Shown piece after piece: positions 1 to 64,000 of a DNA stretch of 64,000 bases. Each line of letters opens with the position of its first letter. Positions within the stretch are counted from its first letter, which is position 1. This DNA is from a bacterium (GTDB taxonomy: Bacteria; Actinomycetota; Acidimicrobiia; Spongiisociales; Spongiisociaceae), in the NCBI GenBank assembly GCA_026710435.1, contig JAPOQZ010000166.1, positions 1 through 64,000 of the forward strand. Direction: 5' to 3'. A model generated the notes under the pieces. It saw nothing but the letters and a program-made list of their open reading frames with translations. It was not told where the DNA came from and searched no databases. The translations under genes were made by a program, and so were the position numbers.

Positions 1-7
1 ATGGTCG

Positions 8-283
8 ATGGGTAACCAACTTGGGGCGGTCCGATCCGGCAAGTTCCATCGGGAACGTGACCTGCGACAGGCCGCTGATCTCGCCCACGCGTTGACTGAA
101 GCAGACAAACGCGTGGCCGTACTCCGGGATCAGACATGTCGGCAGGCTGACCGCTGTCTACGGTTGTACTGGAACCCTCGGGAGCTCGCGGAGGCAATGG
201 GTTTGAGCCCGGACGTGTTGCGGTCTCGACTCGCCCGGTGGCGGAAACGACCCCGAACCGCTGAAACAGTCGACGTAAGCTAG
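8..283 (+). CDS. small hypothetical protein, possible HTH-like C-terminus
   Basis: ORF only; segment ELAEAMGLSPDVLRSRLARWRK looks HTH-like. Confidence 0.3.
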   Translation: MGNQLGAVRSGKFHRERDLRQAADLAHALTEADKRVAVLRDQTCRQADRCLRLYWNPRELAEAMGLSPDVLRSRLARWRKRPRTAETVDVS

Positions 284-484
284 TGCTACCGAAAGTGATA
301 CCGGGCCTTCGACCCCTATCGTATAAACCCTCTTGACCTGGGAGAACACATCACAACCTCTCGCACCCAGCGGTTACCGGTCAAACACCCCTGGTCGTCA
401 AGGGGTTCCAGCATCCGGCATTACCGGTGCTTCCCCGGGTGGGCACCTATCCACAAACGCATGTGACCACTGATGGAACGGTCG

Positions 485-919
485 TCAGGTGGACTCGAGG
501 ATCGCCTTGAGGCGTTGCAGGTCAATGCGGAGTTCGGTCTCCATCGCGGCACGCCGGCTGCTGGCGAGCAGACCGATCAGCCCACTGACCTCAACCTCTA
601 CTTCAACCTCGAGCACGGTAGCTCCGATGCCGAACGGTTGCACCATGTAGCGGTCCCGGCCGCCCCGGACGCCGGGCTCGTAATCCCTACACAGGCGGGC
701 ACCGTGCTCGAACTCCACAATCTCCCAGCCCACCTGTACATCCCGGCCCATGAAACTGATCAGGCTCCGGCCGGTGGCTCCGATCCCGAGCACACCCGGC
801 TGGTCAGGAGTCGAGCGGAGGATGCTTGAACGCCACACCGGCTCGCTCGCAGGGGACGCAAGGTAGCCGAAGACGATGTCCGCGCTGCGGTTGATGAAGA
901 CCTTCCTAGTGACTCGCAA
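485..919 (-). CDS. SRPBCC/polyketide-cyclase-like protein
   Basis: N-terminus RKVFINRSADIVFGYLASPASEPVWRSSIL and overall length fit START/SRPBCC fold; probable TTG start. Confidence 0.7.
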   Translation of the reverse strand: MRVTRKVFINRSADIVFGYLASPASEPVWRSSILRSTPDQPGVLGIGATGRSLISFMGRDVQVGWEIVEFEHGARLCRDYEPGVRGGRDRYMVQPFGIGATVLEVEVEVEVSGLIGLLASSRRAAMETELRIDLQRLKAILEST

Positions 920-931
920 CCTTGACCTCTA

Positions 932-997
932 CCCCTGATTCTTCCTGCGGCGGTTTGTACAGGGCGTACGGGGTGTGGAATATGAGCTCTGACCAGG
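932..997 (-). repeat. small dispersed repeat family 2, full copy (minus orientation)
   Basis: Reverse complement CCTGGTCAGAGCTCATA...TACAAACCGCCGCAGGAAGAATCAGGGG matches copies at 59231 and 60138. Confidence 0.65.
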
Positions 998-1033
998 TAT
1001 TACAGCCGGTTCGATTTTCGCGCCTCGGCCGCG

Positions 1034-1112
1034 CCCGGTCGCGATGACGTGGTTGATGTGGCATGCTGCCGCCCGTGTATCTGGAAACATGAAGATGAAT
1101 CAGGGCTAGTCG
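1034..1112 (+). repeat. dispersed repeat (CCCGGTCGCGA..GTGGCATGCTGCCG..TCTGGAAACATGAAGA..TCAGGGCTAGT)
   Basis: Near-identical to 33272-33348; 3' half also at 55253-55303. Confidence 0.7.
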
Positions 1113-1129
1113 CAAACCCCAGCCCGCCC

Positions 1130-1235
1130 AGGAGGGTACTGAACAATTACGATTGCTCCGGCCTGCCGCCCACCGACCCAGGAGTAATGCCGGCGATTGG
1201 CAAGGCCGCTGGTGGATTGCTCAGCATCCTCCTAG
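1130..1235 (+). mobile_element. MITE-like element, copy A
   Basis: AGGAGGGTACTGAACAATTACGATTGCTCCGGCCTGCCGCC...GCGATTGGCAAGGCCGCTGGTGGATTGCTCAGCATCCTCCTAG; imperfect terminal inverted repeats; aligns with three other copies in the window. Confidence 0.8.
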
Positions 1236-1241
1236 CCTATC

Positions 1242-2522
1242 GTGCCTGATGGGGAGGACGATGTGGAGACCGATTCGACGCGCATTGAGGCCAAGCTGCT
1301 CATTCCGGGAAGGGGCGATCCGGTGCCCGACGGATGCGTGGTCATAAGCGGAGACACCATTACCTACGTGGGGAAGCGTTCGGGCGCACCCGAGACGCCG
1401 GGGAGCAAGACTCATCATGTGCCGGTCGTCATGCCGGGGATGTGGGACTGCCACTCGCATTTCTTCGGGACGGAGGCAGCCGACCTCACGCAGCTGGCCA
1501 CCACCCCGCTGCCGATGCTGGCGGTGCGGGCGGCTCGTGATGCTCACACGCTCCTGATGGCAGGTTTCACAAGTACGCGCGAGATGGGGGGCATCGGTGT
1601 TCACCTCGGCCGGCTGGTCGACGAGGGAACACTGGTCGGGCCGAACATCTATGCGGCGGGGTCGGCGCTCGGTCCCACCGCGGGGCACAGCGACATCCAT
1701 TGGATGCCGGAGTCCTGGAGGGACGATCTCGCGGCTTCTGGAGTGGGCTGGGTGGCCGTATGTGACGGGGTGGAGGAATGCATCAAAACCGTCAGGCGAC
1801 AGATCCGGGTGGGGGCCAAGGTGATCAAGATCAACGCCACGGGCGGCACCATGAGCCACTTCGACCATCCGGACCATCGGCAGTTCAACGACAAGGAGCT
1901 ACGAGCCATCGTAGAGGAGGCAGCCATGGCGGAGATGGCGGTGGGAGCCCACTGCCACGGACTGGCGGGCGTGGCGGCGGCCACCCGGGCGGGCGTCAAG
2001 ACCATCGAGCATTGCAGCACTCTCGACCAGGAGACGGCCGAGTTGATGCTGGAGATGGGAACCATGGCAGTGCCGACCCGCCATGCCGTCGAGTATCTGG
2101 TGTCGCTCAAAGGTCAGATCCCAGACTGGGCCTGGCAGGCGCAGGCCAAGGTGGAGCGGAGCCACACCGCCGCGATGCGACTCGCCATAGCATCCGGGAT
2201 CCCCATCGCCGTGGGGGCCGACATCATGGTCAGTGGCGGCCCCTGGGGCACCAACGGCCTAGAACTCGCCGCGCTCGTCAAGGCCGGGATGACCCCCCTC
2301 CAGGCCATCGAAGCGGCCACGGCCAACGGTCCGGCGACACTCGGTCCCCGGGCGCCCAAGGCCGGATTGCTGGCCGCGGGCTACGATGCCGACGTCATCG
2401 CGATAGCCTCCAACCCGCTGGACGACATTGCCGTCCTCGGAAAGTCTTCTCAGGTCACAATGGTCTGGAAGGCCGGCCAACTCGTCAAGTCTCCCGGAAC
2501 GAGCACAACCCCCTACTCGTGA
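1242..2522 (+). CDS. amidohydrolase family protein (imidazolonepropionase/prolidase-like)
   Basis: GMWDCHSHFFG (HxH), KVIKINATGG, GAHCHG, KTIEHCSTLD, AVGADI metal-site motifs. Confidence 0.9.
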   Translation: MPDGEDDVETDSTRIEAKLLIPGRGDPVPDGCVVISGDTITYVGKRSGAPETPGSKTHHVPVVMPGMWDCHSHFFGTEAADLTQLATTPLPMLAVRAARDAHTLLMAGFTSTREMGGIGVHLGRLVDEGTLVGPNIYAAGSALGPTAGHSDIHWMPESWRDDLAASGVGWVAVCDGVEECIKTVRRQIRVGAKVIKINATGGTMSHFDHPDHRQFNDKELRAIVEEAAMAEMAVGAHCHGLAGVAAATRAGVKTIEHCSTLDQETAELMLEMGTMAVPTRHAVEYLVSLKGQIPDWAWQAQAKVERSHTAAMRLAIASGIPIAVGADIMVSGGPWGTNGLELAALVKAGMTPLQAIEAATANGPATLGPRAPKAGLLAAGYDADVIAIASNPLDDIAVLGKSSQVTMVWKAGQLVKSPGTSTTPYS

Positions 2523-2643
2523 GTCAAGAAGAGCGGCCTTCGATCATCCAGGTCGCGCCCGGCTCCATCCACCCAGGACGCACGAGGAACACGAGTAACG
2601 GCCACCGCAACTTCCAGTTCCGTAAAGGGAGAGCATGGCGCTG

Positions 2644-2976
2644 CTACTGCCCGTACATCTCGGTGATCGTACGGCGAAGGAGGCGCGCGTCATCTGCGGA
2701 CAGCCGGTCGATCCTCCTCCGGAGGCGCTGCTTGTCGATGGCTCGGATCCGATCCACGGCAATCTCGGCGTCCATGCCCGCACACTGGATCTGGAGCCGG
2801 CCACGCCAGCGTGGATGCAGGGCAGAGGTGAGCGGGCAGACAACGACAGTGCTTACCAACCTGTTCATCTCGTTGCGGCTTACTATCACGACAGGACGGA
2901 CCTTGTTGACTTCACTCCCGATTGTGGGGTTGAGATCGGCGAAGTAGACCGCGTACCTCTCGGGGAAGTCCGCCAT
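2644..2976 (-). CDS. mazF: type II toxin-antitoxin system PemK/MazF family toxin
   Basis: YAVYFADLNPTIGSEVNKVRPVVIVSRNEMN...VVVCPLTS; start overlaps antitoxin stop (TGATG). Confidence 0.9.
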   Translation of the reverse strand: MADFPERYAVYFADLNPTIGSEVNKVRPVVIVSRNEMNRLVSTVVVCPLTSALHPRWRGRLQIQCAGMDAEIAVDRIRAIDKQRLRRRIDRLSADDARLLRRTITEMYGQ

Positions 2977-3227
2977 CAGTCCAATCCGTCGGCGGCGGCT
3001 GCATCGAAGTCGCTCCAGTCCTCCCGCTCGGCGGCCATAGCACGGTAGGTTTGCTCCCAGGACAGCTTTCCGGTCGCGTTGCCCCGCAGGACAACACTTT
3101 CCTCCGCCTCCTCCAAGACCAGCGAGTCCTCCCAGCCATAGCGATCGATTAGGGCCTTCGGTATCCGTATCCCCCTCGAGTTGCCGATCCGGATCAGTTT
3201 CACTTCCCGCACCCTCACTTTGAGCAC
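2976..3227 (-). CDS. AbrB/MazE-type antitoxin
   Basis: VKLIRIGNSRGIRIPKALIDRYG swapped-hairpin AbrB signature; directly upstream of mazF. Confidence 0.85.
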   Translation of the reverse strand: MLKVRVREVKLIRIGNSRGIRIPKALIDRYGWEDSLVLEEAEESVVLRGNATGKLSWEQTYRAMAAEREDWSDFDAAAADGLD

Positions 3228-3263
3228 CCGATCATCCGCCTTCGATCCTACATGATAGCGGCA

Positions 3264-3299
3264 GTAATTACAGTAATTACGTCAATTACAGTAGTTACG
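3264..3299. promoter_or_regulatory. four phased 9-bp repeats (GTAATTACA GTAATTACG TCAATTACA GTAGTTACG), putative TA autoregulatory operator
   Basis: Starts at 3264, 3273, 3282, 3291; core GTAATTAC is self-complementary; lies ~37 bp upstream of the antitoxin start. Confidence 0.65.
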
Positions 3300-3404
3300 T
3301 TGACCGGAACTCATAACCCCTCCCCCGCGCAGTTCACGCCAAGTGGGGGACAACGGGGCGACCGGATGGACCATCCGCAGCCTTCTCCCTCTGGCATCTT
3401 CGCT

Positions 3405-3797
3405 TCAGGGCCGGGCTGACCTCCAGAGCAAGGCACCGTTGGCTCCGAGCACCATCGGGATCAGGGCTGAGACGAAGAACCAGATGACGGTGTCGGGATC
3501 CGGGACGGGTTCACCGTCCGCGAGCGCTAGGCGGCGGAACCATAGGGTGAAGAACCAGATGGCCAGCCCCAGGGTTACGTAGAAGCCTGCTGGTACATCC
3601 AGATGGTGGTCGGGATCCGCGCCGACGACGCCGCACCCTCGCTTCCGGCACCAAGCTACGGCGACCGAGACGAGTATTCCCGCCGCCGTAAGGTAGTTGA
3701 AGACCCGGTACACGTCGGACGACGGAAGGGCATCGGCGTACAGGATCCCGAACACGACCTGGATCGTGTACAGGGCGGCGTATGCGACCATTTGCAA
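3405..3797 (-). CDS. hypothetical membrane protein (about 4 TM)
   Basis: Hydrophobic segments YTIQVVFGILYADAL, AAGILVSVAVAW, FYVTLGLAIWFFTLWF, FFVSALIPMVLGANGALLW. Confidence 0.55.
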   Translation of the reverse strand: MQMVAYAALYTIQVVFGILYADALPSSDVYRVFNYLTAAGILVSVAVAWCRKRGCGVVGADPDHHLDVPAGFYVTLGLAIWFFTLWFRRLALADGEPVPDPDTVIWFFVSALIPMVLGANGALLWRSARP

Positions 3798-3855
3798 CGC
3801 CGGCTGTTCTCTTGGCCATAGCGGTCATGGGTGACCTCCCTCGGTCGACTCGAGG

Positions 3856-5148
3856 TTAGACAGCCCTGGTATAGCGTTCCCGCTCCCAATCGCTGACACT
3901 CTCCTGCCACGCCCGTAACTCCCACGCCCTCGATATTGCGTAGTAGCCGCTGAACTCCTTGCTCAATGCCTCCTGCAGGGCTGAGTCGTCGCGGAAGGCC
4001 CTTAGGGCACTCTCCAACGAGTTGGGTAGCGCGGGCAGGTCGGCCCGCTCGGAGACATCCTTGGCCTCGGGCGCCGGAGGGACAGATCCCTCCCGGATTC
4101 CTATGACCGCCGAAGCTACCAGCGCCGCCAGAGCCAGGTAGGGATTGGCGTCGGCACCGGGACGGCGACACTCGAGCCGGGAACGAGCAGGGCGGTTGCC
4201 CCGGATAGCCCTCACCGACGCAGAGCGGTTCTCGTAGCCCCAACTCACATTGACGGGAGCGAAGTAACCGGGAACCAGTCGCTTGTAGGAGTTGATAGTG
4301 GGGTTCACCAGCAACGACGCGGCCGGAAGATGCTCGAGAATCCCTCCTAGAGCCGCCATGCAGGTAGCAGGGAAGGCACCGTCGGCATCAGGAGCGAAGG
4401 CGTTCTGGTCGCCCTGCCAGAACGACAGGTGGATATGCCCGCTGGATCCCTCCTCGAGGGGCATAGTCTTGGCAAGGAAGCTGGCGGTCAGGCCGAGCGA
4501 AGCGGCCACCTCCTTGACCGCGAACTTGAGCAGGGCGGCGTCATCGGCGGCCCGGAGCCCGCGCCGGGCCGCGATGTTCAGTTCCAGCAGGCCTGGACCC
4601 GCCTCGGTATGAACGGCCTCGAGGTTCACTCCAAGACCTTCCAGGGCCGGCACCAGTACCTCGAGAAGGCGATCGAAACGACCGATCTCTCCCAGGCTGT
4701 AGCTGATACCCGACGACAGAGGCTGGTCCTCCTCGTCGCGGATCCGTACCTCGTACTCGAAGCCGGCCATCACTTCGTACCCCATGTCAGCGAGGTCGCT
4801 TAGGATGTCGCGCAGTAGCTCGCGGGAGGCGAGGGTGCATCTGGATCCGTCCGGCCAACTCGGATCGGCCAGGCAGATACCCCAACCCGGGCGCCAGGCC
4901 AGCGGGCGGAGGGTGTCGGGGTCCGGCTGCAGCATGAGGTCGGGAGCCCCGGTGTTGATCCCGTAATCCTGGTAGTCGGCGATCGGCATGTCGACCGGGT
5001 CCAATCCCAGCCACAGATCGGTCATCACCGTCCCCTCGTCCACGGCTGACCGGTAGGCCGCCGGCCGGAACGCCTTGCCCCGGATCGAGCCGTGCACGTC
5101 CGGCATTCCGAGTAGCACGAAACCACCGTCGGAAGGCTCCCAATTCAT
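3856..5148 (-). CDS. glutamine synthetase-like ligase (gamma-glutamylamine synthetase candidate)
   Basis: GFEYEVRI, GSSGHIHLSFW, NSYKRLVPGYFAPVNVSWGYENRSASVRAI, ANPYLALAALVASAVIGI; start ATG overlaps upstream gene stop (ATGA). Confidence 0.88.
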   Translation of the reverse strand: MNWEPSDGGFVLLGMPDVHGSIRGKAFRPAAYRSAVDEGTVMTDLWLGLDPVDMPIADYQDYGINTGAPDLMLQPDPDTLRPLAWRPGWGICLADPSWPDGSRCTLASRELLRDILSDLADMGYEVMAGFEYEVRIRDEEDQPLSSGISYSLGEIGRFDRLLEVLVPALEGLGVNLEAVHTEAGPGLLELNIAARRGLRAADDAALLKFAVKEVAASLGLTASFLAKTMPLEEGSSGHIHLSFWQGDQNAFAPDADGAFPATCMAALGGILEHLPAASLLVNPTINSYKRLVPGYFAPVNVSWGYENRSASVRAIRGNRPARSRLECRRPGADANPYLALAALVASAVIGIREGSVPPAPEAKDVSERADLPALPNSLESALRAFRDDSALQEALSKEFSGYYAISRAWELRAWQESVSDWERERYTRAV

Positions 5149-6533
5149 GTCGTTCCTCCGTTCGCCAAGCTTTCCCAAACCGCCTGGTCGACCTCTCCGA
5201 CGACCCGCGCAAGCCGCTCGATCATCTCGCCCAGTTCCTCATCGGTGCTGGTGAGAGCGGGGGCGAACACTGTCTGGTCCCCGGCGTATCCGTCCGCGTT
5301 GGGGTGGGTAGACATCACTACTAGATCGTTGTCGAGTGCGCTGGTGTCGATCCGCCCGGCAATTCCGAGGGACTCGGGCGGGATGGAAGTGCCGTCCCTG
5401 GGATCGACGTATTCGATACCCAGCAGGAATCCACGACCCCGGACCTCACCAACAATCGAACAACCGTCCAGCGCCGATCGCAACTCGCCGAGCAAGGATG
5501 GCCCGCGCTCGGCCACCCTCTCGACCAGACCCTGGGACTCGATGTAGTCGACCACCGCCAGGCCCACCGCACAACTCAGCGGGGCTCCGTCCCAAGTGTG
5601 ACCGAGATCGAAGTCCTTGGATCCGGTCGCCAAGGCGTCGTAGACCGGCTCGCGACACATGGTGGCGGCAAGCGGGAAGTAGCCGCCCCCGAGTAGCTTG
5701 CCGATGGTGACTATGTCGGGTGTGATCGGCAGGTGCTGGTAGGCGAACCATGATCCCGTACGCCCCATCCCGGTTACCACCTCGTCGAAGCACACGAGGA
5801 AGCCGTGGTGGTCCCTCCGATCCGCCAAACCCTCCCAGAAGGCGTCCGGAGGGCCGTAGCCGGGCAGGGAAGCGCCGCTGACCGGCTCGCAGAAAAAGGC
5901 GGAGACGCTCTCCGGACCTACCTGCTCCAACGCCTTGTCCAGAGCGTCGAGGGCAGCCCGGCCGGTCGGATCGAACCGCTCGGTGCACGGCGGGATGTGT
6001 GGATGTTCGGATAGGTACGGCCCGAACGGTGCCTGCAGGTCGGGTCGGCCCACCAGTGATAGGGTGGCCATCGTGGCGCCGTGGTAGGCCTGGGCCGGCG
6101 AGATGACCCTCCAGCGCCGGCCTTGGCCGCGGTCCACGTGGTATTGGCGGGCTAGGCGCAGCGCAGTCTCGTTTGCCTCCGAACCGCCGCTCAGGAAACG
6201 GACCCTGGCCATTTCGGGAGCCAGCCCGACGAGACGGGCCGCCAACTTCTCCTGGGGGACGTTCGTGAAGTGATGGGCGTAGTAGTAGACGATGTCGCCC
6301 AGGTGCGCCGCGGCACCATCGACGATCTCGTCGACTCCGTGTCCGAGGCCGGCCGCCATCGCTCCGCCTGAGCAGGCGTCGAGGATCCGGCGTCCTCCCG
6401 TCGACTTCAGCCACACGCCGCGGCCATGATCGACGCTGGGGTAGGACCGATCGAGAAACTTGGGGAAAACACTGGTGGATGCGGCGTCGATGGTCACGTT
6501 GCTACTACTTCCGTTCGATGCGGCCATCTTCAC
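5145..6533 (-). CDS. class III PLP-dependent aminotransferase
   Basis: FLSGGSEANETALRLARQYH, FCFDEVVTGMGRTG, IGKLLGGGYFPLAA; GTGA overlap with upstream gene. Confidence 0.92.
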   Translation of the reverse strand: MKMAASNGSSSNVTIDAASTSVFPKFLDRSYPSVDHGRGVWLKSTGGRRILDACSGGAMAAGLGHGVDEIVDGAAAHLGDIVYYYAHHFTNVPQEKLAARLVGLAPEMARVRFLSGGSEANETALRLARQYHVDRGQGRRWRVISPAQAYHGATMATLSLVGRPDLQAPFGPYLSEHPHIPPCTERFDPTGRAALDALDKALEQVGPESVSAFFCEPVSGASLPGYGPPDAFWEGLADRRDHHGFLVCFDEVVTGMGRTGSWFAYQHLPITPDIVTIGKLLGGGYFPLAATMCREPVYDALATGSKDFDLGHTWDGAPLSCAVGLAVVDYIESQGLVERVAERGPSLLGELRSALDGCSIVGEVRGRGFLLGIEYVDPRDGTSIPPESLGIAGRIDTSALDNDLVVMSTHPNADGYAGDQTVFAPALTSTDEELGEMIERLARVVGEVDQAVWESLANGGTT

Positions 6534-8623
6534 TCCCGCCCCCGTCTGGGCAGGGCCAGGCCGGCTATGTCCTGGGCGAAGCGCTCCAGCAATTGCGTCG
6601 CGACAGCTTTCGACCTGGGCTCCAGTTTCCTCGTCTCCTCCATCAAGGCATCGGGGTCAACGCCCTCGTCGTCTAGTTCGTGACGGTAGACCTCAACCCA
6701 GTCTTCCATGATGTCGTTGTTCACCTCCGGGTGGAACTGAACCCCGAGGCTGCGCCCGACCACGAACGCCTGGGGACCGGCCTCGCTGTCGGCGATCAAT
6801 TCACCTCCGGGCGGCACCGAGAAGATGTCGAAGTGCCACTGGAACCAGGGGCCAGGGGGCACCAGGCCCTCGTCGACGCTGCGTACCGGTAGCCAGCCGA
6901 CTTCGGAGATCTCCCCGCGGTACGAGTCGCCGCCCAGAACCCTGGCCAGCAACTGACCGCCGAAACAGAGGCCCAGGATGGGAACATCGGAGCCGTAGGC
7001 TTCGATCAGCAGGTCCTTCTCCCGGTCGATCCACGGAATCGAGTCGTCGAACGCGGCGAACTCCGAGCCGAGCGAGACGATCAGGTCGTAACGGGTGGGG
7101 TCGACGCGGCGGTCTTCGAGGTCGATGCGGTAGATCTCCACATCCGCTCCCTGTCCCTCCAACCATTCGTGGACGAACCCCGCCGGGGTGGGCTCCTCAT
7201 GCTGGACGATCAGGACGCTCAGTCCGGCCGACCGACCGCCGGAAAGAGACAGAGTCGAGCCCAGTTCGTCCGCCACCTCGGCTGCCACTTCGGACACGGC
7301 GGTCGCCATCCGTTCCACCATCTCCGCCAATTCCGCGTCCGGCGTGGGGAAGGACGGCGCGAACAGGTGCTGGTCTCCGGCGAAACCGTCCCTCGTGGGC
7401 ATTGTTCCGAGTACGAGCAGACCGTTGCGCGCCGCGGCCCGTTCGATCCTCCCTGCCACTCCCAGTTCCGGCGGCAGGAAGGAGCGACCGTCCCGGGGAT
7501 CCACGTAATCGATTCCAAGAAGGTAACCACGACCCCGTACCTCGCCCACCAGATCTATCCCCTCCAGGGCATCCGCCAACTCATCACGCAGCACCGGGCC
7601 TCGGGCCGCCACATGCTCCACCCAACCTTCCGACTTCAGGATTTCGAGAACCGCCAGACCCACCGCGCAGGGCAAGGGCGAACCGTCCCACGTGTGACCG
7701 AGCGTGAAGGAGGTGACCCCTCCGGCGATGGCCTCGTAGACGTTCGCGGCATACAGCACCGCGCCGATCGCCGTGTATCCGGCCCCGAGTCCCTTGGCGG
7801 TGGCGATGATGTCGGGAACGATCGCCAGATCGTTGGCCGCGAACCAATTGCCGGTCCTGCCTATGCCGGTGACCACTTCGTCAAAGCAGATGAGGAACCC
7901 GTGCCGGTCCCGCCGCTCCGCCAGTCCTTCCCAGAAGCGCACGGGAGGTGAGTAGGCGGGAAGCGAGGCGGCACTGATCGGCTCGCAGAAAAAGGCCGAG
8001 ACGTTCTCGGCGCCCACCTGCTCCAGCACCTCGTCCAAGGCATCGAGCGCCTCCTGGCCGGTCGGATCGAAGCGTCGGGTCGAGGGTGGGATGTGGCGAT
8101 GGCGGCTCAGGTAGGGATCGAAAGCGCCGTGGAGTCCGGGACGACCGGTGAGGGCAAGGGTCTGCATGGTGGGACCGTGGTAGGCCTGGGCAGGTGAGAC
8201 GATCTGCCAGCGCTGCGGCTCGCCTCGCGCCACGTGGTACATGCGAGCAGCGCGGATGACCGACTCGTTCGCTTCGGAACCGCCGGTGACGAAGCGTGCC
8301 CGGGAGAACCCGGACGGCGCCAGTTCCACCAACTCGGCCGCCAGGGCTTCCTGCCATGGGTTGGTGAGACGGTTGTTGTCAAGGTAGCCCACTTGCCGGG
8401 ACTGCTCCCAGGCGAGTTCGATCAGGTCGCGTCGGCCGTGGCCCAACGTGGCGGCCATCGAACCTCCGCTCATCGCGTCGAGGTAACGCTTTCCGGTGGA
8501 GTCCTCAACCCAGGCCCCTTCGCCCGACGCGATCACACGGTACGGCTTGGTCACCTCCAACTGGAGTACCGAACTGGAGCCGGGTTCGACCAGGGGTGCC
8601 TTCAACTGCACTTGAACCTCCAC
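6530..8623 (-). CDS. class III aminotransferase fused to C-terminal class I glutamine amidotransferase (GATase) domain
   Basis: N-terminal aminotransferase (FVTGGSEANESVIRAARMYH, CFDEVVTGIGRTG); C-terminal VLIVQHEEPTPAGFVHEWL...PILGLCFGGQLLARVLGG...GVQFHPEV with Cys and His-x-Glu. Confidence 0.92.
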   Translation of the reverse strand: MEVQVQLKAPLVEPGSSSVLQLEVTKPYRVIASGEGAWVEDSTGKRYLDAMSGGSMAATLGHGRRDLIELAWEQSRQVGYLDNNRLTNPWQEALAAELVELAPSGFSRARFVTGGSEANESVIRAARMYHVARGEPQRWQIVSPAQAYHGPTMQTLALTGRPGLHGAFDPYLSRHRHIPPSTRRFDPTGQEALDALDEVLEQVGAENVSAFFCEPISAASLPAYSPPVRFWEGLAERRDRHGFLICFDEVVTGIGRTGNWFAANDLAIVPDIIATAKGLGAGYTAIGAVLYAANVYEAIAGGVTSFTLGHTWDGSPLPCAVGLAVLEILKSEGWVEHVAARGPVLRDELADALEGIDLVGEVRGRGYLLGIDYVDPRDGRSFLPPELGVAGRIERAAARNGLLVLGTMPTRDGFAGDQHLFAPSFPTPDAELAEMVERMATAVSEVAAEVADELGSTLSLSGGRSAGLSVLIVQHEEPTPAGFVHEWLEGQGADVEIYRIDLEDRRVDPTRYDLIVSLGSEFAAFDDSIPWIDREKDLLIEAYGSDVPILGLCFGGQLLARVLGGDSYRGEISEVGWLPVRSVDEGLVPPGPWFQWHFDIFSVPPGGELIADSEAGPQAFVVGRSLGVQFHPEVNNDIMEDWVEVYRHELDDEGVDPDALMEETRKLEPRSKAVATQLLERFAQDIAGLALPRRGRE

Positions 8624-8818
8624 TCGCTAGCCGGTCGCAGGTGTTTAGCACCCTCGGGCTCGGTTGCAACCCGCGAAGGTGCCGAGAAAGGATGCTAGCG
8701 GTTGGCCCCGCATTCGCTGAACAGGTAGTTTTCCATCGGCTACCGGACCGGATCGCCAACCGGACGACGGTCCGCCTGAGGCCGACCCGGTGTGGAAGAG
8801 TCGCTTGTCTTGTAGTTG

Positions 8819-10228
8819 ATGCCGGAGGGCCATCAACCGGGAACGAATGGAGAATGGGATGAAACAGTCGGAGACTCCATCGACGTAGTCGAACCGGCGA
8901 CCGAGCAGGTCATAACCACGATTCCCGTCGCGGGTCTTGAGGAGACCGACCGGGCCGTCGCCAGGGCCAAGGAAGCCTTCGTGACATGGCGAAATGTCAC
9001 GGCGGGTGACCGCGCCACGGTGCTTCGGCGCATCGGCTCAGCCGTCGAGGAGACGGCTGTGTCGCTGGCGCGCCTGGAGTCCCGCAATGTAGGAAAGCCG
9101 ATCAGCGATGCCTTGGGCGAGATCGGCATGGTGGCGGCCACCTTCGCCTACTACGCGGGCTCCCCCGAACGCCTGACCGGAAAGACCATACCGGTCCCGG
9201 GCGGCGTCAACATGACCTTCAAAGAACCGATGGGCGTGGTCGGTTTGATCACGCCCTGGAACTTCCCCCTGGCCATCGCTTCCTGGGGGGTGGCGCCTGC
9301 CCTTGCCGCCGGCAACACGGTGGTGCTCAAGCCGGCGCAACTCACTCCGCTCACCGCCATCGAACTCGAGCGCATCGCTCTGGAAGCGGGCCTGCCGGAA
9401 GGGGTGTTCCAAGTGCTGGCCGGACCGGGCAGCACGGTCGGCGAGCGCCTCGTCGACCACCCGGATGTGGCCAAGATCGGCTTCACCGGCTCGACCGGCG
9501 TGGGCAAGCGGATCAGTGCCCGCGCTTCCGGGACCATCAAGCGCGTGACCCTCGAGCTGGGCGGCAAATCTGCCAACGTTGTCTTCGCCGACGCCGATCT
9601 CGAGCAGGCGGCCGCAGCCGCGCCCGGCGCAGTCTTCGGCAACGCCGGCCAGGATTGCTGCGCCCGCTCCCGGATCCTGGTGGAACGGACCGCGATGGAC
9701 CGCTTCCTCGAACTCCTGTCCTCCAACGTGGCCGCGATGCGGGTGGGCGACCCCATGGACGAGAGCACCGAGATGGGACCCCTGATCACCGCCGAGCACA
9801 GGGCCAAGGTGGCCTCCTTCCTCGATGACGAAACGACGGTGGTGGCCCGTGGCAGCGCCCCGGACGGGCCGGGGTTCTGGTTCGCACCCACAGTCGTGAC
9901 CCCGGACTCACCCGATGCCCGCGCGGTCACCGACGAGATCTTCGGGCCGATCGCCTGCGTGATGCCGTTCGAGGACGAGGATGAGGCGATCTCGATCGCC
10001 AACGACACGATCTACGGCCTGTCGGGTTCTATCTGGACGGAGAACGGCTCGAAGGCGCTGCGGGTCGCCAGGGCCCTGGAGGCGGGCACGTTGTCGGTGA
10101 ACTCCAACTGGTCGGTGCGGATCGCCACGCCTTACGGAGGATTCAAGCAATCCGGCATTGGCAGGGCCCTCGGCCCCGACGCCCTCGACTACTACACGGA
10201 ACTCAAGAACGTCTATATCGCTACGTGA
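8819..10228 (+). CDS. aldehyde dehydrogenase family protein
   Basis: TPWNFPLAIASWGVAPALAAGNTVVLKPAQLTP, GFTGSTGVGKRI, LELGGKSANVVFADADL, NAGQDCCARSRILV. Confidence 0.95.
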   Translation: MPEGHQPGTNGEWDETVGDSIDVVEPATEQVITTIPVAGLEETDRAVARAKEAFVTWRNVTAGDRATVLRRIGSAVEETAVSLARLESRNVGKPISDALGEIGMVAATFAYYAGSPERLTGKTIPVPGGVNMTFKEPMGVVGLITPWNFPLAIASWGVAPALAAGNTVVLKPAQLTPLTAIELERIALEAGLPEGVFQVLAGPGSTVGERLVDHPDVAKIGFTGSTGVGKRISARASGTIKRVTLELGGKSANVVFADADLEQAAAAAPGAVFGNAGQDCCARSRILVERTAMDRFLELLSSNVAAMRVGDPMDESTEMGPLITAEHRAKVASFLDDETTVVARGSAPDGPGFWFAPTVVTPDSPDARAVTDEIFGPIACVMPFEDEDEAISIANDTIYGLSGSIWTENGSKALRVARALEAGTLSVNSNWSVRIATPYGGFKQSGIGRALGPDALDYYTELKNVYIAT

Positions 10229-10350
10229 AGCGTGAATCGGCTTCCACCTACGCCGCGAACCGGGGTTCTGCAAACACCCACTTCGGCCTGAAGATGCTCG
10301 GCGGTATGTAGGTAGTATCCGGCGGGCTCTATCCGAATGGGAGCGTCGAC

Positions 10351-11694
10351 ATGACAGTCACTCTGGATGGCAGTCCATACAACCTTGAAGACACCGGTCG
10401 GTGGGTCTTCCACAAGGCCGACAAACTCCAAGAACAGGTGGACCTTCTGAGGGACCGAGGACAGCTCTCAGAGCAGACGCTACGCGCCTATTTCGGGGAT
10501 ACTCGATTCAGGCAGATTGCAGAGTCCAATGCGATCGAGGGCAGTACCTTGAGCATTGGCGAGACCGAACTGGCCGTGTCTAGGGGCATCACCATCACAG
10601 GGCACGACCCTGCCTACTCAAAGGACGCCATCAACCTTTCGAGAGCCTTGGAACGCATGGTCGAACTCGGCCAGAACGGTTCGCCGACCAATCTGGATCA
10701 GGTTAGGGAGTTGCATTCCCTGATTCTCGGGGATGGGCCGGGAGCAGGCCTGTTCAGGTCGCAGCCCGTCCGCATCGCCGGATCGCAACACCGCCCCCCC
10801 GCATCCTGGAACGAGGTCATGTCCGCTATGGAGGACTGGGAGGGCTGGTCGCGATCCAACGATGGCGGTCAGGCTCTTCTTCGAGCCATCGTGTTGAAAA
10901 CCTGGCTGACCCACATCCACCCGTTCTCTGACGGCAACGGCCGTACTTCTCGAGCAGTCATGAACCTGGAACTCATCAGGGCCGGACTTCCTAGCATCAT
11001 CATCCGGCGCAAGGACCGTCCCAGGTACTACGAGGCGCTGGCCGAGTCCGATCTCGGGGGTGACCTCGGACCCATTTCGGAGTTGATTCTCGACCGAGCC
11101 GAGGACGCATTGCGGGATTTGATGAGCAGCGCAACCACGCATGAGGGCTTCGACATGGCCAGAGCCAAGTTACTCAAGGCCCAAGAGCGGCAAGTTGCGA
11201 TATGGAATGACGCCGTACGCCTGCTGTTCCGGCTGGTAGACGATGACCTCGACAGCCTATTCGCCGGAGTCGGCGAGGTTACGACACGCCGCTACGACGA
11301 TGAGTTGTTGTTGGACGATTACGCAGCGCTGGTCAGAGATGACCCGGCGGGCAACTCCTGGCTCTATCGCATAGGCGTGCAGGTCCCCGTCCTCGGCGAT
11401 CGACGCTGGCTCGCATGGACCGGATACCGCAGCTACCAGATGAAACAATGGCAGGATATCGGCCCCGGACCCTCGATCTTCTGGTCCATCCCGCATCCCA
11501 CCGGCTATCGCCCCTGGATCCAGGCTCAGTCGAATTCGCCCGGAGTAGTAGAACTAACACTGCAACTACCCAACGTCGATCAGTGGATCGCTCAGCTTCC
11601 CGACGGCCGCATCGGGCGATTCAAGCCCAGCGAAATCGCCCTACGGATCGCGCAGGCCGTCGCCGATACGATGACCGACATCACGACTGCATAG
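10351..11694 (+). CDS. Fic/DOC family protein (putative AMPylase)
   Basis: Fic motif HIHPFSDGNGRTSR; N-terminal inhibitory-type motif ESNAIEGS. Confidence 0.93.
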   Translation: MTVTLDGSPYNLEDTGRWVFHKADKLQEQVDLLRDRGQLSEQTLRAYFGDTRFRQIAESNAIEGSTLSIGETELAVSRGITITGHDPAYSKDAINLSRALERMVELGQNGSPTNLDQVRELHSLILGDGPGAGLFRSQPVRIAGSQHRPPASWNEVMSAMEDWEGWSRSNDGGQALLRAIVLKTWLTHIHPFSDGNGRTSRAVMNLELIRAGLPSIIIRRKDRPRYYEALAESDLGGDLGPISELILDRAEDALRDLMSSATTHEGFDMARAKLLKAQERQVAIWNDAVRLLFRLVDDDLDSLFAGVGEVTTRRYDDELLLDDYAALVRDDPAGNSWLYRIGVQVPVLGDRRWLAWTGYRSYQMKQWQDIGPGPSIFWSIPHPTGYRPWIQAQSNSPGVVELTLQLPNVDQWIAQLPDGRIGRFKPSEIALRIAQAVADTMTDITTA

Positions 11695-13453
11695 ACCAGT
11701 CTGCGCTGCCATGCGACGATAGGCGTAGGAGTTCGGTGGCTTCGAGGTCAAGGCGGTAGTCCTCCGGGAGACGCACCAGTTGATCGTCGCTGCCCAAGTA
11801 CTCGACCACCACCCCGTAGTCCCGCCGGGCACCCTCGATGGATACGTATCCCTCGACCACGTCCCATAGGACGGCCTCGGGATCACGGGTGAACGGGTCG
11901 CCGTAGCCTCCCCCGCCAGGGAGGTTAAGTTGCACGCGGGTGTCGGGATCGAGAACCAGCAACCGCTTCGGCTCCCCCTCCCGGGCGCCGTCGATCCTGA
12001 ACTCGCCTGCCGCTCCGGACTCGCCGCCCAGCAACCCTTCGGGCGGGTAGGAGATGCGGTCGACCATCGCCGAGACGGTCCACGCCTCGTCCGTGCGACA
12101 GCTCATCTCCGTCCACTGGCCCAGGCCTCCCCTGAACCTGCCTGCTCCGCCGGAATCGGTGCGGAGTTCCCGGCGGAGCTGGACCATCGACGTGAGGGTC
12201 TCCACCGACTCGGCCGGGACCCCGGCCACCCCGCTCGGGAATCCGGTGGTATTGAGGCCGTCCTTGGATGCCCGGGCACCGGCGCCACCGCATTGGAAGA
12301 GGCTGAACGTGAAGCGGTCGGTCGCCTGCCGAGGCCTACCCCTCCAGATCGAGATCCAGATCGGGTCGGAGCCGGGCGCCATCAATTGCTCGGGCAGCGC
12401 GTCGGCCAGCGCCCCGAACACGACACCGGGTAGGAAGTGGCCGATGAGGTGCCGGGATGCCACCGCGGCCGGCTCGAGGCAGTTGAGTATCGACCCTGGA
12501 GGCGCCGACACATGAACGGGACGGAAGGCTCCGTCGTTGTGGGGAACGTCGGGACTGATCGCAGCCTTCATGGCGAACGATGCGTAGGCGTGGGTGTAGT
12601 TGAAGACGACGTTGATACCCCGGACACTCTCGGGTGAGGAGCCGGCGAAGTCGATGAAGATGTCCTCGTCGTCAATGGTCACCGTCGCCCTGATGAGTAT
12701 CGGGGTCTCGTCGAAACCGTCGCTCCACGTCTCATGCTGGTGGACACCGTTGGGAATCTCGCGGATGGCACTTCGCAGCGCCTCCTCGGATCGAGTGATG
12801 ATCTCGTACGACAGAGGATCGATGCTGTCAAGATCGAACTCGTCCATGAAGCCGAGCAAGGCCCGAGCTCCCACGTCATTGCAGGAGGTCTGGGCGTAGA
12901 GATCACCCACCGTCTCGTCAGGGGTCCGCACGTTGGCCCTGACGATCGAGATCAGGTCCCTGTTGATGACCCCCCGGTCGTACAGCTTCATGATCGGGAT
13001 GCGCAGACCCTCCTCGTACACCTCCCGGGCCTCGGCGGAGAGGATCCGTCCCCCGATGTCGGCCGCGTGGCAGGTGTTGGCGAAGTAGGCCACCTCGGCA
13101 CCGTTCTTGAACACAGGCGTCAGCACCGTTATGTCGTTTATCTGGCCAGCCGTCATCCAGGGGTCGTTGGTTATGAGGACGTCACCGGGCCGGAGCGTGC
13201 CGGGTGGGTACTCCTCGAGGAAGTGGCGGACCCCGGTGGCCATGGCGTTGATGTGGCCCGGGGTTCCTGTTACCGATTGCGCCATCATCCAGCCGTTGGT
13301 ATCGAAGACCCCGCATGCCAGATCCTGCGTCTCGCGCACGATGGTGCTGAAGGCCGTTCGCTGCAGGGCCACCTGCTGCTCGTTGACAACCGAGAGCACG
13401 CGACTCCAGAGCACCTCGATCAGAACCGGATCCAGCCTCGCTCCGATGGTCAT
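11681..13453 (-). CDS. hyuB: hydantoinase B / 5-oxoprolinase B-type subunit
   Basis: MTIGARLDPVLIEVLWSRVLSVVNEQQVALQRTAFSTIVRETQDLACGVFD; LNLPGGGGYGDPFTRDPEAV C-terminus. Confidence 0.93.
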   Translation of the reverse strand: MTIGARLDPVLIEVLWSRVLSVVNEQQVALQRTAFSTIVRETQDLACGVFDTNGWMMAQSVTGTPGHINAMATGVRHFLEEYPPGTLRPGDVLITNDPWMTAGQINDITVLTPVFKNGAEVAYFANTCHAADIGGRILSAEAREVYEEGLRIPIMKLYDRGVINRDLISIVRANVRTPDETVGDLYAQTSCNDVGARALLGFMDEFDLDSIDPLSYEIITRSEEALRSAIREIPNGVHQHETWSDGFDETPILIRATVTIDDEDIFIDFAGSSPESVRGINVVFNYTHAYASFAMKAAISPDVPHNDGAFRPVHVSAPPGSILNCLEPAAVASRHLIGHFLPGVVFGALADALPEQLMAPGSDPIWISIWRGRPRQATDRFTFSLFQCGGAGARASKDGLNTTGFPSGVAGVPAESVETLTSMVQLRRELRTDSGGAGRFRGGLGQWTEMSCRTDEAWTVSAMVDRISYPPEGLLGGESGAAGEFRIDGAREGEPKRLLVLDPDTRVQLNLPGGGGYGDPFTRDPEAVLWDVVEGYVSIEGARRDYGVVVEYLGSDDQLVRLPEDYRLDLEATELLRLSSHGSADWSMQS

Positions 13454-15564
13454 GCTCCCCCGCCAAGCTCAACGACGATGTTGAGCCCCTCGTCGACATG
13501 AACGCGACCGCCGGGCCCGATGATCGCTGTCGACTCCCGCTCCTCTATGATCGCCGGTCCCGCCATCGTCGAGCCGGGACCCAACCGGTACCGGTCGAAC
13601 ACGGGCGTCGAAACGAAACCCCCCGCCGAAGCGAAGTAGGCCGGACGCTCACCCTTCCGGGCAGCTGCCGCATCACCCTCTACGTCCCCCGTCCCGGTGC
13701 GGACCACCGACGGCCGGGGTCCCCGGCTCACCACCCTCCACGTGAGGGCTTCGAGACCGACCGGAGGTCCTTCCCGGCCGTAGAGGCTCTGGTAGACCCG
13801 ATCGAAGTCCGCGAATATCGTCCGGCGCTGCTCCGAGGTCAGGGTCCCGTCCGGTACCGGGACCCGGATCTCATGGCCTTGCCCGATGTAGCGGATGTCG
13901 GCACTCCTGGTGTGCTCGATCTCCTCGGGACCGGCGCCCGAATCGACCAGGAGTCCGGTTCCGAGCCGCTCCATCTCTTGGAATATGCCGTTGACCTCAC
14001 TCCAGTCCAGGTCGTCTAGCCGCCCGTAATGGGAACGGACGAAGTCGAACGCCAGCGGTGCCACGAGGAGCCCCATGGCACTGGTGACGCCGGCGCCGTA
14101 GGGCAGGACCAACTCGGTGCTGCCCAACAACTCGGCGACGCCGTAGCCGTGGACCGGGCCGGCCCCTCCGAAAGCGACCACCGGGAGGGCTCTCGGATTC
14201 TTCCCCCGCTCGACGACATGCACCCGGGCGGCGTTGGCCATCGCCTCGTTGACAACCTGGTGAACCCCCCAGGCCGCCTCCGGAACCGACATCCCCAACC
14301 GGTCCCCGATGCTCGCGGCGAGGGCAGCCTCTGATGCGGCCACATCCAGCTTCATCGCTCCGCCCAGGAAGTACTCGGGATCCAGATACCCGAGGACCAG
14401 GTCGGCGTCGGTGACGGTCGGGGACCGTCCGCCCGCCGCGTAGCAGACCGGTCCCGGATCAGCCCCGGCCGAGTCCGGCCCGACCTTGAGGAGTCCGAGG
14501 GAGTCGACCCTCGCGATGGAACCGCCGCCGGCACCGATCTCGATCATCTCGATTACCGGCACCCTCACCGGAAGGCCGGACCCCTTCTTGAAGCGGTAGC
14601 GGCGGTCCACTTCGAAGTCATGGGTGACCAGTGGCTCCCCCCCGTCGACCACGCTGAGTTTGGCGGTGGTGCCACCCATGTCGAATGAAAGCAGCGAGTC
14701 CCGGTCCATGGCATTGCCGACGGAGGCCGCAGCCAGAGCACCGGCGGCCGGGCCTGACTCGAGCAGACGGATCGGGAACTGGACACAGGTGTCGAGCGTC
14801 GCCAGTCCCCCGCTGGAGAGCATGATGAACAGTTGTCCCTCAAAACCCATGCTCTGCAACCGTTGCCGGAGCCCGAGGAGGTAGCGTTCGACCAGCGGCT
14901 GCACGTATACGTTGGCGACGGTCGTGGACGCCCTCTCGAACTCCCCGATCTCAGGGACCACTTCGGACGAGAGCGAAACCCTGAGCTCGGGCGCCACGGT
15001 TTCGACAACCGAGCGGGCTAGTGCTTCGGAGTCGGGATTGGTGAAAGAGTGCAGGAAGCAGACAGCCACCGCCTCCACACCGGCGCCAGCCAACTCCCGC
15101 GCGAGGCGTGTCAGGTGTTCCTCGTCGAGCTCGATGGCCACGGTCCCGTCAGCCAGCGTTCTCTCCGGGACCGCGAAGCGAAGATGCCGGGGCGCCAGGG
15201 GTCTCGGATGCTCCAGGTTCAGGTCGTAGAGCTCGTAGCGATGCTCGCGGCCGATCTCTATGGAATCCCGGAATCCTGAGGTGGTGATCAATGCCGTACG
15301 GGCCCCTTTGCGCTCGATGATGGCGTTGGTGACGAGCGTGGTTCCATGGACGAGGTGGCGGACGGAGGAGGCGCCGAGACCGGAACGATCAAGGGTCTGT
15401 CTCAAGACCTCCTCGACGGCCTGCGACGGGTCGGCCGTCGTTAGTACCTTGCCGATCTCTACACGACCCGACTGACCGATCATCATCAGATCGGTAAAAG
15501 TCCCTCCGATATCGACACCTACCCGCAATGCGTTGTCAGTCGATGCGACCATCCAATTCCTCAA
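13450..15564 (-). CDS. hyuA: hydantoinase A / 5-oxoprolinase A-type subunit
   Basis: LRVGVDIGGTFTDLMM, HGTTLVTNAIIERKGARTALITT, SFDMGGTTAKLSVV, FGGAGPVHGYGVAELLG; overlaps hyuB. Confidence 0.93.
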   Translation of the reverse strand: MRNWMVASTDNALRVGVDIGGTFTDLMMIGQSGRVEIGKVLTTADPSQAVEEVLRQTLDRSGLGASSVRHLVHGTTLVTNAIIERKGARTALITTSGFRDSIEIGREHRYELYDLNLEHPRPLAPRHLRFAVPERTLADGTVAIELDEEHLTRLARELAGAGVEAVAVCFLHSFTNPDSEALARSVVETVAPELRVSLSSEVVPEIGEFERASTTVANVYVQPLVERYLLGLRQRLQSMGFEGQLFIMLSSGGLATLDTCVQFPIRLLESGPAAGALAAASVGNAMDRDSLLSFDMGGTTAKLSVVDGGEPLVTHDFEVDRRYRFKKGSGLPVRVPVIEMIEIGAGGGSIARVDSLGLLKVGPDSAGADPGPVCYAAGGRSPTVTDADLVLGYLDPEYFLGGAMKLDVAASEAALAASIGDRLGMSVPEAAWGVHQVVNEAMANAARVHVVERGKNPRALPVVAFGGAGPVHGYGVAELLGSTELVLPYGAGVTSAMGLLVAPLAFDFVRSHYGRLDDLDWSEVNGIFQEMERLGTGLLVDSGAGPEEIEHTRSADIRYIGQGHEIRVPVPDGTLTSEQRRTIFADFDRVYQSLYGREGPPVGLEALTWRVVSRGPRPSVVRTGTGDVEGDAAAARKGERPAYFASAGGFVSTPVFDRYRLGPGSTMAGPAIIEERESTAIIGPGGRVHVDEGLNIVVELGGGA

Positions 15565-15769
15565 GGAGAAAACGTTCGGCGGGCGCCAGCATACGCAAGT
15601 TCGTCAAACGATGCGAGAGCCCGCAACCTCGGTTCCGGGTTCCGGGCTCTACTTAAACCTGAGATTCACTTGCCCCCTCGGTCTCTGGTGCATAAGATAC
15701 TGGCTAGGCTGCTCGACCGTACTTTGGCGGCCACTCGTGTATGTGCCGACTCAAGAGGAGGATTTGGCC

Positions 15770-17494
15770 GTGACCGAACTGATGGACCGGAGAAAGTTCC
15801 TCAAACGAAGTGGACTCATTATCGGGGTAGGCGCAGTTGCGCCGACCGTGCTGGCTGCTTGCGGAGACGACGAGCCCCCCGCGACCACCGCAGCACCCGC
15901 GACCACCGCAGCTCCCGCGACCACTGCCGCGGCAGCGACAGAGACCACGGCGGCGATGGAGGAGACCACAACCACCGCCATGATGGAAGAGGCTCCGGCA
16001 GAGTTCGAGAGCATCACACTCTCCCAGGTGGGAGGTTGGATATCGCTCGACAACAACCGGACCACCGGCGGCGCCCTCGCCTCGGGCCAGCACACCTTCG
16101 AGGGTCTGTTGATCAAGCTGCCTGATCGGTCACTGATTCCCGGCCTGGCGGCCGAGATGCCCCAGCAGGTCGATGCCACTACCTACAGCGTGAAGGTGCG
16201 GACGGACCGGACATTCACCGACGGCTCTCCGATCAAGGCCTCCGATATCGCGTACGGGTTCGACCGTCTGGCGCCGGAGAGGGAGTTGGGATCCCCCTTC
16301 ACGTCCTACATCTCCTTCATCGAATCGATTGAGGTCGTGGCCGACGACGAGCTCAGGATCAACCTCACCCAGCCGATGCCCGAGGACGTGCTGTTCCAGC
16401 GGATCTCCGGCATCAATGCCTATCCGGAGGCGGTAGTGGAGGCGATGGGTGGCATGGACTACTCGTTCCAGCCGATTCCTTCGTCGGGCTCGATGATGGT
16501 TGTGGGCCCCTTCGACACCGAGATCAATACGTTCAAGCGGTACGACGGATACGAGGGTCCCATGCCTTTGGCGGCCAAGGACATCACCTATCTGGTTATC
16601 CCGGAACTGTCGGGCCGGATCGCCCAGGCCGAGGCCGGCCAAGTCCAGATCCTGGACGGCGTGTCACCGCAGCTCTACCGGGCTATCCAGGACTCGCCGA
16701 ACCTCGAGTTGGGTGTTGCTCGCGAGACGACGTTCCTCGAGATGATCTTCTTCAACACCACCAAGCCTCCCTTCGACAACCAACTGGTGCGCCAAGCAGT
16801 CATGTACTCCATCGACGCTCCACAGTTGATCGAGATCGGCTTGGCCGGCGAAGGTCGGATCGCCCGCTCGCCGCTCCCTCCGGAGAGCGACCGGTTCAGG
16901 GAGCCGCAGATGCAGTACAACTTCGACCCCGAGAAGTCGAAGGAACTGCTGAGGGAAGCCGGTTACGACCCGGACAACGAGCCGTTGCAGTTCCAGCTCG
17001 GCGTTGTGGAGTGGGCATACGTCTACCCGCAGGCGCCCCTGCTGGCCCAGACGATGCAGACGGGCGGTTTCGACCCGTTGCTGCTTGTCGACTCGATCGA
17101 CGCCCGCTGGGTGTCCGACATCATGCGGCCCGAGGACGGTGGTCCAGCGCGGTATGACGCCTGGGTGGCCACCATCGGTTTCGAGGTGTTCACCTACGAC
17201 CCGGACAACCTCTTCCGTGGCTGGTGGGGCGGCTGGGCCGAGAACGCCAGCTTCGCCACAGAAAACGTGCCGTCGAAGCTCAACCAACTGCTCGACCAGG
17301 CGCTGGAGGAACCGGACTTCGACAAGCAGAACGATCTGTACGCCGAGGCCAACGAGATACTCGTCACCGAGGCCGGTGCTGTGCCGATCCTGTTCCAGCC
17401 GATAGCCCACGCCTGGCACAAGTCCGTGGCCGGTTACCAGATGCCACAGACGCTGGGCATGACGCTGTTCGGCGTACATCCGTCCGGCATGTAG
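15770..17494 (+). CDS. family 5 oligopeptide-type ABC transporter substrate-binding lipoprotein
   Basis: GTG start after AGGAGG-like RBS; twin-arginine-like MDRRKFLKRSG and lipobox LAAC; Thr/Ala linker; ORF track start 15533 overlaps hyuA and is unlikely. Confidence 0.88.
   Translation: MTELMDRRKFLKRSGLIIGVGAVAPTVLAACGDDEPPATTAAPATTAAPATTAAAATETTAAMEETTTTAMMEEAPAEFESITLSQVGGWISLDNNRTTGGALASGQHTFEGLLIKLPDRSLIPGLAAEMPQQVDATTYSVKVRTDRTFTDGSPIKASDIAYGFDRLAPERELGSPFTSYISFIESIEVVADDELRINLTQPMPEDVLFQRISGINAYPEAVVEAMGGMDYSFQPIPSSGSMMVVGPFDTEINTFKRYDGYEGPMPLAAKDITYLVIPELSGRIAQAEAGQVQILDGVSPQLYRAIQDSPNLELGVARETTFLEMIFFNTTKPPFDNQLVRQAVMYSIDAPQLIEIGLAGEGRIARSPLPPESDRFREPQMQYNFDPEKSKELLREAGYDPDNEPLQFQLGVVEWAYVYPQAPLLAQTMQTGGFDPLLLVDSIDARWVSDIMRPEDGGPARYDAWVATIGFEVFTYDPDNLFRGWWGGWAENASFATENVPSKLNQLLDQALEEPDFDKQNDLYAEANEILVTEAGAVPILFQPIAHAWHKSVAGYQMPQTLGMTLFGVHPSGM
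15881..15934 (+). repeat. three in-frame 18-bp tandem repeats encoding ATTAAP-type linker
   Basis: GCGACCACCGCAGCACCC / GCGACCACCGCAGCTCCC / GCGACCACTGCCGCGGCA. Confidence 0.8.
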
Positions 17495-17567
17495 CCGGCC
17501 GGATCGGCAGATCAAGAAGCAACCGAGCCAATATCTGGTTGGTACCGGTAGGGGCCGGTAGGGCCTG

Positions 17568-18536
17568 ATGGGAGCGGTGGGCAGGCTGGTCCTGCAACGT
17601 CTCCTCCAATCCCTACCGGTCATCATCGGCATCACGTTCTATGTGTTCGTGATGCTTGAGTTCTCTCCGGTCGACGCCCGCTACGCGGGTTTAGGGCTGT
17701 ACGCCAGCGACGAGGCGCGAGAGCAACTCGCCGAGGAGTTCGGGCTCAACGATCCGGTCCTTATCCGCTACGGGCGGTACCTGGGAGACCTTGCCAGCGG
17801 CGACTTCGGGTTGAGCGTCTATGGCGACCGGCCCGTCTTGGCCATCCTCGGGGAGGGCATCGGGATCTCGCTATCGGTTGCGGGGATATCGCTGTTCCTC
17901 GCGACTCTGATCGCTTTCGTGCTGGGGGTGAGCTCCGCGTATTTCGCGGGCAGTTGGTGGGACTCCTCGATCAGGGCGGTAACGTTGGGGGTACTCTCGA
18001 TGCCGATCTTCTGGCTGGCTCTGCTACTGATCCTGACCTTCTCCCTAGCGAACCCCATAGGGTTCACGTGGTTCCCCGCCGGAAGTTGGGTACCCTTCGG
18101 CGAGGACAAGATCGGATGGCTGAGGTCGATTACCCTCCCCTCATTGTCGATAGCCCTTCCCGTAGGCGGATTCCTGACCCGCGTGGTGCGTTCTTCGGTG
18201 CTGGACGAGTTGGAGAAGGATTACGTACGTACGGCGCGCGGGATCGGACTGCGGGAACGGGTGATCGTCCGCAAGAACGTGCTCCGCAACGCCCTGGTGG
18301 CACCGTTGACCGTGCTCGGATTGCAGGCCGGCTATATCCTCGGAGGCGTGGTGCTGGTCGAGAGGGTCTTCAACCTCCGCGGCCTGGGCTGGAAGATGAT
18401 CGATTCCGCCACAACCGGCGACTTCAACATCGTCACCGGGATCGCGATGGTCGGCGCGTTGATGTTCGTCCTCTCCAACCTGGCCGCCGACGTGGCGTTC
18501 CTGATCTTCAAACCGAGCGCCCGCGAGAATTCGTAA
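17568..18536 (+). CDS. ABC transporter permease (DppB/OppB-like)
   Basis: LQRLLQSLPVIIGITFYVFVML; DYVRTARGIGLRERVIVRKNVLRNALVAPLTVLGLQAGYILGG. Confidence 0.92.
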   Translation: MGAVGRLVLQRLLQSLPVIIGITFYVFVMLEFSPVDARYAGLGLYASDEAREQLAEEFGLNDPVLIRYGRYLGDLASGDFGLSVYGDRPVLAILGEGIGISLSVAGISLFLATLIAFVLGVSSAYFAGSWWDSSIRAVTLGVLSMPIFWLALLLILTFSLANPIGFTWFPAGSWVPFGEDKIGWLRSITLPSLSIALPVGGFLTRVVRSSVLDELEKDYVRTARGIGLRERVIVRKNVLRNALVAPLTVLGLQAGYILGGVVLVERVFNLRGLGWKMIDSATTGDFNIVTGIAMVGALMFVLSNLAADVAFLIFKPSARENS

Positions 18537-18537
18537 C

Positions 18538-19485
18538 GTGAGCGAAGCACGCGAGCCCAGCACCAGACGCCGACCGCGGATCAGGTTCGGCCCCAAGTCG
18601 GTGGAAGCTGCAATGAAGGCCGCTCCCGCCGGTCCGGTGAAGATGGGAACGCTGCCATTCCGGGCCAAGCTCGGGTTGGCATGGGTCGTGGTCGTCATAC
18701 TCGTGGCCATCTTCGCCCACTGGCTGTCGCCGTACGATCCCTACACGGTGGGGCTGACCTCTCCCAACACGGGGCCCGACTGGCCGGAGCACATCTTCGG
18801 GTCAGACGAGATTGCTCGGGACATCCTGTCCCGGGTTATTCACGGATCGAGGATGTCGGCTCTCGTGGCCGTCATGACCCCGGTGCTGGCCCTGATCCTG
18901 GGAGGAACGATCGGAATGGTGGCCGCCTCCACATCCCGGAATCGAAGGCTCAGGTGGATCAACGACGTGCTGATGCGCCTGGTGGACATCCAGTTCGCGT
19001 TCCCGGCAGTGGTGCTGGCCGTAGTGGTGTCGTCGGCATTCGGCCAGTCATTCCGGACCCTGCTGCTAGTCCTGACCGTCGTTTACACGCCGATCATGGC
19101 CCGCTACATCCGCGCCGCGGTCCTCGACCAACTGGGCGAGGACTACGTATCAGCCCTCAGGGCCATGGGGAGTTCCCAACTCCGCATCCTGCTGCGCCAC
19201 GTGTCCTTGAACATCGCCACGCCGCTGCTGGTGTTCTTCACGCTGGTGGCGGCGGACGCGGTCATTCTCGAAGCCTCCATCAGTTTCCTTGGCGCCGGTC
19301 TTCCTCCCCCCGCTCCCACCTGGGGAAACCTCGTCTACGGCGGCTCCCAGTACCTGATAGCGGGCACCTGGTGGTACACGACTTTCCCCGGTCTTGCCAT
19401 CTTCCTCACGGTGCTGTCGCTGAATACGGTGGCGGAGAGCATGGCAGACCGCCTCGGCGGTAGACGGCACCTGCTGGGGCAATGA
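18538..19485 (+). CDS. ABC transporter permease (DppC/OppC-like)
   Basis: HIFGSDEIARDILSRVIHGSRMS; EDYVSALRAMGSSQLRILLRHVSLN. Confidence 0.92.
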   Translation: MSEAREPSTRRRPRIRFGPKSVEAAMKAAPAGPVKMGTLPFRAKLGLAWVVVVILVAIFAHWLSPYDPYTVGLTSPNTGPDWPEHIFGSDEIARDILSRVIHGSRMSALVAVMTPVLALILGGTIGMVAASTSRNRRLRWINDVLMRLVDIQFAFPAVVLAVVVSSAFGQSFRTLLLVLTVVYTPIMARYIRAAVLDQLGEDYVSALRAMGSSQLRILLRHVSLNIATPLLVFFTLVAADAVILEASISFLGAGLPPPAPTWGNLVYGGSQYLIAGTWWYTTFPGLAIFLTVLSLNTVAESMADRLGGRRHLLGQ

Positions 19486-20480
19486 TGAACGCACCGGCCG
19501 GTAACCCTATCCTGGAGGTCGAGAACCTCAGCATCCACATCCGCCATGCCTACGGAAACACACCCGTGGTGTCCGGCGTGTCGTTCTCGGTGATGGAGGG
19601 TGAGAACCTGGGAATCGTCGGCGAGTCGGGATGCGGCAAGACGCTGACGGGGTTGTCCGTCATCGGCCTGCTGCCGCGTCTGGTGGAGGCTACGGGTTCC
19701 ATCCGGTGGAAGGGCCAGGATGTACTCGAGTTGTCCCCTGCCGAACGCCGCAATCTGATGGGCCGGGAGATCGGCATGGTGTACCAGGACCCGCTGCTGA
19801 GCCTTAACCCGGGGATGACGGTCGAAGCCCAGCTGCGGCAGGCACTCCGGCTCGACGGCGACCACAGGGGCGGGCGCCTCTACGAGTTGCTGGAGTTGGT
19901 CCACCTACCCAATCCCAGGGCCATCGCAGCCGCCTACCCGTTCCAGCTGTCGGGCGGGCAGCGCCAGCGGGTGCTGATCGCCATGGCGCTCGCCCGGCGG
20001 CCCTCCATCCTGATCGGTGACGAGCCCACCACCGCCCTCGACGAAACCGTCCAGGCCCAGATTGTCGAGCTGTTGCGCTCATTGCAGGCAGAACTGTCCT
20101 TCACGACCATCCTCATCACCCACAACTTGGCCCTGGTGAAGGAGCTGTGCGAGCGCACCATGGTCATGTACGCCGGGCAGCTGGTGGAGCTTGCGCGTAC
20201 CGAGGAGCTGGTCCGCGACCCCCGCCACCCGTACGCGGCGGGGTTGCTGGGCTCGATCGTCAGCCTGGAAGCGAAGGAGCGACCCGCCCGATCGATCGAC
20301 GGGGTCGTTCCGAGTCCCCTCGAGTTCTCTCCCGGGTGCCGGTTCGTCGGGCGCTGCGCCAACGCCGGCGACCCATGTGCCGAGACTCCCCCACCCCTGG
20401 AGTCCGTTGGCGATCGCCGCGACCTGGCCTGCTACTTCCCGGTCGGAGGAACCGCTGCAACCGCCGGAGCCGTCGGATGA
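19482..20480 (+). CDS. ABC transporter ATP-binding protein (DppD/OppD-like)
   Basis: GESGCGKTLTG Walker [17 protein letters not shown] signature, LIGDEPTTALD Walker B. Confidence 0.93.
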   Translation: MMNAPAGNPILEVENLSIHIRHAYGNTPVVSGVSFSVMEGENLGIVGESGCGKTLTGLSVIGLLPRLVEATGSIRWKGQDVLELSPAERRNLMGREIGMVYQDPLLSLNPGMTVEAQLRQALRLDGDHRGGRLYELLELVHLPNPRAIAAAYPFQLSGGQRQRVLIAMALARRPSILIGDEPTTALDETVQAQIVELLRSLQAELSFTTILITHNLALVKELCERTMVMYAGQLVELARTEELVRDPRHPYAAGLLGSIVSLEAKERPARSIDGVVPSPLEFSPGCRFVGRCANAGDPCAETPPPLESVGDRRDLACYFPVGGTAATAGAVG

Positions 20481-21505
20481 CATCCGGGCCCGCCCCCGCT
20501 GTCGCCGCCCCTTCCGGCCAGGAGAGGGCAACCACGAGTCCTGAGGTCCTGCTCCGGTTGGAGAATCTTGTCCATCACTACAGGGCTCCGAGACGGCAGA
20601 AGGTCCACGCGGTGGAGGATCTCTCTTTGACGTTGGCACCTGGTGAGGCCCTGGGCCTGGTAGGCGAGTCGGGTTGCGGCAAGTCCACAGTGGCCCGCTG
20701 CGTGGTCGGGCTGATACGACCCACCGGAGGGAGGATCATCTACGACGGGACCGATGTCTGGGCCCAGCCGGCCCGGTGGCGCCGCCGCAACTTCGCCCGG
20801 CAGGTTGCAATCGTGTTCCAGGACCCCACCTCAAGCCTCAACCCTCGTCTGAAGGTAAGGGACACCCTGGCCGACCCGCTGATCATCCACGGAGTCGGCG
20901 ACAAGCCGGCACGAAACGCCCGCGTGCAGGAGCTGCTCGACATGGTGCACCTCCCCCGGGACGCGGCGGACAAGCTCCCCTCCGAGCTGTCGGGAGGCCA
21001 GCGCCAGCGGGTGGCGATCGCCCGGGCCCTCTCGCTGAACCCTTCGCTGCTGGTGGCCGACGAGCCGACTTCAGCCCTCGATGTCAGCGTCCAGAACCAG
21101 ATCCTCAATCTGTTGGCGGAACTCCGCGATGCCCTCAACCTCTCCGTGATCCTGATCAGCCACAACATCCAGGCAGTATCCTGGCTGGTCGACCGCGTGG
21201 CGGTGATGTACCTGGGCCGCAAGGTTGAAGAAGGCCCGGTCGCCGAGGTGAGGGACCACCGGCTCCATCCGTACACGAGAGCTCTGCTCTCGGCCAGCCC
21301 GATGATCACCAAGACCAGCGAGCGGATCATCCTGGAAGGCACCCTTCCGAACCCCCGGAACCCTCCGAGCGGATGTCCCTTCCGGACCCGCTGCTGGAAG
21401 ACCGAAGAGGTCTGCGCGGGCGAGTTCCCTCCCGCCGACATCCCGGTTGTGGGCCACGAGGTGCATTGCTACTTCCCCGAAGACCCCGTGGTAGTGGAGG
21501 GGTAG
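20477..21505 (+). CDS. ABC transporter ATP-binding protein (DppF/OppF-like)
   Basis: [56 protein letters not shown] at 20477 overlaps previous stop. Confidence 0.93.
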
Positions 21506-21509
21506 GGAG

Positions 21510-22598
21510 ATGAAGGTCGACCGGCCACTCATCGTGGCGCCCCGCAGCTTCGACTGGGCTCCGGTCACGATCCCCGACGCCGTGGAGCCCGGGAAGGTCC
21601 GGATCCGTACCCTGGTCAGCCTGATCAGCCCGGGGACGGAGCTACGCCTCTACCGCGGTGATCCGATGGTCGATGAGGTGTGGGACTGCTTTGCAGACAT
21701 CGATGCTGTCACCACCGAGGGTATGGGAGTGATACCTGAATACCGCATCACCGGCCGCAACCAACCCTCGGGCGCCAAGTACCCGGTCAACTGCGGATAC
21801 AACCTAATCGGCGAGGTGGTCGAGGTCGGCGCGGGAGTGCGTTCGCTGGCCGAGGGCGACAGGGTCTTCGCCCTGGCCAGGCACCAACCGATGTTCGACA
21901 TCCGGGAATGGCAGGCCGTCAGAGTACCGGAGGGCGTTGCGACCGAAGCCGCCGCTTTCGGTTACCTACCGACCCTGGGGTTGCATGCCCTCCGCCGGGG
22001 CGGCTTCACCCCGGGTCTCAACGCGGCGGTGATCGGCCTCGGTCTGATCGGCTTCGGGGCCGCGCTGGTGGCCGACGCCATCGGCGCCTACCTGGCGTGT
22101 TTCGAGATCAACCCGGTCCGGCGTCGGCGTGCGGCGGAGGCACTACCGGGAGCGCTGATACTCGACCCCACGGCGGACGGCTTCGAGGACGCTCTGATGG
22201 CGCATTTCCAGCCGTTCGGGATCGACGTGGTGGTCGAGGCGGCAGTCGGTCCGGCCCCGCTCGACCTCGGCATGCGCATCCTCGACGACCAAGGCCGCAT
22301 GGTGGCAATCGCCCTGCACCCCGAGGATGTGGGACCTCTCCTCTCGTCCGACTTCTACAACAAGCAGGCTTCCATCCTCGGCACCAGCAATGCTCCCTAT
22401 GAGGATCCTGCCAAACGGCTCTCCCGATTCACCTGCGCCGACAACGTGTCCTACCTCCTCGAGCTCCACCTGAGGGGAAGGCTCCCCCTGGAAGCCATGC
22501 ACACCGACACCTATCCCGCCACGGATATAGACGTCGCGTTCGCCGACCTTGCTGCCGGTGAACGCGACATGATCGGGGTTCTTCTCGATTGGTGCTGA
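21510..22598 (+). CDS. zinc-type alcohol dehydrogenase-like (MDR superfamily)
   Basis: PGTELRLYRGDP, GYNLIGEVVEVGAGVRSLAEGDRVFALARH, AAVIGLGLIGFGAA. Confidence 0.8.
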   Translation: MKVDRPLIVAPRSFDWAPVTIPDAVEPGKVRIRTLVSLISPGTELRLYRGDPMVDEVWDCFADIDAVTTEGMGVIPEYRITGRNQPSGAKYPVNCGYNLIGEVVEVGAGVRSLAEGDRVFALARHQPMFDIREWQAVRVPEGVATEAAAFGYLPTLGLHALRRGGFTPGLNAAVIGLGLIGFGAALVADAIGAYLACFEINPVRRRRAAEALPGALILDPTADGFEDALMAHFQPFGIDVVVEAAVGPAPLDLGMRILDDQGRMVAIALHPEDVGPLLSSDFYNKQASILGTSNAPYEDPAKRLSRFTCADNVSYLLELHLRGRLPLEAMHTDTYPATDIDVAFADLAAGERDMIGVLLDWC

Positions 22599-22752
22599 CC
22601 GCGCCTTGACCCGGCGTTAATCACGACCCACACAAACCCCCCCCTAACCATCGACCAGTCAGGCCGATTGCCGTCTAATCCTAGACTTCTGCTTAAAGTT
22701 TAAGTTAATAGCCACCGTCCCGCGATTCCGTCATCCTCTACCAACGTAACCA

Positions 22753-23772
22753 CTAACCGTCCGCCCAGGCCAGCAGGCGGCGCGGGGTGTCGATCATCCA
22801 GATGTCCAGTAGGTCCCTGTCTATGCCCATCTGATCCATGAGCTTGGGAACGATCGTCGGGATATAGGCGTACCCGTAACCTCCGTGGGAGGTGAACTGA
22901 ACCCTGCTGCACACATCGTGGCTGATGAGCAACCGATCTGCGTTGCCCCGCTCCGACCAGTCGGCTAGCACAGCCAGGCGTTGCGGGTCGGTCGGGCAGT
23001 GGATGTAGTGGTCGATGGGAAGCCATACGGATCCAAAGAAGTCGAATTCCACCGAGATGCCCCGCTCCATCGCCCGCTCGTGCCAGCTCAGATCCCGGAT
23101 ATCGAAGTCCATGTGACAGAAGGCCGTCTTCTCCCAGATCGGCTCGTACTCGTCGAACACGGCCAGCGCATCGTCCACGACCGGAACATTCATTAGATGT
23201 ACCCAGAGAGGGGCTCCCGTAGCGCGCTGAGCCAGGACGGCTGCTTCCAGCACCTTCAGTTCTGCGGGCCGGACCGGCTCGAAGAGCCCGATCTCCCCGA
23301 TCACCCCGGTCCGGATCCCGGTGTCGCCGATGCCTTCCGTCAGCTCACGGATCATCAACTCGGCCAGTTCTTCCCGGGACGCCTCGAGAGCCCAAGGACG
23401 CTGATGGTGGGCCAGGTACTGGCCGGTTCCCGAGATCACGTTCACGCCCGTGTATTCGGATACCTCGACCATCCGCTCGGGGTTTCTCCCGATGGGCTCG
23501 GTGGTCAACTCGACCAGCGTGTCGATACCGGCATCGGCGGCCTTCTTCAGTTCCAACGCCTGACCGCAGCTGCTGTCTAGGTGGATGTTGTTGGCATTGG
23601 TCATCAGATCGGAGCGGATCTCGCCCAACGTGTCGATGGCTATCGGCCGGTAGGCCTCCTCGTTGGCCGCCGGATAGGCATAGGTCATGGTCGCGAACAA
23701 GTGCTCGTGGGGAAGCGTTCTACCGATCTGGTCGGCAGGGACGAGGCCGGTAACCGAAACCGCGTTCTTCAT
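22753..23772 (-). CDS. phosphotriesterase-family hydrolase
   Basis: IGRTLPHEHLFATM, VNVISGTGQYLAHH, GVIGEIGLFEPV, DRLLISHDVCSRVQF. Confidence 0.85.
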   Translation of the reverse strand: MKNAVSVTGLVPADQIGRTLPHEHLFATMTYAYPAANEEAYRPIAIDTLGEIRSDLMTNANNIHLDSSCGQALELKKAADAGIDTLVELTTEPIGRNPERMVEVSEYTGVNVISGTGQYLAHHQRPWALEASREELAELMIRELTEGIGDTGIRTGVIGEIGLFEPVRPAELKVLEAAVLAQRATGAPLWVHLMNVPVVDDALAVFDEYEPIWEKTAFCHMDFDIRDLSWHERAMERGISVEFDFFGSVWLPIDHYIHCPTDPQRLAVLADWSERGNADRLLISHDVCSRVQFTSHGGYGYAYIPTIVPKLMDQMGIDRDLLDIWMIDTPRRLLAWADG

Positions 23773-23831
23773 TTTGTTCCTCTCCATATCCCAAAAGGAT
23801 ATCCGTGCGTAATCCTGTCCAGCCGTAGAGA

Positions 23832-24599
23832 TCAGGGTTCCGGTCGCACGGCCCCGTTGATCCCGCTCAGGCCTCCGTCGAGCGCGAGGACTGCACCTGT
23901 CATGAACCCGGACGAGTCCGAACACAGGTAACTCACCAGGTGGGCCACTTCGTCCGGCCTACCCACCCTACCGACCGGCAGGATTTCGAAATATGTCGGA
24001 TCGGGCGGTACGTCTGAGATCATCGGCGTGTCAATGGCCCCCGGAGCGATGGTGTTGACGGTGATCGCGTACGGACCGAGCTCGGCTGCCAACGCCCGGC
24101 CCAGTCCTTCGATGGCTGCCTTGCCGGCAGAGTACGCGGCATGGCCGGCGATGGCGGCGGATGCTCCGATCGACGACCATAGGATGATCCGCCCTCCGGC
24201 GCCTTCCTCGATCATCTGCCTGGTCGCAGCACTCGCGCAATGGATCACCCCCATCAGGTTCACGTCGAAGATCCTGGCAGTCTCGGCAGGATCGCGGAGG
24301 TGTGACAGTGATGCCTGCGGGTAGATCGCCGCCGCTGCAGCCAGTACGTACACCGGCCCAAACTCGACCTCGATCCGGTCGAGCGCCGATCCGACCGCCC
24401 CGGCGTCTGAAACGTCGACAGGGAGACCGAGACAACGGCCTCCCGCCACGGAGATCTCCTCGACCAAGTCGTCCAAACCGGCGAGGTCGACATCCAAGGC
24501 CCCCACCAGCGCGCCCTCTCCGGCCAGGCGCAGGGCAGTAGCGCGGCCTTGCCCCGACGCAGCCCCCGTGACCACTGCTACGCGGCCTGACACTCCCAT
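23832..24599 (-). CDS. SDR family oxidoreductase
   Basis: VAVVTGAASGQGRATALRLAGEGA; YSAGKAAIEGLGRALAAEL; FMTGAVLALDGGLSGI. Confidence 0.92.
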   Translation of the reverse strand: MGVSGRVAVVTGAASGQGRATALRLAGEGALVGALDVDLAGLDDLVEEISVAGGRCLGLPVDVSDAGAVGSALDRIEVEFGPVYVLAAAAAIYPQASLSHLRDPAETARIFDVNLMGVIHCASAATRQMIEEGAGGRIILWSSIGASAAIAGHAAYSAGKAAIEGLGRALAAELGPYAITVNTIAPGAIDTPMISDVPPDPTYFEILPVGRVGRPDEVAHLVSYLCSDSSGFMTGAVLALDGGLSGINGAVRPEP

Positions 24600-24639
24600 G
24601 GTCGACCTCCTTGCCCTTCCTGTGACCTCATGACCGGTC

Positions 24640-24745
24640 CTAGGAGGGTACTGAACAATGACGATTGGTCGGGCCTGCCGCCGGCCGACCCTGAGTCATG
24701 GATGGCGATTGGCAGGCCGCTGGTGGATCGCTCAGGACAATCTAG
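24640..24745 (+). mobile_element. MITE-like element, copy B
   Basis: CTAGGAGGGTACTGAACAATGACGATTGGTCGGGCCTGCCGCCGGCCGACCC...GGCGATTGGCAGGCCGCTGGTGGATCGCTCAGGACAATCTAG. Confidence 0.8.
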
Positions 24746-24969
24746 CGGGGTTTACTGCCGGGCAGACCACCTTGTGCAACTCCGCTCGAGGTTGTTGCCT
24801 ATCCCCTTCGCACCGGGTCTTCCGGCAGCCTCCTTGCAGGGCTGGGCATGCTGAACCCTAGGAAGTCCCCGGAGACGCCACCAGCCTGACCGGTGGTCGC
24901 TGGTCAGCGGTCAGTAACCAATGGCGGTGGAAATGGCTGGTAGTCTCTTCGGGATCCTGTAGCGATGCC

Positions 24970-25803
24970 GTGGGGGTTCGCGTGCCCGTAGACCTAAAGG
25001 ACTCGTCCACCGCTGCGCTGGTCGAAGTGGCCCTCAGCGTGGGCTTTGAAGAGTTCCACCGACTCATGCGTTACGAACTCGACGATCTGCATTCGAGGTA
25101 CTCCGACCGGTTTCCCAACGACGAGGAGAAGGCCCCGCACAAGCCGTTCATCGAGGAGCCCGACGGAGGTCTGGTTGCATTGCCATCCGCCAGCCCCATC
25201 ACCAACATCCGCCGCTGGTTCGGTAGCGAGGACGGAAGCCGGCTGATCCAGGTCCAACGCAACTGGTTCGCTCGCAACTGGCGTGTGACGGTCCAGGACT
25301 CCGGAAACGGGGCGATCCCCCTATACCCGGGGTACCCGGCGCTGCGCGCCGACTTCGCGGAGTCCCTGGGCAACTTCATTGACTTCGTAGAGGACACCAA
25401 CCTAGGAGGATTCAAGCCGCTCCAATGCGAGATCAGCTACCGCCTCCAACTTCAGGGAGGAGGTCTGTGGGACCATCCGGACGAGTTGCACCGTGTAGCC
25501 CAAATGTTCTCCGGGCGATCCGGCAACTACCTCCCGGGACTCGAGGCGATGCGGACCATCACCCAGTACGTGATCCCGGACGATGACGGCCGGCGCGTCG
25601 GTCGGCTCTACGGTCGGCTCGAAACCGCCCGCTCCAAGGACGGCACCGACTTCTTGATACTGACGGTGTTCGCGCGCGGCGCGCCGATCGGCGATGGCGT
25701 GGACGGCGTGTTCGCCTTTCTGGACACCGGACAGCAGTGGATCGTCAACGGGATACGTGACTTCCTGACACTTGAAGCCTCGGAGTGGTACGGCTTGGAC
25801 TAG
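24970..25803 (+). CDS. TIGR04255-family-like protein
   Basis: LIQVQRNWFARNWRVT..., YPGYPALRADFAESLGNF, C-terminal FLDTGQQWIVNGIRDFLT arrangement resembles that family. Confidence 0.6.
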   Translation: MGVRVPVDLKDSSTAALVEVALSVGFEEFHRLMRYELDDLHSRYSDRFPNDEEKAPHKPFIEEPDGGLVALPSASPITNIRRWFGSEDGSRLIQVQRNWFARNWRVTVQDSGNGAIPLYPGYPALRADFAESLGNFIDFVEDTNLGGFKPLQCEISYRLQLQGGGLWDHPDELHRVAQMFSGRSGNYLPGLEAMRTITQYVIPDDDGRRVGRLYGRLETARSKDGTDFLILTVFARGAPIGDGVDGVFAFLDTGQQWIVNGIRDFLTLEASEWYGLD

Positions 25804-25896
25804 TTGGGTTAGTTGTTGATGGCTAGTTAACATATGATGACATAAACTAACAACTGGCAAAGAACAACCAGAACCCACCGACTACGCTGGCCGATC

Positions 25897-27036
25897 ATGC
25901 GGATCCTGCTCCTCAACGGCCCCAACCTCAATTTGCTCGGAACCCGCGCGCCCGAGGTGTACGGGGCAACGACCCTGAGGGAGGTAGAGGAGTTGTGCCG
26001 ATCCCGAGCGGAGGAGTACGGACACCGCTTGGACGCCTACCAGTCCAACCACGAGGGAGACCTCATCGACGCGATCCAGGGTGCTCGCCACTCACACGAC
26101 GCCATCGTATTCAATCCCGGTGCGTACACCCACACCAGCTACGCGCTCCACGACGCCATCGAAGCGGTGGGGGTTCCTGCGATCGAGATACACATCTCCA
26201 ACGTCCGCGAGCGAGAACCTTGGCGACGCATCTCGAGAACCGAACCCGCTTGCGTGTACCAGATATTCGGCAGGGGTGTGTCCGGTTACCTGGCGGCGAT
26301 CTCCCATCTCCACTACCGGGCTGCCCAGCCTCCTACAACACTCCCCTACGGGACGCACGACGACCAGGTGGGAGACCTGCGCCTTCCCGATCGACCCGGG
26401 CCACACCCCGTCGCTGTCCTGGTCCATGGAGGAGGATGGACCGGGCCCTTTACCCGTGACACGATGGACGGCATGGCTGTCGGTCTTGCCGGGACCGGTC
26501 TCGCCACCTGGAACATCGAGTACCGACGCATCCCGCCTGTCGGCGGATGGCGCGACACCATGGCGGATGTGGTGGCAGGCCTCGACAGCCTCAGCACGTT
26601 CGCTGACCGGTACCCCCTCGACCTCGACAACGTGACAGTGGTAGGACATTCGGCCGGGAGCCAACTCGGCTACTTCGCAGCCCGGCGCGCGACCTTCGGG
26701 CCTGCGAGGTTCGTGTCGCTGGCCGGGATGCTCGACCTGCGCGGACTCGGATCCGGCTTCGACGACCTGCTGTCCGGGTTCTTGGGGAACGACCTAGGAA
26801 CCTGTCTCGACCAGATAGACCCGATCGGAGCCCTCCCGCTAGATCTACCCATCGTGGTGGTGCATGGCGGGAGCGACAACGCCGTGAGTCCAGTACAGAG
26901 CCGCCGGTTCACGGAGGAAGCCCTGATGGCCGGCGACCGAGTCCGCCTGGTCGAGATAGATGCGGCCGGACACGAGGACCTCATCGATGCTCGCGCACCC
27001 TGGTGGGACACAGTCGCGGCCGTCTGCCGGGCCTGA
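25897..27036 (+). CDS. type II 3-dehydroquinate dehydratase-like domain fused to alpha/beta hydrolase domain
   Basis: AroQ motifs NGPNLNLLGTRAPEVYG, NHEGDLIDAI, FNPGAYTHTS, PAIEIHISN; hydrolase motifs VLVHGGGW, VVGHSAGSQLG, AGHEDLI. Confidence 0.9.
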   Translation: MRILLLNGPNLNLLGTRAPEVYGATTLREVEELCRSRAEEYGHRLDAYQSNHEGDLIDAIQGARHSHDAIVFNPGAYTHTSYALHDAIEAVGVPAIEIHISNVREREPWRRISRTEPACVYQIFGRGVSGYLAAISHLHYRAAQPPTTLPYGTHDDQVGDLRLPDRPGPHPVAVLVHGGGWTGPFTRDTMDGMAVGLAGTGLATWNIEYRRIPPVGGWRDTMADVVAGLDSLSTFADRYPLDLDNVTVVGHSAGSQLGYFAARRATFGPARFVSLAGMLDLRGLGSGFDDLLSGFLGNDLGTCLDQIDPIGALPLDLPIVVVHGGSDNAVSPVQSRRFTEEALMAGDRVRLVEIDAAGHEDLIDARAPWWDTVAAVCRA

Positions 27037-27088
27037 CAGCGGCGGAAGTCGCACGAAGGCGGCTCATGTCAGCAGTCGGAGTGACGGA

Positions 27089-30000
27089 TCAGGCGACCAC
27101 TCCGGCACCCAGAAGGTTGCGTATCTCGGCGTAGAGAGATGATGTCAGCTCCACGCGAAACTCATCGTCGAGACGGAGCAACCTGCCGTACCCGTTCGAG
27201 TCCATATGGATGAATACCGGGGCCGAACCCGGGTGGTTGATGAGAATGTCCTTGAGTCTGCCGACAGTGAGGGGCGATAACACCTCGGCGGAGAGGCTTA
27301 GGCGCAGGTCCTGGTCGGCTTCCAGATCCGGTTCCGTTATGCGGGATGCCCGAACCTTCAGGCCATCGCCGGAACTGTTCAGCCTGCCCTCCACAACGAG
27401 GATCGCATCGTCCCTGATGAGTGCACCGGCCTGCTCCATCGTCCTGGGGAAGGTCACGACCTCGATCGTGGTCTCCAGGTCCTCGAGGTTGAAGAAGGCC
27501 ATCGGCTCTCCTCCCCTGGTGAACCTGCGCGTTATCCCGCTTACGATCCCACCGACCGTAACCATGGCTCCGTCCGCCTGATCCCTGAGGCCGGAGATCG
27601 TGGAGGTGGTGAAGCGCTGGATAACAGAGCTAAGGCCCAGCAGAGGATGGCCCGACACGTACAGACCCAGCATCTCCTTCTCGAACCCGAGCAGGGTCTT
27701 CTTGTCCCACTCCTGATCCGGGATCTGTACCGGATCGAGTTCAGGTGCCCCGGTGGAGCCATCGAAGAGGCTGAACTGGCCCCTGTCCTCCTGCCGCCGC
27801 CGACCCAGGGTCTCCTCCAGAGCCAACTCGAATGCGAGGAATAGGCCCTTGCGCGGATGGCCGAGGCCGTCGAAGCCCCCCGCCTTGATGAGGGAACCCA
27901 CCACTCGCTTGTTCAGCACCTGGGTGTCCACCCGATCGGCGAAGTCCTGGAAGTCGGAGAACGGGCCGCCCTCATTGCGGGCTTCGACGATCCTCTCGAC
28001 AACTCCCGAGCCCACGTTGCGCACCGCGGACAGTCCGAACACGATCCTTCCTTCCCGGACGGTGAAGTCACTCTCCGCAGCGTTGACCGAGGGAGTAGTC
28101 ACGTCGATCCCCATCGTCCGGCACTCGTTGAGGTAGAGGGCGGTCTTGTCCTTGTCCCGCCGCACCGAGGTGAGGAGGGCTGCCATGTACTCCGCCGGAT
28201 GGTGGACCTTCAGGTAGGCGGTCTGGTAGGCGATAAGCCCGTATGCGGCACTGTGGGACTTGTTGAACCCGTACCCTGCGAACCCTTCGATGGATTCGAA
28301 GAGTTCCGTTCCGAATCGAGCCTCGTTGCCGTTGGTCACCACGCCGGAGACGAACTTGTCGCGCTCCTTGCGCATGATCTCCGGGATCTTCTTCCCCATC
28401 GCTTTCCGAAGGGCGTCGGCATCGGCCATCGAGTAACCCGCTATGTCGCGGGCGATCTGCATGACCTGCTCCTGGTAGATCATCAGCCCGTAGGTCTCCC
28501 GGAGCACCCCTTCCGTCGCCGGATGCGGGTACTCGACCTTCTTGCGCTGGTTCTTGCGATCCGCGTAAGCGTTGTGCCAGTCGTTGGACATGGGACCGGG
28601 CCGGTAGAGGGCTACCAAGGCGACCATGTCCTCGAACCGGTCTGGTTTCAGGCTGCGGATCAAGGCCCGCATCGCCGTCCCCTCGAGCTGGAACACACCG
28701 ATGGTGTCTCCGCGGCAGAGCATGGCGTACGTCTCGGGATCCGCGAGATCCACCCGGTCGATGTCCGGGCGACTTCCGGTTCCTCTCTCGATCAGATCGA
28801 GGGCCCGGTCTATGGTCGAGAGGGTCCGTAACCCGAGGATGTCCATCTTGAGGAGGCCCAACTCCTCGATGGCATGCATCTCGAACTGGGTGACCACCTC
28901 GGCGTCCTGCCCCTTCTGTTGCAGGGGCACCAGTTCGTTGAGCGGCTTGGGAGAAATGACCACCGCGGCGGCGTGGATCGAGTCCTGGCGTCTGAGTCCC
29001 TCAAGCTTCCGTGCCGTGTCCAGCACCGGACGAACGTCTTCGTCGTTACGGTACGCCTCCCTGAGCCCGGCGGCATTGGTGTGCCAGTCCTTCACCACCT
29101 GCTGAGCATCGTCATCCGGAGGCTCGAAGCAGATCTCCAACGACGCTTCCCTACCCAGGACAGCAGGAGGCATCAGCTTGGCGAGCCGATCGCCGAGGGC
29201 ATAGGGAAGACCACGGACCCGGGCCGAATCCCGGATGGCCTGCTTGCCCTTGATGGTCGAGAACGTGACGATCTGGGCGACATGGTCAGATCCGTACTTC
29301 TCCGCCGCGTACTTGATCACTTCCCCCCGGTAGCGTTCGTCGAAGTCCATGTCTATATCGGGCATCTCCCGACGGCCCGGATTGAGGAAGCGTTCGAAGA
29401 TCAGGCCGTACTTCAAGGGATCGAGGTCGGTGATCCCCAGCGAATAGGAAACGATCGAACCGGCCGCTGATCCCCGTCCTGGCCCGGTCCGTATGCGGCG
29501 TTCCTTCGCGTAACGGATCAGATCCCAAACGATGAGGAAGTAATCGGGGAATCCCATTTCCTCGATGATCTTGAGCTCGTGCTCGATCCGTGCCCCCACC
29601 GTTCCCCCCAAATCACCCCCGTATCGTTCACGCGCACCCTCCAGCACGAGTTCCCGCAGGTAGGACACGGACGTGTGCCCATCGGGGACCTTGAAGTGCG
29701 GCAACAACAACTGGTTGAAGTCGAGCCGGACCTCAGCACGTTCGGCAACCCACAACGTGTTGTCGCAGGCACCCGGAAACTCGTCGGAAGGGAAAAGGGC
29801 ACGCATCTCCCGAGCCGTCTTGAGGTAGTACTCGGACCCCTGGAACTTCAGCCGACCGGACTCCTCAATCAGCGATCCGGTCTGGATGCACAGCAGGACA
29901 TCATGGGCCTCGGCTTGTTCGCGCCGGACGTAGTGGGTGTCGTTGGTGGCGAGAAGCGGCGCCTCGATGCGACGGGAGATGTCGAGGAGGTCCGGCAGGA

Positions 30001-30598
30001 TCCTTCGCTGGCTCTCCATACCATGATCGTGCAGTTCTATGAAGAAGCGGTCCTTTCCGAATATGTCCTGGTAGGTACCGGCAGCCTTCACCGCCGCGTC
30101 GACATCGCGCGCTCCTCCGGCGTTCCCCTCCTCCCTGGAAGCGTCCGGGTCCAGGAGTTGGGGAACATGTCCCCCGAGACAGCCGGACGTGGCGATGATG
30201 CCGCTGGAATACTGGGCCAGCAGTTCCAGATCCATGCGGGGCTTGTAGTAGTAGCCCTCGAGGTAGGCCCGGCTCACCAACTTCACGAGGTTGTCGTAGC
30301 CGGTCTGGGTTTCCGCGAGCAGGGTCATGTGGTACCGGACGTTGTCCGCCCTGGAGGGTCGGTCGAAGCGGGATCCGGGGGTCACGTACGCTTCGACACC
30401 AAGGACGGGCTTCAGGCCGGCGCCTGTGACCGCCTTGTAGAAATCGACCGCGCCGTACAACACCCCGTGATCGGTCAACCCGATCCCTGTCTGGCCATCC
30501 CTGACGACCGCCTCCACGGCATCCTGGATGCGTGTGGCGCCGTCGAGCATCGAGTACTCGCTATGAACGTGGAGATGTACGAAGTCGCCGCCCGGCAT
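27089..30598 (-). CDS. dnaE: DNA polymerase III subunit alpha
   Basis: PHP N-terminus FVHLHVHSEYSMLDGA; PGRGSAAGSIVSYSLGITDLDPLKYGLIFERFLNPGRREMPDIDMDF; full length. Confidence 0.97.
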   Translation of the reverse strand: MPGGDFVHLHVHSEYSMLDGATRIQDAVEAVVRDGQTGIGLTDHGVLYGAVDFYKAVTGAGLKPVLGVEAYVTPGSRFDRPSRADNVRYHMTLLAETQTGYDNLVKLVSRAYLEGYYYKPRMDLELLAQYSSGIIATSGCLGGHVPQLLDPDASREEGNAGGARDVDAAVKAAGTYQDIFGKDRFFIELHDHGMESQRRILPDLLDISRRIEAPLLATNDTHYVRREQAEAHDVLLCIQTGSLIEESGRLKFQGSEYYLKTAREMRALFPSDEFPGACDNTLWVAERAEVRLDFNQLLLPHFKVPDGHTSVSYLRELVLEGARERYGGDLGGTVGARIEHELKIIEEMGFPDYFLIVWDLIRYAKERRIRTGPGRGSAAGSIVSYSLGITDLDPLKYGLIFERFLNPGRREMPDIDMDFDERYRGEVIKYAAEKYGSDHVAQIVTFSTIKGKQAIRDSARVRGLPYALGDRLAKLMPPAVLGREASLEICFEPPDDDAQQVVKDWHTNAAGLREAYRNDEDVRPVLDTARKLEGLRRQDSIHAAAVVISPKPLNELVPLQQKGQDAEVVTQFEMHAIEELGLLKMDILGLRTLSTIDRALDLIERGTGSRPDIDRVDLADPETYAMLCRGDTIGVFQLEGTAMRALIRSLKPDRFEDMVALVALYRPGPMSNDWHNAYADRKNQRKKVEYPHPATEGVLRETYGLMIYQEQVMQIARDIAGYSMADADALRKAMGKKIPEIMRKERDKFVSGVVTNGNEARFGTELFESIEGFAGYGFNKSHSAAYGLIAYQTAYLKVHHPAEYMAALLTSVRRDKDKTALYLNECRTMGIDVTTPSVNAAESDFTVREGRIVFGLSAVRNVGSGVVERIVEARNEGGPFSDFQDFADRVDTQVLNKRVVGSLIKAGGFDGLGHPRKGLFLAFELALEETLGRRRQEDRGQFSLFDGSTGAPELDPVQIPDQEWDKKTLLGFEKEMLGLYVSGHPLLGLSSVIQRFTTSTISGLRDQADGAMVTVGGIVSGITRRFTRGGEPMAFFNLEDLETTIEVVTFPRTMEQAGALIRDDAILVVEGRLNSSGDGLKVRASRITEPDLEADQDLRLSLSAEVLSPLTVGRLKDILINHPGSAPVFIHMDSNGYGRLLRLDDEFRVELTSSLYAEIRNLLGAGVVA

Positions 30599-30790
30599 CC
30601 TGCCTAACCTCGCCCTATGCCAACTGGTAGTGGCCGGTCAGGGGCACCCGGTAGGGAATGACCTTAGCGTCACCCGAGGACGGCTTGTGCTCGGGAGGGT
30701 CCTGTCCATTCCGAGGAAACTGCTGGAGCCCCTTGCTGTCCCGACGCTCGATGACAAGACCCGTGATGAGCGGACGGATGGACAACCCTC

Positions 30791-30894
30791 CAGGAGGTGC
30801 CGAGCAGTCCACCAGCGGCCTGCCAATCGCCAGCATACCTCCCGGGTCGGCGGGCGGCGGGCCCGAGCAAATCGTCATTCGTCAGCACCCTTTA
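30791..30894 (-). mobile_element. MITE-like element, copy C (minus orientation)
   Basis: Reverse complement GTAAAGGGTGCTGACGAATGACGATTTGCTCGGGCCCGCCGCC...GCTGGCGATTGGCAGGCCGCTGGTGGACTGCTCGGCACCTCCTG aligns with A, B, D. Confidence 0.8.
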
Positions 30895-31846
30895 CCGCTC
30901 GGTCGTGACCAGGAAGGCTTCCGAGGACCGGCCTGCCGAGCGCGGCAAGGCTTGATCGAAGGTCAGGAGGAAGGGCCGCGGTAACATCGAGGACCGCTCC
31001 AGTGACTGGATGGGAGAACCTCAGCCGCCGGGCATGGAGCCAGACCCTGCCGGGATCCACACCGGAACCTGCCGGTCTTCCGTAGACGGGATCGCCCACA
31101 AGGTGCCGCCCGATGGATTCCATATGGACCCTTATCTGGTGGGTCCTCCCCGTTTCCAGGCGCACTTCGAGAAGGCTCAGCGATGGTCGGGACCAGTTCG
31201 CCAGCCTCCGGTAGTGGGTCACCGCCGGCTTGCCTGCCGGACCCACGAAGCGCCGCGCCCTGCGCCGGTCGATGGGCGCTTCGATGGTTCCTGCCACGAC
31301 ATGGAACGAGCCATGCACGAGGGTCAGGTACTCCCTCCTTACCGCCCGAGCGGCCAGGGCACTACCCAGAGCCCGGTGGGCATCCGGATGCAGGGCAACA
31401 GTCATCACCCCGGAAGTGTCCTTGTCGAGGCGGTGGACAATACCCCAGCGTGGGTAGTCCCCTACACCTTCTACCTCAGGCCAGCGGTCGAGGATCGCAG
31501 ACACCAGCGTGCCGCGGCGGTGCCCGGGGCCCGGATGGGTCACCATCCCGGCAGGCTTGTTCACGACTGCCAGGTGGGAATCCTCAAACAGGACGTCGAG
31601 CGGAATGGGTTCGGGTCGGACCACTCGAGGACGGTCCGGAATGAACCAGACCCCGTCCCCGGCTGCAACCCGGGTCCTAGGTAGTACGCGTGGCCCTCCG
31701 GTCTCCGAAGATCTCCCGGCTTGGCCGGTCTCGATCAACCTCCTTGCTCGGCTACGGCTCAGGTCCCCCAGTCGAGCCAGGGCGTAGTCCAGCCTCGCTC
31801 CGTCCATCTCCGCCGGGACCGTCAGCTGTCTTGTCTGGCTGCCCAA
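30875..31846 (-). CDS. rluD: RluD-family 23S rRNA pseudouridine synthase
   Basis: S4-like N-terminus, VNKPAGMVTHPGPGHRRGTLVSAIL, IVHRLDKDTSGVMTVAL, GRTHQIRVHMESIG. Confidence 0.93.
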   Translation of the reverse strand: MGSQTRQLTVPAEMDGARLDYALARLGDLSRSRARRLIETGQAGRSSETGGPRVLPRTRVAAGDGVWFIPDRPRVVRPEPIPLDVLFEDSHLAVVNKPAGMVTHPGPGHRRGTLVSAILDRWPEVEGVGDYPRWGIVHRLDKDTSGVMTVALHPDAHRALGSALAARAVRREYLTLVHGSFHVVAGTIEAPIDRRRARRFVGPAGKPAVTHYRRLANWSRPSLSLLEVRLETGRTHQIRVHMESIGRHLVGDPVYGRPAGSGVDPGRVWLHARRLRFSHPVTGAVLDVTAALPPDLRSSLAALGRPVLGSLPGHDRAVKGADE

Positions 31847-32364
31847 AGGAGCATCACCACACCGATCGTTATGGCCGAATCAGCCACATTGAAGTTGGGC
31901 CAGAAGCTGAAGTCTATGAAGTCGGTAACCGCTCCGCTCAGTCCGGGACCGTTAACGATCCGGTCCGCCAAGTTGCCCGTGGCGCCACCGAGCACCAGGG
32001 AGAACCCTGCAAGTTCCAGCCTGCTCCCCGTTCGTTCAACCAAGACGAAGATAGCGACACAGGCCAGGATGGCGGCCGCTCCGAGCCACGGCCCGAAGCC
32101 CTGGAACAACGAGAAAGCCGATCCGGAGTTCTCCGCCAGGTGGAAGCGCAGGAAACCCGGCATCACTTGGATGTCCCGGCTGGCAAGCTCCGAACGTGCC
32201 CAGGCTTTGGTCAACTGGTCGGCGACAACTACAACACCGGCGATCAGGCCGGCTCTGATCCTTCGGGGGGTCAGCGCCGCCGAGAGGCGCACGTCACGCA
32301 CAGACTCGTATGTGGGAGTACCCTCAGGCGCGCCACGGGGATAGGTCGGCCACACACCCGACAT
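31822..32364 (-). CDS. lspA: signal peptidase II (start uncertain; GTG near 32301 avoids part of the overlap)
   Basis: VVVADQLTKAWARSEL, NSGSAFSLFQG, GGATGNLADRIVNGPGLSGAVTDFIDF. Confidence 0.9.
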   Translation of the reverse strand: MSGVWPTYPRGAPEGTPTYESVRDVRLSAALTPRRIRAGLIAGVVVVADQLTKAWARSELASRDIQVMPGFLRFHLAENSGSAFSLFQGFGPWLGAAAILACVAIFVLVERTGSRLELAGFSLVLGGATGNLADRIVNGPGLSGAVTDFIDFSFWPNFNVADSAITIGVVMLLWAARQDS

Positions 32365-32657
32365 GTCCCGTAGGTGCCATCCTCCACGGCCTGCCTCGCC
32401 TGGATGACCTGAGAGAGTATGTCGCGCGTGTTGCGGTCCACAGACAGCTCCTTCTCGAACTCGAACGCCATCGAACCACCCTCTGCAGAGTCCGGATCCG
32501 GCCTGCGTTCGGCTGCCGTCTCTGCGTTGCGCACCTCGGAGCGCTCGGCTTCGTGTTCGGCTATTACTGCTCTCAGCTGTCGTTCCTTCTCCTCGAGGAG
32601 CTTCTTGAACCGGTTCATTGTCGACTCGGCCAGCTTACGAGTCGCCATCTCAGCCAC
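32271..32657 (-). CDS. DksA/TraR C4-type zinc finger protein
   Basis: DILSQVIQARQAVEDGTYGTCRVCGRPIPVARLRVLPHTSLCVTCASR. Confidence 0.88.
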   Translation of the reverse strand: MAEMATRKLAESTMNRFKKLLEEKERQLRAVIAEHEAERSEVRNAETAAERRPDPDSAEGGSMAFEFEKELSVDRNTRDILSQVIQARQAVEDGTYGTCRVCGRPIPVARLRVLPHTSLCVTCASRRR

Positions 32658-32720
32658 CTCCGTGCGTCGTTACGGAAGCCGCGAAGGTAGCACGTCGGGA
32701 GAGCATGCGTGCCGGAAAGG

Positions 32721-33038
32721 TCATCGGTGACCGAGAAGGGAGATAGTCCGGCCCACATCATCGGGGTTCGCGTCCCTCAGCAGCATGCGCTTGAAACGGC
32801 TGCTCGCTCCCGCCGGCAGGTCTACACGGCACCCGAAGAGTCTCGACAAGAGTCCCGCTACCGCCCGGTTGGCACGACCTCCCTCCGGGCGTGCGGTCAC
32901 CCGAACGCGAATGCACGTTCCGTGCTGACCGACGACTTCGTTCCGCGAAGCACCCGGGGTCACCAGCACTTTGAGGGTCACTCCGCACGGATGGTCCCGG
33001 ATCAAGTAATCCAGCGACGATCTGTCGTGATCGGGCAA
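32721..33038 (-). CDS. DUF167 (YggU) family protein
   Basis: VTLKVLVTPGASRNEVVG...VRVTARPEGGRANRAVAGLLSRLFG. Confidence 0.85.
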   Translation of the reverse strand: MPDHDRSSLDYLIRDHPCGVTLKVLVTPGASRNEVVGQHGTCIRVRVTARPEGGRANRAVAGLLSRLFGCRVDLPAGASSRFKRMLLRDANPDDVGRTISLLGHR

Positions 33039-33271
33039 GAGGCACCTCCATCCTGGAATCCGTCAATCGAGAGTTGCTCTCCGGTCGATCTGAACGATGA
33101 CCCGAGTCGCGCCCCGAGTAATCGTAACGGTCGGCAGGCCGGCAAACCACCTACGGTCGAGTCCGGGGAATTCTCCACGAGCGGCGAGGATCGGTGGAAA
33201 TGGCTTGCCCGGCCCGTACTAGCCTTCCCGTCTCGGAACGGCGCGACGTTCACGCGGTGGGTGAAGACCTA

Positions 33272-33348
33272 CCCGGTCGCGAATGATGTGGGTGTTGTGG
33301 CATGCTGCCGTGGGTGTGTCTGGAAAACATGGAGAGTCAGGGCTAGTA
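33272..33348 (+). repeat. dispersed repeat, second copy of 1034-1112
   Basis: CCCGGTCGCGAATGATG..TTGTGGCATGCTGCCG..TCTGGAAAACATGGAGAGTCAGGGCTAGT. Confidence 0.7.
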
Positions 33349-33381
33349 CGATCCCGGACACCACCCGATGGCGGCAACGAT

Positions 33382-33488
33382 CTAGGAGGGTGCTGAGCAA
33401 TCCACCAGCGGCCTGCCAACCGCCGGCAAAATGCCTGGGCTGGCGGGCGGCAGGCCCGAGCAATCGTCATTGTTCAGCACCCTCCTAG
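33382..33488 (-). mobile_element. MITE-like element, copy D (best-preserved termini)
   Basis: CTAGGAGGGTGCTGAGCAAT ... ATTGTTCAGCACCCTCCTAG; 20-bp terminal inverted repeats with one mismatch. Confidence 0.88.
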
Positions 33489-33507
33489 CTTTCCAGCGTG
33501 AGGAGCA

Positions 33508-36500
33508 ATGAGCGGAACACGTCCGGCAGGACAGCCGACCGACTTCCAGCGGGTCCCCCCGGGACTTGACCTCCCTGCCCTCGATGCCCGCGTTCTAGAG
33601 AAGTGGGACCGGGAGGACACCTTTCGCATCTCGATCGAGATGCGTCCGCTAGACCGAGAGTACACATTCTACGACGGACCCCCCTTCGCATCGGGTAGCC
33701 CCCACTACGGACACATCCTCGCCGGCATCATCAAGGACATCGTGCCGCGTTACTGGACGATGCGAGGCCACCGGGTAGAACGTCGGTTCGGATGGGACAC
33801 CCACGGACTACCTGTCGAGATGGAGGTCGAGAAACGCCTTGGGATCTCGGGTCCCCGCGAAGTGGAACGACTCGGAGTCGCAGAATTCAACGAGGCCTGC
33901 CGGAGCATGGTCGAAGTCACGACTGCGGAGTGGGAGGACATCACGCGGAAGATCGGCCGCTGGGTCGACTTCAAGAACGATTACAAGACCATGGACCCCG
34001 GATTCATGGAAAGCGTCTGGTGGGTTTTCAGAACGCTGTGGGACAAGGGTCTCGTCTACCGCGCGTTCAAGGTTCTTCCCTATTCGTGGGCAGCCGGCAC
34101 CACACTGTCCAACTTCGAGGCGACCCTTGGTGGATACCAGGAAGTGGAAGATCCGGCCGTGACAGTGCGCCTCGAGGTTCTGGATGCACCCGGCAACGGG
34201 CCGGCCAGGCCAGGCGACTACCTGACGATCTGGACCACCACACCGTGGACCCTCCCGGGAAACCTGGTGGTGGCGGTCGGAGAGGACTTGGAGTACGGTG
34301 CGGTCGAGCTGGGCGGGAATCGATACTGGGTAGCAACGCCGAGAATCGAAGCCGTCTTTGGAGAGCCGCTAGAGCCGGTCGTGACATCCACCGGCCGAGA
34401 TTTGCTCGGCGTCTCCTACCGCCCCTCCTTCGGTCACTTCAACGCACTCCGGGATCGCGGGGCGTTCCAGGTGATTCCCAGCCCGGCGGTGAACACCGAC
34501 GAAGGTACCGGCTTGGTCCATATGGCGCCGGCCTACGGCGAGGACGACTTGTACGCGTTGCAGGCCCAAGGGCTCGACCTGCTCGTGGACCCGGTGAACC
34601 TCGAAGCACGGTTCACCGACGCCATCCCAGAGTTGTCGGGCTTGCATGTCCACGAGGCCGAGCAGAGGATCATCGAGTTGCTCGACCGCGCCGGCGTCCT
34701 GATGAAGAACGAGCGTATCCTCCACTCTTATCCCTTCTGCTACCGGACCGATCAGCCTCTCATCTACAAGGCTATCCCCACATGGTTCGTGAAGGTCGAG
34801 GAGGTCCGTGACCGGCTAGTAGAGCTGAACCGTCGGATACATTGGGTGCCCGAACGCGTGGGCGCCAACCGTTTCGGCAATTGGCTGCAGGATGCACGGG
34901 ACTGGGCCGTCTCCCGTAACCGGTTCTGGGGGAGCTGCATCCCCGTGTGGGAATGCGAGACCTGCGGGCACCAGGAGTGCATCGGAAGCCGCCGCGAATT
35001 GGAGAGCCGATCCGGAATCTGGTTAGAGGACCTGCACAAGCACATTGTGGACGAGGTCACTTTCCCTTGCCGCTCGTGCGCGGCAGCCGACCAAAGCGGT
35101 CTCATGGTACGGGTTCCCGAAGTTCTGGACTGCTGGTTCGAGTCGGGCTCCATGCCATATGCCCAGATCCATTACCCGTTCGACAACGAGGACCGGTTCC
35201 CCGCCAAGTTCCCCGCCGACTTCATCGCCGAGGGACTAGATCAGACCCGTGGCTGGTTCTACACACTGCACGTCCTGGCGACCGCTCTGTTCGACAACGT
35301 AGCCTTCCAGAACTGCGTCGTGAACGGGATGATCCTGGCCGAGGACGGACGCAAGATGTCCAAGAGGCTCAAGAACTACCCGGAACCGTCGGCGGTTCTG
35401 GACAGGTACGGTGGAGACGCCGTACGTGCCTACCTGATCGATTCCCCGGTGCTGCGAGCCGAACCACTCCGCTTCTCCGAAGCGGGCGTGCGGGATGTGG
35501 TACGCACCGTCCTCCTGCCCTTCTGGAACGCCTACTCGTTCTTCACCACCTACGCGGAAGCAGACGGGATCAGGTTCGATGACCTCAGGGGGGCGCCGCC
35601 GCCGGACGGAAGACCCGAGATAGACCGCTGGATTCTCAGCGTTCTCCAGTCGCTGATCGGCCAGACCAACCGGCTCATGGAGGGCTATTACCTGTATGCG
35701 GTCGTCAGTCCGGTACTCGGGTTCGTCAACGACCTCACCAACTGGTACGTCCGGAGGTCGCGTCGGCGCTTCTGGAGAAGCCGCGAGGGCAACGAACTGG
35801 ACAAGCGGGCTGCTTTCGCCACGCTGTACGAGGTTCTGGTCACATTCTGCCGGCTCCTGGCGCCCGTCCTTCCATTCGTGACCGAGGAGATCCACACCGG
35901 GTTGGTTCCAGAAGCGACCAGCGTCCACCACGCCGATTACCCCGCGGTCGCCGAAGAGATGATCGACAAGGACCTCGAGAACTCGATGACGATTGCGCGC
36001 CAAGTGGTGACCCTAGGGCGACACCTGCGCGCGGAGCAGGGAATCGGTGTCCGCCAGCCACTGTCGCAGCTCACGGTGGTGAGCCGCGATCAAGCTGTGG
36101 CCGGCGCGGTGGCACGTCACCTCCGGATCATCTCAGAGGAACTCAACGTGAAGGTCGTAGAGACGTCGGCTGACGAACATTCGGTCGTCGAGTTACGTGC
36201 CAAGGCGAACTTCAAGCGACTCGGTCCCCGGTTGGGAGCCGAGGTCAGAGGTGTAGCCGCGCGGCTCGCCGCTCTGTCTCCAGCAGAAGTTACCGCCCTC
36301 GTCGAGCGTGGACACACAGTGATCGGTGACCACCTGATCGCGGTCGACGACGTCGTTATCACCCGTTACCCCCGCCCGGGCACCGCAGTCGCATCGGAGG
36401 GCGCCCTGTCGGTGGCTCTCGATGTGGATCTCTCGGACGAACTGCGAGCGGAAGGCCAGGCACGAGAAGTCATATCGAGAATCCAGCGGGCTCGGCGGGA

Positions 36501-36705
36501 AGTGGGCCTGGAAGTATCCGACCGGATACATGTCGGATACCACACCGCCGACGAAGTCCTCCGGTCCTCCATCGAAAGCCACATCACCCTCATCGCCGGG
36601 GAGGTCCTCGCTCTCTCCATAACGGCGGACCCGGTCGCCCAAGGAGATCCGCTGCCGATCGGCAATGCCCGGATTTCCTTCACGGTCGCGAAGGCAGCAG
36701 ACTGA
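33508..36705 (+). CDS. ileS: isoleucyl-tRNA synthetase (type 2 / IleRS2-like)
   Basis: YDGPPFASGSPHYGHILAGIIKD, KMSKRLKNYPEP, no C-terminal Cys4 zinc motif; AGGAG RBS before ATG. Confidence 0.96.
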   Translation: MSGTRPAGQPTDFQRVPPGLDLPALDARVLEKWDREDTFRISIEMRPLDREYTFYDGPPFASGSPHYGHILAGIIKDIVPRYWTMRGHRVERRFGWDTHGLPVEMEVEKRLGISGPREVERLGVAEFNEACRSMVEVTTAEWEDITRKIGRWVDFKNDYKTMDPGFMESVWWVFRTLWDKGLVYRAFKVLPYSWAAGTTLSNFEATLGGYQEVEDPAVTVRLEVLDAPGNGPARPGDYLTIWTTTPWTLPGNLVVAVGEDLEYGAVELGGNRYWVATPRIEAVFGEPLEPVVTSTGRDLLGVSYRPSFGHFNALRDRGAFQVIPSPAVNTDEGTGLVHMAPAYGEDDLYALQAQGLDLLVDPVNLEARFTDAIPELSGLHVHEAEQRIIELLDRAGVLMKNERILHSYPFCYRTDQPLIYKAIPTWFVKVEEVRDRLVELNRRIHWVPERVGANRFGNWLQDARDWAVSRNRFWGSCIPVWECETCGHQECIGSRRELESRSGIWLEDLHKHIVDEVTFPCRSCAAADQSGLMVRVPEVLDCWFESGSMPYAQIHYPFDNEDRFPAKFPADFIAEGLDQTRGWFYTLHVLATALFDNVAFQNCVVNGMILAEDGRKMSKRLKNYPEPSAVLDRYGGDAVRAYLIDSPVLRAEPLRFSEAGVRDVVRTVLLPFWNAYSFFTTYAEADGIRFDDLRGAPPPDGRPEIDRWILSVLQSLIGQTNRLMEGYYLYAVVSPVLGFVNDLTNWYVRRSRRRFWRSREGNELDKRAAFATLYEVLVTFCRLLAPVLPFVTEEIHTGLVPEATSVHHADYPAVAEEMIDKDLENSMTIARQVVTLGRHLRAEQGIGVRQPLSQLTVVSRDQAVAGAVARHLRIISEELNVKVVETSADEHSVVELRAKANFKRLGPRLGAEVRGVAARLAALSPAEVTALVERGHTVIGDHLIAVDDVVITRYPRPGTAVASEGALSVALDVDLSDELRAEGQAREVISRIQRARREVGLEVSDRIHVGYHTADEVLRSSIESHITLIAGEVLALSITADPVAQGDPLPIGNARISFTVAKAAD

Positions 36706-36753
36706 CCGGTGAGTACCAGAGGCCGACTACCGGTCCCTCCTCACCGGCATGTG

Positions 36754-37179
36754 TCAACGCTCGACCAGGACCTCCGGATCTGGTTCGGTCGGCGCACTTG
36801 AGTCCCCGCCCGGGTCCGGCACTTCTCCCGAGACCCTGGCCGGTGAGTCGCGAAGGATCTCCTGTCCGGCAGCCAGGGCATCTCCGACAATCCGCTCAGC
36901 CCGGTTCACAGCCTCGTCTAGCATCTCGCGCATCCGGCTTTCGGTCTCACGGTACAGGTCACGCAGAGCGCCTTGATTCTCTGTTACGAGCGCTTCCCGA
37001 CAGCCGTCGAGTGCCGACCGGAGCCGATCAATCTCCGCACGAGCGACGGCATCCTTCTGCTCGTACTCGAGCAGGGTCTCGATGACCAGAGCGAGGAGAG
37101 CGTCCACCTCGTCCTCCGCGTAACCGCGCAGGGCGACCGGAAACCTGACCGCTTGGATATCGCTCGAACTCACGCGCAC
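36754..37179 (-). CDS. DivIVA-domain protein
   Basis: SSSDIQAVRFPVALRGYAEDEVDALLALV followed by coiled coil. Confidence 0.85.
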   Translation of the reverse strand: MRVSSSDIQAVRFPVALRGYAEDEVDALLALVIETLLEYEQKDAVARAEIDRLRSALDGCREALVTENQGALRDLYRETESRMREMLDEAVNRAERIVGDALAAGQEILRDSPARVSGEVPDPGGDSSAPTEPDPEVLVER

Positions 37180-37183
37180 CGGG

Positions 37184-37441
37184 CTACCTGCAGATGATCC
37201 GGGTCACGAGACCGATGACGACCAGAAGGACCAGCGGTGAGAGATCCAACCTCGCGGTGCCCACGGGGATCGCAGGCAGGGCCCTCCCGATGGACCTCAG
37301 CGGTGGATCCACGACTCTGGACAACGCCTCCACCAAGCGGCCCACCGGATGGTCACGGGGTACACGCACCCAACTAAGGATGACCCGGGCAATGATCAGA
37401 TAGACGAAGACCCTGAGAAGGGCACAGACAAGAACGAGCAC
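37184..37441 (-). CDS. YggT family membrane protein
   Basis: LIARVILSWVRVPRDHPVGRLVEALSRVVDPPLRSIGRALP. Confidence 0.88.
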   Translation of the reverse strand: MLVLVCALLRVFVYLIIARVILSWVRVPRDHPVGRLVEALSRVVDPPLRSIGRALPAIPVGTARLDLSPLVLLVVIGLVTRIICR

Positions 37442-37446
37442 TTAGG

Positions 37447-38007
37447 TCAGGAGTCCAGGTCGTAGAGGCCGAGCTCGGCGAGTCGCCTCAGTTCTCGTTC
37501 GAGGATCTTGACGCGTGGCGGGCTCACCAGCAGGACACCCTCGGCGACCTTGCGCATCGATCCGTCAAGCGCGTAGACCAGGCCACTCGAGAAGTCGACC
37601 AGCCGGCGGACCATGGCCGGGTCGGTTCCCCGCAGGTTGATGAGAACCGGGATCCGCTCGCGCATGAGGTCGGCAATCTTCTTGGCGTCGTCGAATCCGC
37701 TCGCGTCGATGGTCTCGGTGTAGCCAACCATGGATCCTGCCTGGTCTCCGGGGCGTACGACCACGCTCAGGTCCGGCGCCGAGGCCGAGGGTGGGCGCTG
37801 GTAGGTCGGCGCCACTTCGGCAACTCTCCGCTCACTCGGCGGGACCACGGTCTCACCGGCGCCTGCCGGGCGTACCTCCGGCCGCCGGCCGGGACGCCGC
37901 GTTGCCCCGCCGGCCAATCGCGCATCGCGCTTCGCGTCGTACGAAGGCTCGTTCTCATCAACGAGCCCCAGCCATTCCATGAATCTGTTCACAGAGCTCA
38001 CGTCCAC
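37447..38007 (-). CDS. sepF: cell division protein SepF
   Basis: DAKKIADLMRERIPVLINLRGTDPAMVRRLVDFSSGLVYALDGSMRKVAEGVLLVSP. Confidence 0.95.
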   Translation of the reverse strand: MDVSSVNRFMEWLGLVDENEPSYDAKRDARLAGGATRRPGRRPEVRPAGAGETVVPPSERRVAEVAPTYQRPPSASAPDLSVVVRPGDQAGSMVGYTETIDASGFDDAKKIADLMRERIPVLINLRGTDPAMVRRLVDFSSGLVYALDGSMRKVAEGVLLVSPPRVKILERELRRLAELGLYDLDS

Positions 38008-38687
38008 CCCACTGTAGGTCGCCGCCCAAAGATAGCCCGTCCCACCCGTACCATGGTAGATCCTTCCTCGATAGCAACCTCGAAGTCGTCGGTCATACCC
38101 ATGCTGAGAGCCAGGTCACGACCCAGCCGGACGGACAACCGGTCAGCGATGTCCCTCATCCGGGCGAAATAGGGTCGGCTGGCCTCGGGAGTCCTGCCGA
38201 GGGGTGGGATCGCCATGATCCCGTTCAGTCTGATCCCGGCGGATTCCCATCTGTCGAAGGTCTGGAGCACCAAATCCGGTGGAACCCCGTGCTTCTGCGC
38301 CTCCATCCCGATGTTGACCTGTAGCAGAGCGGGAGGCGCCCTGTCGTCACCCCTCAACCACGGCTTGATCAACCGGTCGCGGTCGAAGGACTGGAGCAAT
38401 TCCACCCGTGGCCGCACCAGACGGACCTTGTTTGTCTGGAGAGGACCTACGAAGTGCCATCGAACCTCCCCCGGAAGCCGACCGACCTTGGAAGCAAGCT
38501 CTTGTCCTCGGTTCTCCCCGAAGATCCGCTGGCCGGCGTCGAATGCCTGCTGGAGGACTGACACCGGTTGGCCCTTGCCGATAACGACCAACTCGACATC
38601 CTCGACGTTGCGGCCAACCCGTCCCGCTGCCGACGCCATCCGCTGTCGCACGTCTCCCAGAGACACCCCTACGCTCATGGTATCCAT
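37998..38687 (-). CDS. YggS family PLP homeostasis protein
   Basis: VELVVIGKGQPV, FGENRGQEL, WHFVGPLQTNK, LSMGMTDDFEVAIEEGSTMVRVGRAIFG. Confidence 0.92.
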   Translation of the reverse strand: MDTMSVGVSLGDVRQRMASAAGRVGRNVEDVELVVIGKGQPVSVLQQAFDAGQRIFGENRGQELASKVGRLPGEVRWHFVGPLQTNKVRLVRPRVELLQSFDRDRLIKPWLRGDDRAPPALLQVNIGMEAQKHGVPPDLVLQTFDRWESAGIRLNGIMAIPPLGRTPEASRPYFARMRDIADRLSVRLGRDLALSMGMTDDFEVAIEEGSTMVRVGRAIFGRRPTVGWT

Positions 38688-39304
38688 CCTATTGCCGCTT
38701 GGCGGAAACGGGTAGCGTTGGCGCGATGCGAGAACCATCCGTCCCCGCAACGGGTGCAGGCATCCAGAGACCACCACTTAGCCCCGGGTACTTGGGCTCG
38801 GATGGCGCCGCCGAGATCGACTGAGGTCGTTCGCCAGGTGGTTGTACTTTCCCAGCCGGGAAACACCGCGGCCACCTCGTCCCCTACCTCGAAGCAGCAA
38901 GGTCCGATCAGCGGTCCCATGGCAGCTCTCAATACCGGTTCGTGGCGGGAGGCTCGCTCCTCCAGATAGCCGGCGGCATCGGATACCACACCGGCCGCGG
39001 CGCCTCGCCATCCGGCATGCACCACCGCTACGGCTCCGGCACTCTCCAAGACGATGGCAGCGCAGTCCGCCGTAAACACAGCCAGCGGGAGAGCCCGACT
39101 CACGGTGAACAGAGCGTCACCCTCACCGGCCCGTCCTGGTTCCTTCACCTCCAGCAGCTTGGCGCCATGGATCTGCCGGGCGGTGGCCCACTCGGGCTTG
39201 ATCCCCAGTTGGGTGGACACCGTGAAACGGTCTCCACGGGCCATGTCTCCGGCTCTTGCGGTCGTGAACGCGGCCCCTCGGAACCCGGACGGGCGGACGA
39301 TCAT
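38675..39304 (-). CDS. YfiH/laccase-domain (polyphenol oxidase) family protein
   Basis: ATARQIHGAKLLEV, FTADCAAIVLESAGAVAVVHAGWRGAAAGVV, GPLIGPCCFEVGDEV. Confidence 0.92.
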   Translation of the reverse strand: MIVRPSGFRGAAFTTARAGDMARGDRFTVSTQLGIKPEWATARQIHGAKLLEVKEPGRAGEGDALFTVSRALPLAVFTADCAAIVLESAGAVAVVHAGWRGAAAGVVSDAAGYLEERASRHEPVLRAAMGPLIGPCCFEVGDEVAAVFPGWESTTTWRTTSVDLGGAIRAQVPGAKWWSLDACTRCGDGWFSHRANATRFRQAAIGWIP

Positions 39305-39326
39305 GCCTCGGACCGGTGCGACTCCA

Positions 39327-40406
39327 TCACCCCTCGACGAACCCGGGAATATCGAAGGGATCGTCTTCGGGTATGGAGAGGACACGTCGCGACGATGACC
39401 CGCTCCGGGATCTGGCCGGTGGAGCCGAAGCCCGGAGGGACCGCCGGGAACGGTCGACCCCGGCTGCGATTACCGTAACCCGGAACTCCTCGCCCGTGCT
39501 TTCGTCGGGCGTCGCACCGAAGATGATCTGCGCGTCGGGCTCGCAGTGCGACTGTACGTTGGAGGCCGCCTCGTTCACCTCGTACAGAGTCAAGTCGGGT
39601 GGTCCGGTTATCGACATCAGGACCCCGGTGGCGCCCTCCATCGAGGTCTCCAGCAGAGGACTCGCCATGGCCCGCTCGGCTGCCTGCACGGCTCGGTTGT
39701 CGCCCGAGGCCCTTCCGATACCCATGACCGCCGTACCCGCATCCCCGAGCACGGTCTTGACATCGGCGAAGTCAACATTGATGAGCCCCGGAGTGGTGAT
39801 GATCTCGGAGATCCCGGTGACACCGTCCTTGAGAACCTCATCGGCCAGCGAGAAAGCGTCGACCATGGACATGGAACGATCGGCGACGGCCATCAGGTTG
39901 TCATTGGGTATCACGATCAAAGCGTCGACCGCCTGCCGGAGCTCGGATATCCCCTGTTCGGCTTGCATCGAACGGCGCTGGCCCTCGAATCCGAAAGGCC
40001 GCGTTACGACCCCGACCGTCAACGCTCCGAGATTGCGTGCCACCTCCGCGACCACGGGGGCACCGCCCGAGCCCGTACCTCCGCCTTCACCCGCGGTCAC
40101 GAAGACCAGGTCGGAGCCGGTCAGGACATCCTCGAGTTCTTCCCTGTGGGCCTCCGCTGCTGCCTTGCCGACCTCAGGGTTGGCTCCTGCTCCCAGACCC
40201 CGCGTGACCTCGCGCCCTATATCGAGTTTGATGTCCGCATCCGACATGAGAAGAGCTTGGGCATCGGTATTCACCGCGATGAACTCGACGCCCATGATTC
40301 CAGACTCGACCATCCGGTTGACGGCATTCATGCCTCCACCGCCGACCCCCACCACTTTGATAACCGCTACGTAGCTATGCAGCCCGCTGACGTTGGTAAC
40401 GGCCAT
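39327..40406 (-). CDS. ftsZ: cell division protein FtsZ
   Basis: [39 protein letters not shown] tubulin signature; C-terminal [12 protein letters not shown]. Confidence 0.97.
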
Positions 40407-40548
40407 ACCCCACTCTTCCTCTCATTCCGCTATCTAAGCGTCCCGGATCGTTCTGTCCACCCTTTACCGGGTGGATGTCGGAACAGATGTAACTATAGAT
40501 TAAGCCACAACTGTAGTTCATGTTCAACTTGACTGTTTCTAGCTGAGC

Positions 40549-41331
40549 TTAAGCATTAAGGTTAACCACGGGATCAGGTGTGCCCTTGACCGGTTCCGAA
40601 GTCCGGAGCGCCGGCCGCTCTGGCGCGGTCATGTCGATCAAACCTTCGGGAGCCGCGGCAATAACCGCCGCGAGCGAAACCGCCTTCGCGGCCATATGGA
40701 CCGGCAGGCCGAGGCGAACCGGGCGATCCCCCACCAGACCCCATAGTTCGTCATCCTTCAGTTGAACCAGTATCTCCTGGTCCACATCTTGCGGTAACGC
40801 TCGGGCAAACTCCAACGCCCCTAGTACGGCTTCATCGGTAACCGGCGAGCCGATGCTTAGCTCGTCGACAGGAATAGCGATGATAGAGCGGACCGGTTCC
40901 GGTGCATCCGAATACTCCAACAGAACTCCGTCGTCCGCCAACAATCCCCAACGTCCTCCCAGCCACAACCACGCCACTCCTTCTCGCTCGCTAAGGTTCA
41001 CCTCCACCCGCGTCGGGAACACAAGCTTCACGGACGCGGACTTTATCCACGGGTCCGCTAGCAGAGACTCCTCGATCTGGTCAACCCGAACAGCCACCAG
41101 TGGTCTACCCACGGCGAGCTTCTCTCGGGCCAGGATGCCTCCCACATCCCCGTTCACTGCGCCTTGCACCTCCAATGTGGCGACGCTCATGTAGGGAGAG
41201 ACGACGAACCACGCCACGATGCCGATCCCACCCATCGCCAGCAGAACCATCAGGGAACGCCGTACTCTCGCGAGCGCCTCATCCTCTGCTACCTCGAGCC
41301 GTCTCCGGAGGATGCGCGGATCGATCCTCAT
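40549..41331 (-). CDS. ftsQ: cell division protein FtsQ/DivIB
   Basis: Single TM then POTRA-like LEVQGAVNGDVGGILAREKLAVGRPLVAVRVDQIEESLLADPWIKSASVKLVFPTRVEVNLSER. Confidence 0.9.
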   Translation of the reverse strand: MRIDPRILRRRLEVAEDEALARVRRSLMVLLAMGGIGIVAWFVVSPYMSVATLEVQGAVNGDVGGILAREKLAVGRPLVAVRVDQIEESLLADPWIKSASVKLVFPTRVEVNLSEREGVAWLWLGGRWGLLADDGVLLEYSDAPEPVRSIIAIPVDELSIGSPVTDEAVLGALEFARALPQDVDQEILVQLKDDELWGLVGDRPVRLGLPVHMAAKAVSLAAVIAAAPEGLIDMTAPERPALRTSEPVKGTPDPVVNLNA

Positions 41332-42254
41332 TCGAGTCTCCGGCCGTGCGGGTGGAACCGTCCCGCGAAGCGGATCTCCGGTTCCAGAACGATTCCCGTC
41401 TTCTCGAGCACCAGGCGTCTCACATAGTGGACCAGGTCATAGACATCCTGGGAAGTCGTGCCCCGAGACGCTACGAAGAAGTTGGCATGCCGGAAGGAAA
41501 CACGTGCGCCACCTCTGCTCATGCCCTTCATTCCGAGAGAGTCGATGATCCTCCCGGCCGCGTCGCCGGGAGGGTTGCGAAACACACTCCCGGCGTTGAG
41601 AGTGCCCCCCGGCTGGTGCGAACGCCGCCACCTGATCGCCTCTCGCATCAGAGCCGCGGCCTTGTCGGACGAACCCGGCGTGACTGCAAACCGGGCCCCG
41701 AGCACCAACTCCGATCCGCTGACATTGCTTGATCGATAATCCAACTCGAGCTCTGCGGCCGTTCGATCGGCCACTGATGCCGAAGCCATGTCCATGACTG
41801 ATGCAGAGACGAGGACATCGGCGGTCTCGGCGCCGAAGAACCCGGCGTTCATGGTCACCGCCCCACCGACCGAACCGGGAATGCCAACATAGAACTCCAA
41901 GCCTCTCAGACCCTCCCGGGCCGTACGGCGGGCCAGACGGGGAAGCGCCACGGCCGCTCCGGCGGTTACGCTACCGGTCCTGCGATCGAGCGCCAGGTTG
42001 CGGAACTCTCCTCCGAGTCGGAGCACCAGTCCGTCGAAGCCGCGGTCGGCTACAACCAGATTGCTCCCTCTGCCCAGGACCAGGATCTGTATCCGGCTCC
42101 GGATGGCTACCCGTACCACGTCCCTCAAGAACTCGACGGAAGTGGGTTCGCAGAACCACCGGGCAGGCCCTCCCAACTTGTAGGTGGTCATATTCCCGAT
42201 CCGGATGCCTTCCCGGATCCGGCCACCGGCTCGCAAGGTCCCCCAGGTACTCAT
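41328..42254 (-). CDS. murB: UDP-N-acetylenolpyruvoylglucosamine reductase
   Basis: NMTTYKLGGPARWF, VLGRGSNLVVADRGFDGLVLRL, GIPGSVGGAVTMNAGFFG, GSVFRNPPGDAAGRIID. Confidence 0.95.
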   Translation of the reverse strand: MSTWGTLRAGGRIREGIRIGNMTTYKLGGPARWFCEPTSVEFLRDVVRVAIRSRIQILVLGRGSNLVVADRGFDGLVLRLGGEFRNLALDRRTGSVTAGAAVALPRLARRTAREGLRGLEFYVGIPGSVGGAVTMNAGFFGAETADVLVSASVMDMASASVADRTAAELELDYRSSNVSGSELVLGARFAVTPGSSDKAAALMREAIRWRRSHQPGGTLNAGSVFRNPPGDAAGRIIDSLGMKGMSRGGARVSFRHANFFVASRGTTSQDVYDLVHYVRRLVLEKTGIVLEPEIRFAGRFHPHGRRLE

Positions 42255-43615
42255 TTACGGCCGCTTAGCCGCCTGGTCAGGCTGTCCGGCAAGGAGGTGA
42301 TGTCCCCTGCTCCCAGTGTTAGCACCAGGTCACCGGACAGAACCCGATCCGCGACGAAGGCCGCCGCCTCGTCCAAACGAGGCACGTAGTCGGCTTCTGC
42401 ACCGGCATGGCGCGCCGCGTCTACTACCAGGGAGCCCGTAACACCCGGGACTGGTTCCTCCCTCGCCCCGTAGATGTCGGTGACGACCACGCGGTCAGCT
42501 CGGGCCAGCGAGCCACCGAACTCGGTGGCCAGGGAACTGGTCCGGGAGTAGAGATGAGGCTGGAACACCACCCATAGCCTGTTCCTGTCCACCGGCAGGA
42601 GGGCCTCGATGTCGGCGGTCACCTCAGCCGGGTGGTGGGCGTAGCTGTCGATGATGGTCACACCGGCGACAGTCCCTCGCTTCTCGAGACGCCGCCTCAC
42701 TCCCCTGAACCGCGCGAGACCCTTGATCGCATCGTCCGGTTCGTACCCGAGCTCGCCGAGCAGTGCTAGGACACCGCACGCATTGCGGGCCGTGTGCAAT
42801 CCGGGCCGTCCCACTGTCACCCGAGCTGGAGCAAACCGGCCTGCCAGCCGGAAGGAGACCTCGGAGGGTCCGGCAGCCACATCGACGATTCTCCAGTCGG
42901 CATCCGCCGACGTACCGTAACCGGGCCGACCTGTCCGAGCCGCGAGCCTCCGACCGCCCGCATCGTCCACACCGATCACCACGGGTCCGTCAACCCGGTC
43001 TACTACATCGCTGAAGGCCTGCTCGAGGGCGTCAGCCGTGCCGTAATGATCCAGATGGTCCGAGTCCACATTCGTGACCATCAAGGCTCGGAACTTCAGG
43101 TGTGTGAATGTCCCGAAGGCCTCGTCCGCCTCAAGTACGAGGAGGTCATCGGAACCCAGATGGGCATTCGCCGGAGGGTCCACCGGGTCCCCGCCTACCA
43201 CGAACGAGGGATCCAATCCCATGGAACGGGTCGCGGTTATCGCCAACGCGGTAGACGTAGTCTTACCGTGGGTACCGGTGGCTCCGATGGTGGGTATCCG
43301 CTCGGTTATCGCCTGCAACAACCGCGGGCGCCGCCAGATCGTCACTCCGGCCGCGGTTGCAGCCACCAGTTCAGGATCAGTGTCGGGAACGGCGGAGGAG
43401 GCAACCACCAGATCGCAAGCCGCCATGCGTTCCGGACGGCTTCCTCCCCAGGTGTCGACACCATGAGCACTCAGGTCACCGAGTACAGGACCAGGATTGA
43501 GATCCGAGCCCGAGACCGCATGGTCCATGGCGGCCAGGAGCTTGGCGAGCGGACCCATACCGGCCCCCCCGGCACCGACACAATGGATCCTGGTGAGATC
43601 ATCCAAGCTCTGCAT
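42251..43615 (-). CDS. murC: UDP-N-acetylmuramate-L-alanine ligase
   Basis: HCVGAGGAGMGPLAKLL, GATGTHGKTTSTALAI, VTNVDSDHLDHYGT, IDSYAHHPAEVTADI. Confidence 0.96.
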   Translation of the reverse strand: MQSLDDLTRIHCVGAGGAGMGPLAKLLAAMDHAVSGSDLNPGPVLGDLSAHGVDTWGGSRPERMAACDLVVASSAVPDTDPELVAATAAGVTIWRRPRLLQAITERIPTIGATGTHGKTTSTALAITATRSMGLDPSFVVGGDPVDPPANAHLGSDDLLVLEADEAFGTFTHLKFRALMVTNVDSDHLDHYGTADALEQAFSDVVDRVDGPVVIGVDDAGGRRLAARTGRPGYGTSADADWRIVDVAAGPSEVSFRLAGRFAPARVTVGRPGLHTARNACGVLALLGELGYEPDDAIKGLARFRGVRRRLEKRGTVAGVTIIDSYAHHPAEVTADIEALLPVDRNRLWVVFQPHLYSRTSSLATEFGGSLARADRVVVTDIYGAREEPVPGVTGSLVVDAARHAGAEADYVPRLDEAAAFVADRVLSGDLVLTLGAGDITSLPDSLTRRLSGRK

Positions 43616-44684
43616 GGGCTCTGCCCAACATCACGTCCGCCAACGAGGCTGCAGCACCGGGGCGGGCGATGGTCATGGCCGCCTGACTCATGCGTACCCG
43701 CCGTGGCTCGTCTTCAAGCAACGCCCTCACTAGCTCTCCCAACGAATCGAGTCCCGATTCGTCAAGAAGAACCGCCCCACCAGCACCCGCCATAGCTTCC
43801 GCGTTTGCCAACTGGTGCCGTCCGCCGAACGAACCGGGAACCAGGATGCTGGGGGTGCCGGTTACCGCAGCCTCCATCAAACCGCCACCGGCTCGGCCGA
43901 TCACCACATCACATGCGGAATAGAAGAGTTCCATCCGGTTCTCGAACCCGAGCACCACCCGTGCTACCGATGGAGCGTCTTCGGCTACGGACACGTCCTG
44001 GCGGCGACCCGGACCTGCGAGGTGGACGATCTGCAACGGTGGTCCCTGCCAGCCGGCCGCCATCCGGCCTACGGCTTCGTTGATCGCCACCGATCCCTGG
44101 CTACCGCCAACGATCCCGACGATCGGCGCTCCCTCCTCAAGGCCGTACCATCGAATCGCGCCAGGCCGCGTGGACCGCTTGTCGAGATGGGCGAGATCTG
44201 CCCTCAACGGGTAACCGATCGCTGTTCCATCCAGCCCCCGAGTTTCCGGGTACGAGACAAAGCAAGAATCCGCCCACCGTCCGACCAGGCGGTTGGCAAG
44301 TCCGGCTTCGACGTTCTGCTCGTGCACGTAGAGGCGGATCCCCAGCCGCTTGGCTGCCACGGCCACGGGAACTGTTACGTACCCACCCATGCACAAAACG
44401 GTACGAGTCCTCCGCGCCACCAATTCTCCAGATGCAGCGCGCGCCGCGCGCCACACGATCCCGGGTAAGCGCAGGTTTCGAGGAGAGAGGCTCCTTACCA
44501 ACCCTTGGAGCTCCAGGCGGAAGTATGCGTATCCCTCCTGGGGAACGATGTCTGCTTCCATACGGTCGCCGCCCAGGAAGAGGATGTGCCGTTTGGCAAC
44601 GCCTGCCTCCACCAGTTGTTCGGCCACCGCCAGACCGGGGTAGACGTGCCCTCCGGTACCGGCTGCTGCGATCGCGTAACTCAA
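43599..44684 (-). CDS. murG: UDP-GlcNAc lipid II precursor glycosyltransferase
   Basis: IAAAGTGGHVYPGLAVAEQLVEAG, VLCMGGYVTVPVAVAAK, VIGRAGGGLMEAAVTGTPSILVP; TTG start at 44684 inferred just after ftsW stop. Confidence 0.93.
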   Translation of the reverse strand: MSYAIAAAGTGGHVYPGLAVAEQLVEAGVAKRHILFLGGDRMEADIVPQEGYAYFRLELQGLVRSLSPRNLRLPGIVWRAARAASGELVARRTRTVLCMGGYVTVPVAVAAKRLGIRLYVHEQNVEAGLANRLVGRWADSCFVSYPETRGLDGTAIGYPLRADLAHLDKRSTRPGAIRWYGLEEGAPIVGIVGGSQGSVAINEAVGRMAAGWQGPPLQIVHLAGPGRRQDVSVAEDAPSVARVVLGFENRMELFYSACDVVIGRAGGGLMEAAVTGTPSILVPGSFGGRHQLANAEAMAGAGGAVLLDESGLDSLGELVRALLEDEPRRVRMSQAAMTIARPGAAASLADVMLGRAHAELG

Positions 44685-44695
44685 TGCGTCGGGCT

Positions 44696-45868
44696 CTACT
44701 TTCGGACCTCGGAATTCTGGGGCGCCGTTCTTGTGATGTTGATGAGGATCCCCGCTCCCGCCAGCGCGGCCACCATCGCGCTGCCACCGACCGAAACGAA
44801 CGGAAGGGCCAGACCAGTAACGGGAATCACCCCTACGACACCTCCGACGTTGACGATTGACTGCACGCTGATCCACGCGGTTATTCCGCTGGCGAGAAGG
44901 CGTGCGAACGTGTCGCCGGTGCGATAGGCAATCCAGATTCCGATGAGCGAAAGGACGGTAAGCGTGAGCAACAGGGCGATAGCCCCGAAGAACCCCGTCT
45001 CCTCGGCGATGATGGTGAAGATGAAGTCGGTATTCGCGTTCGGAAGGAAGGCCCAGCGAGCTCTTGAAGCACCGAGCCCGACACCCATGAGATGGCCGCT
45101 CCCCACTGCCATCAGGCTCTGCGCCAACTGGTAGCAGCTCCCAAGCGGGTCGGCAAGGGGATCGAGGAAGCATGCGAAGCGTTCGCGCCGGTACGGATAG
45201 GCAACCGTGGACACTCCGGCCAGAGCGACAATCACCACCCCTCCCCCCAAGATGTATCTCATCGGGATGCCGGACGCCAGTACGACGCCGCCTGCGGCGC
45301 CCGCGATGATCAGAGCCGTACCGAGGTCCGGCTGAAGTACGACGAGAGCACATGTGGCGCCCGCGGACAACAGGACGGGACCGATAAACTGCTGCAGGTC
45401 ATCGAGACGATCTCTCCTGTCGGCTAGTACCGAGGCGAGGAAGACGATGACGGCCAGCTTCGAGAACTCCGACGGCTGCACGGTGATCGATCCGACCTGT
45501 ATCCAACGCTCCGCCCCGCCACGCGTGGAGCCGAGAACCGGGACAAGGATCAGACCGAGGGTGGAAGCACCGAGAATCCAGACCGCCGCCCTCTTGTACC
45601 ACGTGTAGGGAGTGACAGCGGTCACGACCATGGCGGCTAGCCCGACCACCACCCACCTGACCTGCCTTCTGAACGTCTCCAACCGGTCGGACTCGCCGAG
45701 TATGCCGCCCGCCGACGAGGCCGACAGGATCGCCCCGAGCCCGACAACGAGCAGCAGGGCAACCACCACCACGACGAAGATCGCCAGACGGGAACTGGTA
45801 AGTTCGACCATTTCCCCGCGACGGGCCCTGGTCCTGATATCGGTAATGGAGGTGACCCGGGCACTCAT
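44696..45868 (-). CDS. ftsW: FtsW/SEDS peptidoglycan glycosyltransferase
   Basis: SEDS TM pattern; WIQVGSITVQPSEFSKLAVIVFLA, LLSAGATCALVVLQPDLGTALI, NANTDFIFTIIAEETGFFGA. Confidence 0.95.
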   Translation of the reverse strand: MSARVTSITDIRTRARRGEMVELTSSRLAIFVVVVVALLLVVGLGAILSASSAGGILGESDRLETFRRQVRWVVVGLAAMVVTAVTPYTWYKRAAVWILGASTLGLILVPVLGSTRGGAERWIQVGSITVQPSEFSKLAVIVFLASVLADRRDRLDDLQQFIGPVLLSAGATCALVVLQPDLGTALIIAGAAGGVVLASGIPMRYILGGGVVIVALAGVSTVAYPYRRERFACFLDPLADPLGSCYQLAQSLMAVGSGHLMGVGLGASRARWAFLPNANTDFIFTIIAEETGFFGAIALLLTLTVLSLIGIWIAYRTGDTFARLLASGITAWISVQSIVNVGGVVGVIPVTGLALPFVSVGGSAMVAALAGAGILINITRTAPQNSEVRK

Positions 45869-47193
45869 GAGCGGACCGCTCCCCCGCCGCCGGCACGGGC
45901 CCTATCGATGTGGTCCCACACCAGCCGGCAGAACACCACGCCCCTTTCCTCGTAGGAGCGGAACATATCGAAGCTCGCACATCCGGGCGACAGCAGAACC
46001 GTGTCTCCGGCATTGGCCCGTCGACCTGCCATGGCAACCGCCTGTTCCAACGATCCCGCCAGAGAGGATGGACATCCTGACGCCTTCCGCAACAATTCCG
46101 GCCCGGATTCTCCGATTGCGATCAATGCCCGGATGTTCGGGCGGGCGACAAGTGGGGCCAGATCGAGACCCTTGTTACGCCCACCGGCGATCAGTACCAC
46201 CGACGGGTAGGAATCGACCGCAGCCACCGCCGCGTGAGGATTGGTGGCCTTGGAGTCGTTCACCCATGTGATCCCATCCCATTCGGCGACTACCTTGCGC
46301 CGATGATCACCGTGACGGAATCGACCCACCACTCGTCCCACGGCTCCGGGACCTGCTCCCATCTCCGTAGCGGCCACGGCCGCCAGAGCCAGGTTGACCC
46401 GGTAGGCCGGGTCGCTCGGTGGCGCCCCGGCGAGGGCAACCGTTCCCGAGGGTAGGACCAGACCGTCCCGAACCATCCCGAAGGTACCGGGCCGAAGCCT
46501 GCCGTCGCCGACGACGGGCGCCCGACGACCGCGGGCTGCAACGGCAAGTTGCGCTGCACCTGGATCGTCAGCATCGAACACCAGCAGGTTCTGGTCTTCG
46601 AAGTGCATGAAGATCCTCGCCTTGGCAGCCCGATAGGCACCTTCCGATCCATGCCAATCGAGATGGTCCGCTGCCACATTCACAATCACGGCGACCTCGG
46701 GATGGAGGGAGTACGTATAGGTCAGCTGGAAACTCGACACCTCCAGGACAACTACATCCCAATCCTCCAGAACGATATCGCTCACCGCTCGTCCGATGTT
46801 TCCAGCGGCCACAGCTCTCAGGCCCGACTCCTGGAGCATCTCTGTGGCCTGCTCGACAACAGTCGTCTTACCGTTCGTTCCGGTAACCGCTATCACAGGA
46901 CATTCCAACCGGCGCGCGGCGAACTCCACCTCGCTCCATACCGGAATCCCCTCCAGTTGCGCCGCCATCATCGGTGCGGAGTCGGGAGCGAAGCCAGGAC
47001 TCGTGATCACCAGATCAATGCCCTCAAGGAGTTCCGGATGCCAATCCCCTGCCACCAACCGGACGTCCGGCGCATCCAGGCGCGCCAAGCTGTCCGGACT
47101 CCGGTCGTACACTTCGTACTGCATCCCCAAACGTGCGAGCAGGCGCGCGGCCGCCCTTCCGGAGACCCCCGCGCCGAGGACGAGCACCTTCAT
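45865..47193 (-). CDS. murD: UDP-N-acetylmuramoylalanine-D-glutamate ligase
   Basis: VLGAGVSGRAAARLLARLG, VTGTNGKTTVVEQATEML, NVAADHLDWHGS, WVNDSKATNPHAAVAAV. Confidence 0.96.
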   Translation of the reverse strand: MKVLVLGAGVSGRAAARLLARLGMQYEVYDRSPDSLARLDAPDVRLVAGDWHPELLEGIDLVITSPGFAPDSAPMMAAQLEGIPVWSEVEFAARRLECPVIAVTGTNGKTTVVEQATEMLQESGLRAVAAGNIGRAVSDIVLEDWDVVVLEVSSFQLTYTYSLHPEVAVIVNVAADHLDWHGSEGAYRAAKARIFMHFEDQNLLVFDADDPGAAQLAVAARGRRAPVVGDGRLRPGTFGMVRDGLVLPSGTVALAGAPPSDPAYRVNLALAAVAATEMGAGPGAVGRVVGRFRHGDHRRKVVAEWDGITWVNDSKATNPHAAVAAVDSYPSVVLIAGGRNKGLDLAPLVARPNIRALIAIGESGPELLRKASGCPSSLAGSLEQAVAMAGRRANAGDTVLLSPGCASFDMFRSYEERGVVFCRLVWDHIDRARAGGGGAVRS

Positions 47194-48266
47194 CCGGATC
47201 CCCCCACCAGGCCGTCCACTCCCCCGACATTGAGGAAATCACGGTAGAAGAACCCGAGACCGAGCGCGACGCCGATCGCAGCCAGTATCCAGAACCGTGT
47301 GATGATCGTGGTCTCGGGCCACTCCTTCATCTCGAAGTGATGATGGATGGGCGCCATCCGGAACACCCTCCGACCCCCGAACCATCTGAACCCGGCGACT
47401 TGGATGATCACCGATAGCGTCTCGATGACGTAAAGGCCCCCGATGATCGCCAGCAACAGATGGGTATTGGTCAGTAACGCGAGGGCGGCCATCCCTCCGC
47501 CCAGCGCCTGGGAACCGACATCGCCCATGATGATCCGAGCCGGAGCCGCGTTCCACCATAGGAAACCGAGCGAGGCGCCAAGCATCGCAGACGCCACCGC
47601 GGCGAGACCGAGACCTCCCTCGACACCGTAGATGGCCGGGTGCCGGAACATCCAGAACGCGATGATCATGTAGGCCCCTGCTACCAGCGCGGCAGACCCG
47701 GAGGCAAGGCCGTCGAGCCCATCGGTGAAGTTCACCGCGTTCGCGAATCCCGTGAGCATAAGGAGCACCCACACCGCGAAGAGGCCGGCGCCGAGATCCA
47801 GCGGAGTCGGTCGGACGAAACCGATCGCAGTCGAAGCACCCGAAGCCACCGCACCCCATGCGAAGAACCCCGCGACAGCCAGTTGACCCACGAACTTGGC
47901 CGCAATACCCAGACCCTGGTTGCGGAACCGGGATATCTTCTGGTAGTCGTCGATGAACCCGACGATCCCCATCCCGACGACCGCCCCTATTACCAGCAGC
48001 CCGGCTGTCTCGATCTCGGTCGACGTCCAGACCAAGCTGCTGCCCTCGAGCCGGACACGAACGTGGGAAACGAAATACCCGGCGAGCACGGCCAGGATTA
48101 TCGCGATCCCTCCCATTGTGGGGGTGCCCCGCTTGTGCATGTGGCCTTCCAGCTCTTCCTGGATGAATTGGCCGACATTCCAAGCGCGGAACAGGCGGAT
48201 CGCGTAGGCAGTACCGAGTATCGCCACCCCGAAGGCAACAGTCGCCGCGGTGAGCATGGAAATCAT
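47190..48266 (-). CDS. mraY: phospho-N-acetylmuramoyl-pentapeptide transferase
   Basis: HMHKRGTPTMGGIAIILA, NAVNFTDGLDGLASGSAAL, WNAAPARIIMGDVGSQALGG, MAPIHHHFEMKEWPETTIITRFWI. Confidence 0.96.
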   Translation of the reverse strand: MISMLTAATVAFGVAILGTAYAIRLFRAWNVGQFIQEELEGHMHKRGTPTMGGIAIILAVLAGYFVSHVRVRLEGSSLVWTSTEIETAGLLVIGAVVGMGIVGFIDDYQKISRFRNQGLGIAAKFVGQLAVAGFFAWGAVASGASTAIGFVRPTPLDLGAGLFAVWVLLMLTGFANAVNFTDGLDGLASGSAALVAGAYMIIAFWMFRHPAIYGVEGGLGLAAVASAMLGASLGFLWWNAAPARIIMGDVGSQALGGGMAALALLTNTHLLLAIIGGLYVIETLSVIIQVAGFRWFGGRRVFRMAPIHHHFEMKEWPETTIITRFWILAAIGVALGLGFFYRDFLNVGGVDGLVGGSG

Positions 48267-49762
48267 GACCGTGCCTCCATCATCGTCCGGCTGCACGACT
48301 CCGACCGCGCCCATCGTTCCCGAAGGTACGTAGCCGCCACCGCCCGGTCGTCAAAGGGAATTACGTCGGTACCCAGGTCTTGGTGCTGCTCGTGACCCTT
48401 CCCGAGGATCAGTACCGTGTCGCCGGGCTCGGCCCGCTCCAGAGCCAACAAGATGGCCCTGCTCCTATCCACCTCCCGCACCACTTCGGCCCTGCCGCCA
48501 ACCGTTCCCGCGGCTACCTCGTCCACCAAAGCGGCAGGATCCTCCGAGCGAGGGTTGTCGGACGTAATGACTGCCAGATCAGCCCGTGCAGCGGCAAGGC
48601 CCAGGAGCGGACGCTTCGCAGCATCCCGCCCCCCTGCCGCTCCCACGACAACGATCGTCGATCCGCCGCAACGATCGAGCGCAGTACCCACGACTGTTTC
48701 CACCGCCGCAGGTGTGTGGGCGTAGTCAACCAGGACATCGAACGGTTGCCCGGCATCTACGGGATCAAGGCGTCCGGGTATCCTCCGGACCGCTTGCAGA
48801 CCCTCCACGATGCTGTCCACTTCGATGCCCACCGCCCGAGCGCAGCCAGCCGCCAGGGCAGCATTCCTGAGGTTGTGAAGCCCACCCGGCCTCACCGTGA
48901 CCGCTACCTCGACACCGCCGATCAGCAGGACGGAACTGGAGCTGGACAAGCCCGGCTCCGCATCGATGATGCTCACTTCGCAGTCGCTTCCATAGCCCAC
49001 CCTGATCACCCGGCCGCGGGCCGCTGCCGCGAGCCGCTGTCCTGCTTCGGTTGTCACATCGATCACATGTAGCGAGGCGCGCCCATCGAACAACTTCTGC
49101 TTGGCGGCAAAGTAATCCTCCATATCGCCATGGAAGTCAAGATGGTCTTGCGAGAGATTGGTGAACGCCGCGACTGCGAACGACGTGCCGTCTACCCGGT
49201 TCAACGCCAGCGCATGCGACGACACCTCCGCGGCTACCAGCGACACCCCTCGTAGCACCATGGTTGCGAACATCCTTTGTAGGTCGGAAGCCTCCGGAGT
49301 CGTAAGGGTTAGCGGCTCGTGGTGGCCGGCGATCCCGATTCCGAGTGTGCCCACTCTGGCGAATTGCCGATCGGCCGCGCCGGCAATCGACTCGAGCATC
49401 ACGGTGACCGTGGTCTTCCCGTTAGTTCCTGTTACACCCACGACATCTAGCTGGTGAGTCGGGTCTCCATGCACCAGGGCTGCCGCCGGGCCCAGGGCCC
49501 GCCGCGTATCGGCCACTCTTACCTGGGGGAGGGAACAAGGGATGAAGCGCTCGACCAGGGCCGCGTGGGCCCCCCGCTCAACTGCGCGCCGAATGTAGGC
49601 GTGACCATCAACCTTCCGCCCCCTGATGGCAACGAAGAGAAAGCCCGGCCCAGCCTCCCGGCTGTCATGAGTGACATCGCATACCGTGAGGGCCCCGTCA
49701 CCCCTCAGAGATCCCGTGACCCGACGGGCCACGTCGGAGAGCAGTACGACCTTGTCAGGCAT
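48263..49762 (-). CDS. murE: UDP-MurNAc-tripeptide synthetase (meso-DAP-adding type by DNPR motif)
   Basis: GVTGTNGKTTVTVML, NLSQDHLDFHGDMEDYFAAK, VDYAHTPAAVE, VITSDNPRSEDP. Confidence 0.95.
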   Translation of the reverse strand: MPDKVVLLSDVARRVTGSLRGDGALTVCDVTHDSREAGPGFLFVAIRGRKVDGHAYIRRAVERGAHAALVERFIPCSLPQVRVADTRRALGPAAALVHGDPTHQLDVVGVTGTNGKTTVTVMLESIAGAADRQFARVGTLGIGIAGHHEPLTLTTPEASDLQRMFATMVLRGVSLVAAEVSSHALALNRVDGTSFAVAAFTNLSQDHLDFHGDMEDYFAAKQKLFDGRASLHVIDVTTEAGQRLAAAARGRVIRVGYGSDCEVSIIDAEPGLSSSSSVLLIGGVEVAVTVRPGGLHNLRNAALAAGCARAVGIEVDSIVEGLQAVRRIPGRLDPVDAGQPFDVLVDYAHTPAAVETVVGTALDRCGGSTIVVVGAAGGRDAAKRPLLGLAAARADLAVITSDNPRSEDPAALVDEVAAGTVGGRAEVVREVDRSRAILLALERAEPGDTVLILGKGHEQHQDLGTDVIPFDDRAVAATYLRERWARSESCSRTMMEARS

Positions 49763-51521
49763 CGGGTCCGACTCCCATCTGATGGAGGGATCCCTCCATC
49801 ACCCGCGAGAACAAGGGCGCCGCGACCACCCCGCCTGTACGAGCCGCGACCGGCTCGCCGCTATTGGGAGCGTCGACCACCACGGCCATCACGAGTCGTG
49901 GATGGTCGACCGGAGCCATGCCGACAAAACTGGCGACGTATTCGTCCGAATACCTGCCGAGGTCGAAATCGAACATCCGGGTTGTACCCGTCTTGCCACC
50001 GACCGTGTATCCCGGAACGGCCGCCTTCACACCGGTACCGGAATCGACCACCGACTTGAGCATCAGTCGAACCCGGCGGGCCGTATCCTCGGAGATCACC
50101 CGGGTGGAGGTCGGTGCGGGCTGTCTGGTCACGCCGTCAGTCGTGACGACGCCGCTCACCAACCTCGGCTCCATCCGCAAACCCCCATTGGCGATCGTCG
50201 CATATACCGAAGCCATTTGAAGGGGAGAGACGGAAATCGAATAACCGATTGCCGCTGAGGCCGGACAGGTCGAACAACTGGTGGGGAGGTTTACGGTTCC
50301 CAAGGCCTCCCCCGGAAAGTCGACCCCGGTCGAACTGCCGTATCCGAAGGCGTCCAGGTATTCCCTGAGCCGATCCCTGCCAAGAGCCTGACCGATCTTC
50401 ACCGTGCACACGTTGGAGGAGAGCCGCACACAGTCCCTCACGGTCATGACCTCGGGCGGATGAGCACTGAAATCGGTATAGCAGCCGAATATTGCGTTCT
50501 CGCCGTCCTCTCCTTGGTTTGTGCAAGCCCCGTTGACTATCTCGATGCTGTCGTAGACGAGATACTGCGTGTCCCAGTCCACTACCCCTTCCTCCAGGGC
50601 AGCCGAGATGGTGACCGCCTTCTGGGTAGAGCCCGGTTCGTAGAGGGAACGGACTGCCGCGTTGGTGAGCGTTCCGTTCGCGATGTCCTGCTCGGTTCGG
50701 TCCGACGGATCGAACGACGGAACCACGACCATGGCCAGAATCTCGAATGTGAAGGGGTCCAGCGCGACCACAGTGCATCTCTTGGCGTTCGTCGTCACCA
50801 CAGTCTCGACACACGCCCGATGCGCCATGAACTGGATCTCCCGATCGATCGAGATGACTAGATCGGCACCGGGAACGGCCGGCTCGACCTCGAAACGGCC
50901 GTGAGGAATCACCTGCCCGCCTGCCGCGCGCTCAGCCAGGATGTGGCCTGGAATACCGGTCAGAAGATCGTTGTACTGTGCCTCCAGACCCTCGATTCCT
51001 TGGGAGTCGACATTGACGAAGCCCACCGCGTGAGCTGCCAGAGAACCGGACGGGTAGACGCGCTTGGGCTCGTTGAGGAAGTGGACACCGGGGAGGTTCA
51101 ACGCCTCCACAGCCTCGGCCTCGGCCACTTCTACCTGGCGGGCCAGGAACACGAAGGTCGTATCGGCTAGAAGCTTCTCTCGCAACCTGTCGATATCCAG
51201 GCCGAGCGCATCACTCAGCGCCAATGCGGCCGCAGCGGCATCGACAACCTGGCGGGGGTTGGCATAGATCGACCGAGCCTCGATGCTCACGGCCAACTCC
51301 CGACCCTGGCGGTCGTAGATGGTCCCACGTGCGGCGCCGGTTTCCTCAACCCGGATTCTCTGTCTCTCCGCGGCCGCGGTGTACTCCCGGTAGTCCACCA
51401 CCTGTATCTGAAAGAGTTGGTAGGCAATCGTCAACCAGGCGCCGATGAAGAGCAGGGCGATGCTGAGGAGGCGGACATCCGCAGAACGCCGGACCGGCCG
51501 CTTCGTTCCTCTGCTCTGCAC
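49755..51521 (-). CDS. ftsI: class B penicillin-binding protein / FtsI
   Basis: RGTIYDRQGRELAVSI, YEPGSTQKA (SxxK), LSSNVC (SxN), GGKTGTT (KTG). Confidence 0.94.
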   Translation of the reverse strand: MQSRGTKRPVRRSADVRLLSIALLFIGAWLTIAYQLFQIQVVDYREYTAAAERQRIRVEETGAARGTIYDRQGRELAVSIEARSIYANPRQVVDAAAAALALSDALGLDIDRLREKLLADTTFVFLARQVEVAEAEAVEALNLPGVHFLNEPKRVYPSGSLAAHAVGFVNVDSQGIEGLEAQYNDLLTGIPGHILAERAAGGQVIPHGRFEVEPAVPGADLVISIDREIQFMAHRACVETVVTTNAKRCTVVALDPFTFEILAMVVVPSFDPSDRTEQDIANGTLTNAAVRSLYEPGSTQKAVTISAALEEGVVDWDTQYLVYDSIEIVNGACTNQGEDGENAIFGCYTDFSAHPPEVMTVRDCVRLSSNVCTVKIGQALGRDRLREYLDAFGYGSSTGVDFPGEALGTVNLPTSCSTCPASAAIGYSISVSPLQMASVYATIANGGLRMEPRLVSGVVTTDGVTRQPAPTSTRVISEDTARRVRLMLKSVVDSGTGVKAAVPGYTVGGKTGTTRMFDFDLGRYSDEYVASFVGMAPVDHPRLVMAVVVDAPNSGEPVAARTGGVVAAPLFSRVMEGSLHQMGVGPDA

Positions 51522-51524
51522 GAC

Positions 51525-51926
51525 CTATCCCTCCGGATCCAACTCGGGTGTACGAGGTGGGACCACCTCCACAAGGCCGCTGCCGGAATCGCTGGTGATG
51601 GGTACCACATCATCGGGGAGAACCATTCCCAGCATCTGCTCGGCGATCGGAACGATCTCACCAGGGGACTCGAGACGGATCTTCTCGAGGTGTAGTTGGT
51701 TCTGGCGCGATTCTTCGATCTCGATCCGCTCCTCGAGGTGCCTTATCCGATAGGAGGACTCGTCAACCGCCGTACGCAGGTAGATGAGTGCGAGAAACGC
51801 CGCGACGGCGCCGAGGGTGTACAGAGCCCATACCAGGGCACGACGAGGCCGGAAGCGATCATGTCCGGAGATCACCCGAAGCTGGGCAGGACCCCTGCCC
51901 GGATCTCGAAGCGGGCGAACCGTCAT
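51525..51926 (-). CDS. FtsL/DivIC-like septum protein
   Basis: Position between rsmH and ftsI; one TM plus coiled coil IRHLEERIEIEESRQNQLHLEKIRLESPGEIVPIAEQMLGMV. Confidence 0.8.
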   Translation of the reverse strand: MTVRPLRDPGRGPAQLRVISGHDRFRPRRALVWALYTLGAVAAFLALIYLRTAVDESSYRIRHLEERIEIEESRQNQLHLEKIRLESPGEIVPIAEQMLGMVLPDDVVPITSDSGSGLVEVVPPRTPELDPEG

Positions 51927-52861
51927 GCCGCCTTCTCCATTGCGCGTAGGCGCGCGCTGCGTGATCGCGGGTTGCCGGCCACTTCGTCGGGCCGCGGACG
52001 CATCGGTCGCCGGGTCAAGACCACGAGTTCCACCGGAGGCGGGACCGGCAGGGTAGGGCCGGGGGACCGGCCCTCACCATGGCGGAACCGATGCTTGACC
52101 AGCCGGTCCTCAAGAGAGTGGTATGAGATCACCACGCATCGGCCACCCGGCCGCAGCAACCGTATCCCTTGATCCAACCCCGACGACAGGGCTTCCATCT
52201 CACCGTTCACCGCCATCCTCAGAGCCTGAAAGGTCCGGCGCGCAGGATGGCCCCCCGATCGTCGGGTCGCCGCAGGAATCGCCTCCTTGACTACTCGGGA
52301 CAAGTGGCCGGTGGAGGTAATCGGACGGGCCCGTTCTATCGCCTTCGACACACGGTGAGCGAACCGTTCCTCACCGAGAGTGCGGATGACCCGTGCGAGG
52401 TCGGAGACACCTGCCCGGTTGACCAGCTCGGACGCAGCGGCTGACGCGTCCGGTCCCATACGCATGTCGAGCGGACCATCGTTACGGTAAGAGAAGCCCC
52501 GTAGGGGCTCATCCAACTGGTGGCTGGATACACCAAGGTCGAACAGCACACCCGAGATCTCGCCGATTCCTCGCATCCTCAGGATCGCCTCCAGGTCGGT
52601 GAAGTTGCCGACTGCTAGATCAAGCCTGGCGTGACCGGCAGCCCTACTGATTGCGTCCGGATCCCGATCGATGCCCACGACTCGTACGTCGCCGGGTAAC
52701 GTTTCCAGTAGAGCAGTAGAATGACCGCCGCCTCCATAGGTCGCGTCAACCAGAACCCCGCCTGCGATGCAACGAAACAGGTCGACCACCTCCTCCAGCA
52801 TCACAGGCATGTGAAAGGGCCGCCGATTCGCGGTATATTCAGCACCCGTAACCTGACTCAT
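51923..52861 (-). CDS. rsmH: 16S rRNA (cytosine(1402)-N4)-methyltransferase; alternative upstream ATG at 52921
   Basis: HMPVMLEEVVDLF, VDATYGGGGHSTALLE, GVLFDLGVSSHQLDEPLRGFSYRNDGPLDMRM. Confidence 0.95.
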   Translation of the reverse strand: MSQVTGAEYTANRRPFHMPVMLEEVVDLFRCIAGGVLVDATYGGGGHSTALLETLPGDVRVVGIDRDPDAISRAAGHARLDLAVGNFTDLEAILRMRGIGEISGVLFDLGVSSHQLDEPLRGFSYRNDGPLDMRMGPDASAAASELVNRAGVSDLARVIRTLGEERFAHRVSKAIERARPITSTGHLSRVVKEAIPAATRRSGGHPARRTFQALRMAVNGEMEALSSGLDQGIRLLRPGGRCVVISYHSLEDRLVKHRFRHGEGRSPGPTLPVPPPVELVVLTRRPMRPRPDEVAGNPRSRSARLRAMEKAA

Positions 52862-52947
52862 TGCCAGCCCCCCGGTTGTTGTTCCACCAAGTAGAAAGCG
52901 GGCGGAGTAGGGGCAATCCATTTGGTCTCCGGGGGGCTGGCAATGAG
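52857..52947 (-). promoter_or_regulatory. 19-bp perfect inverted repeat enclosing 53 bp at the rsmH 5' end
   Basis: 52857-52875 CTCATTGCCAGCCCCCCGG and 52929-52947 CCGGGGGGCTGGCAATGAG; one arm contains G-rich RBS and ATG of rsmH. Confidence 0.7.
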
Positions 52948-52980
52948 CAGGTCATTGACAACGTTTACTTCTATGTCCTG

Positions 52981-53412
52981 TCAGATGCCGAAATCAGAGA
53001 ATGCCTCCTCGATGTTCGAGTAGTAGTTGTCGGCCTCCGCGTCGTACTGGTCCCAAGCCGATGAGTCCCAGATCTCGGCGCGTTCTTCTACACCTATGAC
53101 CGCGACCTCCCGGTCGAGACCTGCGTAGTCCCGTAGGCGCACCGGGACCTGAATCCGGCCCGCTGCGTCGAGTTCCTGGTCGATCGCTCCGGCAAAGAAG
53201 GCTCTCGTGAGTCGACGGGCCCTCGCATCGGTGCGCGGAAGCTGCCGGTATTTCTCGGCCTCTTCTTCCCACCGGTCCATCGGAAATACGTAGAGACACC
53301 GTTCCTGGCCCTTGGTGACGACGCATCCGCGTGACAGCCTCTCCCGGAAACGAGCCGGGAGAACCAGCCGTCCTTTCTTGTCCACCGTATGGCGGTATTG
53401 CCCGAGAAACAC
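52981..53412 (-). CDS. mraZ: division/cell wall cluster transcriptional repressor MraZ
   Basis: MFLGQYRHTVDKKGRLVLPARFRERL; tandem AbrB-like halves; upstream of rsmH. Confidence 0.96.
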   Translation of the reverse strand: MFLGQYRHTVDKKGRLVLPARFRERLSRGCVVTKGQERCLYVFPMDRWEEEAEKYRQLPRTDARARRLTRAFFAGAIDQELDAAGRIQVPVRLRDYAGLDREVAVIGVEERAEIWDSSAWDQYDAEADNYYSNIEEAFSDFGI

Positions 53413-53470
53413 CGGAACTCTCTACTTCCAAGTACCGAAACCAGCGCAGCATCAGATGTTGATCCTATGA

Positions 53471-53495
53471 CCCACTTTAGCCCACTTCATTCCAT
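53471..53495 (-). promoter_or_regulatory. putative MraZ operator (TGG-type pentamers spaced 10 bp)
   Basis: Minus strand ATGGAATGAAGTGGGCTAAAGTGGG then TCA: TGGAA-N5-TGGGC-N5-TGGGT, ~60 bp upstream of mraZ. Confidence 0.65.
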
Positions 53496-53804
53496 TTCGT
53501 GACACTATAGTAGCTCATCCCTACCCCGGGGTCGGATCAAGGCACCGGTCTCCCTTCGATGATTCTCGTATCGAAAGTGGTTGTTCACACCTACCGATAG
53601 CAGTAGAACACGATTGACTATCACAAACAAGTAGGCCCTCGAGGCTGAACCCGATGCCTTCGATGGCCAGGAATCAGGTGGAAGACGATTCCCAGTCGGC
53701 ATCGCTATAGTGGGAAATCGGAACGGGACACCGCCGGTGCGGCGGACGGGAAGGTCAACCTTGCCGGGCTCCATGCCCATTCCGACCGGCATGGGAGAGC
53801 CAAG

Positions 53805-54242
53805 GTGCATCCGAAGATCGATGAGCAAGTCGAATCGCGACTAGCCGAGTCGGATATCCGGTACACGAGAGGAAGACGGCAGGTGGTCGAAGCCCTCGCG
53901 AAAGCCGAAGGACCGAGATCAGCGTCCGACTTGCACAGCGACCTCGACCGGGATCTCCCGCTCTCTTCGCTGTACCGGTCCCTCTCGGTATTGACCGAAG
54001 CGGACGTACTGGCACCGCATCACGGGAATGGCCGGATAGTACGTTACGAACTGGCTGAGTGGCTGGTTGGGCACCATCACCACACAAGATGCGAGATCTG
54101 CGGCTCGATCGATGACATCGAACTGTCGAAGGAGTCCGAGACTGCGCTTGTAGAGATGGTGTCGTCCGCCACGGTTGCTCGGCACTTCGTAGCCACCGGG
54201 CACTCACTGGAGATCGTCGGTCGCTGTAGGCCCTGTTCGTAA
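53805..54242 (+). CDS. Fur family transcriptional regulator
   Basis: YTRGRRQVVEALAKAEGPRSASDL, SSLYRSLSVLTEADVL, HHHHTRCEICGSIDDIEL. Confidence 0.88.
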   Translation: MHPKIDEQVESRLAESDIRYTRGRRQVVEALAKAEGPRSASDLHSDLDRDLPLSSLYRSLSVLTEADVLAPHHGNGRIVRYELAEWLVGHHHHTRCEICGSIDDIELSKESETALVEMVSSATVARHFVATGHSLEIVGRCRPCS

Positions 54243-54704
54243 TCTTCGGGGAACTCCACCGGCCCACACGAACCCCTTATGAAGACCTCGGGCGAGAGGC
54301 GATAGTCGGAGTCCTGGGCCCCTGACCTGTAACCGGGTCGTTTCGATATCCCATCCTGGACCTGAATGGGTGAGCGGATAGGCGGGCACGACCTCCGCCA
54401 CCTGCAGACCGGACGCCGTTCGAACGCAGGAACCGCCGGTCGCATGCAGGGCGCCGCAAACCGTCGCAGCCACCCCCAAACCCAGGCGAGCATCGCTCGC
54501 TGAACCGACGGGCCGACGCACCTTGCAGTATTGCGGTTGAGACGGCCTGCACAGGGCGGTCGTCAGGACCTATGAAGGATCAGCTCGCTGACATGTGTAG
54601 ACAATCGTTATACAACGCCCAAGACGTATCAATCACCATCGAGGGCAAGAAGACCTTCGGTCGAGCCGAGCTTGGTATCGTACTGATGTCGAAGCTGGAG
54701 AGGC

Positions 54705-55211
54705 GTGGCCGACAGAGCACTGGTTCTCAACGCAACGTACGAGCCGTTGTCGATCGTGACTGCCCGGCGGGCCGTTGTCCTTGTGCTGCGGGCTAAAGCA
54801 GACATCGTCGCAGTGGCCGACCACAACTGGCATAGCGCCGAACGTACCTTCGAGGTGCCATCGGTGATTCGGCTGCGTAACTACGTCAAGGTGCCCTACC
54901 ACCGGCGGGTACCGCTCACCCGGACCGCGGTATTCGCACGCGACAGCCACCGGTGCCAGTACTGCCGAGCCCCGGCCGAGAGTCTGGACCATGTCGTCCC
55001 GAAGGCCCGCGGAGGGCAACACACTTGGGAGAACGTGGTGGCTTGTTGCCGCCGATGCAATGTCCGGAAGGGAAGCCGGCTGCCGGACCAGGCTGGCTTG
55101 AAGCTCACCAGGACTCCTGTCACACCCACCTACCAGGGTTGGTTGTACGCGGCGCTGGGAAAGTCGCGCGACCCGCGATGGGTCCCCTACCTACTGGCAG
55201 AACCGGCTTGA
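54705..55211 (+). CDS. HNH endonuclease family protein
   Basis: CQYCRAPAESLDHVVPKARGGQHTWENVVACCRRCNVRKG. Confidence 0.92.
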   Translation: MADRALVLNATYEPLSIVTARRAVVLVLRAKADIVAVADHNWHSAERTFEVPSVIRLRNYVKVPYHRRVPLTRTAVFARDSHRCQYCRAPAESLDHVVPKARGGQHTWENVVACCRRCNVRKGSRLPDQAGLKLTRTPVTPTYQGWLYAALGKSRDPRWVPYLLAEPA

Positions 55212-55252
55212 CGGTCTGTGGCCACTTGCCGGTTACGAGTGGCAGGACGCTG

Positions 55253-55303
55253 CTGCGGTTGATGCGGTGGGTGTGCCTGGAACATGAGGAGTCAGGGCTA
55301 GCC
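55253..55303 (+). repeat. partial copy of the 1034/33272 dispersed repeat
   Basis: GCGGTTGATGCGGTGGGTGTGCCTGGAACATGAGGAGTCAGGGCTAGCC. Confidence 0.55.
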
Positions 55304-55346
55304 GCTACCCTTCACGTCACCTGTCCGCAACACGGGAGTTTCGAAT

Positions 55347-55919
55347 ATGGCTGTTGAGAAGTCCACAATGCTTGCGCTGGGGACTTCCGCCCCTGACTTC
55401 GACTTGATCGATACGGTGACGGGCAAGAACGTCCGCCTCGGCGACATGGCGAGCCGCAAGGCACTGGTCATCATCTTCCTCTGTAATCACTGCCCCTTCG
55501 TGGTGCATATCCAGGAGGGCTTGGTCGCCTTCGCAAATGACTACGCGGAGTCGGATACCTCCATCGTGAGCATAAGTTCCAACGATGCAGTCACCTATCC
55601 CGACGATGCTCCCGAACGTCTGGCCGCAGTGGCCCGTGACCGCGGATACAGATTCCCGGTGCTCTACGACGAGACCCAAGAAGTCGCCAAAGCCTACACC
55701 GCGGCATGCACTCCGGACTTCTTCCTGTTCGGACCGGACCGCAAGCTCGCGTATCGCGGACGGTTCGATGATTCGCGGCCCGGATCGGGAGTGCCGGTCA
55801 CGGGCACGGATCTGCGGGCTGCCCTGGATGCGGTACTCGAGGACCGACCCGTGCATCTCGAACAGTATCCCTCGATGGGCTGCTCTATCAAGTGGGAGCC
55901 CGGCAACGAACCCTATTGA
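55347..55919 (+). CDS. thioredoxin-fold/AhpC-TSA family protein
   Basis: LGTSAPDFDLIDTVTGKNVRLGDM, VIIFLCNHCPFVVHI. Confidence 0.9.
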   Translation: MAVEKSTMLALGTSAPDFDLIDTVTGKNVRLGDMASRKALVIIFLCNHCPFVVHIQEGLVAFANDYAESDTSIVSISSNDAVTYPDDAPERLAAVARDRGYRFPVLYDETQEVAKAYTAACTPDFFLFGPDRKLAYRGRFDDSRPGSGVPVTGTDLRAALDAVLEDRPVHLEQYPSMGCSIKWEPGNEPY

Positions 55920-56035
55920 TCGCGGTGGCCCACGGCCGCTCGCATCCGGTTGACAAGTCCAAGAAGTGGGGTTTGGGGGTCGTTTTCCTGCGAGTATCGC
56001 TCCGTCACCCCGCCTTGGCGGGGGAGGCGGTCCGT

Positions 56036-56212
56036 ATGGCCCTGGCAACTGCTGCTCCCAAGTGGTTTCTCAGGTTCCCGTTCCTTCCTAGCCCCGAGCC
56101 GCGCTACCGGGACTGGCGCTTGCAGACCGCCTACAAGAACCCCGACGGCCAACCTTCACCGAGAGAGATCGAGGAGTTCCTGCGCTGGCGGCGCGGGCTG
56201 CGACGGATCTAG
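56036..56212 (+). CDS. small hypothetical protein
   Basis: ATG at 56036 after GGGGGAGG; MALATAAPKWFLRFPFLPSPEPRYRDWRLQTAYKNPDGQPSPREIEEFLRWRR. Confidence 0.55.
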   Translation: MALATAAPKWFLRFPFLPSPEPRYRDWRLQTAYKNPDGQPSPREIEEFLRWRRGLRRI

Positions 56213-56582
56213 CCCCGACGCTCTATACGCGGGGTTGTCCGAGCGAACGCGCAGCTGCCGGCAGACTCCTGACCCGGGAGGACGGCGGACTCGACTGGCC
56301 CGTCAACTCGAGCGCGACCCTCATCGGTAGGTTGAACTCGAGAGAAGCTGCAGACACAGGCTGTGACGTGGCCCTTCATGGGTGCGTGTATCCGCAAGAA
56401 AAGAAGAGTCAGGTCTCGTCGCCTTGGAAGCTCCAGCCAAGAAATGTCGCGGATAGCTGCTCACCTCGAGAACCAGTGACTGCGACGGACAAGTTTGTGG
56501 CTGCGAGCGGCGGCTCTCTACGTTGGGGCGGCCTACGGTCTTGCAGATGATGGCGGCCGTGTCCCGCCTATCCGCGCATCCT

Positions 56583-57083
56583 CTATCCGGTAGCGGCTTG
56601 GACCTTACGGCTGACTTCTTCCCGGCTTCCTTTCACAAAGCCAAGAAAGCGGTCCCGATCGAGTTCGAAGAGGGTGCGATCCTCCTCGACGTTGCGCGTG
56701 ATCTTGTCCAACTCCACGAAGAAGGCGAGTTGGCCCTCACGCAGGGCGTCCAGCAATTGGTCGTCGTCGTCGCCGGTGATGGTGAAAATCGACGCGCCGT
56801 CGGTGACCAGCTTCACATCTCCCGGATCGACACCGTTACGACGAAAGTAGTTCCAGGCTCGCCTGATCCTCTGCAACGACATCCCATTGTCCTTGAGGCT
56901 CCTGATTGCCCGCAGGATGACCAGATCCCTGAAGGAATACACGCGCCGCACGCCTGGTCGTCCCCCTGTTGCTTGGATCGAGGGTTGGATCAGCCGAACG
57001 TTATCCCAATAGCGTAGTTGGGATGGGGTGCATCCAGTCAACCTCGATGCCTGGTCAGTCGTGAAGCCTTCCTGCAAGATCAT
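56583..57083 (-). CDS. MerR family transcriptional regulator
   Basis: FTTDQASRLTGCTPSQLRYWDNVRLIQPS...GVRRVYSFRDLVILRAIRSLKDNGMSLQRIRRA. Confidence 0.88.
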   Translation of the reverse strand: MILQEGFTTDQASRLTGCTPSQLRYWDNVRLIQPSIQATGGRPGVRRVYSFRDLVILRAIRSLKDNGMSLQRIRRAWNYFRRNGVDPGDVKLVTDGASIFTITGDDDDQLLDALREGQLAFFVELDKITRNVEEDRTLFELDRDRFLGFVKGSREEVSRKVQAATG

Positions 57084-57243
57084 CTCCCCTCCGACTCAGA
57101 GGGGTGCGTCGGCACACCCCGAGTTGGCTACGGATCTCCTCCCGTTTTGCCCGCAGGCATTGTACAGGCCCGCTCGGAGGGAAGTGTATTCCCGGTCCAG
57201 CCCTCTCCGTCCGGGCACGGTCAATCCTAATGGGACTGAACCG

Positions 57244-57582
57244 TCAACGGCGGAATCGCCAGCGGGAGTTTCTCGCGCTCGATAGGAAATCCCTGTAGGC
57301 ACGGCTTGGCTCGCTACCCGATCCCTGCCGTAACTGGACCAGCGCGGTCACCGAGACAACCATCAGGACGAAGCCGGCCAACGCCAGCACGGTCCCTACC
57401 CCCTCCAGCCAGAACGTGCCGAGCAGAGTCAGGCCGATCGCGAATCCTGCAACCGGAAGACGTTGGAAACGCGGACCCGGTTGGTAGAGGGAGGAAGCCT
57501 TACGCTCGAACTCAGGATCCTCTACCCGGAACTGCCGTTCGATCTCTTCGAGTATCTGGCGCTCCCGCTCGTTCAAAGGCAT
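57244..57582 (-). CDS. DUF3040 domain protein
   Basis: MPLNERERQILEEIERQFRVEDPEFERK plus two TM segments. Confidence 0.85.
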   Translation of the reverse strand: MPLNERERQILEEIERQFRVEDPEFERKASSLYQPGPRFQRLPVAGFAIGLTLLGTFWLEGVGTVLALAGFVLMVVSVTALVQLRQGSGSEPSRAYRDFLSSARNSRWRFRR

Positions 57583-57979
57583 AGAAACCGCCCCGCCCTT
57601 CCGACCGCGACCTGATTATACGTACCTCTCAGGCAAACGCTAGCGAGAGTCCTCACCTCGGCGGCGTGCTCAAGAACGATCTCGCCCTGACTCTTCATCG
57701 TTTCGCTACGCACCACCCATGAAGGCCACTTCAAGCCTGCTTTCGCAGCTTGTCTCGCATGCACCCGCCAGGTGAAGCGCACTCGAGTCGGCCGGTTTGT
57801 CGAGTCCGCGCCGTCCGTGGTCATGGTCTGCCAACCGCCACCCGTTCGCTCGGACAAACCCAGCGCACGGAGAATCGGGAATCGCACGATTCGCTGCCAA
57901 GCAAGCTACGTGCCACAAGTCCTGCCGGATAGGGGTCAAACCCCTTGCACCGCGTTTGTCGACACCCTCCTCGATGGGA

Positions 57980-59200
57980 CTACAACCCTCCGTCCCCGGG
58001 AGCGGGGACTCGATCCGGTGTCTCCGATCCGGGAGTGCGAAGCCGGGCCGGCACCACTGCCCCCCGCCCGAACTTCAACCGGATACTGTCCACCGTGTCC
58101 GACAGATCGTCCCAGCCCTCCCCTCCCTGGACTGAGAGTTGCCTCGGAGCATCCGCTCTCTGGAGTCCGCTCAACGCCACGCCGAGTAGCCGGACCGGGA
58201 ACTCACCCAGTCCGGACCGGTCGAGGAGCCGTCCACAGACCCGGTAGATATCGCGCGCGACGTCAGTGCTCGCCGGGAGGGTCTCGGAACGGGTGACGGT
58301 AGTGAAGTCGGGAAGCCGGATCTTCAACGACACGGTCCGGCCCGCCAATCCGGCCCGGCGGAGTCGCCAGGCCACCCGGTCGCAATGCCTGAGCAATTCG
58401 GTTCTCAAGACTTCGGTGCCTTCGATGTCGTTCCCGTATGTCTGCTCGACGGAGATCGACTTCGCCCCGGTGTCCGGAGTCACAACCCGCTCGTCGACCC
58501 CATGCGCCAAGCGGTGGATTCGAGAAGCGCTTGCCTCTCCCAGGTGAAACCGGAGCAGGTTCAGCGGGACTTGGCCGAGTTCCCCGACCGTCTCGATCCC
58601 GATTGCGGCAAGCCTCTTACGCGTGGCTTTCCCGACACCCCACAACTCGTGCACAGGTAGCCTTTGGAGAAAGGCCTGTTCGGTACCTTCCCCGATGACA
58701 TGGATACCGTCGGGTTTTGCACGACCGGACGCCATCTTGGCCAGGTAGAGGGTGGTCGCGGCGCCAACGGAAGCCGGAAGTCCCACCCGGTTCCGTATCC
58801 TGGCTCGGATTGCCTCAGCCACTGTTGTGGCATCCCGGTAGTGCCTGCGGAGCCCACCGATGTCCAGGAAAGCCTCATCCATCGAAAGGCCTTCGACCCG
58901 CGGCGTGAAGTCCTCGAAGACAGCGAACACCTGCTCGGAGATCTCGCCGTAGCGTTCGTGGCGCGTCGGGACTACCGTCAGGCCCGGGCATAGACGCCTG
59001 GCAATACCCATGGGCATTGCTGAGTAGACTCCCGCCGCCCTCGCCTCGTAGGAAGCCGACGCCACCACCCCGCGCCGCCCGACTCCGCCGACGACCACCG
59101 GTCGGCCCCGCAACCGTTCGTCGTCGAGGCGCTCGACCTCAACGAAAAAGGCATCCATATCGACATGGAGTATCGGTTCGGTGATCCGGTGCTCCGGCAT
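57980..59200 (-). CDS. dinB: DNA polymerase IV (Y-family)
   Basis: ILHVDMDAFFVEVERLDD, VVASASYEARAAGVYSAMP, GLSMDEAFLDI, LWGVGKATRKRLAAIGIETVGEL. Confidence 0.95.
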   Translation of the reverse strand: MPEHRITEPILHVDMDAFFVEVERLDDERLRGRPVVVGGVGRRGVVASASYEARAAGVYSAMPMGIARRLCPGLTVVPTRHERYGEISEQVFAVFEDFTPRVEGLSMDEAFLDIGGLRRHYRDATTVAEAIRARIRNRVGLPASVGAATTLYLAKMASGRAKPDGIHVIGEGTEQAFLQRLPVHELWGVGKATRKRLAAIGIETVGELGQVPLNLLRFHLGEASASRIHRLAHGVDERVVTPDTGAKSISVEQTYGNDIEGTEVLRTELLRHCDRVAWRLRRAGLAGRTVSLKIRLPDFTTVTRSETLPASTDVARDIYRVCGRLLDRSGLGEFPVRLLGVALSGLQRADAPRQLSVQGGEGWDDLSDTVDSIRLKFGRGAVVPARLRTPGSETPDRVPAPGDGGL

Positions 59201-59230
59201 ACGCCTAACACTATCGAAACGGCCGTGATC

Positions 59231-59299
59231 CCTGGTCAGACGCTCATATACAACCCCCGTTCGCCCGGTACTAGCCCCGGCGTGAAGAGCCGGGCCTAG
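59231..59299 (+). repeat. small dispersed repeat family 2, full copy
   Basis: CCTGGTCAGACGCTCATATACAACCCCCG...GCCCCGGCGTGAAGAGCCGGGCCTAG. Confidence 0.6.
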
Positions 59300-59362
59300 T
59301 TACCGGTGCCCAACTGCGGGCCTGTCGGCCGTGTCCCGGTTGCCGGCGGTTAGCCTGGCGGT

Positions 59363-60004
59363 GTGACTTCACTTGTGCATCTGGTGCGCCATGGCGAAGT
59401 GGAGAATCCGCGGAACCTCGTATATGCCGATCTGCCAGGATTCCACCTCAGCCGGCGTGGACAACGGGAAGCGGCCTGGACCGGAGACTTCCTGGCATCC
59501 CGGCCGATCGAGGCCGTGTATTCGTCTCCACTCGACCGGGCGATGGAAACAGCCTCGGTGATCGCCGGCTACCACGGTCTCGAACCGAAGCCTATTGACA
59601 GGCTCACAGAGTGGACACTCATGAACCGCTGGAAGGGCCTGCCGTGGATCGATCTCGATACCCACCGGCCCGGCGAACTCGAAAGGTATCTCAAGGATCC
59701 GACGCGGATGGATTTCGCCCCCGAGTCGTTGCAGGACCTTGCAGATAGGATTGCGCTGACGGTTGCAGGGTTGGCAAGTAGAAGTCCGGATGGTGAGATA
59801 GTGGCGGTCTCGCACCAGGACCCCATCCAAGCCGCTCGTCTGGTGCTAACCGGCCAACCCCTGAGTGACTTGCACTCGGCCAAACCTCACCACTGCGAGG
59901 CAATAAGCCTGGCTCCCGGGCGGCCTTGGTCGGAGACCGGTCGGATCGTCCCGGATATCCGACAGGAGCCATTAGGGGGCGCCACCCTCCCCCAGCACCC
60001 CTAG
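59363..60004 (+). CDS. histidine phosphatase family protein
   Basis: VHLVRHGEVENP, VYSSPLDRAMETASVIA, VAVSHQDPI. Confidence 0.92.
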   Translation: MTSLVHLVRHGEVENPRNLVYADLPGFHLSRRGQREAAWTGDFLASRPIEAVYSSPLDRAMETASVIAGYHGLEPKPIDRLTEWTLMNRWKGLPWIDLDTHRPGELERYLKDPTRMDFAPESLQDLADRIALTVAGLASRSPDGEIVAVSHQDPIQAARLVLTGQPLSDLHSAKPHHCEAISLAPGRPWSETGRIVPDIRQEPLGGATLPQHP

Positions 60005-60137
60005 CCCCGATTCTTCGTGTTTCCAGACCCACCCTCGGCAGGATGCCATCTTGACCACACCATCACAACCGGGCCCGGCGTCACACGACGCGCGAAGGTC
60101 GCGCCGGATCGAGACGGGACTATCGAACAGACATAAC

Positions 60138-60204
60138 CCCTGGTCAGAAGCTCATAGCCCACGCTATTTTCGCCGAGCACAAACCCCCGCATGAAGAACC
60201 AGGG
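60138..60204 (+). repeat. small dispersed repeat family 2, full copy with complementary ends
   Basis: CCCTGGTCAGAAGCTCATA...CACAAACCCCCGCATGAAGAACCAGGG; CCCTGGT/ACCAGGG ends complementary; abuts NUDIX stop codon. Confidence 0.65.
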
Positions 60205-60771
60205 CTACCGTATCTGCCGGAACAGGTCGGCGTCGGTATCGAAGGCAAGGTCAGGCATATCATCGAGAGCGAACCACCCTGTGTCCACCGCGTCCGACCC
60301 CGCCTCGAGACGACCACCGACGACCCGTCCCGAGAACCAGATGCATACGCTCACTTTGAGTGGATCGTGGAAGTTGGTGGCGACGAAGATCGGATCACCC
60401 ACCTGGACCACGAGACCGGTCTCCTCCAGAACCTCGCGAGCTCCGGCCTCCCGCACGTCCTCGCCATAGTCCATGTAGCCGGCAGGGATCGACCACAGAC
60501 CGGATCGCGAGGAACCAGGTCCCCTCTTCACCATCAGGATGCGGCCCTCCGGGTCACGTAGCACGACGGCAACCGCAACAGATGGAGAGCGGAAGTCGAT
60601 CCGGCCGCAGTCCGGACAAACTCCGCGCTCCCTCGAGTACAGGAGTGCCCGCTTGAGCCGGGCGCCGCAATCGGCACAGAATACAGCCTCACCGGGCCAT
60701 GTGGCATTGCCGTCGGACGTCACCGCGGCAAGGGTAAACCGTGGCTTCGCAAGACGATGCACACGCGCCAC
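60205..60771 (-). CDS. NUDIX hydrolase with N-terminal zinc ribbon
   Basis: CADCGARL...CPDCGRIDFRSPSVAVAVVL; SIPAGYMDYGEDVREAGAREVLEETGL Nudix box. Confidence 0.9.
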   Translation of the reverse strand: MARVHRLAKPRFTLAAVTSDGNATWPGEAVFCADCGARLKRALLYSRERGVCPDCGRIDFRSPSVAVAVVLRDPEGRILMVKRGPGSSRSGLWSIPAGYMDYGEDVREAGAREVLEETGLVVQVGDPIFVATNFHDPLKVSVCIWFSGRVVGGRLEAGSDAVDTGWFALDDMPDLAFDTDADLFRQIR

Positions 60772-61542
60772 AATGGGGAGATGTTTCGCACGGTATCGGT
60801 CTCGGCATCACTCATTCTCTTGGGTGCCCTGCTGTGGGCCGTCCGGCTCCTCTTCGGCCCGGCACCTTGGGAGCCGCAGGCGGCTTCTCTCCTCGCGGCG
60901 GCACTGGTCGTGTCGAACGCGGTCAACCTGGTGGCCATGCTTCTGTCCCCCGGAAAGTGGGTCCGTAATTCGATCGCTAGCCTGGCCGGAGCCTGGGCAG
61001 TGGCAGCCCTCGCCCTGGAAGTGGATCCAATCTGGATCGGAGCCTTCGTGGCTTATGCCGGCGGTGTAGGCATTGCCTGGTCAAGGTCGCTGGACGAGTG
61101 GTTCCACCAGGCAAGGCCGGATCGCGTTCCTGCCAGAGCAACCATTCTCGCTCTGGGTCTGTTGTGGCTACCGGGTTTCGTGGGAGCGCTCGGAACCCCC
61201 GCCGTGACGGCAGCCGGCTGGACGGTGGCAGGGTTCGGGGTAGTAGCCGGCTGGGCGTATGCAAGGGCGCTACCCGGAGTGCTCTGGACCATCCGCATGG
61301 TGTTGCCCATCCTGGGTTCACTCTCCGCAGTCGGGCTCCCCCTTCCGGCCGCGGCCGGTATGCTCGCCGTCATCTCGGCTCTTACCCTCCTGGCATGGAC
61401 CGTCGACGCCCGGCTGGCTGCGAGCCGACCGGCTCCTCGCCGGGTTGCTTCGGTGCCCGTACCTCCTGAACTGACCCCACCCGGCATTATGGAAGCGGCC
61501 GGCTACGACCGCCGCGGTCGTTCCCTTCGAAGGAACGAGTGA
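60757..61542 (+). CDS. hypothetical polytopic membrane protein (start may be 60781)
   Basis: Multiple hydrophobic segments; coupled to next ORF. Confidence 0.65.
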   Translation: MHTRHNGEMFRTVSVSASLILLGALLWAVRLLFGPAPWEPQAASLLAAALVVSNAVNLVAMLLSPGKWVRNSIASLAGAWAVAALALEVDPIWIGAFVAYAGGVGIAWSRSLDEWFHQARPDRVPARATILALGLLWLPGFVGALGTPAVTAAGWTVAGFGVVAGWAYARALPGVLWTIRMVLPILGSLSAVGLPLPAAAGMLAVISALTLLAWTVDARLAASRPAPRRVASVPVPPELTPPGIMEAAGYDRRGRSLRRNE

Positions 61543-61832
61543 ACGTGACCCGGCTTCGCTACACCTTCGCGATACCGGTTCTCCTCGCCGGGGTCACAGG
61601 TGGATTCATCGGCTGGACAGTGACGCGCCTCGGCTGTGACGGGACTTCCTGCAGCCAGGTGGCGAATGTGGTCGTCGGCCTGCTTACGGGGCTGGTGGCG
61701 GCTGCAGGAGTAGGGATCGTCGTAGTCCTGGCCGACCGGTCGCTGCGGGAATGGAACGAGTGGCGGGCAGGCAGCGGCGGTGAGACGGAAGACGGTGCTC
61801 GGGATACCAACGATCCGGCCGGACTTGGTTGA
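61539..61832 (+). CDS. hypothetical small membrane protein
   Basis: Two TM segments; overlaps neighbours by 4 bp on each side. Confidence 0.6.
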   Translation: MNVTRLRYTFAIPVLLAGVTGGFIGWTVTRLGCDGTSCSQVANVVVGLLTGLVAAAGVGIVVVLADRSLREWNEWRAGSGGETEDGARDTNDPAGLG

Positions 61833-62098
61833 CCGGCGTGGGCGGGGCAACCGACGCGAAAGAGTCCCTGGCCGATCTCGGGTTGGTCAGCCTGGTAGCG
61901 GGTGGAGCCGTGTCCCTCCTGCTGGGCATCCTGACCCTCGGGATCGGTGCTCTGCTAGGCCGGATTCCCTGGTTTCTCGCAGGCCTACTCGGGCTGTCGC
62001 TACTCGTCACGATGACCGGCCTCGTGGTCACCATCGTTACAGGCCGGAACCGGGAACGTGGGGCCGGACTCCCAGCGCCACCCGAGGAGAGCGGCTGA
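61829..62098 (+). CDS. hypothetical small membrane protein (TTG start)
   Basis: LVSLVAGGAVSLLLGILTLGIGALLG..FLAGLLGLSLLVTMTGLVVTIV. Confidence 0.6.
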   Translation: MTGVGGATDAKESLADLGLVSLVAGGAVSLLLGILTLGIGALLGRIPWFLAGLLGLSLLVTMTGLVVTIVTGRNRERGAGLPAPPEESG

Positions 62099-62237
62099 CC
62101 CTGGTTCCTCATGGATCCGGCACACCCACGCACATCAGGCCACGTCGACTGAAGCTCGCCCGCCGGCAATCCAGGGCCATCGGATCTCAAGAATCACCTG
62201 ACAGGACTTTGAACCTCCCCGTCCATTCACCCCTACA

Positions 62238-62264
62238 AACCCCGATCCATGAAGAATCGGGGTT
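62238..62264. terminator. hairpin between convergent genes (9-bp perfect stem)
   Basis: AACCCCGAT-CCATGAAGA-ATCGGGGTT; no clear U-tract. Confidence 0.5.
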
Positions 62265-62279
62265 ACCCGGGGACCTGGA

Positions 62280-63536
62280 TCAGGCGCCAGGACCGAATAT
62301 CAGGGATACGTTGTGCCCGCCGAATCCAAACGAGTTGGTCATGGAATACATCACCTCTGCTTCGCGAGCCTCGTTCGGTACGTAGTCGAGATCGCACTCG
62401 GGATCCGGCGTCTCGTAGTTGATCGTCGGTGGCAGGATGTCGGACTCCATCGCCAGCAAGCAGAATATCGACTCGATCGCGCCCGCCCCTCCCATTAGAT
62501 GCCCTGTCATCGATTTGGTCGAGGAGACAGGGACCGCCCTGGCCGCTTTCTCCCCGAGAGCCTGCTTGATGGCCACCGTTTCCGTGACGTCGTTGGCCTT
62601 GGTGGACGTCCCGTGAGCGTTGATGTAGTCCAGTTGTCCAGGTTGGAGTCCAGCATCGTTCAACGCAGCCTCCATCGATTTGGCGGCGCCACTTCCTCCT
62701 GGGCGAGGGAGAGTGACGTGGTAGGCATCCGACGTCATCCCATACCCGATCACCTCGCCGTGTATGCGAGCTCCCCTGGACAACGCTCGCTCCCGGTCCT
62801 CGAGTATCACGCAGGCACTCCCTTCGGACATCACGAACCCGTCCCGGTCGAGGTCGAAGGGTCGGCTGGCTCGCTGAGGATCGTCGTTGCGGGTGCTCAG
62901 GGCCCGGCTCTTGTTGAAGGCACCGATTCCGAACTCGCAGATCGTCGCCTCGGCACCCCCCGCCAGCATCACGTCGGCAGCACCCCTACGAATGATCTCA
63001 GCGGCGTCTCCGATCGCGTTCGCGGAAGCTGCGCAGGCGGTGACCACGCAGGTGACCGGTCCCCGCATGTTGAAGCGCATCGAAGCAACTCCGGCAGCCT
63101 CGTTGGGAATGATCATGGTCACAGCCAGCGGACTGATACGCTGCGCTCCCCGGCTGAGCATGACCTTGAGCTGCGCGTCGAAGGACAGCATGCCACCCAG
63201 TCCTGACCCGACGATCACCCCGGCGCGTTCAGCCATGGTCTCGTCGTTCACGAAATCAAGCCCGGCGCCGTCCAGTGCCTGCTGGGCTGCACCGATGAAC
63301 AGCTGAGCAGAGCGGTCGAGACGCCGTGCCTCCCGCTTGATGATCACCGACTCGGGATCCCATCCGGTGACCTCGCCGGCGAAGGCGGTGGCCACATTCG
63401 ACGGATCGAACTGCGTGATAGGTCCGATACCGGAGCGGCCTGCAAGAACCGCTTCCCATGTGTCGTCTACAGTGTGACCGAGCGGCGTGATAGCGCCCAT
63501 TCCGGTCACCACCACCCGCCGGGCTTCGGGACGCAT
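62280..63536 (-). CDS. fabF: beta-ketoacyl-ACP synthase II
   Basis: RRVVVTGMGAITPLG, VTACAASANAIGDA active-site Cys, NAHGTSTKANDVTE, KSMTGHLMGGAGAIE, NSFGFGGHNVSLIF. Confidence 0.96.
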   Translation of the reverse strand: MRPEARRVVVTGMGAITPLGHTVDDTWEAVLAGRSGIGPITQFDPSNVATAFAGEVTGWDPESVIIKREARRLDRSAQLFIGAAQQALDGAGLDFVNDETMAERAGVIVGSGLGGMLSFDAQLKVMLSRGAQRISPLAVTMIIPNEAAGVASMRFNMRGPVTCVVTACAASANAIGDAAEIIRRGAADVMLAGGAEATICEFGIGAFNKSRALSTRNDDPQRASRPFDLDRDGFVMSEGSACVILEDRERALSRGARIHGEVIGYGMTSDAYHVTLPRPGGSGAAKSMEAALNDAGLQPGQLDYINAHGTSTKANDVTETVAIKQALGEKAARAVPVSSTKSMTGHLMGGAGAIESIFCLLAMESDILPPTINYETPDPECDLDYVPNEAREAEVMYSMTNSFGFGGHNVSLIFGPGA

Positions 63537-63560
63537 GCAAGAACCTCGAGGCTGCCGGTA

Positions 63561-63803
63561 CTAGCCGAGCTTGGCGACCACCAGATCGACCGCCTCGCCA
63601 ACCGACGTGATGCTCTCGGCCTCCTCGTCGGGGATGCGGACCCCGAACTCGTCCTCGAGTGCCATCAACAGTTCGACGACTCCCAAGGAGTCCACTTCGA
63701 GATCTTCCTCGAAGGTTGCCGCGTCGTTGATCTTCGCAGCGTCCAAGCCGAGTTCGTCCACGAGCAGATCCCGCATTTTTGATTGGATTTGCGAGCGATC
63801 CAT
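63561..63803 (-). CDS. acpP: acyl carrier protein
   Basis: FEEDLEVDSLGVVELLMALEDEFGVRIPDEEAESI. Confidence 0.95.
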   Translation of the reverse strand: MDRSQIQSKMRDLLVDELGLDAAKINDAATFEEDLEVDSLGVVELLMALEDEFGVRIPDEEAESITSVGEAVDLVVAKLG

Positions 63804-63846
63804 CTTGCTGTCTCCCTTGGTGTGATTGCTAGGAACGGTCTACCGG

Positions 63847-64000
63847 TCACAGAGCAAGCCCACCGTCGACGACGAGGACCTGTCCCGTTATGTAGGAGGC
63901 TTCTTCCGACGCCAGGTACGCGACAGCCGAAGCGACCTCCTCTGGCCTGCCCGACCGACGGAGGCTGGTTCCAGAGAGTACCTGCTCCACGACCCGCTTG
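63847..64000 (-). CDS. fabG: SDR / 3-oxoacyl-ACP reductase C-terminus (truncated by window edge)
   Basis: Reverse strand reads ...[35 protein letters not shown]. Confidence 0.8.

Follow-up and report, generated by a model that had tools for sequence, protein, structure and literature searches.

MITEs linked to IS1182 are already known from the archaeon Methanosarcina acetivorans, in which elements of 160–169 bp, partnered by ISMac2, are present in 7–14 copies (PMC3852290). IS1182 elements themselves are exemplified by ISPse1 of Paracoccus, which is 1653 bp long and has a 16-bp inverted repeat and a 4-bp direct repeat (PMC3281130). Palindromes serve as targets for some members of the IS1182 family, and in the case of IS1272 stem-loops are replaced (PMC5678879). 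Among small bacterial repeats, ERIC reaches up to 711 copies in Photorhabdus luminescens (PMC10969869). The MITE described here is a new family of this known kind, most likely also linked to IS1182.

The window (the whole 64-kb stretch analysed) contains four copies of this element. The first-pass annotation had described a four-copy, MITE-like family without a transposase, and the family is real, with limits refined to 1128–1235 (copy A, plus strand), 24640–24746 (copy B, plus strand), 30790–30896 (copy C, minus strand) and 33382–33488 (copy D, minus strand, including both CTAG target-site duplications). Copy D is intact, and many copies 97–100% identical to it exist elsewhere in the genome. 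Copy A is older (about 88% identity to D), and its left CTAG is mutated to CCAG; copies B and C are also older (about 84% each), B having a decayed right end and C being degenerate, with both ends decayed. Patterns built from the ends and the interior gave no matches in shuffled sequence.

The element proper of copy D spans 99 bp (33386–33484, minus strand) between two CTAG tetramers at 33382–33385 and 33485–33488, CTAG having been shown to be the target-site duplication at another copy (see below). Its terminal inverted repeats (TIRs) are GAGGGTGCTGAGCAAT at the right end of the element (33386–33401, plus strand) and GAGGGTGCTGAACAAT at the left end (33469–33484, minus strand), and both sides read CTAG followed by GAGGGTGCTGA[A/G]CAAT. 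The 20-bp termini with a single mismatch are thus as first claimed, except that the outermost CTAG on each side represents the target-site duplication and the TIR proper is 16 bp long. A transposase gene could not fit into 99 bp, and the element encodes nothing.

One copy, L010:569–675, lies inside a 207-bp repeat and is flanked by CTAG on both sides, whereas empty copies of the same repeat (L067, L083, L064 and L012/L118) have a single CTAG at that place. Two CTAGs at the filled site against one in at least four empty paralogs show that 4 bp are duplicated on insertion; this is the ordinary kind of duplication, unlike stem-loop replacement. In G001, a genome of the same genus, and G002, one of the same family, the site upstream of ileS that holds copy D is without the MITE; when the flanks are joined across copy D, they align to the ileS upstream region of both genomes, loosely in the spacer itself. 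Insertion of copy D at this position is apparently recent. Another copy (L121:5931–6037) breaks a reading frame at a point where tandem paralogs read straight through; from our own reading of the sequence, we take the interrupted frame to resemble an EamA-type transporter. Target-site duplications and empty sites in relatives, both proposed earlier as checks, were therefore found, and together with the TIRs, the high copy number and the lack of an internal transposase they bear out the MITE-like designation.

The assembly to which the window belongs (G000) comprises 4.91 Mb in 270 contigs. A comparison of copy D with this assembly gave 417 first-look candidates, and all 40 scored same-strand matches are full length or nearly so and 97–100% identical. 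Across the whole assembly, the TIR has 595 matches at two or fewer mismatches, against none for its reversed pattern. A 1.165-Mb sample contains 90 copies, 78 of them near full length, with approximately 78–100% identity to D. Scaling from this sample, which favours long contigs, and considered with the TIR counts across the whole assembly, we arrive at approximately 380 copies, which together make up 0.8% of the genome. The high genomic copy number suspected from the window alone is thereby confirmed, and the sequence extends far beyond the four original loci; the density in the window is itself near the genome average (four copies in 64 kb versus 4.9 expected).

The copies form a graded age series. 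A recent subfamily that shares the loop of copy D accounts for 19 of the 78 near-full copies and has a mean pairwise identity of 0.95, compared with 0.85 for the others. CTAG is kept at both ends in 34 of the 78. The tetramer is rare here, with 1164 occurrences against 3824 expected from base composition. With genes delimited by a crude ORF call, genic insertions are depleted: 15 of the 67 that could be classified lie in genes, whereas among free CTAG sites the figure is 508 of 961 (p = 1e-6).

Other repeats in this genome are also bounded by CTAG. The approximately 207-bp repeat mentioned above has ends of the form CTAG|CCCCGATTCTTCAT and occurs in the window at 929–1109, 33226–33346 (partial), 59216–59299 (partial) and 60001–60208. 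The sample holds 24 near-full copies (42 BLAST hits), and a search with one copy (L067) gave no Rfam match. Ten of the 90 MITE copies are situated within 150 bp of this repeat, and copies A and D are both close to it. The sample also contains 10 instances of another sequence end, TGTCCTGTATC (L105:187, L107:115, L109:6974, L120:299 and 6618, L071:2697, L074:7281, L076:6769, L100:2175 and L102:319), always directly after CTAG and several times at MITE ends. It possibly belongs to a CTAG-targeting IS, which would be IS481-like. This is a genome in which several small CTAG-bounded elements use the same landing sites.

To which transposase does the MITE respond? It is very likely an element of the IS1182 type, moved in trans by an IS1182-family transposase with CTAG as the target. 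We searched for IS1182 transposases across 138 genomes of the order, using a pairing script that permitted four YTAR tetramers outside the TIR. The script found 11 elements with matching inverted repeats, and all 11 have CTAG at both ends. With the element of G000, which was added by eye, there are 12, all CTAG-bounded, and their TIRs match the MITE ends at 9–14 of 16 positions; the best-matching TIRs have a GAGNNTGCTGA core. As a background, 60 kb of G000 contained two matches at 13 or more positions, one of which, at 16 of 16, is probably itself a MITE end. Some further complete IS1182 transposase loci of the order gave no inverted-repeat pair with the script. Among the matches listed for named genomes, two contigs of the Micrococcales MAG DOLJORAL78_68_866 carry an IS left end, CTAGGAGGGTGCTGAACAAT, that is identical to the MITE end at 20 of 20 positions. 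One of these ends leads into the N-terminus of an IS1182 transposase (NF033551, E = 7e-38); the contig breaks off within this IS, so that the sequence covers its left end and the N-terminal part of the transposase. A match in Propionicimonas (L155) was rejected as evidence, with one TIR copy at up to six mismatches in 8 kb and no obvious transposase among the adjoining ORFs.

Within G000, the only intact IS1182 transposase found is located on C243 (543 aa; NF033551, 295 bits versus a cut-off of 270). Its TIRs match the MITE TIR at 9 and 11 of 16 positions, a poorer match, and the other MITE-carrying genomes of the taxonomic family yielded no intact IS1182 gene. The search for a transposase with matching TIRs, also proposed at first pass, has been answered in part: related TIRs are present on IS1182 elements of the order and a 20/20 end is present in Micrococcales, but the intact element of the same genome matches less well. 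The helper in G000 is perhaps the C243 element, or else one that is missing from the assembly or collapsed there, a common fate of repeated ISs in MAGs. At L068:1384–1402 there is a lone IS-like end, TAGGAGGGTGGTGCTAAAT, which resembles the IS1182 end of G000 and has ORFs of 104–152 aa alongside. The first-pass annotation did not recognise the element family; its designation as MITE-like stands, and the IS family is most likely IS1182.

The MITE could instead be moved by another DDE family that targets CTAG or YTAR, such as the IS5 group of the IS5 family. Members of this group have a YTAR target, with which CTAG agrees, and TIRs that begin with a GGAAGGTGC-like string and resemble the MITE TIR; furthermore, G000 has other DDE_Tnp_1 transposases. 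An IS5-group origin was in fact our initial guess from the TIR, and we dropped it once IS1182 elements showed both CTAG and the TIR, in one case with an end matching at 20 of 20. Moreover, at the DDE_Tnp_1 loci of G000 that we fetched, TIR-like matches (up to three mismatches in 15 bases) are only MITE copies or fragments or lie within the IS1182 gene, and we regard this origin as improbable. Still less probable is that the cell maintains the sequence as a functional repeat, be it an RNA hairpin, a terminator or a protein-binding palindrome, in the manner of REP/BIME or ERIC. Copy D folded alone does form a strong hairpin (−67.5 kcal/mol, z = −6.6), related families have an inner inverted repeat with differing sequences, and among 40 diverse copies the number of pairs changed on both sides exceeds that in column shuffles (19 versus 9.9), an excess that the kinship of the sequences can also yield. 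However, column pairing in the same 40 copies is barely above that of shuffles (85.9% versus 85.0%), and consensus folding with RNAalifold yields little of the hairpin. Intergenic insertion sites show no significant bias towards convergent (p = 1.0) or divergent (p = 0.18) gene pairs, and a preference for either was discarded. With no Rfam match either, we rejected a conserved-RNA role; the CTAG duplication and the empty sites demonstrate transposition, and the overall pattern is one of decay without strong structural selection.

The IS1182 reading suggests a simple mechanism. A DDE transposase of the IS1182 family, acting in trans, would bind the TIR GAGGGTGCTGARCAAT and move the 99-bp element into CTAG, whose 4 bp would become duplicated. 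Copies that hit genes would mostly be purged by selection, and the remaining copies would decay. Apart from the trans-acting IS1182 transposase as helper, the spread would need nothing beyond selfish transposition: because copies avoid genes and there is no clear maintenance of the hairpin, selfish spread plus purifying selection would suffice.

To follow the element through relatives, we counted matches to CTAGGAGGGTGCTGA with one mismatch allowed. There are 536 in G000, 9–58 in 12 of the 14 other genomes of the family and none in the remaining two; genomes of the order outside the family have 0–6, with 0–3 for reversed controls. Paired elements of 103–118 bp in G001, G006, G010 and G014 have the same TIR and interiors unlike that of copy D. 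Summed over 23 elements, the inner inverted repeat scores 135 compared with 86.9 in shuffled interiors (sd 4.8, highest shuffle 104). It is missing in several elements, including all three family-2 elements of G000 that were tested, and as the elements are related, the excess across families is suggestive only. It is rather improbable that there is a family-wide MITE lineage whose TIR and two-tier hairpin plan are fixed and whose interiors turn over between species, the hairpin shape being required for mobilisation by an IS1182 transposase and the helper being mostly absent from the genomes. The second family of G000, approximately 106 bp long and with the same TIR core (TAGGAGGGTGCTGAGAAAC), is found at L083:9148–9251, L076:6663, L120:11740 and L108:12779, and its interior resembles those of the MITEs of G006 and G010 by eye. 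At L084:1521–1727, a family-1 copy adjoins what appears to be a truncated family-2 element.

Copy D is placed directly in front of ileS (33508–36705, plus strand; Pfam tRNA-synt_1, Anticodon_1 and DUF5915), which encodes isoleucyl-tRNA synthetase and lies outside the element. The ATG of ileS is 19 bp beyond the end of copy D, with a GAGGAG ribosome-binding-like site in between. Copy D would be transcribed within the ileS leader, and its predicted hairpin may affect ileS expression. The position just upstream of an essential gene represents a natural test of such a hairpin effect.

In Rfam, there is no match above the gathering score, only noise with E values of 0.03–0.09 that falls far below the cut-off, so this part of the earlier concern that the repeat might be an already named element is removed. 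IMG/VR contains no exact match to the TIR, BLAST against plasmid and phage collections likewise gave none, and the TIR string is absent from the open-access papers covered.

The Correia elements of Neisseria and ERIC of Enterobacteriaceae and Vibrionaceae are likewise imperfect palindromes of approximately 100–200 bp in tens to hundreds of copies. Their TIRs differ from those of this MITE, and the Correia target is TA. IS1182 elements such as ISPse1 combine a 16-bp TIR with a 4-bp duplication, as does the MITE, and in this order they are also bounded by CTAG and carry related TIRs. The MITE encodes nothing, whereas their transposase has approximately 500 aa. The MITEs of M. acetivorans are also short and non-autonomous and have an IS1182-type partner, with TIRs of 25–26 bp; of the two, the 160-bp one with 14 copies has a reported 4-bp direct repeat (PMC3852290). 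In contrast to those archaeal elements (160–169 bp, 7–14 copies), the present one belongs to a bacterium, is 99 bp long and has approximately 380 copies. As a genomic parasite it is genuine but of an ordinary type; what sets it apart is the copy number and the place of one copy just upstream of an essential gene. A likely transposase family can now be named for this high-copy bacterial repeat, and a large bacterial example is added to the IS1182-linked MITEs.
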